Origin: Bacillota bacterium
GTDB lineage: Bacteria > Bacillota > SHA-98 > UBA4971
Direction of reading: 5' to 3'
Length of the DNA stretch: 33,572 nucleotides
Assembly (NCBI GenBank): GCA_012516125.1
Contig: JAAYXB010000026.1
Location: 1-33,572 of the forward strand
Shown: piece by piece, positions 1 through 33,572 of the stretch
How positions within the stretch are numbered: the first letter of the stretch is position 1
How the letters are laid out: every line of letters begins with the position of its first letter
Notes under the pieces: generated by a model
Databases searched by the model: none
Seen by the model: the letters and a program-made list of their open reading frames with translations, nothing else
What the model was told of the DNA's origin: nothing
Translations under genes and position numbers: made by a program

Positions 1-170
1 CCCCCGCCCCCGTGCCCGCCCCGTGGCCAAGCCAGCGGAAGGCACACAACCCGGAGACGGTTGCCCACTCGAAGGGTGTATTGTGACGATCATTCATCGC
101 CAACATGCGATCTCCTGCCGGAGCTTCCATGAGGTGGCTCCACGCCCAGAATGTAACCCATAAATTACCC
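1..170. other. Upstream region without recognised gene
   Basis: No coding region with a convincing ribosome binding site or recognisable protein was found here. The only open frame is a short minus-strand one without family resemblance. The stretch lies upstream of the serine hydrolase promoter and may hold the end of a gene outside the window. Confidence 0.4.
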
Positions 171-199
171 TGGCCACACTGTCGTCGGGGTCGTATAAT
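171..199 (+). promoter_or_regulatory. SigA-type promoter of the serine hydrolase gene
   Basis: A perfect -10 hexamer TATAAT lies at 194-199. Seventeen bases upstream, at 171-176, is TGGCCA, a 4 of 6 match to TTGACA. Transcription would start near 206 and give a leader of about 60 bases before the GTG start at 266. The -10 and the spacing are strong; the -35 is weak. Confidence 0.65.
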
Positions 200-211
200 A
201 CGCAGGTGAGC

Positions 212-234
212 TGGGGTTTCCCTGAGGAACCCCA
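212..234 (+). other. 5' leader hairpin
   Basis: TGGGGTT (212-218) and AACCCCA (228-234) form a perfect 7-bp inverted repeat around a 9-base loop that can pair further with one bulge. It lies just after the predicted transcription start and 20 bases before the Shine-Dalgarno sequence. It may stabilise the mRNA or affect translation. No run of T follows, so it is not an ordinary terminator. Confidence 0.5.
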
Positions 235-265
235 AGACATGAGCTTGACGAAAGGAGGATGACCT

Positions 266-1177
266 GTGAGAAAAACGAAGCTCTTTCGCTGGATCATGGT
301 TGCCGCGGCGGTAACCGCGCTCCTGGTCGCCTCCGCGTACGGACTTGTCGGAACGCGCGTCGCGCCAGGACACCCGGCTAACGCGCCCGGGGCAACGACA
401 CACCGTCTTCCAGCCCCGGATTATGCGCCGCTCAAGGCGATGCTCGAGGAATACGTCGCGTCCCAGGACGCCACGTACGCTATATACTTCCGGGATCTCA
501 CCTCCGGTGCGAGCTTTGGGATAAACGATCGCGAGCCGATCACGGCCGCGAGCACGGTGAAGGTGCCGGTAGTACTATACCTGAATCATCTCGTGGCACG
601 CGGCAAGGCAAGCTGGGACGACCGGGTCGTTTACAGCAGCGCCCTGGACTACCAGGACGGCGCGGGCATACTCCAGTTCGCTGCGCGGGACGGCGACAGT
701 TACTCGCTGCGGACGCTGGCGAATCTCGCCATAACCATCAGCGATAACGTGGCGTACAGGATGCTCGTACGTCACCTCGGGAAAGACAACATCGCAGCAT
801 TCATGAGGGACCTCGGCGGCGAAATCGTCTTCCCAGAAGGCCGCAACATCACTTGCGCAGCGGATATGGCCAAGTACGTTCAGGGGGTCCTGGACTTCAG
901 CCGTGACTATCCGGCCCTTGGGACAAGGCTCCTCGATGATATGGCCCATCCCATCTACCACGTGGGCCTCCCCGGGAAGCTGCCGCCAGAGCTCGTGGTA
1001 GCACACAAGGAGGGCGATGTTACCGGAGTCGCCAACGATGTGGGCGTAGTCTTCACGTCACGCCCTTACATCCTGGTCGTTCTCTCGAAGAACGTGCCCG
1101 ACATCGACGAAGGCTTTGCCAGGATTGCTGACATCTCGAAGATGGTTTACGACTATCAGCTCAAGGTCGCTGCATGA
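266..1177 (+). CDS. Secreted class A beta-lactamase-like serine hydrolase
   Basis: A 303-residue protein with a positively charged N-terminus and one hydrophobic segment (about 9-29), so it is exported or anchored. The rest resembles the class A beta-lactamase / D,D-peptidase fold (Beta-lactamase2 family). The nucleophile motif is S-T-V-K at residues 96-99 and S-D-N is at 159-161, as in class A enzymes. The third motif appears as K-E-G (248-250) instead of the usual K-T/S-G, and no typical Omega-loop ExxxN is clear. Hydrolysis of cell-wall peptides or an unusual beta-lactam ring is therefore as likely as true resistance. The GTG start at 266 is fixed by AAAGGAGG at 251-258. The gene is monocistronic with its own promoter. 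The family call is firm; the substrate is unknown. Confidence 0.85.
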   Translation: MRKTKLFRWIMVAAAVTALLVASAYGLVGTRVAPGHPANAPGATTHRLPAPDYAPLKAMLEEYVASQDATYAIYFRDLTSGASFGINDREPITAASTVKVPVVLYLNHLVARGKASWDDRVVYSSALDYQDGAGILQFAARDGDSYSLRTLANLAITISDNVAYRMLVRHLGKDNIAAFMRDLGGEIVFPEGRNITCAADMAKYVQGVLDFSRDYPALGTRLLDDMAHPIYHVGLPGKLPPELVVAHKEGDVTGVANDVGVVFTSRPYILVVLSKNVPDIDEGFARIADISKMVYDYQLKVAA

Positions 1178-1190
1178 GTGCGCGCGAAAG

Positions 1191-1389
1191 CTAAATGAGG
1201 GTGCGTCAGTCCTTGTCTCATTTCCCGCAGTTGCCGGATTGCCGGTGTTGCACTCGGGGACGGCGCCCCAAGCGGGGCGCGCTTCGCCAAAATCCGGCCC
1301 GTCGGGCTAGGCAGCCGGATTCTGACACCCCTCGTGCAAGCACCGGCAACCCCTCCCGAATGTCGGGAGCATTTCTGCCCCCCACTTAC
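1191..1389 (-). repeat. Palindromic MITE-like repeat, full copy A
   Basis: About 199 bp, present again in the opposite orientation at 10312-10511. The ends are inverted repeats: CTAAATGAGGGTGC at the left end, and the complement of TAAGTGGGGGGC at the right end. Inside is a second inverted pair containing TTGCCGGTG and CACCGGCAA, and a centre of AATCCGGC / GCCGGATT, so the whole unit can fold into one long imperfect hairpin. No transposase is encoded. It sits between the 3' ends of two convergent genes. Clear target-site duplications were not found. Confidence 0.85.
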
Positions 1390-1470
1390 CACGCCTCACG
1401 GCCGAGGCTCGGGCCCGTCATTTGCGCCGGAGACACCGCGCTCTCCCGCCGACCGGGCGCCTTTCGCCGG

Positions 1471-1881
1471 CTAGTCCTCGCGCGACGCGGCCGACCCGAT
1501 GAAAACCCCAAGAACGACAACGGGGACGAGAACTAGACCGAGGACGAACGTCTTCTCGCCAACCGCGACTGACACAAGTGCCGTCTCGCTGCTCCGCTGT
1601 GAGAAGGTGGGCAGCAGCTGCACCACGCCCGCGATGAATCCCGCAACCACCACGGTTCCCAGGGCACCTGCTATTCCCCGATGGATATTGCTTGACTGCA
1701 ACCCGACGCAGATCCCGGCGATGAGCGCGGCGCAGAAAACCAACGGAATCGCGTGCACGGCCACGAATTTCACCGGCACCAGCTTGGGCAACGCTTGCGC
1801 TGTAAGCGGCCCGGCCATGAAGATCCCCCCGAGGAGTGTGGTAAGAACCATGTCCCACATGTAGTTACGCGTACGACTCAT
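1471..1881 (-). CDS. Hypothetical four-helix membrane protein
   Basis: About 136 residues when started at ATG 1879-1881, which has a GGTGAAGTGA-like ribosome site upstream. Four hydrophobic segments are visible (about residues 8-27, 37-58, 67-88 and 110-130), so it is an integral membrane protein. I do not recognise the family. It begins 5 bases after the stop of the upstream gene (1887-2384) and is the last gene in the direction of the peptide transporter operon, so it is probably co-transcribed with it. An earlier in-frame start would overlap the upstream gene and is less likely. Confidence 0.6.
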   Translation of the reverse strand: MSRTRNYMWDMVLTTLLGGIFMAGPLTAQALPKLVPVKFVAVHAIPLVFCAALIAGICVGLQSSNIHRGIAGALGTVVVAGFIAGVVQLLPTFSQRSSETALVSVAVGEKTFVLGLVLVPVVVLGVFIGSAASRED

Positions 1882-1886
1882 GGCTG

Positions 1887-2384
1887 TCACTTCACCCGAT
1901 TCGCCCCGGGGGCGGAAGTGCTGCCGTAGCACCGGAAGGCCTTCCTGCCCAACATAGGCATGTCTATCAAGCCACTCACCCGCGCCGTCCAGATGCCACC
2001 TTCAGCGCCAGCCGGGAGTTTTTGGGGTGGGAGGTGAACGTCGAGGGGCACGGTCTTCTGGTCACCAGGGCCCAGGACGATTGGGTCGCCGAGCCAGTCG
2101 AAGCTCGTGCCCCAGACATACTCCTCTCCGAAAAAGACGCTGACGTGTGCTTCCAGGGCCTCGAGCCGCCAGCTGGAATCATTACCGAACGCGAGCATGA
2201 CATGCACGGTGGGCCTGTCCGCCGACCCCTCCAGGCTTATCTCCGAAACGGACGCGGAGAATCCCAAGGCCGCCCTGGCCGCGCCCATATAGTTGATCGC
2301 GGTCCCCACGATCAGGCAACAGGACGCAGCCGCGAACACCGCAAGCACGATAAAGGCCTTCCTCGACCTGGGCACCCCACTCAC
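1887..2384 (-). CDS. Hypothetical membrane-anchored protein with extracellular beta domain
   Basis: 165 residues from a GTG at 2382-2384, chosen because AGGTGAGG lies 5 bases upstream. A basic N-terminus is followed by one hydrophobic helix (about residues 9-32). A soluble domain of about 130 residues follows, rich in beta-type sequence with alternating hydrophobic residues, probably outside the membrane. No known family was recognised. It follows the transporter ATPase gene by 49 bases and precedes the small membrane protein gene by 5, so it is probably a distal member of the peptide transporter transcript. An accessory role at the cell surface is only an inference. Confidence 0.6.
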   Translation of the reverse strand: MSGVPRSRKAFIVLAVFAAASCCLIVGTAINYMGAARAALGFSASVSEISLEGSADRPTVHVMLAFGNDSSWRLEALEAHVSVFFGEEYVWGTSFDWLGDPIVLGPGDQKTVPLDVHLPPQKLPAGAEGGIWTARVSGLIDMPMLGRKAFRCYGSTSAPGANRVK

Positions 2385-2433
2385 GTGAACCTCACCTGCC
2401 GCCGCACCGCGCCCTGAAGCTGCGGTCGCACCT

Positions 2434-3462
2434 CTAGGCAAAATGGCACGCCACCTTGTGGCCTCGCTCGCGCTCGATTATCTCAGGCTCCTTCTCGCGA
2501 CAGATGTCTTTCATCACTGGACACCGGGGGTGTAGCCTGCAGCCGCTCGGAGGGTTCACCGGGTTCGGCACCTCGCCGGCCATGACCGACTGCAGCCCTC
2601 GTTTTGACGGATCAGGAATCAGCACAGCGTTGAGAAGGGCTCTGGTGTAAGGATGGAGCGGGAACTTCACTATGTCCTCGGTGTTCCCCTCTTCCACCAT
2701 CTTGCCCAGGTACATTACACCGATCCTGTCGCAAATGTGCCTCGCCGTCGCGAGGTCATGGGTTATGTATACGAAAGTTACCCCCTTTTCCTTAGCCAGA
2801 CGGAGCATGAGGTTGAGGATCTCGCCCCGGATGGACACGTCCAGCATGGATACAGGCTCATCCGCGACGATGAAATCCGGGTTCAGCACAAGCGCCCTTG
2901 CCACGGCGATCCTCTGACGTTGTCCGCCTGAAAGCTCGTGAGGATACCGATAGATGTACTCCTCGGGCGGGGTCATCTCCACGTCAACGAGCGCCTGGCT
3001 GACAAGATCCACCGCCTCATGCCCATCCTTGACTACTCCCTGGATGCGCAATGGCTCTGAGATGATCCTGTACACGTCCAGCCGCGGGTTCATGGATTCA
3101 TACGGGTCCTGGAACACGATCTGCATCTTGCGTCTGAGGCGTTTCATCTCATTCGAAGGGAGTGCCAGCAGGTCTCTCCCCTCGAACAAGATGTGCCCTG
3201 ACTGTGGCTCGATGAGCCTCAGAATCGTGCGCCCCATGGTCGTCTTACCGCACCCGGACTCTCCCACTACCCCGAATATCTCGCCTTTCCTGACGTCGAA
3301 GCTGATCCCATCTACGGCGCGCACCGCAGGGACAGGGCCTCCACGTAGCGACTGGATAAGGCCCCGACGGATGGGGAAATGCTTTACGAGGTCCACGACC
3401 CGGAGCACGACATCGCCGGTCCAGGCCCCGGCAGCCTGCTCGCCAGTTGCTACTACACCCAT
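2434..3462 (-). CDS. dppF: Peptide ABC transporter ATPase, DppF/OppF type
   Basis: 342 residues, cytoplasmic, one of two ATPases powering peptide (or nickel/sugar-oligomer) import. Walker A GESGCGKT is at 67-74, the Q-loop FQDP at 117-120, signature LSGGQRQR at 177-184, Walker B IVADEP at 198-203 and the switch histidine at 235. The C-terminal oligopeptide-transporter extension has four cysteines (308, 314, 321, 339). In this family such cysteines have been linked to an iron-sulfur cluster. The ATG start overlaps the end of the upstream ATPase gene by 10 bases and has a GGAGGG site, so translation is probably coupled. The family assignment is firm; the transported substrate is not determined by sequence. 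Confidence 0.93.
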   Translation of the reverse strand: MGVVATGEQAAGAWTGDVVLRVVDLVKHFPIRRGLIQSLRGGPVPAVRAVDGISFDVRKGEIFGVVGESGCGKTTMGRTILRLIEPQSGHILFEGRDLLALPSNEMKRLRRKMQIVFQDPYESMNPRLDVYRIISEPLRIQGVVKDGHEAVDLVSQALVDVEMTPPEEYIYRYPHELSGGQRQRIAVARALVLNPDFIVADEPVSMLDVSIRGEILNLMLRLAKEKGVTFVYITHDLATARHICDRIGVMYLGKMVEEGNTEDIVKFPLHPYTRALLNAVLIPDPSKRGLQSVMAGEVPNPVNPPSGCRLHPRCPVMKDICREKEPEIIERERGHKVACHFA

Positions 3463-4442
3463 ATGTCAATCCCTCCTGCGGTGACGTCTACCTTGTGGCA
3501 TGCCACGGAATGATGGTTGCCCCCTACCTCGATGCTCGCGGGTTCCTCGGTCTTGCACCTGTCATCAGCCAGAGGGCACCTGGGATGGAACCTGCATCCT
3601 TCGGGCGGCGAGACGAGGTTGGGCGGGAACCCCGGGACTGACCGGACAGGCGATTTGTCGGCCGCGATGTTCGGGAACGCGCTGACCAGCCCCATGCTGT
3701 ACGGGTGTAACGGCTTCTTGTATACCTCAGTGGCGGTGCCGTACTCGACTATTCTGCCGGCATACATTATGGCCACGTCGTCGCATGTCTGGGCTATGAC
3801 TGAGAGATCGTGGGTGATCAGCATCATCGACAGGGCGAGCTTCTCCCTGAGGTCCTGGATGGCCCGGAGGACCTGCGCCTGGACCATGACGTCAAGCGCT
3901 GTGGTCGGCTCGTCAGCTATCACGAGGTCCGGGTTGCACGCGAGCGCCATCGCGATGACCGCGCGCTGCTTCATTCCGCCGCTAAATTCGTGGGGATAGT
4001 CGTTGAATCGTCTCGGGCTGATCCCAACCATATCCAGGAGCCTGCGTGCGCGGTCCACAGCTTCTTGCCGCGAGACGTCCTCATGAGTCAGGATGGCCTC
4101 GACGATCTGGTTGCCCACCCGGTGGACCGGGTTTAGCGCGTTCATCGCCCCCTGGAATATCATGGATATCCTGCTCCATCGAATGGCCTTCCGGAAGGCC
4201 TCCTCACTCATGCTGAGAAGATCAAGCCCGTCCATCCTGACCTCCCCGCCCAGGATGTGCCCGTTGCCGGGCAGAAGCCTCAACACTGTGATGGCCATGC
4301 TGGACTTGCCGCAGCCTGACTCCCCCGCAATGCCGAGGGCCTTGCCCTTCTCGATCTCGAAGCTCACGGAGTCCACGGCCTTTACCTGCCCCCGGAGGGT
4401 CTGGTAATACATTTTCAGGTCTTTCACTTCCAGCAGTGCCAT
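3453..4442 (-). CDS. dppD: Peptide ABC transporter ATPase, DppD/OppD type
   Basis: 329 residues. Walker A GESGCGKS at 40-47, Q-loop FQG at 96-98, signature FSGGMKQR at 153-160, Walker B VIADEPT at 174-180, switch histidine at 211. The C-terminal region has the four-cysteine pattern of oligopeptide ATPases (283, 289, 296, 315), like its partner downstream. The two would pair as a heterodimer under the two permeases. The gene starts 1 base after the stop of the enlarged permease gene and overlaps the next ATPase by 10 bases, so the set forms one tightly packed operon. Confidence 0.93.
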   Translation of the reverse strand: MALLEVKDLKMYYQTLRGQVKAVDSVSFEIEKGKALGIAGESGCGKSSMAITVLRLLPGNGHILGGEVRMDGLDLLSMSEEAFRKAIRWSRISMIFQGAMNALNPVHRVGNQIVEAILTHEDVSRQEAVDRARRLLDMVGISPRRFNDYPHEFSGGMKQRAVIAMALACNPDLVIADEPTTALDVMVQAQVLRAIQDLREKLALSMMLITHDLSVIAQTCDDVAIMYAGRIVEYGTATEVYKKPLHPYSMGLVSAFPNIAADKSPVRSVPGFPPNLVSPPEGCRFHPRCPLADDRCKTEEPASIEVGGNHHSVACHKVDVTAGGIDIWV

Positions 4443-4443
4443 C

Positions 4444-5916
4444 TTATGATCTCTCCCTGTACCGCGGATTGAGGACCTCGTTGACCGTGTTGCCGATGAA
4501 GGTGAAGCTCAAGCTAAGAAGGGTGATGGCAAGGCCAGGCGGGACGAGCCACCACCAGGCCAACTCGGTGAACGCCCCGAAAGCTCGGGCATTCTGGAGC
4601 ATGCGCCCCCATGTCGGGATCCGAGGATCTCCGAGCCCCAGGAAGCTCAGAGAAGCCTCGTACAAAATGGCCACGGGCATCATGAGGACCATGTTGGCCA
4701 CTACGAGCGGCAGGACGTTCGGCAGGATATGCACTACCATGATGTAAGCGTCGCTCGCCCCTGCAGCCTTCGCGGCCTCGACGAAAGCCCTTTCCTTGAG
4801 AGAAAGGGTCTGGGACCTCACGACTCGTGATGATCCCATCCATGAGAACGCTGCCACGAGGAGAACGATGTTCCACATGTTCTTTCCAAGGAAAGCCGAC
4901 AGGATGATGAGCACCGGCAAGGTCGGAACCGACAGAAACACATCTGCGACCCTCATGAGAAACTCGTCCACGGGTCCTCCAAGGAATCCGCTGATAATCC
5001 CGATGGTTGTACCCAGGGCCACGCCTATGACGGCCGCGGATATACCGATGATGAGCGAGATCCTGGCACCGTAAACAAGCTGTGCCCAAAGATCCGACCC
5101 CATATGATCCGCCCCCAGCAGGCCGTGAAGAATGCCCAGAATGTTGAACTTCGCGGGAGCGAGGAACAGCCTTGCCTCGGCCGACGGGCTCTCGCTTGAA
5201 GCCTTCAGGACGAGCCTGTAATCGCCCTTTGTCGCGAAAATGACCTTGGCAGGGTCATCGAATATCGTCATGTTTAGCCTGGTCTTCATCTGCAGGTCCC
5301 GCGAGTCCAGGCCTGCTGTCGTCCAGTCCTGCTCACCATACACAGCCGTGCCCCATATGTCATATTCCTTGCCCTCGGGGTCAACGATTGCGAGGGAAAG
5401 CTGTGTCATGGCGTCCGGGGGGGCCTCTACCCGGTAGGTCACCTTGCCTTCGAACGTATTCGGGGGATTGAACCCGTAGTGGACCCTCCAGCTCAGCTCG
5501 CTCCGCGCGCCCCCTCCGCCTTCGCTAGACGGCTCAAACCTGATGACGGCGGTCTCGCCCCGGTCTCCTGCTTCTTCAAAAGACAAACTCGCCCGTTCCT
5601 GGCGTTCGACCTTCCACTGGTCTGGATGAATCGTGTACCTGGATGTGGGCGGAGCATTCCGGAACCGCGGTATGACAAACCTGGCCCATATCGGAGCAGC
5701 CAGCCTGTCCGCAAGGAAGAACTCCGTCTTGCGCGGGTCGTACGGCGTAAGGAGCGGCGCAGCAAGCGCAACCGCGATGTACAGCGCCAGCATGACCAGC
5801 CCCACCAGCCCGTAAGGCCTACGCCGATACTGTGCCCAGAAATCAGCGATCCCTGAACGCTTTCTTCTTGGTGCCGATTGCACTGCGGCCTGAGCTGCTA
5901 CGGTCTCGCCACTCAT
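4444..5916 (-). CDS. dppC: Peptide ABC transporter permease DppC with large inserted domain
   Basis: 490 residues, against about 280-310 for ordinary DppC/OppC. Residues 35-58 form the first helix and LTPYDPR follows as usual. The family then normally goes almost directly to the G-T-D-x-x-G-R-D segment; here the matching LGADHMGSD begins only at 268. The roughly 180 residues between (about 80-260) are hydrophilic and beta-rich, with no membrane helix, so they should lie outside the cytoplasmic membrane. The remaining helices and the ATPase-contact loop (EAAKAAGA from 380, then ILPN) are normal. The ATG overlaps the stop of dppB by 4 bases. The inserted domain may contact the unusual binding protein encoded upstream; that is inference. 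Confidence 0.92.
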   Translation of the reverse strand: MSGETVAAQAAVQSAPRRKRSGIADFWAQYRRRPYGLVGLVMLALYIAVALAAPLLTPYDPRKTEFFLADRLAAPIWARFVIPRFRNAPPTSRYTIHPDQWKVERQERASLSFEEAGDRGETAVIRFEPSSEGGGGARSELSWRVHYGFNPPNTFEGKVTYRVEAPPDAMTQLSLAIVDPEGKEYDIWGTAVYGEQDWTTAGLDSRDLQMKTRLNMTIFDDPAKVIFATKGDYRLVLKASSESPSAEARLFLAPAKFNILGILHGLLGADHMGSDLWAQLVYGARISLIIGISAAVIGVALGTTIGIISGFLGGPVDEFLMRVADVFLSVPTLPVLIILSAFLGKNMWNIVLLVAAFSWMGSSRVVRSQTLSLKERAFVEAAKAAGASDAYIMVVHILPNVLPLVVANMVLMMPVAILYEASLSFLGLGDPRIPTWGRMLQNARAFGAFTELAWWWLVPPGLAITLLSLSFTFIGNTVNEVLNPRYRERS

Positions 5917-6896
5917 CTACGTTCACCCGCCCCGACCCGTATCCTCGGGTCCACAAGTCCATACACCAGGTCCGCCATGAAATTGGATATGATGACAGCA
6001 AGAGCGATAAGGTAGAACGCTCCCTGCGCAGCAGGGTAATCCTGCTGGAGCACCGCGTCCATCAGGTAGCGGCCCACGCCGTGCCATGAGAAGATCGTTT
6101 CGGTGATGACCGCCCCGGTGACAAGGCCAGGCAGAGAGAGAAAGATCAGGGTCACGATGGGCGGCAGGACGCTCCTGAGGGCATGGTGGTAGAGGATGTC
6201 GCGCCTCGGCAACCCCTTGGCGCGGGCGGTAATTATGTAGTCCTGGCCAAGAGCTTCAAGCATGGTATTCCGCGTATAGAGCGCCCAGGAGCCGAACCCG
6301 ATTATAACGTTGCTCCCGGCAGGAAGGATCAGGTGGTGAACACGGTCAAGGAACCTCAGGAATGCCCCATCAGGAGGCGGGGCGCTCATCGTGCCGTGTA
6401 TAGGGAAGATCCTTATGTAGTAACCAAATAGCATCAGGAGCAGCAACTGAAAGAAAAACGTCGGGACCGCGTAAGTGAACAGCCCCGCCCCTGTCACGAA
6501 CGTTTCAGCGAATGTACCCCTGTGCTGAGCCGCGTACACTCCCACGGCGGTTCCGATGATCATGGTCAGGGTAAATGCCGTGAGGAAGAGCACAATGGTA
6601 TTGGGGAGGCGCTCCGCAAGCTCGCTGGCCACGGGCCGTCTGGTGGCGAACGACTGGCCCAGGTCGAATCTCAGGAGGCTTGTGATGTACTTCCAGTACT
6701 GCACCAGGGGGGGATCGTCGAGGCCGAACTGCTTCCGTAAGGCCATTCTTGCCTCAGGAGAAAAACGCGGGTCGATTATCATCTTCTCCGCGTCACCCGG
6801 CATCAATCGAAAGACGGCGAAGTTGAACGTGAGGATCACAAAAAGCACGATCAGTGCGTACACTATCCGGCGAATCAGGTATGTGCGAAAGCCCAA
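5913..6896 (-). CDS. dppB: Peptide ABC transporter permease, DppB type
   Basis: 327 residues, inner-membrane channel subunit. It begins with the typical DppB pattern (basic residues, then a first helix at about 10-31 ending in F-R-L-M-P-G-D). It also has the FGLDDPPLVQYW segment, the helix bundle from about 100, and the EAA-like cytoplasmic loop (ITARAKGLPRRDILYHHALRSVLPP). The length is normal for the family. The start is TTG at 6894-6896, supported by GAGGTGA about 8 bases upstream. A stable hairpin separates it from the binding-protein gene, and it overlaps dppC by 4 bases. Confidence 0.92.
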   Translation of the reverse strand: MGFRTYLIRRIVYALIVLFVILTFNFAVFRLMPGDAEKMIIDPRFSPEARMALRKQFGLDDPPLVQYWKYITSLLRFDLGQSFATRRPVASELAERLPNTIVLFLTAFTLTMIIGTAVGVYAAQHRGTFAETFVTGAGLFTYAVPTFFFQLLLLMLFGYYIRIFPIHGTMSAPPPDGAFLRFLDRVHHLILPAGSNVIIGFGSWALYTRNTMLEALGQDYIITARAKGLPRRDILYHHALRSVLPPIVTLIFLSLPGLVTGAVITETIFSWHGVGRYLMDAVLQQDYPAAQGAFYLIALAVIISNFMADLVYGLVDPRIRVGAGERR

Positions 6897-6975
6897 CAGC
6901 CGTCACCTCGCTCTGGGATAAGCCTGCCCGCGGACTACCTCCCTGGGCCACGCGCACGAGCCACGCGGGCAACAC

Positions 6976-7019
6976 AGTCCGCCGCTCCGCCCCACTGGCA
7001 GGAGCTGGAGCGGCGGACT
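6976..7019 (-). terminator. Intercistronic hairpin between binding protein and dppB
   Basis: Perfect 13-bp inverted repeat, AGTCCGCCGCTCC (6976-6988) and GGAGCGGCGGACT (7007-7019), with an 18-base loop. No T run follows on the minus strand. It fits a partial terminator or 3' mRNA stabiliser that allows more binding protein than permease to be made, a common arrangement in binding-protein operons. Confidence 0.6.
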
Positions 7020-7063
7020 CGTCGTAGGCCCCTTGTTAACGTCCTGTGATCAGTAAGACCGCG

Positions 7064-8764
7064 CTACTTCTTCGGAGGGTTCAACCTCCAGTAAATGGGG
7101 TTCTTGATCAGGCGCACGTACTCGCCGGGTTTGTACTCCTTGAGTATGAACGGACCGGTGCCGATGACCTTGGTGAGGCCCTTCACTTTCGGGTGGGGCT
7201 CAAGCCACGGCTGGAAGCCCTTCCAGTCCTTCACGTTCTCCCAGATGTGCTTGGGCAGGAACGAGTACGCTGCGTGATACAGGTGCCAGTAGCTGACGGT
7301 GCTGAAGTACACTATCGCGGTGTACGGGTCGGGCGTTTCAACTTTCACGATATCCTGCAGGTCGCTGATGTACAACGGGACCTCGTTCTTCTTGAGGTAC
7401 TCTATCGTGAACTTGATATCAGCGGACGTGAACGGCTCGCCGTCCTGCCACTTGACGCCCTTCTCCAGGAACCACGTGACCTTTGTGCCCTTCTTGCCAG
7501 GCTCAGGCTCCCAGGTTTCCACCTTCCAGCTCTTCGCAAGCCACGGCATGTCCTCGAGGGTCTCGGGGTTCACCGCCAATAGGCCATCGCCGATCCTGCC
7601 GAGGACCTCCCACTCATACGCAGAGCTTGCGACGCACATGTTCAGGTTCTTGGGCTCCTCCGGCAGCAGCCACCGGATCGTGCCGCCCGGTCCCTGCACA
7701 CGACGGATGTTGAGGGTGGTCCACCCGTTGTTGTACTGGGCGGCGCCGTAGCCCAACATCGGCACGTACCCTGTCACCATATCCTTGCGCCACGCGTCCA
7801 TGTACGGACGAGAGTATAGCGTGACGTAAGGGAGCTTCTGCGACAGGATCACCTGCGCCTTGGCCGCAGCAGCCTTGGCGGTCTCAAGGTCTGGTGGGTA
7901 GTACACGGCCTCGACGGCCTTGTCGAGCTCTGGGTCGCGGATACCGGGCGTGTTGTACCCAGCCTCTACATCCTGCGACGAATGGAAGAACGTATAGAGG
8001 TAGTCAGGAATCCGGCTAAGGCCCCAGGCCAGCACGTACATATCGAAGTCGAACACGTCGATCTTCTCGAGCATGACCGGGAAATCCATTGGCTCCGGAT
8101 CCACTGGGAGGCCGATGGCCTTTGCAGCCTCGGCGATCATCTTGCCGAGCTCAGCAGAGGTGGGCGCTACCTCATACGTGGGGGTGAATATCTTCATCTT
8201 CCGGAGCGGTTTTCCGGTCTTGGGATCGATCCTGACGCCGGTGGCCTTGTCCAGCTTATAGCCAGCCTTGTCCAGTATCTCCTTGGCCTTCTCCGGGTTA
8301 TAAGGGTACTGCGGCACGTTGGGGTTGTGGAAAGGCGATGACTGCGGCACGAAACTCGTAAGCGGCAGCATGTACCCCTGGAAAAGCTGGTTTATGATCT
8401 GCTCGCGGTTGGTGACGTGCGCAATAGCCTGGCGAACGGCAACGTCATCGAGCGGGCCACGGCGCATGTTGAAGCACAGGTAGAACATGTGGAACCCGAG
8501 GTTCACGGTGATGTCGGCGTTCGGGTTCTGCTTGACCTTGTTGATGTCCCCAGGCCTTGTGAGCCCCGGAAGCACCACACTCTCACCGCGCTCGAACGCA
8601 ATGAGCTGAGCTTCGCTATCCTTGATGATGGGCATGATGATCTGGTCGACACGGGGGCCCCAGGGCTCCCATTTCACCTTCTTCTCCTGGGCAGCCACTA
8701 TCGTGGTAGCCAGGGCCAGGACAAGCAACAACGCTACGGGGACAAGAAACTTTCTCGCTCTCAT
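7064..8764 (-). CDS. Peptide-binding protein, family 5, circularly permuted
   Basis: 566 residues with an export signal (basic start, hydrophobic 7-24, cut near A-A-Q). The sequence is typical of the SBP_bac_5 family, but the order is reversed. After the signal comes what is normally the C-terminal half: from DSEAQL at 49, through FNMRRGPLDDVAVRQA at 98-113 and Y-N-P-E-K-A at 155-160, to LPYVTLYSRPY at 311-321. Then comes what is normally the mature N-terminus, GGTIRWLLPEEPKNLN at 360-375. It continues through KGVKWQDGEPFTSADIKF (435-452) and ends at GTGPFILKEYKPGEY / NPIYWRLNPPKK, where the usual protein would run on into DSEAQL. All parts are present once. The start has AAGGAGG. It is the first gene of the transporter operon. 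Confidence 0.9.
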   Translation of the reverse strand: MRARKFLVPVALLLVLALATTIVAAQEKKVKWEPWGPRVDQIIMPIIKDSEAQLIAFERGESVVLPGLTRPGDINKVKQNPNADITVNLGFHMFYLCFNMRRGPLDDVAVRQAIAHVTNREQIINQLFQGYMLPLTSFVPQSSPFHNPNVPQYPYNPEKAKEILDKAGYKLDKATGVRIDPKTGKPLRKMKIFTPTYEVAPTSAELGKMIAEAAKAIGLPVDPEPMDFPVMLEKIDVFDFDMYVLAWGLSRIPDYLYTFFHSSQDVEAGYNTPGIRDPELDKAVEAVYYPPDLETAKAAAAKAQVILSQKLPYVTLYSRPYMDAWRKDMVTGYVPMLGYGAAQYNNGWTTLNIRRVQGPGGTIRWLLPEEPKNLNMCVASSAYEWEVLGRIGDGLLAVNPETLEDMPWLAKSWKVETWEPEPGKKGTKVTWFLEKGVKWQDGEPFTSADIKFTIEYLKKNEVPLYISDLQDIVKVETPDPYTAIVYFSTVSYWHLYHAAYSFLPKHIWENVKDWKGFQPWLEPHPKVKGLTKVIGTGPFILKEYKPGEYVRLIKNPIYWRLNPPKK

Positions 8765-9045
8765 CTCACTACCTCCTTCTTGTGGTCGTTCGGGGAATCA
8801 TTGACGATCCTCAGAAACGGCCTCTACCCGCTTGTTGCTTTTGTACCTGCGTTTCACCTCCCACTTCAAGCGTCTTGCAACTTGAGCCAGTGTGGACTTT
8901 GCGATGACCACCGGCATTTCCCACTGCAGATTATTCCACGGGAATCATGGAACTCCTTCTCAGCACTGGAAGAATGTCATACGAATTTCGTATTGCACCA
9001 GCGTGGGCAGGTATAACATCGCCCGCCCCCCTGCCACCCTCCTCG
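8765..9045. other. Regulatory region upstream of the peptide transporter operon
   Basis: 281 bases between the LiaF-like gene (stop at 9046) and the binding-protein gene, both on the minus strand. It holds the AAGGAGG ribosome site just upstream of 8764 and a perfect palindrome at 8979-8993. I found no near-consensus promoter, so the transporter promoter may depend on an activator. Confidence 0.4.
8979..8993. promoter_or_regulatory. Perfect palindrome ATACGAA-T-TTCGTAT, possible operator
   Basis: A 15-base sequence with two perfect 7-base arms around a single T, 215 bases upstream of the first gene of the peptide transporter operon. The AT-rich symmetric form suits a dimeric transcription factor. 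No second copy was noticed in the window and no matching family is assigned. Confidence 0.4.
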
Positions 9046-10134
9046 TCAGACATCTGTCCGCTCAGCCGCCATCGTGCGAACGCGCAGTTCGCCCGAGCCT
9101 ACGTCGGCGACGATCCTGAGCCTCACCTGGGCCGTGTCGAAATGCTCCGAGTGCTCGAACTTGTCGCCCCTGTAGCGCTGGCCCGCGATATACGCATCGC
9201 CTGATCCGATGCGGCCAGTGACGCTGAACCCGACCCCCTCTGGTATCCTGACCTCGAGAGATCCCGAGCCGACATCCAGCCTGACGTGGATCTCCCCGGG
9301 GTTCCACGTACCCTGGAGATCAACCATGGCATTCCCGGAGCCCACTTTCACCTCGACATTGCGTGGCTTGAGGTCACCGAGCCTGATGATGTCCACGCTT
9401 CCCGAGCCCACCTCGCAGGTGAAGTCCTCGCTTGCTTCGGCAAGAGACCGCGTCGCATGGCAAGACAGCGTACCGCTGTCGATATCGAGGCGTAGCTGTC
9501 GAACCTTCGTGCGCCCAAGCTCTACGGTGCCGTCTCCCGAGGTAAGATCCACGAGGATGTCGGTGGCGACGCCGGAGTCTGCGAGCTGGATCTCGTGTCT
9601 GGCCTGGGGAGACGGGAAGCGAATGCCGAACGTGCGGCCACCTTTCTCGGTGTAGTCCAGTACCAGCATTCCCCCTGACATCCTCTGGGAGAGGCGCGGC
9701 TCGTCCTCAGGCAGGTAGTAGGTTGCCTGCGTAAATAAAAAACCCGGCTTGTCGCTCTCGCCGATGGCCACCCGGCTGGACCCCAGCGACACGTGCAGCC
9801 GGACCGCCTCCGGCTGGTACGCCCGGGCCGACACCTCGAACGACTTGGTGCGGGCCTCGGACGCCCCCCATAGCGGTGTCTCGGAAACCCAGCCCGACGA
9901 GGCGGCGACTGCGGCCCCCACGATGAGCAGCAGGACGATGGCCGCGAACCAGCCGCCGCTCGCCCTGGCGCCGCTTCCCTCGAGAATCAGGGACACGCCG
10001 AAGACCACGAGAATGACTGGCCACAGAACGCGGATTGCGTCGCCAAGGCTCCAGTTGATAAGACCCAGGTTATTGGCGAGCAGGACCAGGCCGATCAGAA
10101 TGAGTACCACGGCGAACACTCGTCTTCCAGCCAT
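9046..10134 (-). CDS. LiaF-like membrane protein with beta-solenoid (toastrack) domain
   Basis: 362 residues when started at ATG 10132-10134, which is 8 bases after GAGGAG; the GTG three codons earlier would leave no room for a ribosome site. Three hydrophobic helices cover about residues 3-27, 35-53 and 61-82, resembling the LiaI/LiaF-type membrane module. The soluble remainder is made of repeated strands with glycine-rich turns such as VDLTSGDG, VGSGS, VGSGN, DVGSGSLEV and GSGDAYI. This matches DUF4097-like adhesin/toastrack domains. Such proteins often take part in envelope-stress sensing with a two-component or PspC-like partner, but none is encoded next to it here. The family call is good; the function is inferred. 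Confidence 0.75.
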   Translation of the reverse strand: MAGRRVFAVVLILIGLVLLANNLGLINWSLGDAIRVLWPVILVVFGVSLILEGSGARASGGWFAAIVLLLIVGAAVAASSGWVSETPLWGASEARTKSFEVSARAYQPEAVRLHVSLGSSRVAIGESDKPGFLFTQATYYLPEDEPRLSQRMSGGMLVLDYTEKGGRTFGIRFPSPQARHEIQLADSGVATDILVDLTSGDGTVELGRTKVRQLRLDIDSGTLSCHATRSLAEASEDFTCEVGSGSVDIIRLGDLKPRNVEVKVGSGNAMVDLQGTWNPGEIHVRLDVGSGSLEVRIPEGVGFSVTGRIGSGDAYIAGQRYRGDKFEHSEHFDTAQVRLRIVADVGSGELRVRTMAAERTDV

Positions 10135-10311
10135 TCGTATCACTCCTCACCTGTAACTGGCAGCAGGGTGATCACAGTCCCCGGCGAGGGGGCTTGTCTC
10201 CGTGCATCCTCAGTGAAGGTTGACGAGACCGCTGTCTTTTTCCAGGTTAATGCCTTACTGTGGCGCGTACTTCCATCACACAGCCGTTCTGGCAACGCAA
10301 GTTAGCAGTCA
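10135..10311. other. Intergenic stretch upstream of the LiaF-like gene
   Basis: With the adjoining repeat copy B and 46 further bases, this fills the gap of about 420 bases to dnaE2. It holds the ribosome site of the LiaF-like gene. No clear SigA promoter or RNA gene was seen in it. Confidence 0.35.
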
Positions 10312-10511
10312 CTAAGTGGGGGTGCAAAAATGCTCCCGACTTTTGGGAGGGGTTGCCGGTGATTGCACGAGGGGTGTCAAAATCCGGCTGCCTAGCCGGA
10401 CGGGCCGGATTTTGGCGAAGCGCGCCCCGCTTCGGGCGCCGTCCCCGAGTGCAACACCGGCAACCCGGCAGCTACTGGAAGAGGGGCGAGGACTAATGCA
10501 CCCTCACTTAG
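10312..10511 (+). repeat. Palindromic MITE-like repeat, full copy B
   Basis: A 200-bp unit with 14-bp terminal inverted repeats: CTAAGTGGGGGTGC at the left and GCACCCTCACTTAG at the right, one mismatch. An inner pair follows (GGTTGCCGGTG and CACCGGCAACC), then a perfect 10-bp core AAAATCCGGC (10379-10388) / GCCGGATTTT (10404-10413). The unit can therefore form one long cruciform or hairpin. It matches copy A at 1191-1389 in inverted orientation over its whole length, with long identical runs. It lies 46 bases beyond the stop codon of dnaE2, which itself contains a shortened copy. Confidence 0.88.
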
Positions 10512-10557
10512 GAAAGTCAACGGCCGTGTTCATTATCTCGAGCTTCGACTGAGTAGT

Positions 10558-13500
10558 TCAATGCTGGCAAGGAAGATCCTTTCGAATGCCGTGCGAAGTT
10601 AGGCTCACGATGTTCCCCCGCCGCTCCACGCGTCCCTCAACAACAAGGATTGGGCTCGTGAACATCACACCCCCGCACTGCCTGTATACGTCCTCGAACA
10701 CCGTCACGTCGATGAGGCCGGTCTCGTCCTCGAGCGAGAAGAAGACCACGATCCTTCCGCTTCGGGTCGGAGGGCGGTGCGGCCTTACCACCACTCCCGC
10801 CACCCGCACGCTCGTGCCCGACTCCATCTCTTTTGCGGCGGCAGCCGTGAGCACCCCTCCCCTCGCCAGGCGGCTACGATATAACTCCATCGGATGCTTC
10901 GTGGGATGGAGGCCGAGTATGTAGAACTCGTACTTGAACTTATCGACCTCGGAAAAGTCGGGGATATCCCCTAACGATCGAAGAGAGCCGCCGTCCCCGG
11001 CCTGCGTGCTCCGCACCTGCATGCCGGCTTCGGAAAAGGTGCCGACGCCGTCGCCAGTGCCAGTGCCAGTGCCGGCGTCAGCGGCAGCGGCAGCAGCAAC
11101 AGCAGCGGCAACAGCAGCGGCAGCGCCATCGTTGGGGCCGCGCCGCGGCTGCAGGGTCAGACCAGGGATGGCGGCGCGGCCATCGCCGCTTCCGCTCCTC
11201 TTCGGGCCCGCCGACTCACGCGACCGACCTCCCAACCGCTCCGCTCTCCGCAGCTGCCTTGCGATCTTCCAAAGCGCAGCCCTGCGGTTGGGACACAGGG
11301 AATCAAATGCGCCGCATAACACCAGATTTTCAAGGAGGTCCCGATCCACGGGCACCCGCGCGAAGAAGTCCTCGACGGAGGCATACCCCAGCGGCCCTCT
11401 GGATGCGACTATCCTTGCGGCCGTCTCCTCGCTCATGCCCCGCACTCTGAGAAGCCCCACGCGTATCGCGCCGTCCTCGACCGTGAACCTCTCGGCGCTC
11501 CTGTTTATGTCAACCGGCAGGATCCGGACCCCGCGCCGCCTGGCCTCCGCGCATATGGTGTTCGGCGGATAGAACCCCATCGGCTGGTTGTTCAGGATGG
11601 CCGTGTAAAACTCCGCAGGGAAATGGCGCAAGAGGTACGACGTCTTGTAGGCGGTGTCCGCAAAGGCCGCCGCGTGGGCCTCGCAGAAACCATATCCTGC
11701 GTATGCGACTATGTATGAAAGCACCGTCTCGGCGACCTCCCGGGGGGCCCCATGTTCCATCGCCTTCCTCACGAATTCCTTCCCTATCTCGTCCATCTCC
11801 GCCCTGGAGCGGTAGTGAGTCATCACTTTTCTCAGGCGGTCGGACTCCCCTGGAGTGAAGCCGGCTATCGCCGTTGCGATCTCGATTACCTGCTCCTGGT
11901 AGAGCACCACGCCGTACGTTTTCTTAAGGATCCTTTCAAGGCTGGGATGGACGTAAGTCACGTCTTCAAGCCCCCGCCTCCTTGCGACGAACGGCTCCAC
12001 CATGTTCCCCTGGACGGGACCCGGCCGGATGAGCGCGACGCTCGCCACGATGTCCTCAATGGTGCTCGCCCCGAGGCGTCCCTGGAGCGCGCGCTGCGCC
12101 GGACTTTCAAGCTGGAAGGCACCTATGGTTTCCCCGGCGTTCAGCATCTCGTATGTGGCCTCATCGTCGAGGGGAATGCGCTGGTAATCGACACCGCTCA
12201 GCTTCACGGAGTCTTCCACCGCCGCGAGCATGCGCAGCGACAGCAAATCGAGCTTGATGAGGCCGACCTCCTCCACGTCGTCCTTGTCGAACTGGGTGAT
12301 GACCACGCCGCGCGCCGCCATCTGCAAGGGGGTCACCCTCACGAGAGGCACCCGGCTTGCCACCACCCCGCCCAGGTGGGTACCGATGTGGCGCGGCACG
12401 CCCGCCAGGGCCTGGCATATATCGAACAGGCGAGAGTATTTCTCCACGTGGATGCCGCTTTCGCGAAGCTCGGGGTACCTCTCGAAGGCCGCTCTGATCT
12501 CGTCAGCACACATGTGCGGAAGGCGCTTCGCAAGCCGGTCTATGTCCCCTGAGGGCAGCCCCATGGCCTTGCCCACGTCGCGCACGGCAGACCTCGCTTG
12601 AAACGTGTTGAAGGTACATACCGTCGCCACACGCTCGGGACCGTACTTGCGCTGCAGGTAGTCTCGCACCTCATCTCGCCTGCGGGCATCGAAGTCGATG
12701 TCGATGTCAGGCTTCTGCGCCCGCTCAAGGCTGAGGAAACGCTCGAAGAGAAGGCCCCGGGCGATCGGGTCCACGCTGGTTATGAAAAGGCAATACGCCA
12801 CGGCGGAGTCTGCTGCGGAGCCCCTCCCCGCGAACCTGATCCCCTTTTGCCGGGCGAAACTCACAACGTCCCATACCATGAGAAAGTAGTCCTCATACCC
12901 GAGGGTGCATATGACGTCAAGCTCGTGGTCGAGCCTCGACCTTATCGCCGGGGTGATAGTCCCATAGCGCGATGAGGCGCCTTCGTATACAAGATGTCGG
13001 AGGTACTCGGCGGACGTCCCCGTCCCCCCTGGAGGGACAAAGGTTGGAAAGAGCCTCTGGTCGAGCAAAAGCCCGGGAGAGCACCGGTCGGCGATCTCGC
13101 CGGCGGCTGCTATCGCCTCAGGATAGCGGCGGAAAAGGGACGTCATCTCCTCGACAGGCTTCAAGTAGTTCTCGGCGTTGAGCCTTCGCTCAGGATGCAC
13201 ATCGTCGAGCCGCGTCAGCGTGCGGATACAGGTGAGGACGTCATGTATGGCAAAGTCTGATTTTTCGCAGTAGTGGACGTCGTTGGTAGCCACGACCCTC
13301 ACCCCGACTTCCTCCGCCAGCTCAATGAGGCGGGAGATGAGGTGGTCGCCACCTGGGATGGCGAGGTTCTGGAGTTCTATGTAGAAGCTGTCCCGCCCGA
13401 AGATGTGCACAAGCCGCCTGGCAAGCTCCAGCGCCTGCCTGTACCTGCCTGCGCGGACGAGCGCTGGGACGGCACCCCGCACGATGCACCCGGAAAGCGC

Positions 13501-14058
13501 TATGACCCCCTTGTGGTGCTCCTCAAGCGAGGACAGGGACACCCTCGGCGCCAGGCGGCGCTTGACAAACTCCGCCAAAACCCCGCTCCCCGACGCCGGG
13601 AGCGCTCGCCCGGGCGGCCCTAAGCGAAGGTTAGTTAATTCCTCCCGGTTTTCCAGCGGGTGTCGGGTTGCCGGTGTTGCACTCTCACTTATTATCGTAT
13701 CGCTGGGGCTCTTAGAAAACGGAGCTATGCCGTCGCCTGCGATGGCCCTCTCCCAGTCTCTCGACATATAAGCCTCGGTGAGGATCGTGCAGATGTTGGC
13801 ATAGCCCTCGGGACCTTCCGCCAGAAGTACCAGGTGGCTCCCGCCCTCGAGCGTGACCTCGACGCCGTGGATAGGCTTTATCCCGTGCTGCCGGGCGGCC
13901 CGGGCGAACCTTGCCGCCGCGCAGAGGTTGTCGTGGTCCGTGACGGCGATGGCCTCCATGTCAAGCTCCGCCGCGCCCCTCACAATGGCCTCGACGCTTG
14001 ACGCCCCATCAAGGAATGAGAAATGCGAGTGCACGTGGAGATGCGCGAACTTCCCCAT
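10558..14058 (-). CDS. dnaE2: DNA polymerase III alpha subunit, error-prone DnaE2/ImuC type
   Basis: 1166 residues. An N-terminal PHP domain (HLHVHSHFSFLDGAS at 7-20, then V-T-D-H-D) leads to the C-family polymerase core. PDIDIDF is at 450-456 and the third catalytic aspartate is in KLDLL near 604. The protein ends with an OB-fold domain (VRVAGVVVRPHRP onward) without the long C-terminal part of replicative DnaE, as in DnaE2/ImuC. Ordinary DnaE2 is about 1050-1080 residues. The extra length is explained by about 60 residues at 108-168, partly encoded by a repeat element, and an Ala/Gly-rich stretch at about 945-1040. It follows imuB and a DUF6504 gene behind an SOS promoter, so its expected role is lesion-bypass synthesis after DNA damage. 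Confidence 0.9.
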   Translation of the reverse strand: MGKFAHLHVHSHFSFLDGASSVEAIVRGAAELDMEAIAVTDHDNLCAAARFARAARQHGIKPIHGVEVTLEGGSHLVLLAEGPEGYANICTILTEAYMSRDWERAIAGDGIAPFSKSPSDTIISESATPATRHPLENREELTNLRLGPPGRALPASGSGVLAEFVKRRLAPRVSLSSLEEHHKGVIALSGCIVRGAVPALVRAGRYRQALELARRLVHIFGRDSFYIELQNLAIPGGDHLISRLIELAEEVGVRVVATNDVHYCEKSDFAIHDVLTCIRTLTRLDDVHPERRLNAENYLKPVEEMTSLFRRYPEAIAAAGEIADRCSPGLLLDQRLFPTFVPPGGTGTSAEYLRHLVYEGASSRYGTITPAIRSRLDHELDVICTLGYEDYFLMVWDVVSFARQKGIRFAGRGSAADSAVAYCLFITSVDPIARGLLFERFLSLERAQKPDIDIDFDARRRDEVRDYLQRKYGPERVATVCTFNTFQARSAVRDVGKAMGLPSGDIDRLAKRLPHMCADEIRAAFERYPELRESGIHVEKYSRLFDICQALAGVPRHIGTHLGGVVASRVPLVRVTPLQMAARGVVITQFDKDDVEEVGLIKLDLLSLRMLAAVEDSVKLSGVDYQRIPLDDEATYEMLNAGETIGAFQLESPAQRALQGRLGASTIEDIVASVALIRPGPVQGNMVEPFVARRRGLEDVTYVHPSLERILKKTYGVVLYQEQVIEIATAIAGFTPGESDRLRKVMTHYRSRAEMDEIGKEFVRKAMEHGAPREVAETVLSYIVAYAGYGFCEAHAAAFADTAYKTSYLLRHFPAEFYTAILNNQPMGFYPPNTICAEARRRGVRILPVDINRSAERFTVEDGAIRVGLLRVRGMSEETAARIVASRGPLGYASVEDFFARVPVDRDLLENLVLCGAFDSLCPNRRAALWKIARQLRRAERLGGRSRESAGPKRSGSGDGRAAIPGLTLQPRRGPNDGAAAAVAAAVAAAAAADAGTGTGTGDGVGTFSEAGMQVRSTQAGDGGSLRSLGDIPDFSEVDKFKYEFYILGLHPTKHPMELYRSRLARGGVLTAAAAKEMESGTSVRVAGVVVRPHRPPTRSGRIVVFFSLEDETGLIDVTVFEDVYRQCGGVMFTSPILVVEGRVERRGNIVSLTSHGIRKDLPCQH
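11053..11127 (-). repeat. Microsatellite-like GCC/AGC/GCAGCG tract inside dnaE2
   Basis: Runs of CAGTGC and of CAGCGG/CAGCAA units on the plus strand encode A-A-A-V-A-A-A and G-T-G-T-G-T-G in DnaE2 (about residues 977-1002). The tract is length-variable by nature and lies in a linker just before the C-terminal OB-fold region. Confidence 0.8.
13620..13692 (-). repeat. Shortened palindromic repeat inserted in frame in dnaE2
   Basis: About 73 bp related to the right-hand part of repeat copies A and B. In the dnaE2 direction it runs from ATAAGTGAGAGTGC through AACACCGGCAACCC to TTCGCTTAG, so terminal-repeat-like ends are kept and the middle is missing. It encodes DnaE2 residues 123-146 (ISESATPATRHPLENREE and on). 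The same frame of copy B gives SATPATRQLLEEGR and that of copy A gives SATPAIRQLREMRQ. The reading frame of the polymerase stays open across it. Confidence 0.82.
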
Positions 14059-14088
14059 GGCGCTTCGAACTCCCTCAACTATTTATGG

Positions 14089-14331
14089 CTAGTCGAAGAT
14101 CTTCGTAAGCTGCCAGGCGTCGTGCTCATCGCAACAGAGTTCGTATACTCCGCCGTTGTCTGCAAGCACGGCAAAAACGCGCCTCTCCCCTTCCCCCTGC
14201 CACCAGTCGCCTACCTCGCGCCACTCGTCAACAATGGAAAGCACCCGAAGCCATTTTCGTTTCCAGTAGAACCTCTCCGGGCGCCGGTCTCCTCGCATCA
14301 CAACCTGAAGCGACCTGTTTACTCTCCTCAT
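14089..14331 (-). CDS. DUF6504 family protein of the mutagenesis cassette
   Basis: 80 residues from ATG 14329-14331, chosen because GGGAGG lies 9 bases upstream. A TTG at 14382 would extend it but has no such site. The core R-F-Y-W-K-R-K-W-x-R-V, DEWREVGDWW and the final Y-E-L segment match DUF6504. That small domain is repeatedly found beside or fused to ImuB/DinB and DnaE2 genes; its molecular role is unknown to me. The gene starts inside the 3' end of imuB (about 100 bases overlap in another frame) and ends 30 bases before dnaE2. The three genes should form one transcript. Confidence 0.8.
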   Translation of the reverse strand: MRRVNRSLQVVMRGDRRPERFYWKRKWLRVLSIVDEWREVGDWWQGEGERRVFAVLADNGGVYELCCDEHDAWQLTKIFD

Positions 14332-15766
14332 ACGAACAAGCCTCCCAGGCCAGCAGGAGTCTATCTCTTCTGTCGCATTCAAGCAGGCTCGCCGGAAAAA
14401 GGCTCTTCACGCCGAACTTCTCCCTTACCCGACCCACGACCGCATCGACGGCTCGGGTCGGGTCGACGGCTATATGCGGATCGAACATGTCCACCTGCGA
14501 TGCCGCTACCGTAGGCACGAGATCGGCTGCTATAAGGGATATCGCTCTCACAGGACGGGACAGCCCGCATGTCGCCGGCTCGCGCCTCGTCACCTGCCGC
14601 CCCGGACCCCACGCCGACCCAAACGACCCAGGCGCTTCAGGTGCCCCGGGCGACTCAGATTGTGATGGCGTGGCCCCGCCGGGCGCCCACAGTACCTCCC
14701 TCAGGAGGCTTCTATATATCGCCGGGACGCCGCCGTAGAACTCCCGCGGCTTCGAAAGGCGTCGCTCGCGCGCCACCTGGCTCGCACCATTGTTGCTGGC
14801 GAGCTCGAGCGTGATACCCCACCGGCGGGCCGTCACAGCACAGGCCCTCAGCCTTTGTTCGATGAACGCAGCGCCGCTTTCCACTATGCGAGCCAGGATA
14901 GGCCCATCGGAAACCTCGTCGTCGAAAGCCTTCCGAAACGTTACAGTCTTTTTCGGATAGACGGACATCACCCTCGAACGATCCGTGCCGAGGCTTAACT
15001 CGTAAACAACGTGCCCTGCCTCTCCCAACGCATCGACGAGAGCCGATCTCCCCATCGCCTGCACGTCGCCCACCCGTTGCACGCCAAGGCGCAGGAGGCG
15101 CTCGATCACATCTCTATCGATGGTCCAGAGCACGCGCACGGGCAACGGAGCGAGAAACTCTCTCTCCTTCCCGGTAACGATCAGGGCGTTCCCAGCCTCG
15201 CGCGCCGGGCTGATCGGCAGATGCCTCCCCTGCCTTTCTCTTTCAGGACGCGACCCCGCCCGGCGGCGGCGCGAGACTCCGGATGCTTTGCCCCGCAAGC
15301 CCCCCCTTGCCTCCTCGATCACTCCTGAAGCCACCCGCGCCACCAGCTTGCAGCTGGCCACCCCGAACATGGGGCGGCTTCCAATGATGCTCTCCACACC
15401 CTGGGATACTCTTTCGAGCACGCCCGGCACATCGGCGCATCCTGAAAGGTCGATGAAGGCTTCGTGCTGGGCCAGGGGCTCCACTGCCGGGCTATACTGC
15501 GCGCATGCCTCCCATAGGCTGTCGGCAAGGCTGTCGTACCGCTCAGGGACGTAGCCCACCTCGATGATCTCCGGGCACACGAGTCGCGCCGCGGACAGCG
15601 ACATCCCCGGCTCTATGCCCCTCTTCCTCGCACCCGGCGACACATCCATCACCTGCTTACCCCCTGCGATCACCACCACAGGCGCCTCCTCCAGATGTCG
15701 GCTCAATAGAGCCTCGGCTTTCGCATAAAAACCGGGCACCCAGGTATGCGCCACCACCATTGACAT
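14228..15766 (-). CDS. imuB: ImuB-like inactive Y-family DNA polymerase
   Basis: About 512 residues from ATG 15764-15766, preferred for AAGGTGA upstream; an ATG 5 codons earlier (15781) is also possible. Numbering here is from that earlier ATG. The fold is Y-family, but catalytic residues are missing. Where active enzymes have D-x-D-x-F-Y-A this one has W-V-P-G-F-Y-A (15-20), and S-I-D-E-A is replaced by A-Q-H-E-A (104-108). A beta-clamp binding motif Q-V-D-M-F (429-433) is present. This is the hallmark of ImuB, a non-catalytic hub that brings DnaE2 to the clamp. Two Arg/Gly/Pro-rich insertions (about 160-195 and 366-406) are unusual. The last 45 residues overlap the DUF6504 gene and may be poorly conserved. 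Confidence 0.88.
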   Translation of the reverse strand: MSMVVAHTWVPGFYAKAEALLSRHLEEAPVVVIAGGKQVMDVSPGARKRGIEPGMSLSAARLVCPEIIEVGYVPERYDSLADSLWEACAQYSPAVEPLAQHEAFIDLSGCADVPGVLERVSQGVESIIGSRPMFGVASCKLVARVASGVIEEARGGLRGKASGVSRRRRAGSRPERERQGRHLPISPAREAGNALIVTGKEREFLAPLPVRVLWTIDRDVIERLLRLGVQRVGDVQAMGRSALVDALGEAGHVVYELSLGTDRSRVMSVYPKKTVTFRKAFDDEVSDGPILARIVESGAAFIEQRLRACAVTARRWGITLELASNNGASQVARERRLSKPREFYGGVPAIYRSLLREVLWAPGGATPSQSESPGAPEAPGSFGSAWGPGRQVTRREPATCGLSRPVRAISLIAADLVPTVAASQVDMFDPHIAVDPTRAVDAVVGRVREKFGVKSLFPASLLECDRRDRLLLAWEACSYEESKQVASGCDARRPAPGEVLLETKMASGAFHC

Positions 15767-15814
15767 GGGTCTCACCTTCATGACTGACCTTCATGACGAT
15801 AGAGGCAGTGTGGT

Positions 15815-15865
15815 CGAACGTCTGTTCGCATTTATAGTATATGAGGCCCCCATCCTTCCTGTCAA
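15815..15865 (-). promoter_or_regulatory. SOS-controlled promoter of imuB - DUF6504 - dnaE2
   Basis: On the minus strand a perfect -35 TTGACA (15860-15865) and a -10 TATACT (15836-15841) are 18 bases apart. Right at the predicted start site lies CGAACGTCTGTTCG (15815-15828), a perfect palindrome matching the Gram-positive LexA (Cheo) box CGAACnnnnGTTCG. LexA bound there would block the promoter until DNA damage. No lexA gene is in the window. Confidence 0.92.
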
Positions 15866-16118
15866 GACAAATTCTGCCATACAGCCCCCAGCACAGAAGG
15901 AATTTGTGCCGACATGTCCAAACAACTAAGTGGCAGCGCTACTGTCGCCCAACACAACAAGGCGCGATTCAGCCAAGACCCCGTGCGACTCCAAACGTCG
16001 TCCGAAAGGAGGCACTGTCGTTGCCAAAGCATCGTCCTGGCGGATAGTCTTTACCGCTGGCGGCTCTCACCCGGGGATCCCCTGTCGAAGCCTCGAGACA
16101 AGGAGGATGTGAAGGAAG
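15866..16118. other. Divergent intergenic region between imuB and leucine dehydrogenase
   Basis: Beyond the imuB promoter this stretch holds an inverted pair CAAATTC (15868-15874) / GAATTTG (15900-15906). It also holds an AAAGGAGG at 16006-16013 that is not followed by a lasting open frame, and the ribosome site of the dehydrogenase (AAGGAGG near 16101). I could not find a convincing plus-strand promoter for the dehydrogenase. Confidence 0.4.
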
Positions 16119-17210
16119 ATGAACCTGTTTGATGCGATGAGGAAACACGACTATGAGCAGGTCCTTTTCTGCAGCGACACATCCGCGGGCCTGCGGGCGA
16201 TAATTGTCATCCACGATACCACTCTCGGCCCCGCCCTCGGCGGCACACGCATGTGGCCGTACAACACCGAAGAGGAGGCGATCATCGACGCGCTCCGCCT
16301 CGCTCGCGGCATGACCTACAAAAACGCCGCGGCGGGGCTCAACTTCGGTGGTGGAAAGGCCGTCATCATCGGCGACCCTAGAAAGGATAAGTCCGAAGAG
16401 CTCTTCAGGGCGTTCGGCCGGTTCGTGGACACCCTCGGTGGCAGGTTTATCACAGGCGAGGACGTCGGCATCACAGTGGACGATGTGGAAACCATCAGAT
16501 GTGAGACCAGGTGGGTCGGAGGCTCATCCAGCGCCTCCGGAGGCAGCGGCGACCCCGGCCCGGTGACCGCTTACGGTGTCTGGCGCGGCCTTGCGGCATG
16601 CGCGAAGGTAGTTTTCGGTAGCGACTCGCTGAAAGGGCTCACCGTGGCCATCCAGGGAGTGGGAAGCGTCGGCTACCACCTCGGCAAGCACCTCCGCGAT
16701 GAAGGCGCGAAGCTCATCGTAACCGACATCTTCCCGGACAAGGTCCAGAGGGCAGTGCGTGACCTCGGCGCCCAGGCCGTGGAGCCCGACGCCATATTCG
16801 ACGTCGAGTGCGACATCTTCGCCCCATGTGCCCTCGGTGCCATCCTCAACGATGACACCATCCCCAGGCTCAAGTGCAAGATCGTGGGAGGCTCCGCCAA
16901 TAACCAGCTGAAGGAGGACCGCCACGGCGACGTGCTGCAGGACATGGGCATCCTTTACGCGCCCGACTACATCATCAACGCCGGGGGCGTCATCAACGTC
17001 GCAGATGGGCTCTTCGGGTACAACCGTGAGAGAGCCCTTCGAAAGGCGGCAGGCATCTACGATACGATACTCAAGGTCGTCGAGATATCGAAGCGGGACG
17101 GCATTCCGACCTACAAGGCCGCCGACCGGCTCGCCGAGGAGCGCATCGCTACCGTAGGTAAGATCACGCGGCGGATCCGGTCCGGCCGCACCTGGGAAAT
17201 GGTTGAGTAG
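16119..17210 (+). CDS. bcd: Leucine dehydrogenase family (Glu/Leu/Phe/Val dehydrogenase)
   Basis: 363 residues, cytoplasmic. It catalyses reversible NAD-dependent oxidative deamination of branched-chain (or aromatic) amino acids. Key residues fall at the same numbers as in the Bacillus enzyme: K68 in T-Y-K-N-A, K80 in GGGKAV and D115 in GEDVG. The nucleotide-binding motif G-V-G-S-V-G is at 180-185. The substrate could be Leu/Val/Ile or Phe; the length and K/K/D pattern favour leucine dehydrogenase. The ATG at 16119 follows GAAGGAAG closely and AAGGAGG 12 bases upstream. It is transcribed away from the SOS cassette, and a hairpin at 17344-17384 may end the transcript. With the neighbouring peptide transporter it could serve amino-acid catabolism, but the link is only by location. 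Confidence 0.9.
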
Positions 17211-17713
17211 GCCTGGTTCGCGACCCGGCGGCATGTGCAGCGGCTGCGGCGGGCAAGCCGCCGCGCCCCCGAAACGGCATGGCTGCCCCAGGGGATGCGA
17301 CGCGGTCCGGTGCCTTGGACGGGCAATACGCAATAAACGAGGAGGGCCTGCCGCCGACTGCGACCCCAGTTCGCCGGCAGGCCCTTCCTCTCGGCACGAG
17401 CCAGCCTGTTGTGTCCGCGTCTCGCTCACGCGCTTCCTGGACCGGGCATCACGGACCTGGACCTGGTATCATGCGCCAAAGCCCTCATCACCCGGCGCCG
17501 GCATGCGTACTTTACCCTCGAACGATGCTCAACAAAGCCCAATCCGCGCTTTCATGCTCCCTGACGGTATCGGCTACAGCGAGCACATGCAACCGCCTTA
17601 CATTTCACCGTGTTCCAGCGCGGCCTTTGGTGCGGCCATCAAACCTCAGCACGCACGGGAGGCCGACTCTCTGTCGCTGCTGCCGGTGTCCAACTGAATC
17701 CCGTTGAATTCCG
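17211..17713. other. Intergenic region between convergent genes
   Basis: About 500 bases between the dehydrogenase and the ECF S component. Apart from the strong hairpin at 17344-17384 I see no gene: the open frames here lack ribosome sites and family resemblance. No riboswitch consensus was recognised. Confidence 0.5.
17344..17384 (+). terminator. Probable transcription terminator hairpin after leucine dehydrogenase
   Basis: The stem GGGCCTGCCG (17344-17353) pairs with CGGCAGGCCC (17375-17384) and continues inward with one bulge (CGACT / AGTTCG). It is followed by TTCCTCT. The T tract is weak, so termination may be partial. It lies 130 bases after the dehydrogenase stop codon. Confidence 0.6.
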
Positions 17714-18265
17714 TTACGCCTCCTGCTTTCCGGCGGAGCTCGCGGTCCTTGCCTTCAAGGTCCTCTCCGCCAGGTACACCACTGCGGGGATGAAAACGAG
17801 CTGCAGGATGACGCCGGGCAGACTCCCCACAATCCCGGCAGTCAAGGGATAGAACACCGGCACCCGGTTCAGGCCGAACAGGGGCAGAAGGCATGCCGCA
17901 AGCACGCCGTATACGAGGCGGCCGCCGATCATCGCGCCCACAAGCGCCACTATCACGTTTTGTCTCAGCACCCTGTAAAGGAGCCCGCTCAGGAAGCCAT
18001 ACACCGCGAGCTCCGCCATCATAGCCTGCGCTATGGGCGGCATCAGGGGAGGCATCCCGGTCAAAAGGGCAGAGAGGATGGGAGTAAGAAATCCAACGAC
18101 CGCGCCTGTGACAGGGCCGGTAAAGAAGCCTGCCAGAAGGACCGGTATATGCATGGGAAGGAACACTTTGCCCGCCCCCACAGCGTGGAAGAACACGGGG
18201 AACACTATCCCGAGCGCAATGAAGATCGCTCCGTAAGTAACCCCTCGCACCACATTGTTTCGCAC
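17714..18265 (-). CDS. ECF transporter S component
   Basis: 183 residues with about six hydrophobic helices. The conserved segment F-L-P-M-H-I-P-V-L-L-A-G, followed by G-P-V-T-G, L-T-P-I-L-S-A-L-L-T-G-M-P-P, matches the substrate-binding S subunit of energy-coupling-factor transporters. These work with the shared EcfA/EcfA'/EcfT module, which is not encoded here. The start is GTG at 18263-18265, with AGGGAG about 9 bases upstream. It follows nikR by 104 bases on the same strand. The position next to a nickel regulator suggests a nickel- or cofactor-related substrate, but the family is promiscuous and the substrate is unassigned. Confidence 0.85.
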   Translation of the reverse strand: MRNNVVRGVTYGAIFIALGIVFPVFFHAVGAGKVFLPMHIPVLLAGFFTGPVTGAVVGFLTPILSALLTGMPPLMPPIAQAMMAELAVYGFLSGLLYRVLRQNVIVALVGAMIGGRLVYGVLAACLLPLFGLNRVPVFYPLTAGIVGSLPGVILQLVFIPAVVYLAERTLKARTASSAGKQEA

Positions 18266-18369
18266 TGCTACCTGCTCCCTTCACGTCGTATTTCCCAGAG
18301 CGCAGTCGCCCTTGAGAGCACCAGCCCTGCCGCACCGCGGCCGCCGCCGGCTGAGACCGCCCCCGGAAA

Positions 18370-18810
18370 TCAAAGAAGGCTTTTCCCTGTGCAAGTCATA
18401 GTAAGCCTCCCGTGCTTGACCCCTTTCACGCTGATGAGGCTGTCAGCCAAGCTCCTCAGGTCTCTGCTTCTCCCCCGCACCACCAGGACCTCGAGGCAGT
18501 TGTCGTGGTCGAGGTGAACATGCAGAGTTGAGATGACGAGGGGCTGATGATCGTGCTGGATGTCTGTGAGGTATTCGCCGAGCCCTCTCCCGTGGTGGTC
18601 GAACACCAGCGTAATCGTCCCGACGACCTCCTCGTCGCCCCCGTCCCACTCACGCTCCACCAGGTAGGCCCTGATAAGGTCACGGATGGCCTCGGACCGG
18701 TTCGCATACCCCTGCTCCTGGATGGCCCTGTCGAAGTTCGCAAGCAGCTTCTCATTCACGGCCACCCCGAACCGCACGAGGCCTCCGGCACACTCCTGCC
18801 TGTCTCCCAC
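18370..18810 (-). CDS. nikR: Nickel-responsive regulator NikR
   Basis: About 146 residues. The N-terminal ribbon-helix-helix DNA-binding part ([16 protein letters not shown] and [11 protein letters not shown]) is followed by an ACT-like metal-binding domain. From the chosen start the nickel ligands are H86, H97, H99 and C105, each offset by exactly 10 from H76, H87, H89 and C95 of E. coli NikR. The start is uncertain. The GTG at 18810 has GGGAGG 11 bases upstream. A GTG at 18777 has GGAGG only 4 bases upstream, and one at 18843 has no site. NikR represses nickel uptake genes when nickel is plentiful. The gene directly downstream, the ECF S component, is the natural candidate target, along with nikR itself. 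Confidence 0.88.
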
Positions 18811-18835
18811 TGCAGTCCCCGCCTCCCGGCACAGG

Positions 18836-18865
18836 CGTAGCACGTCTTATCACTATCGTAGCACG
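18836..18865. promoter_or_regulatory. Direct repeat CGTAGCACG upstream of nikR, possible operator
   Basis: Two identical 9-base repeats at 18836-18844 and 18857-18865, 21 bases apart (two helical turns), just before the nikR coding region. The spacing suits a tetrameric ribbon-helix-helix regulator reading two half-sites. It does not match the E. coli NikR palindrome, so autoregulation is a hypothesis. Confidence 0.35.
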
Positions 18866-18934
18866 GCACTGCAACAATTCTCTATGAATCACAGAAATCC
18901 TGCTGCCTGACACAAAGGTTTTGAACAACAGAAC

Positions 18935-18964
18935 GCGAGCGCCCCTGGTGTGAGGAGCGCTCGC
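18935..18964 (-). terminator. Terminator of the RNase P RNA gene
   Basis: On the minus strand GCGAGCGCTCCT pairs with AGGGGCGCTCGC around a 6-base loop (CACACC), with one mismatch. It is followed by the T-rich GTTCTGTTGTT. It lies 11 bases beyond the predicted 3' end of rnpB. Confidence 0.85.
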
Positions 18965-18975
18965 CTCAAGCCAAA

Positions 18976-19370
<395 letters not shown>

Positions 19371-19378
19371 CTATAAGG

Positions 19379-19407
19379 ATTGTACCACGTGCCAGCCCGT
19401 ATGTCAA
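19379..19407 (-). promoter_or_regulatory. SigA promoter of rnpB
   Basis: TTGACA (19402-19407), 17 bases, TACAAT (19379-19384) on the minus strand. The start site would be near 19371, a few bases before helix P1 of the RNase P RNA. Confidence 0.88.
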
Positions 19408-19457
19408 ATCTAGCGGCCGCCCCGGCCTCGCCGCATCGCCGCCTCACGCTGGCCGCC

Positions 19458-19943
19458 TCAATTCGTTTGCTCGCCGCCCCGCCCACATGGCTCCCCGGCT
19501 CTCTTCCCGCGCTCGAGAGCAGTGTCGATTCCCATATTGGCAAGCTCGTCGGCCCTCGCGTTCACGCCCCGCCGCACGTGTCTTACAGGGCACGAGTCGA
19601 ATCCTCTCCTCAGTTTCTGCACCCTCGCCGCGAGGGGCCGCAGTCGATCCGACTTCACAGCGTACTCCCCGGAAAGCTGCCTCGCCACAAGCTCGCTGTC
19701 CACATACACCTGCACTCTACGCGCCCCAAGCTTTTTCGCAGTCTCGAGCGCCCTCGCAAGAGCGAGATACTCGGCCTCGTTGTTAGTCGCACTGCCGATC
19801 CCCTGGCTTATCTCCGCAACCAGCTGCCCGCTCTCGTCGAGAATGACCGCGCCGATCCCCGCAGGGCCTGGATTCCCCCGGGACGCACCATCACTGTATA
19901 TGATCAGCTCACCACCTGCATCAGCCTGCAAACAGTCGTCCAC
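19458..19943 (-). CDS. Ribonuclease HI family protein
   Basis: 161 residues from GTG 19941-19943, with GGAGG 7 bases upstream; a TTG at 20015 would add 24 unlikely residues. The four acidic catalytic residues of RNase HI are visible: D18 in Y-S-D-G-A-S-R-G-N-P-G, E56 in N-N-E-A-E-Y, D82 in Y-V-D-S-E-L and D132 in ARADELAN. It degrades RNA in RNA-DNA hybrids; the short compact form resembles the YpdQ/RnhA-like group. The extreme C-terminus is basic and Gly-rich. It is downstream of the zinc-ribbon protein gene and immediately upstream of rnpB on the same strand. Confidence 0.88.
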   Translation of the reverse strand: MDDCLQADAGGELIIYSDGASRGNPGPAGIGAVILDESGQLVAEISQGIGSATNNEAEYLALARALETAKKLGARRVQVYVDSELVARQLSGEYAVKSDRLRPLAARVQKLRRGFDSCPVRHVRRGVNARADELANMGIDTALERGKRAGEPCGRGGEQTN

Positions 19944-20054
19944 CACGTTCCCTCCGCCATCCTCCCGGAGCCGTGTGCTGGCAACCCCGCCCGCGCCCCT
20001 CCAAAGGTCTCGCAAACCGCGGCCAACCCCACTGAGCTAGCCGCGACGCGGAGG

Positions 20055-20774
20055 TCACCCGACCCAGCAAAGGATCCTGCCGCAACTCTCGCACCTGACA
20101 ACCTGGTCGTTGGGTTTCGCGCGGGCCACAAGGAACGTCGGCAGAATCACGTGGCACCCGCCGCACGTCCCGTCCCTGACGGGCACTACCGCAAGACCAC
20201 CCTTGTCCTTCGCGAGCTGCTCGTACCTGGCGAGAACACCAGCCGAGATCTTCGCGGCAAGCGCATCGCGCTCTTTGGCAATATCCGACATCTCGGATTC
20301 GATCTCAGACACCCTCGCATCGCGCATGTTTTTCAGGCTCTCCAGCTTCGACGCACCCTGACCGATCTCGTCGCCCAGCGTCTTCGCCTGGGACTCGAGC
20401 GCCTCGATCTCCTCCATCTGACCGATGATCCGGTCCTCAAGCCGAGCTTTGCTTGCTTCCAGCATCCTGAGTTTACCCTGCATGCCCTCGATCTCTCTGG
20501 GGTTCGTGACCGTGCCTCCGTACAGCTTTCTCGAAATGGTCTCGATAGCCGTAACCGTCTCTTTGAGGCTCCATTCCGCTTCTTTCTGCTCTTTACGAGT
20601 GCGCGCAAGCCCCGCATTTGTATCGGCGAGGCTTGCGCGCAGCGCCGCAAGAGCGGCCTCAAGATCGTCGATCTCTTTCTGGACAGGCAGCTCCGCGAGC
20701 ACCCTTTCCAGCCGCTGTCTCTGCATGTCCAGGTGCTGGAGTTCAAGGAGCAACTGTATCTCGGTCATCGCCAT
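20055..20774 (-). CDS. Coiled-coil zinc-ribbon protein (C4-type, CT398-like)
   Basis: 239 residues. Residues 1 to about 185 form a long antiparallel coiled coil of charged heptads (L-L-E-L-Q-H-L-D at the start). The C-terminus is a four-cysteine zinc ribbon, C-G-G-C-H near 205 and C-E-S-C-G near 230. This is the architecture of the CT398/zinc-ribbon family found in many Bacillota and other bacteria, which is thought to act as a nucleic-acid- or protein-binding adaptor. The upstream end has AAGGG ahead of two near-adjacent ATGs (20774 and 20768). It is followed by the RNase HI-like gene after about 110 bases. Confidence 0.85.
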   Translation of the reverse strand: MAMTEIQLLLELQHLDMQRQRLERVLAELPVQKEIDDLEAALAALRASLADTNAGLARTRKEQKEAEWSLKETVTAIETISRKLYGGTVTNPREIEGMQGKLRMLEASKARLEDRIIGQMEEIEALESQAKTLGDEIGQGASKLESLKNMRDARVSEIESEMSDIAKERDALAAKISAGVLARYEQLAKDKGGLAVVPVRDGTCGGCHVILPTFLVARAKPNDQVVRCESCGRILCWVG

Positions 20775-20832
20775 TATTCCCTTCGCGTTATCGTATGAGC
20801 CTGAAGGGAGCGATCGCCTGCGCCGCGGTACT

Positions 20833-21015
20833 CTAGCTTCTTATCGCCCCCAGGAGGTCTTTGTAGGTTTCGATATCCATGCCCACTTCGGTGCGCTTGG
20901 CCTGCACGTCTGTGCCGTTTTTCTTCGCACAGTCAACGCATCGTTTTGTAGTCGGCAGAATCTCGAGCCTCGCTTTTGGGATGACCTTGCCGCAGATCTC
21001 GCACTTTACGACCAT
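20833..21015 (-). CDS. Small DksA/TraR-like zinc-finger protein
   Basis: About 60 residues from ATG 21013-21015, with AAAGGGG 9 bases upstream; an earlier in-frame ATG (21063) would add 16 Arg-rich residues with no ribosome site. The pattern C-E-I-C-G-K-x-I-P-x-x-R, then R-C-V-D-C-A, matches the four-cysteine finger of TraR/DksA-type proteins. The coiled-coil tip of DksA is lacking, so it cannot be assumed to act on RNA polymerase in the same way. It lies just upstream of the coiled-coil zinc-ribbon gene on the same strand. Confidence 0.72.
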   Translation of the reverse strand: MVVKCEICGKVIPKARLEILPTTKRCVDCAKKNGTDVQAKRTEVGMDIETYKDLLGAIRS

Positions 21016-21486
21016 CCTTCTGGGCCCCTTTCTCCTCCGGTCTGCCGTTCCCGCTGGCCTCAAGGCCCCGATGCCGGAGCATCTCTGCCATTGAACAAGA
21101 CCCCGGCAGGCACGGGCTTCCTTCTCGGTTACTATACTTATTTCTACACCAGACTTTCAGTTCCTGCACGCCGCCCACGAGGGCCCGGCCTACGCCATAC
21201 CGCGCTGCCGTCATCCCCCTGCAACGCCGCTACCCCGCATCCGGTCGCGACAGGCTCGCGCCTCCTCTCCTCTCTAGCCCTTTCTATCTCTGGATGCCAA
21301 CCTCACCAGAGCCTTTCGGGTTTCCGGTGGCTGCCGGTGTTGCACTCCGGGGGCCGCGCTCCCCGGGCGGGGCGCACCAACAACGCCCCGGTGCCGACAG
21401 TGCGTAAGCCCGCTGCAAGCTGGTACAAACTCGCAAACCCATACCTGGAGGTGCCCATGACACAAGATGGAGATGCGAAACACAGA
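21016..21486. other. Intergenic stretch with repeat fragment
   Basis: About 470 bases between the zinc-finger gene and the tRNA terminator. It contains the divergent repeat fragment at 21311-21377. No supported gene was found; open frames here are short and lack family resemblance. Confidence 0.45.
21311..21377 (-). repeat. Divergent fragment of the palindromic repeat, copy D
   Basis: TGCCGGTGTTGCACTC (21332-21347) is identical to copies A and C. The preceding TTTCCGGTGGC and following CCCCGGGCGGGGCGC resemble the corresponding parts of copies A and B. Similarity fades after about 21380 and terminal inverted repeats are not recognisable, so this is a decayed or partial copy. Confidence 0.6.
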
Positions 21487-21509
21487 AAGCGGGCGATCTC
21501 CGCCCGCTT
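21487..21509 (-). terminator. Terminator of the tRNA pair
   Basis: Perfect 9-bp stem AAGCGGGCG / CGCCCGCTT with a 5-base loop. On the minus strand it is followed by TCTGTGTTT, 9 bases beyond the CCA end of the downstream tRNA. Confidence 0.85.
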
Positions 21510-21517
21510 GAACATTC

Positions 21518-21592
21518 TGGTGGGCCCACCTGGGATCGAACCAGGGACCGACCGGTTATGAGCCGGTTGCTCTACCGCTGAGCTATAGGCCC
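21518..21592 (-). tRNA. tRNA with CAT anticodon, probably Ile2 (or Met)
   Basis: A 75-base cloverleaf including encoded CCA. The acceptor is GGGCCTA paired with TGGGCCC, the D arm is AGCTCAGCGGTAGAGC, the anticodon stem is CCGG/CCGG around CTCATAA, and the T arm has GGTTCGATC. The CAT anticodon can be elongator Met or lysidine-modified Ile2. The arm sequences resemble bacterial Ile2 more, but this is not decisive. No initiator features (such as an unpaired first base) are present. Confidence 0.9.
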
Positions 21593-21599
21593 GAATTCC

Positions 21600-21674
21600 T
21601 GGCTCCCTGGGCAGGACTCGAACCTGCAACCTACCGGTTAACAGCCGGCCGCTCTGCCATTGAGCTACCAGGGA
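21600..21674 (-). tRNA. tRNA-Asn (GTT)
   Basis: 75 bases with encoded CCA. The acceptor is TCCCTGG paired with CCAGGGA, the D arm is AGCTCAATGGCAGAGC, the anticodon loop is CTGTTAA with anticodon GTT, and the T arm is GCAGGTTCGAGTCCTGC. It is the first tRNA of a two-tRNA unit and is separated by 7 bases from the next. Confidence 0.95.
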
Positions 21675-21697
21675 ACAAAACTTGATTTACATGACCT

Positions 21698-21726
21698 ATT
21701 ATACACGCACGACCCCACCCGGTCAA
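21698..21726 (-). promoter_or_regulatory. SigA promoter of the tRNA-Asn / tRNA-CAT unit
   Basis: Minus-strand TTGACC (21721-21726), 17 bases, TATAAT (21698-21703). It starts about 20 bases upstream of tRNA-Asn and just beyond the 3' end of rpoD. Confidence 0.88.
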
Positions 21727-21776
21727 GAGGCAGGCGCCGCGAAATCCGCACGCCGCCTCTATCCGGTTTCTGGGAT

Positions 21777-22913
21777 CTACTCAAGGTAGTCTTTGAGCTT
21801 CTTGCTCCGGCTAGGATGCCTGAGCTTCCGGAGCGCCTTGGCCTCAATCTGCCGGATCCTCTCGCGGGTGACACCAAACACCTGGCCGACCTCCTCAAGG
21901 GTGCGCGACCGGCCGTCATCAAGGCCGAAGCGCAATCGGAGCACCTTTTCCTCTCTCGGAGAAAGCGTGTTAAGAACGTCCTCGAGTTGCTCCTTGAGGA
22001 GATGGAAGGACACCGCATCCGCAGGAGCCATTACGTCCTCATCCTCGATGAAATCCCCAAGATGGCTATCCTCTTCTTCCCCAATAGGTGTCTCAAGGGA
22101 CACAGGCTCCTGCGCAACCTTCATGATCTCTCTGACCTTGTCCTCGCTCATGTCCATGGCCCTGGCCGTTTCTTCTATGGTGGGCTCCCGGCCATACTCC
22201 TGCACAAGCTGCCTTTGCACTCGCACGAGCTTGTTGATGGTTTCAACCATGTGGACGGGGATCCGTATGGTCCTCGCCTGGTCGGCGATGGCCCGAGTTA
22301 TCGCCTGCCGGATCCACCAGGTTGCGTAGGTGCTGAACTTGTACCCCTTCCGGTAGTCGAACTTCTCGACCGCCTTCAGAAGGCCAAGGTTCCCCTCCTG
22401 TATGAGGTCGAGGAAGAGCATGCCGCGACCGACGTAACGCTTGGCGATGCTGACCACGAGCCGGAGGTTTGCCTCGGCGAGCCTGCGCTTGGCCTGTTCG
22501 TCGCCCTTCTCGATCCGCTTTGCAAGCTCGACCTCCTCCTCGGCAGTGAGAAGCGGGACTCTCCCGATCTCCTTAAGGTACATCCTGACCGGGTCGTCCA
22601 CGCTGATGCCTTCAGGGAGGGAAAGATCCAGGTCCACGTCCTCGTGGACGGCCGCGTCCCCGTCCGGCCCATCAGGTCCCTCCGGGACCACGGCTTCCTC
22701 GGGCACATCCCCCGCCTCTCCATCTCCCGGCTCAGGCACGACGTCTATGCCCATCTGACCCAGGGCCTCGTATATGTCGTCTATTTGTTCGGGGGACAGC
22801 TCCACATTCTGAAGCGCGTCCATTATTTCCCTGTACGTCAGTGTGCCCTTTCTCTTGCCATGTTCGATAAGCTCCTTCAACTCGGGCACGTCAGGCTGCC
22901 CAGGCTTCGTCAT
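21777..22913 (-). CDS. rpoD: RNA polymerase primary sigma factor (SigA/RpoD)
   Basis: 378 residues from ATG 22911-22913, chosen because AAAGGAGG lies 7 bases upstream; the frame is open further but that part has no site. Region 1.1 is short (about 1-55), followed by an acidic linker (57-100). Region 1.2 begins at [12 protein letters not shown] (106-117). Regions 2.1-2.4 contain [35 protein letters not shown] and [15 protein letters not shown]. Region 3 runs from about 215. Region 4 ends with [23 protein letters not shown] (339-361), the -35 reader. Near-consensus promoters elsewhere in the window fit this factor. It follows dnaG by 114 bases on the same strand, the usual order in Bacillota. 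Confidence 0.97.
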
Positions 22914-23027
22914 CGTCATCCCTCCTTTCGGTCCCCAGCCGCCGGATACGCCGCCGGTCATGCCAGTTGAATCTCGCTCGCGCGCGCTCACAGCTGCGCG
23001 CATCTCGAGGGACCGGGCTCGCAACGC

Positions 23028-24956
23028 TCACCTGGTTCCCGAAAACGGCTGAAACTCTCTTGAGAGCCTCGCCCTGAGGCTCCAGAGCTCTGCCAGCAAG
23101 TCTCTCGATCTCTCCATCTCTCCCGTGTTGCCAAGGGACGCAAGCTCCTGTTCGATCTCGCGGATCCTCTCCCTCAGGCCATGTTCCCGCAAGACACCGA
23201 GGCAATCTCGGGCGGCCTTCACCGGATCACCCTGCCCCTCGCCGGCCTGTCCGAGAAATACGCCAGCGGCGTACCGGCGAGTCTCCTCGTCGTCAAGCGC
23301 TCCTATCACCTTGGAAGGCTCCGCGGCAGGGCCTTCCTCGCCCTCCGTGCCGGCATCCGCGGTCTGCTCCGCCATGGCTCGTGCTATCTCCCGGTGCCTG
23401 GGATCATGGAAGCCGTCGGGCCCGACCTCCGAGAGGACGGTCGTCTGCACTTCTCTGCTCTCGGCCATGAGCCTGAGAAGTATCTTCTCTGCTTCCAGAA
23501 CTTTCATCATCTCGCCTGATCTGGCAATATCATCCTCTGACTTAGTATGCCTGCTTCCGGCGTTTCTATCCCCGGGCGCCCCGGGCGCCCCCAGACGTGC
23601 CGGCGCCCTGGGCCGCCCGCCTCGCCCGCCCGGCCCGGGTTGCTCTGCGCGGGCGCCTCCCGCACGAACGATCGCTTCGACATCCTTGTTCAGGGCATCC
23701 GGATCTATCTCCAGCTCGGATGCGACCTTACGAGTGTATTCGCTGCGCTCGACAGCGCTCTCTATGGTTGCGAGCACCCTTGCCGCTTCGCGCGCCGCGT
23801 TCACCCTTCCCTCAACTGTGCTGCGGTCGCAGCTCGAAACCGCGAGGTGGAGCTTGTAATCGATGAGAGGTTTCGCATCCGCCAGCACCCGCGCGAGGGC
23901 TTCCGCGCCGCCCCTCCTGACGGTCGCATCTGGATCCTCCCCCGCAGGCAGGCTCGCCACCCTCACGATAAGCCCCGCTCCGGCCAGGATCTCCATGCCC
24001 CGCACCGTTGCCGTCGCACCCGCGGCATCGGCGTCGTACGCGATCACTACACCTGGTGCGTAGCGTCGGAGCGTCCTTGCCTGCTCCTCCGTGAGCGCCG
24101 TGCCCAGCGAAGCAACAACGTGGCCGAATCCATGCTGGTGGGCGGCGATTGCGTCCATGTACCCTTCGACTATAACGGCTGCCGACTCCTTACGTATGCC
24201 GTCCTTTGCGAGGTGCAGCCCGTAAAGGTTCTTCCCCTTCTTGAATAAAGTGGTCTCGGGCGAGTTCAGGTATTTCGGGACAGAGTCGTCGAGGACCCGT
24301 CCCCCGAACCCTATCACTCTTCCCGAAGAATCGCATATCGGGAACATCAGCCTTGCTCTGAACCTGTCGTAGCAACTCCCGGGGTCCTTCCCCGGGATAA
24401 CGAGCCCGGCCTCGAGAAGAACTTCCTTCGGAATCTTGTTCTTGGTGAGGGCCTTCAGGAGGGCGTCCCAGGATGGCAGGGCGTACCCAAGCCTGAACTT
24501 CCCGACGATCTCGTCTACGAGACCGCGCCGCTTCAGGTAGGCCCGGGCGTTCTCGGCTTCCGGACTTTCCGCAAGCACGCGCTGGAAGTACTCGCACGCA
24601 GCCTCGTTTGCCTCATATAGGGCTCTCAGCCTTTCTCGCGCTTCCCGCGTTTCCTGCGACCCTTCCTCGATAGCGATGCCGGCCCTATCAGCAAGGATCC
24701 TCACCGCCTCGGCGAAGCCCACGTTCTCCGCCTTCATGACGAAACTGAAGACATCACCGCCCGCGCCGCACCCGAAACAGTGAAAAAGCTGCTTCTCGGG
24801 GGACACCACGAACGAAGGCGTCTTTTCCGTGTGGAACGGGCACAGACCCTTGTAGGTTCTACCGGCCTGCTTCAGCGCAACGTACCCGGATATCACCTCG
24901 ACGATGTCGCTCTTTGCGCGGACCTCGCTGAGAACGTCTTCACTATAGCCGCGCAT
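23028..24956 (-). CDS. dnaG: DNA primase DnaG
   Basis: 642 residues from ATG 24954-24956 with GAGGAGA upstream. The CHC2 zinc finger has C39, H42, C60 and C63 (GLCPFHTEKTPSF and FHCFGCG). The catalytic TOPRIM domain has E264 in V-I-V-E-G-Y-M-D and the D-A-D pair at 308-310. The C-terminal helicase-binding part starts at about 480. Between the core and the C-terminal part is an unusual Gly/Pro/Arg-rich linker (432-476) with little apparent structure. It makes RNA primers for replication. It is upstream of rpoD, as in the classical macromolecular-synthesis operon. Confidence 0.96.
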   Translation of the reverse strand: MRGYSEDVLSEVRAKSDIVEVISGYVALKQAGRTYKGLCPFHTEKTPSFVVSPEKQLFHCFGCGAGGDVFSFVMKAENVGFAEAVRILADRAGIAIEEGSQETREARERLRALYEANEAACEYFQRVLAESPEAENARAYLKRRGLVDEIVGKFRLGYALPSWDALLKALTKNKIPKEVLLEAGLVIPGKDPGSCYDRFRARLMFPICDSSGRVIGFGGRVLDDSVPKYLNSPETTLFKKGKNLYGLHLAKDGIRKESAAVIVEGYMDAIAAHQHGFGHVVASLGTALTEEQARTLRRYAPGVVIAYDADAAGATATVRGMEILAGAGLIVRVASLPAGEDPDATVRRGGAEALARVLADAKPLIDYKLHLAVSSCDRSTVEGRVNAAREAARVLATIESAVERSEYTRKVASELEIDPDALNKDVEAIVRAGGARAEQPGPGGRGGRPRAPARLGAPGAPGDRNAGSRHTKSEDDIARSGEMMKVLEAEKILLRLMAESREVQTTVLSEVGPDGFHDPRHREIARAMAEQTADAGTEGEEGPAAEPSKVIGALDDEETRRYAAGVFLGQAGEGQGDPVKAARDCLGVLREHGLRERIREIEQELASLGNTGEMERSRDLLAELWSLRARLSREFQPFSGTR

Positions 24957-25240
24957 TGCGCCAGTTCTCCTCGTCACACCACAAGTCAACGAGACGGGTT
25001 CGTTGTAGTTCCTCTTTCGCCACTACGGGCGTTTTTCCTCTTTTGCCAGGCCGCCCCGCCCAAAGAAAGCCACCTTCCTCTGGGCCGGGCATGCCGGTGC
25101 CGACGATGTCCCGATACGGCCTTGAACTGCACAAAAACCGGCGTAGAGGATTCGACGGATCTTGCCAAAATCCTCCCTCATGCTCAAGATTTCGCACCTC
25201 GGCCGCATCGTCGACCGGAGCACGTGTTCGCATATTCCAT

Positions 25241-25249
25241 AGTATATCA
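25241..25249 (-). promoter_or_regulatory. Possible extended -10 promoter for dnaG-rpoD
   Basis: On the minus strand TGATATACT (25241-25249) is an extended -10 element (TGn-TATACT). No good -35 lies 16-18 bases upstream. The AGTATAT unit is repeated at 25260, and AGTAT-atc-ATACT is a small inverted repeat over the -10, so it may be regulated. It would give a leader of almost 280 bases before dnaG. Confidence 0.4.
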
Positions 25250-25350
25250 TACTTGAAGCAGTATATGCCCGAAAATTCACTCGCGTGCGACAAACTGCTC
25301 TACCAGCCGCTGGCAGGCCCAGCGCACCTGGTCTTACCCCAGGACTGCCG

Positions 25351-25388
25351 GTGCCCCCGCGAGCGCCTCAAGGCGCTCGCGGGGGCAC
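25351..25388 (-). terminator. 17-bp perfect hairpin downstream of ppdK
   Basis: GTGCCCCCGCGAGCGCC (25351-25367) and GGCGCTCGCGGGGGCAC (25372-25388) pair without mismatch around TCAA. It is 260 bases past the ppdK stop codon. There is no T run on either side, so it is an atypical terminator, an mRNA barrier or a structured repeat. Confidence 0.55.
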
Positions 25389-25649
25389 CTTCCCGTCGTT
25401 CCGCGTCATCTTTGAGTTCGCCCGCCTGCGCAGCCTCCGCGACGCACAGGCCACGCTCGGCTTCGGGGGCTCTCCGGCGCGTGCCCGCGGTCGGCCTCCG
25501 CTGCCCGCTCCACTGCCCGGCCCAAGCAGCCCACGTTGCCTCCGCAAGGACCAAGCGGCCTCCGGGCGGCCCGCATGAGGTCCGCATGGACACGGACGCG
25601 GGCCGGCCCTTCCGCGGCCCACGGCCTGCCCCCCGCAAAACACTCCCTG

Positions 25650-28352
25650 TTACGCTGTGGTGTACTCCTCCACGCGACCCGCCTTGCTCTTCGCCTTTCG
25701 CGGGTTCCTTATCTCGGCCTGGGCCGCTGCCAGCCTCGCGATGGGCACCCGGAACGGGGAGCAGCTCACGTAGTCGAGGCCTGCGTCGTGGCAGAACTCG
25801 ACAGACGAGGGATCTCCGCCGTGCTCTCCGCATATGCCCACTTCGAGTTCGGGCCTCGTGCGCCTGCCGCGCTCCACGGCGATCTTGATGAGTTGGCCGA
25901 CGCCCTTCCGGTCGAGCACCTCGAACGGGTTGTGCTCCAGGATGTTGTGCTCGAGGTAATACGGCAGGAACTTGCCCTCGGCGTCGTCGCGCGAGAAGCC
26001 GAACGTCGTCTGCGTGAGGTCGTTGGTGCCGAAGGAGAAGAACTGGGCTTCCTTCGCGATCTCGTCAGCCGTAAGAGCCGCCCTGGGAAGCTCGATCATC
26101 GTGCCGACCATGTACTCGAGCTTCACGCCATATTTCTCCATGGTTTCCTTCGCGACCCGATCCACCACCTCGCGGGCTATCTCGATCTCCCTGACGTGCC
26201 CGACCACCGGGATCATGACCTCCGGGAAGACCTTGTACCCTTCCTTCGTCAGCTCGCAGGCGGCCTCGAATATGGCCCTCGCCTGCATCTCATTGATCTC
26301 GGGGTAGGTTATGCCGAGCCTGCATCCCCTGTGGCCGAGCATGGGGTTGAGCTCGCGGAGCTTGTCGACGCGCGCCAGGAGCGCCTCCTTCTTCTTGAGC
26401 TCCTCCGGGTCCGCCCCCTGAAGCCTCATCTTCGTGACCTCTACCAGTAGCTCCTCGTGGCTCGGAAGGAACTCATGGAGCGGCGGGTCGAGGAGCCTGA
26501 TGATCACAGGGTACCCGGCCATGGCCTTGAGGATTCCACGGAAGTCCTCCACCTGGAACGGCAGCAGCTTGTCGAGGGCCGCGCGCCGCGCCTCCGTGGT
26601 CTCTGCCAGGATCATCTCCTGCACCACCGGCACCCGTTCCTCGCCGAAGAACATGTGCTCGGTCCGGCAGAGGCCGATGCCCTTGGCCCCGAACTTGAGC
26701 GCCGTCTCGGCATCATGAGGCGTGTCGGCATTTGCCCGTACTCCGAGGGCCTTGATCTCGTCAGCCCACTCCATGAGCGTCGCGAAATCCCCGCCGATGG
26801 TGGGGTCCACTAGCGGCGCCTCGCCCAGGATGACCCTTCCATTGGTCCCATCCAGGGTTATGATGTCGCCTTCTTTCACCACCACATCGCCTACGCGGAA
26901 AAGCTTCTCCGCCTCGAAGACGGTGATGGCCTCGCACCCGGTGACGGCAGGCGTGCCCATGCCACGCGCCACAACCGCAGCATGGCTGGTCTTACCGCCC
27001 CTGCTCGTCAGGATGCCCTGGGACGCCGCCATGCCGTGGATGTCGTCCGGCGAGGTCTCCTTTCTGACGAGGATGACCTTCTCTCCCGCCGCACCGCGCG
27101 TCGCGGCGTCGTCAGCGGTGAACACCACAGCGCCGAGCGCAGCGCCAGGGGAAGCCGCGACGCCCGTCGCAATGACCTGCACCTTGGCCTTGGGGTCGAT
27201 CATCTTGTGCAGGAGCGTGTCAAGCTGCGCAGGCTCCACGCGCATGATGGCCTCCTCTTTCGTTATGAGGCCCTCCTTGACCATATCCACGGCGATCTTG
27301 ACAGCGGCCGCGGCGGTGCGCTTTCCTGCGCGCGTCTGCAGCATGAAGAGCTTGCCTTCCTGGATGGTGAACTCCACATCCTGCATATCGCGGTAGTGCC
27401 GCTCCAGCTTGTCGAAGATCTCGGTGAGCTGCTTGTAAACCTCCGGCATTTCTTTCTCAAGCTCAGCGATGGGTTTTGGGGTCCTTATGCCGGCTACGAC
27501 GTCCTCGCCCTGCGCGTTCTTCAGGTACTCGCCATAGTACTTCTTCTCCCCGGTGGCGGGGTCCCGGGTGAACGCAACGCCCGTTCCGGAGTTCTCGCCC
27601 ATGTTTCCGAACACCATCGCCTGGACGTTGACGGCGGTGCCCCAGTCGCCTGGTATGTTGTGGATCTTGCGGTAGGTTATGGCGCGTGGGTTGTTCCAGG
27701 AACCGAAGACGGCGTCACGCGCCATCTCGAGCTGCTTCATGGGGTCATCGGGGAAGTCGATCCCCTTCTTCGCCCGGATCCGCGCCTTGAAGGCCTTCAC
27801 GACGTCCTTGAGCGCCGCCGCGTCGAGTTCGGTGTCGAGGTGCACCCCCAGTTCCTTCTTCTTTGCCTCGAGGATCTCCTCGAAGTCGTCATGGGACACG
27901 CCCAGGACCACGTTGCCGAACATCTGGACGAACCTGCGGTAAGCATCGTACGCGAAGCGCTCGTTGCCTGTAAGCTTGATGAGGCCTTTCACCGTCTCAT
28001 CGTTGAGGCCCAGGTTGAGCACGGTGTCCATCATGCCGGGCATGGACACCCTGGCGCCCGACCTCACCGACACGAGCAAGGGCCGTTCGGGGTTTCCGAA
28101 CTTGAGACCCATCGCGTCTTCGAGTTTCCTGAGGTTCTCCTCGACCTGCTCGGCAAGCTCAGGCGGGTATTGCCGGTCTTTCTCATAGTAGAAGGAGCAC
28201 ACCTCGGTGGTGATGGTGAACCCAGGCGGGACAGGTATCCCCAGGTTCGTCATCTCGGCTATGTTTGCGCCCTTCCCTCCGAGAAGGTTTCTCATCTCCT
28301 TGCCGCCTTCAGCCTTGCCCTTGCCGAAGAAGTAGACGTACTTTTTGGCCAT
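25650..28352 (-). CDS. ppdK: Pyruvate, phosphate dikinase
   Basis: 900 residues from ATG 28350-28352 with AAGGAGG 11 bases upstream; family length is about 870-890. It interconverts pyruvate, ATP and phosphate with phosphoenolpyruvate, AMP and pyrophosphate. The N-terminal nucleotide-binding domain begins with K-Y-V-Y-F-F-G-K-G. The swivelling domain has the phosphorylated H457 in G-G-K-T-S-H-A, with the regulatory threonine T455 beside it. The PEP/pyruvate barrel ends with C841 in I-C-G-E-H-G-G-D-P. All key residues are present. The PPDK regulatory protein gene (YqfL family), often next to it in this neighbourhood, is not in the window. It follows glyS by 136 bases. Confidence 0.96.
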
Positions 28353-28488
28353 GAATGGTTCAACCTCCTTCGTTCCTGACCTTCGGTCGTGTACTGTGGC
28401 ACGAGCGCCGCCCTCCCCCTCGTCTCCCGCCAGGACTCGCGCGGCGGGCGGGCCCGCGGATCGCATGATGTCGCGTAGTCCTGTATCT

Positions 28489-30603
28489 TCAGGTCGCCTC
28501 AGCCTGGACGACCCTGGAAAGGTCCGCTATCCCCCGGGAAAGCCCCGCTACGCGCGCGAGGAGCGCCAGCCTGTTGCGCCTTCGTGGCTCGTCCTCCGCC
28601 ATCACGAGGACATCGCGGAAGAACACATCGATAGGGTCAGCCAGCGCTGCCATGGCCGCAAGAGCACCGGGGTAATCCCTCCTCTTCACCATGGCCGCGA
28701 CCTTGTCCTGGGCGTCCGTGTACGCCGCGAAAAGCGCCTTTTCCGCGGGCTCATCCAGAAGGGACTCGTCCACCTCGCCGCGGTCCTCCGTCCCTGCGAT
28801 TCGAGACGCGCGGGTATAGCCTGTGACAGCCCGCCAGAACTCCTCGGTGCCGCTTGCGGACGCGAGGGCCTCAGCCCGCAGAAGGGCATCGGGGACGTCG
28901 TCGAAGCCCGCTCCGAGTGCCGCGTCAACAAGGTCGTAGCGTATACCCCGGTCGATGAAGGTTGCCCGCAGGCGCTGTCGCACGAAATCCAGGATGGCCT
29001 CGCTCACCTCCTCCGGCGGGAGCTTAAGCGCGCCGGCCTTCTCAAACAGCGACGCGGACCGGAACGCAAGCCACGAGAGCGGAACGCTCACTTTGCGTTC
29101 TAGTAGGATGCTCACAATGCCCGCGATCTGCCGCCTCAGGGCGTAAGGGTCCTCAGAGCCCGACGGCTGGATGCCGATGCCGAAGAATCCGGCAACCGTG
29201 TCCATCTTGTCTGCAAGCGCAAGCGCGATCCCGGCCCGGCTCTCTGGGAGCCTGTCCCCGGCGAACCTGGGCAGGTAATGCTCGAATATCGCATGCGCCA
29301 CGTCACCGGCCTCTCCCGAAAGCCGCGCGTACTCGGAGCCCATGACGCCCTGTAGCTCAGGAAACTCCTTCACCATGTGCGTCACGAGGTCGGCCTTGCA
29401 CAGCCTCGCCGCCCTCTTCACCACCGCGCGGACGGCATCGGGAATGTCGAGCTTGCCGGCGATATCGACTGCAAGCTCCTCGATACGGCGGGTCTTGTCG
29501 AGCATGGTGCCGAGCTGCTCATGGAAGATTATGCCTGTCAGGCCCTCAATGTATCTGTCCAGCGGGACCTTCGTATCCTCCTCATAGAAAAACCTGGCAT
29601 CCTGTAGCCGCGCCGCGAGGACCCGCTCGTTGCCTCTGCGCACCGCGTCCAGGTGCGATGAAAGGCCATCGCGAATAGCCACGAACGCAGGCATGAGCCG
29701 GCCTGCCTCGTCCTCGACAGGGAAGTAACGCTGGTGGTCGCGCATTGGGGTGACGATGACCTCCCTGGGCAAGCGGAGAAGGTCGGGGTCAAAGCGGCCC
29801 ACGAGTGGAACAGGGTGCTCGGCGAGGAACGTCAGCTCCTCGAGTAGACTCGCGTCCTCAACGATCCTCCCGCCGACGGCCTTCGCCGCCTCGGCAGCGC
29901 CCCGGGAAATGGCCTCCCGCCGCTCCCGCTGGTCCACCACGCAGTATGCTGCCCTGAGAGCCTCGATGTAGTCTTCTGCTTTCGTCACTTCGAGCATGCC
30001 TTTCGTGAGGAACCTGTGGCCGGAGGAGAGCCTGTTGGATCTAATACCGTCCACCTCGAAGGGGACCACCTCGTCCCCGAAGAGCGCCAGTATCCACCGG
30101 ATCGGGCGGGCGAACCGGAACTCCCGGTCCCCCCACCTCATGGACTTCGGAAAGCTCATGCCTGTTATGAGCCGCAGGAACGCCGAGCCAAGCGCCTCCT
30201 TCGCCGGCCGCCCGGGCTCCTGCGACACAGCGTACACGAACCTGCCCTTCGGCTCCTCCCTCGTCACGAGATCTTCCACACGCACGCCCCGCGACCGCGC
30301 GAACCCTTCGGCCGCACGGGTCGGATTCCCAGCTGCATCGAAAGCTACGCTGTACGCGGGACCCCTGACCTCGCGCACAAGCGGCGGCCCAACCGGCGCC
30401 ACGCCCTCGACGTACAGCACGAGCCTCCTGGGCGTGCCAAGCGCCTTTGCGGCCCTGTAGGCCACGCGTTCCTCCGAAAGAAGCCTCGCCCCTTCGCGCC
30501 CGATATGCTCAAGAGCTCCGGGCAGGAACCTTGCTGGAATCTCCTCCGCGCCTATCTCCAGCACGGCATCCCTGGAGTCGCAAGCGCGAGCCGTCTCATC
30601 CAC
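28489..30603 (-). CDS. glyS: Glycyl-tRNA synthetase beta subunit
   Basis: 704 residues from GTG 30601-30603, which has GGAGGGGG 8 bases upstream and overlaps the glyQ stop by 8 bases; the frame is open further upstream but only as a shadow of glyQ. The N-terminal [13 protein letters not shown] is the hallmark start of GlyS. Next come the core with F-P-K-S-M-R-W and F-A-R-P-I-R-W, the HD-like domain, and a C-terminal anticodon-binding DALR-like domain ending [13 protein letters not shown]. It forms an alpha2beta2 enzyme with GlyQ and carries the tRNA-recognition function. Translation is probably coupled to glyQ. Confidence 0.96.
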
Positions 30604-31543
30604 TCGAAGCACCCCCTCCCTGCGGCTCGGCCTTCTGCCGCTCGGCCTCTGCCTGCTCCGAGCGGACACCGAAGGCCGCCATGAGCGGGAAGCCGAGGCT
30701 CTCGCGCTTCCGGACGTACGCCTCGGCGCACGCCCTGGCAAGCGCCCTCACCCGCGCAATGAAGGCGGTCCGCTCGCTTACCCCGAGGGCGCCCCTGGAG
30801 TCGAGCAGGTTGAAGATGTGAGAGCACTTGAGGACGTAGTCGTAGGCTGGGAGCACCACGCCCGCGTCAAGCCCCCGCTTCGCCTCGGCCTCGTAGGTAT
30901 CGAAAAGGAGGTTGAGGGTGCGCACATCTGCAAGCTCGAACCCGTACTTCGAGTGCTCCACCTCGAACTGGCGCTGGATCTCGCCATAGGTAACATCGGG
31001 CGTCCAGGCGAGGTCGAACACGTTGTCCACATCCTGCAGGTACATGCAGAGCCGCTCGAGGCCGTAGGTGATCTCCGCTGAAACGGGACGAGTGTCGATG
31101 CCGCCGACCTGCTGGAAGTACGTGAACTGCGTGATCTCCATCCCGTCGAGCCAGACCTCCCAGCCCGTCCCCCATGCTCCCAGGGTCGGAGCCTCCCAGT
31201 TGTCTTCGACGAACCTTATGTCGTGCTCAACGGGATCGATCCCAAGCGCATCGGTGAGGCTACCGAGGTATATCTCAACCACATCCTCCGGGGACGGCTT
31301 CAGGATCACCTGGTACTGGTGGTGCAGGAACACGCGGTTCGGGTTCTCGCCGTACCGCGCGTCGGCGGGCCGCCTGGACGGCTGGACGTACGCCACCTTC
31401 CATGGCTCGGGCCCGAGGGCTCGCAGGAATGTGGCTGGCGCCATGGTGCCCGCTCCAACCTCCACATCGTAGGGCTGCTGCAGCACGCACCCCTGGGCCG
31501 ACCAGTACAACTCCAGTCTCCGGATCATGTCCTGGAATGTCAC
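30596..31543 (-). CDS. glyQ: Glycyl-tRNA synthetase alpha subunit
   Basis: 315 residues. Class II aminoacyl-tRNA synthetase catalytic subunit that activates glycine. The start [14 protein letters not shown] is typical of GlyQ, with [21 protein letters not shown] and the final catalytic blocks present (Y-G-L-E-R). The start codon is GTG at 31541-31543, with AGGGGGTGATT just upstream. A Glu/Gln-rich tail of about 20 residues follows the usual end. The gene is 130 bases downstream of the SpoIIM-family gene. The glycine T-box further upstream is the likely control element. Confidence 0.95.
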
Positions 31544-31604
31544 ACAATCACCCCCTGCTTCCGTAGGCTTCCGCAGGCTCGCGTTACCGCCGGCGCGGTG
31601 TCAG

Positions 31605-31636
31605 GTTCATGGGTGCCGGCACCGGCAACCCTGAAC
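31605..31636. repeat. Strong inverted repeat between SpoIIM-family gene and glyQ
   Basis: Two 15-base arms (31605-31619 and 31622-31636) pair with two mismatches around a 2-base loop. The segment GCACCGGCAACCC (31619-31631) also occurs in repeat copy A at 1340-1352. There is no T run, so it is not a standard terminator; it may be an mRNA processing structure or a repeat remnant. Confidence 0.5.
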
Positions 31637-31672
31637 ACGCCGCAAGGTTGGCGCGAACACGTGAACTCACGT

Positions 31673-32317
31673 CTAGTGCCAGCGCAGCGCACCTCCCATG
31701 ACCCACTCGACGAGGTGACGCGTCACCGTAACCTCAACGAGCGAGCCTGCCATGAGGAGCGGAACCACGACCACCGCTAGCACGAGCAGTGTGTCGAGGA
31801 TAACCGCCCTGATGCCCCGCCCCTGCTGGCGGCCGCGCTGGTACCCGAGGATGTTGAACCCGAGCCTTATTCCGAGCGTGCCGCCGATGATGTAGCCAGG
31901 TATCTCGAACATCCCATGTGGCAGGATCCCTATGAGGATGAAAGGAACAAGCCCAAACCCCTGCCGCGCCACGTCCCCGGAAACCATCCCCACAAGAAGC
32001 CCGTTCAGGAAAACCATGATCATCGGGAGAACCCCGAACGCCACTCCGCCGGCGACGAGAAGCCCGGCAGCCTTGAGGTTGTTCCAAAAGACCATGCCGG
32101 CCATGCCCGTCACGTGCATCGCGGACATTGCCCGGGCCATGGGTCCGAACTTCTGGTCGAGGAGGAAGAAGAGCCACGAAGAGTCAACCGGGTGACGGCG
32201 GAACGCCGCGTATCCAAAAACCACACCGGTGACGAAAAGGATGCTCGTAAAGAATATGTACCGCCTGCTCGCGCGGAGGATCTTCGGGACCCGCGCTAAA
32301 AGCGCCGGTGCATGCAA
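31673..32317 (-). CDS. SpoIIM family membrane protein
   Basis: About 214 residues from TTG 32315-32317, chosen because GGGAGGGG lies 8 bases upstream; longer frames would begin inside the T-box terminator. Five or so hydrophobic segments. The blocks F-L-N-G-L-L-V-G, L-P-H-G-M-F-E-I-P-G-Y-I-I-G-G and L-G-I-R-L-G match the stage II sporulation protein M / DUF95 family. In Bacillus SpoIIM works with SpoIID and SpoIIP in engulfment, but many DUF95 members in other bacteria have unknown roles. It is the first gene after a glycine T-box, an unexpected position that places it in the glycyl-tRNA synthetase transcript. Confidence 0.85.
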   Translation of the reverse strand: MHAPALLARVPKILRASRRYIFFTSILFVTGVVFGYAAFRRHPVDSSWLFFLLDQKFGPMARAMSAMHVTGMAGMVFWNNLKAAGLLVAGGVAFGVLPMIMVFLNGLLVGMVSGDVARQGFGLVPFILIGILPHGMFEIPGYIIGGTLGIRLGFNILGYQRGRQQGRGIRAVILDTLLVLAVVVVPLLMAGSLVEVTVTRHLVEWVMGGALRWH

Positions 32318-32333
32318 CGCGTTCCCCTCCCAC

Positions 32334-32592
32334 AAAGAAACCTCTCGCCCTCGACGGAACATCCAGGGACGAGAGGTCGCTCCCGCGGTTCCACCCTGAT
32401 TGACTCATCGCATGCATACCAGAACGGGCAGGGCCCCCCGGGCGATGAGCCCACTCCTCTAGAAGAACACCCCGGCTCAGAAGACGCCGTTCCCCGCGGT
32501 GGCGGTACCGGCTTCCACCTGGCCCGGCTCTCTCTCCCCGCCCGCGCTGCGGGTACTCCTTCTTCATCATCGCCAGACCATGATCATTTTGT
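32334..32592 (-). promoter_or_regulatory. Glycine-type T-box riboswitch leader
   Basis: The minus-strand transcript has the canonical T-box AGGGTGGAACCGCGGG (32382-32396). After it comes a terminator stem CCTCTCG...CGAGAGG followed by TTTCTTT (ending near 32334). Upstream stem I signatures are present: GAAGGAGTACCC, AGAGAG, and AGGTGGAAGCC, then GAACGGCGTCTTCTGAG. In the last of these GGC, a glycine codon, sits at the specifier position. Uncharged tRNA-Gly would favour antitermination. Downstream genes in order are the SpoIIM-family gene, glyQ and glyS. Confidence 0.93.
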
Positions 32593-32596
32593 TCCC

Positions 32597-32625
32597 AATA
32601 TACCAGACATGTCCGGGCATGTCAA
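32597..32625 (-). promoter_or_regulatory. SigA promoter of the glycine T-box operon
   Basis: Minus-strand TTGACA (32620-32625), 17 bases, TATATT (32597-32602). Transcription would begin near 32590, just ahead of T-box stem I. Confidence 0.9.
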
Positions 32626-32662
32626 TCCTGACCTGGACGATACACGGATCGCCGGTGCCGCG

Positions 32663-33064
32663 TCATTGGGCCTGGTCTTGCTGGTCCTCGCGATGCTGGC
32701 TAGCGCTCTCGACAGAGATGGAACACCCGGTTGCAAGCGCTGTGACGGCACCCACGAGCGCTAGCTGCGGCGCTATCGCCGTCCCGATGATGCCCGCGGT
32801 GACCGGCAGCTCAACCATGGTCCTCCCATCGCGCTCCACCTTTATCTTCGTCTCGTTACCGCGGCGTATGACGTCCTTGATCTTGTCCAGGACTTCCTGC
32901 CCTTTGCCCGCGAACTCGGCCCGCTCCGCCCGCCTGTCCTCCTCGATGAAGACGAGGGCCTTCACAACGTCGCCTTCAGCCCTCTCGAGATACTCGACGG
33001 CATCGCGGTACGAAAGCCCCGCCCGCTCGCGGATGATGTCCACCTTCTCGAGGTCAATTTGCAT
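32663..33064 (-). CDS. DUF4342 protein with UBA-like N-terminal domain
   Basis: 133 residues. The N-terminus (D-I-I-R-E-R-A-G-L-S-Y-R-D-A-V-E-Y-L-E-R-A-E-G-D-V-V-K-A-L) is the three-helix UBA-like motif typical of DUF4342. A charged linker, a beta segment (T-K-I-K-V-E-R-D-G-R-T-M-V-E-L-P-V) and one C-terminal hydrophobic helix (about 88-115) follow. Cellular function is unknown to me. The ATG at 33062-33064 has GGAGG 7 bases upstream. It is 27 bases downstream of recO on the same strand and ends before the T-box promoter. Confidence 0.85.
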   Translation of the reverse strand: MQIDLEKVDIIRERAGLSYRDAVEYLERAEGDVVKALVFIEEDRRAERAEFAGKGQEVLDKIKDVIRRGNETKIKVERDGRTMVELPVTAGIIGTAIAPQLALVGAVTALATGCSISVESASQHREDQQDQAQ

Positions 33065-33091
33065 ACCTTGCCCTCCCTGTCTCGGTCGCGC

Positions 33092-33572
33092 TCACTCAGG
33101 GGTCACAGCCTTGCGGCCGCCGCATGGTGCGGCTTTCACCGCCGCAAGGAACTCAAGCGACTGCAGCTTCCGGTCAAGTCTGAAGTCAAGGTGCGCCCTC
33201 ATCGCCCTCTCCATCTCGGCCCTCGTCCCCAGGCCTGCTCCGAGCCGCGAGATCTTGTCGAAATCAAGCTGGAGCAGCTTTTTCAAGACTTCGACCGCCC
33301 CCCGCGAGAGCCGCACAGTGCCGGGTCCCCCATGGCCGAGGCATCCCCCACAAACGAGCCCACCTGCCTCGGGGTCGAACCCGACTTCGCCGCCAGAATC
33401 GGCTGCGCCGCAGCGTGCGCATGAGTCCAAGACCGGCCTGTACCCCAGGATGGACGAGAGCTTTATCTCAAAAGCCCGGGTGAGCATCTCGGGGTCGCGC
33501 GTATCAGAGAGGGCGCGAAGGTACGAGACCAGAAGGCCGAAGATCGCCTCGTTTCCTGTGCTCTCCCCGCCC
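33092..33572 (-). CDS. recO: DNA repair protein RecO, C-terminal part (cut by window edge)
   Basis: The frame is open to the window edge, so the true start lies outside. Visible segments match RecO: T-G-N-E-A-I-F-G-L-L-V-S-Y-L-R-A-L, then R-D-P-E-M-L-T-R-A-F-E-I-K-L and I-L-G-Y-R-P. These lead to a zinc-binding domain with C-A-R-C and C-G-G-C, and a helical tail. RecO loads RecA onto SSB-coated DNA together with RecR. Upstream position relative to glyQ-glyS is the common Bacillota arrangement (recO - glyQ - glyS). Confidence 0.93.
   Translation of the reverse strand, partial: GGESTGNEAIFGLLVSYLRALSDTRDPEMLTRAFEIKLSSILGYRPVLDSCARCGAADSGGEVGFDPEAGGLVCGGCLGHGGPGTVRLSRGAVEVLKKLLQLDFDKISRLGAGLGTRAEMERAMRAHLDFRLDRKLQSLEFLAAVKAAPCGGRKAVTPE

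Follow-up and report, generated by a model that had tools for sequence, protein, structure and literature searches.

The question raised by the 33,572-nucleotide stretch of DNA analyzed here (the window), from a Bacillota bacterium, is whether a gene whose product appears to carry the two halves of a family-5 solute-binding protein (SBP) in exchanged order encodes a true circular permutant, and what role such a protein might have. The first-pass annotation had proposed a permutation, with DSEAQL starting at residue 49, LPYVTLYSRPY ending at residue 321, and the usual mature N-terminus, GGTIRWLLPEEPKNLN, beginning only at residue 360; the 566-residue translation agrees at all three positions. 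The explanation we favor, to which we assign a probability of roughly 0.87, is that the product of this gene is a natural circular permutant of a family-5 (cluster C) SBP and serves the Opp/Dpp-type ABC importer encoded directly downstream. Features of the locus are collected in Table 1.

Table 1. Coordinates within the window of the permuted binding protein, its parts, and the adjoining importer genes.
Feature	Coordinates	Strand	Basis
Type I circularly permuted family-5 solute-binding protein, 566 aa	7064..8764	-	CDS
Shine-Dalgarno AAGGAGG, ATG 7 nt downstream	8772..8778	-	Sequence reading
Signal peptide, residues 1-25, cleavage VAA/Q (slash marks the cut), without lipobox	8690..8764	-	Sequence and lipobox scan
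Block C1, canonical middle part, residues 30-175	8240..8677	-	Pfam and block profiles
Block C2, canonical C-terminal part, residues 176-355	7700..8239	-	Pfam and block profiles
New linker VQGP, residues 356-359	7688..7699	-	Alignment
Block N, canonical N-terminal part, residues 360-566	7067..7687	-	Block profiles
DppB/OppB-like permease	5913..6896	-	BPD_transp_1; best NCBIfam Opp4B, below cut-off
DppC/OppC-like permease, 490 aa, large insert	4444..5916	-	Pfam, NCBIfam, operon comparison
DppC-like permease insert, residues 75-263, predicted jelly-roll/beta-sandwich	5128..5694	-	AlphaFold2 and Foldseek
DppD-like ATPase	3453..4442	-	ABC_tran and oligo_HPY
DppF-like ATPase	2434..3462	-	ABC_tran and oligo_HPY

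Taking the canonical order as N-C1-C2, we designate the order of the window protein, C1-C2-N, as type I, and the order C2-N-C1 as type II. Order was called with purpose-built profiles for the blocks N, C1, and C2, applied to every family-5 ORF fetched, and in the window protein each block is found exactly once. The only Pfam family matched is SBP_bac_5 (PF00496; 252.7 bits, cut-off 32.4), in two pieces whose profile order is reversed: protein residues 36-264 (genome coordinates 7973-8659) correspond to profile positions 145-365, and coordinates 7070-7546 to positions 4-147. When residues 360-566 are placed ahead of residues ~31-355, the match becomes one stretch covering profile positions 4-365 of 368 and scores 263.7 bits, versus the 252.7 bits in two stretches obtained for the natural order. 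C1 starts directly after the usual YW...P-x-V/L-D loop, and the linker VQGP bridges what are canonically the C-terminus and the mature N-terminus; in homologues, the alignment places ~4-11 residues between the flanking strands. Type I chains end 2-7 residues past block N. SBP_bac_5 membership by canonical order, N-C1-C2, is thus not met, and the protein is a permuted variant rather than a canonical member of the family; membership by an export signal and an operon with Opp/Dpp-type permeases and ATPases is met. These results uphold what had been read from the letters alone, namely an exported protein with its C-terminal half first (a signal peptide, then C1-C2, then N) and every expected block present once. 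The rejoined order outscores the natural one, so the check proposed with that reading is passed.

Two adjacent normal genes truncated at their ends, or a frame-shifted tandem fusion, could mimic this arrangement, and one such case, Rhizobium CP087973, with N-C1-C2-N in one ORF, did give a type I-like hit. Type I genes, however, encode each block once, have a signal peptide of their own, and fix their chain ends within a few residues, and the Shine-Dalgarno sequence ahead of the window gene counts against a truncated or fused gene as well. The first-pass annotation, too, had preferred permutation to truncation or the fusion of two genes. We give that reading almost no credence.

The survey sample comprised one phylum (398 genomes) and one plasmid collection. 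A full-length, colinear type I match occurs in 11 of 101 genomes of relatives and in 27 of the 398 phylum genomes, across at least ten families and at 50-98% identity, so homologues with the same order do exist; a one-sequence search of genome contigs returned two close relatives only. All 31 distinct type I sequences show the order C1-C2-N with each block once. The window is one contig of a 98-contig assembly, and type I was not encountered in any closed genome, circumstances in which an assembly or binning error might have swapped the gene halves. Chance, and an error of that kind, which would have refuted the original claim, are excluded by the full-length colinear orthologues in the 27 genomes, with their identical breakpoints. 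The comparable type II permutation is found in plasmid records that are complete and in one genome of 3 contigs.

Some genomes encode two or three type I copies, and in three genomes copies are adjacent (tandem pairs at G257:C70, G280:C101, and G324:C125). Signal peptides are present in type I proteins, and a lipobox is mostly absent. Values of dN/dS for four close type I pairs are 0.04, 0.07, 0.09, and 0.10; type I is under purifying selection. In trees built on block-reordered alignments, type I forms one clade with support of 100/100, and on this phylogenetic evidence the C1-C2-N order is shown to have arisen once in the type I clade. Distribution is patchy even within the genus of the window genome, where four genomes (G001, G002, G003, and G005) lack type I. 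In that genus, the window genome (G000) and G004 have type I without a main-clade type II protein, and G002 and G005 show the reverse.

No true type I sequence appeared among the best-ranked plasmid tblastn matches to the window protein (P0001) or to a second query (L080), and all 20 plasmid matches listed for P0001 were two-piece matches, as canonical order predicts. The type I-like hit from a Rhizobium plasmid (H74) was rejected as a normal tandem array, reading N-C1-C2-N by block profiles. At this site (CP087973; L138 5503-8061, plus strand), where no gene is annotated, two canonical family-5 SBP genes are merged in one ORF, possibly as an intermediate or as a decayed tandem pair.

Type II provides a second form of permutation, which had escaped the first-pass annotation. 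A PF00496 scan identified nine family-5 genes in the window genome: six canonical, one type I (on contig C7), and two type II, located at C74:5031-6605 (L054, L007) and C89:2678-4144 (L006). In one of the six canonical genes (G000:C74:19609-20804, L010), a frameshift or an error of sequencing interrupts the reading frame. Sister genomes carry orthologous-looking counterparts of the two type II genes, and L054 has a B-C-D-F operon of its own. A further group of type II genes is carried by the Bacillota genomes G002, G005, G020, G034, G066 (an assembly of 3 contigs), and G282. Searches of the plasmid collection by tblastn returned single-piece, full-length type II matches from Neorhizobium, Microvirga, Nitratireductor, Roseomonas, and Ketogulonicigenium, at 49-57% identity, and from haloarchaeal plasmids, at about 27-35% identity. 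The order C2-N-C1 was confirmed by block profiles in all eight plasmid proteins taken out, and for seven of the eight genes the neighbors include two permeases and two ATPases; annotated copies are labeled simply "ABC transporter substrate-binding protein." Three alphaproteobacterial type II operons (L103, L104, L105) lie near genes for hydantoinase/oxoprolinase, peptidase, racemase, or an IclR regulator, which suggests cyclic amide or peptide-derived substrates. Among the 60 PDB sequences listed for a type II profile, no best-matching stretch spans the C2-N junction in the manner of a permuted protein.

A tree of 61 sequences was used to ask how many times permutation occurred. In it, the main type II group, archaeal and alphaproteobacterial members included, forms one clade (99/99). 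This clade and type I are each placed close to one canonical clade, with branching unresolved. Three type II proteins (L006, L007, L090) are placed elsewhere, among canonical proteins. Forcing all type II sequences into a single clade is rejected (p-AU 1.8e-13), and permutation therefore happened more than once; joining type I and the main type II group in one clade is not clearly rejected (p 0.05). The simplest reading of these sequence trees would be three or more origins, the exact number being uncertain because of long branches. The origin suggested in the first-pass annotation, tandem duplication with loss of the outer parts, would be plausible as a conjecture; type I copies do occur in tandem, and so do normal genes.

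The window gene heads an intact Dpp/Opp operon. The order SBP, DppB, DppC, DppD, DppF holds at all type I loci with enough flanking sequence, so same-order homologues share one operon type wherever we could look, a point that the first-pass annotation had proposed to check. At 10558-14058 (minus strand), the window encodes a DnaE-like alpha subunit of polymerase III that contains a low-complexity Ala/Gly stretch, and a DnaE gene adjoins the type I operon in several relatives. The DppC-like permease ORF is 462-520 aa long at type I loci, versus 296-356 aa in type II operons, whose DppC permeases are ordinary, and 322 aa in the one canonical neighbor operon examined (L063). The difference corresponds to an insert of ~190 aa that follows the first transmembrane segment and precedes the permease core, absent from the other operons examined (type II and one canonical). 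In a search of the phylum, the long permease was found in 27 genomes, 26 of them identical to type I genomes. In the two single-sided genomes, G257 and G344, the hit lies near a contig start, and we infer from the coordinates that the missing partner is expected beyond the contig end.

AlphaFold2 models the insert as a beta-sandwich (pLDDT 81.7, pTM 0.78); among solved structures, those closest to it in fold are the jelly-rolls of MAM domains and carbohydrate-binding modules (Foldseek probability 1.00, E ~1e-5; query TM 0.33-0.61, identity ~6-16%). Sequence searches of Pfam and PDB with the insert gave chance-level matches only, and a search of the plasmid collection gave no match. The jelly-roll fold is a common one, so the resemblance is no proof of a sugar ligand; the fold is shared with MAM domains and carbohydrate-binding modules, but their ligands are not implied. 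The periplasmic P2 domain of MalF is likewise a large extracytoplasmic domain set within the permease of an importer. MalF, however, is a member of a different permease family, and to see a functional likeness here is no more than speculation.

The sequence shows that a canonical N-C1-C2 chain has been opened in the loop between N and C1, that a short linker connects its old ends, and that a signal peptide now precedes C1. In both types the breakpoint coincides with an expected loop, which follows the Y-W motif in type I and a helix ending in A-G-Y in type II. Old ends bridged by only ~4-11 residues in type I should be close together in the fold, and in OppA both old chain ends lie in the same lobe. 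With the new ends in a loop as well, the permuted chain is inferred to take the usual two-lobed fold, and the existence of type II permutation indicates that family 5 tolerates circular permutation. An AlphaFold2 model of the permuted window protein reached a pLDDT of only 36, from an alignment of 3 sequences that is too shallow. By inference, the protein would bind its solute outside the cytoplasm and hand it to the permease for uptake. That solute would probably be peptide-like or oligosaccharide-like; family-5 proteins also include sugar and metal carriers. Weaker inferences are that the permutation arose through tandem duplication and trimming, and that the permease insert may help to hold or orient the binding protein or its ligand. 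Both types are most likely working SBPs with relocated chain ends, in the absence of structure, ligand, or expression data.

The unusual extracytoplasmic permease domain co-inherited with type I leaves room for a different role, in which the fold is kept and transport has been lost, for example in a sensor or a subunit bound to the permease insert. Transport is the usual role of family-5 SBPs, and a complete B-C-D-F importer operon with both ATPases adjoins the type I gene, so this alternative appears improbable. Harder to set aside is the view that the permutation is a neutral relic of duplication and that its link to the insert reflects no more than common operon descent, a view that is compatible with our favored explanation. 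Because type I operons form one clade, a single ancestral event may account for the link; type II operons contain ordinary DppC permeases, and the family evidently tolerates permutation. Nothing speaks directly against neutrality, although the association of type I with the insert has been kept across at least ten families; we would put its chances only a little below even.

Comparison with known systems places the window protein in family 5. Its best solved relative is the oligopeptide-binding protein AppA (E 5.5e-27). AppA (1xoc), DppA (1dpp), and OppA, all family-5 (cluster C) SBPs, have the same sequence blocks and operon type and differ from it in block order. The best NCBIfam models in the window operon are Opp4A/B/C, but the window protein scores 128.5 bits against the Opp4A cut-off of 650, and its matches to peptide and nickel SBP models likewise fall far below their cut-offs. 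Membership in cluster B (sugar-binding Type I) is not met, Pfam giving SBP_bac_5 only. The closest precedent is TpMglB-2 (Tp0684) of Treponema pallidum, a naturally circularly permuted ABC SBP designated "Type Ic / Cluster Bc," which retains glucose binding and undergoes a conformational change when it binds (PMC4990184). Both proteins are circularly permuted SBPs, and by that standard the window protein qualifies; TpMglB-2, however, is a lipoprotein with the sugar-binding fold of cluster B and another breakpoint, whereas the window protein belongs to family 5. No report of permuted family-5 SBPs was found in a literature search that left out preprints and most subscription papers, and circular permutation in family 5 seems so far undescribed.

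Prokaryotes encode family-5 SBPs in very large numbers, and annotation of these proteins presumes one fixed chain order. In its broadest form, our interpretation is of a recurrent, conserved permutation in family 5, involving two or more breakpoints and three or more separate origins, one of them common to Bacteria and Archaea, in which type I evolved in concert with a jelly-roll docking domain carried by its permease. We advance this only tentatively, as a proposal that has the odds somewhat against it. If it is true, the permutation shifts the chain ends and the membrane tether, and type I together with the docking domain would represent a distinct way of presenting a binding protein to its translocator. 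Should two orders prove to be recurrent and conserved, they would have to be allowed for in profile methods, in the classification of structures, and in the clustering of SBPs. Natural permutants also reveal loops that tolerate new chain ends, which is useful for biosensor design, and the link between type I and the permease jelly-roll offers a testable case of co-evolution between a binding protein and its translocator.
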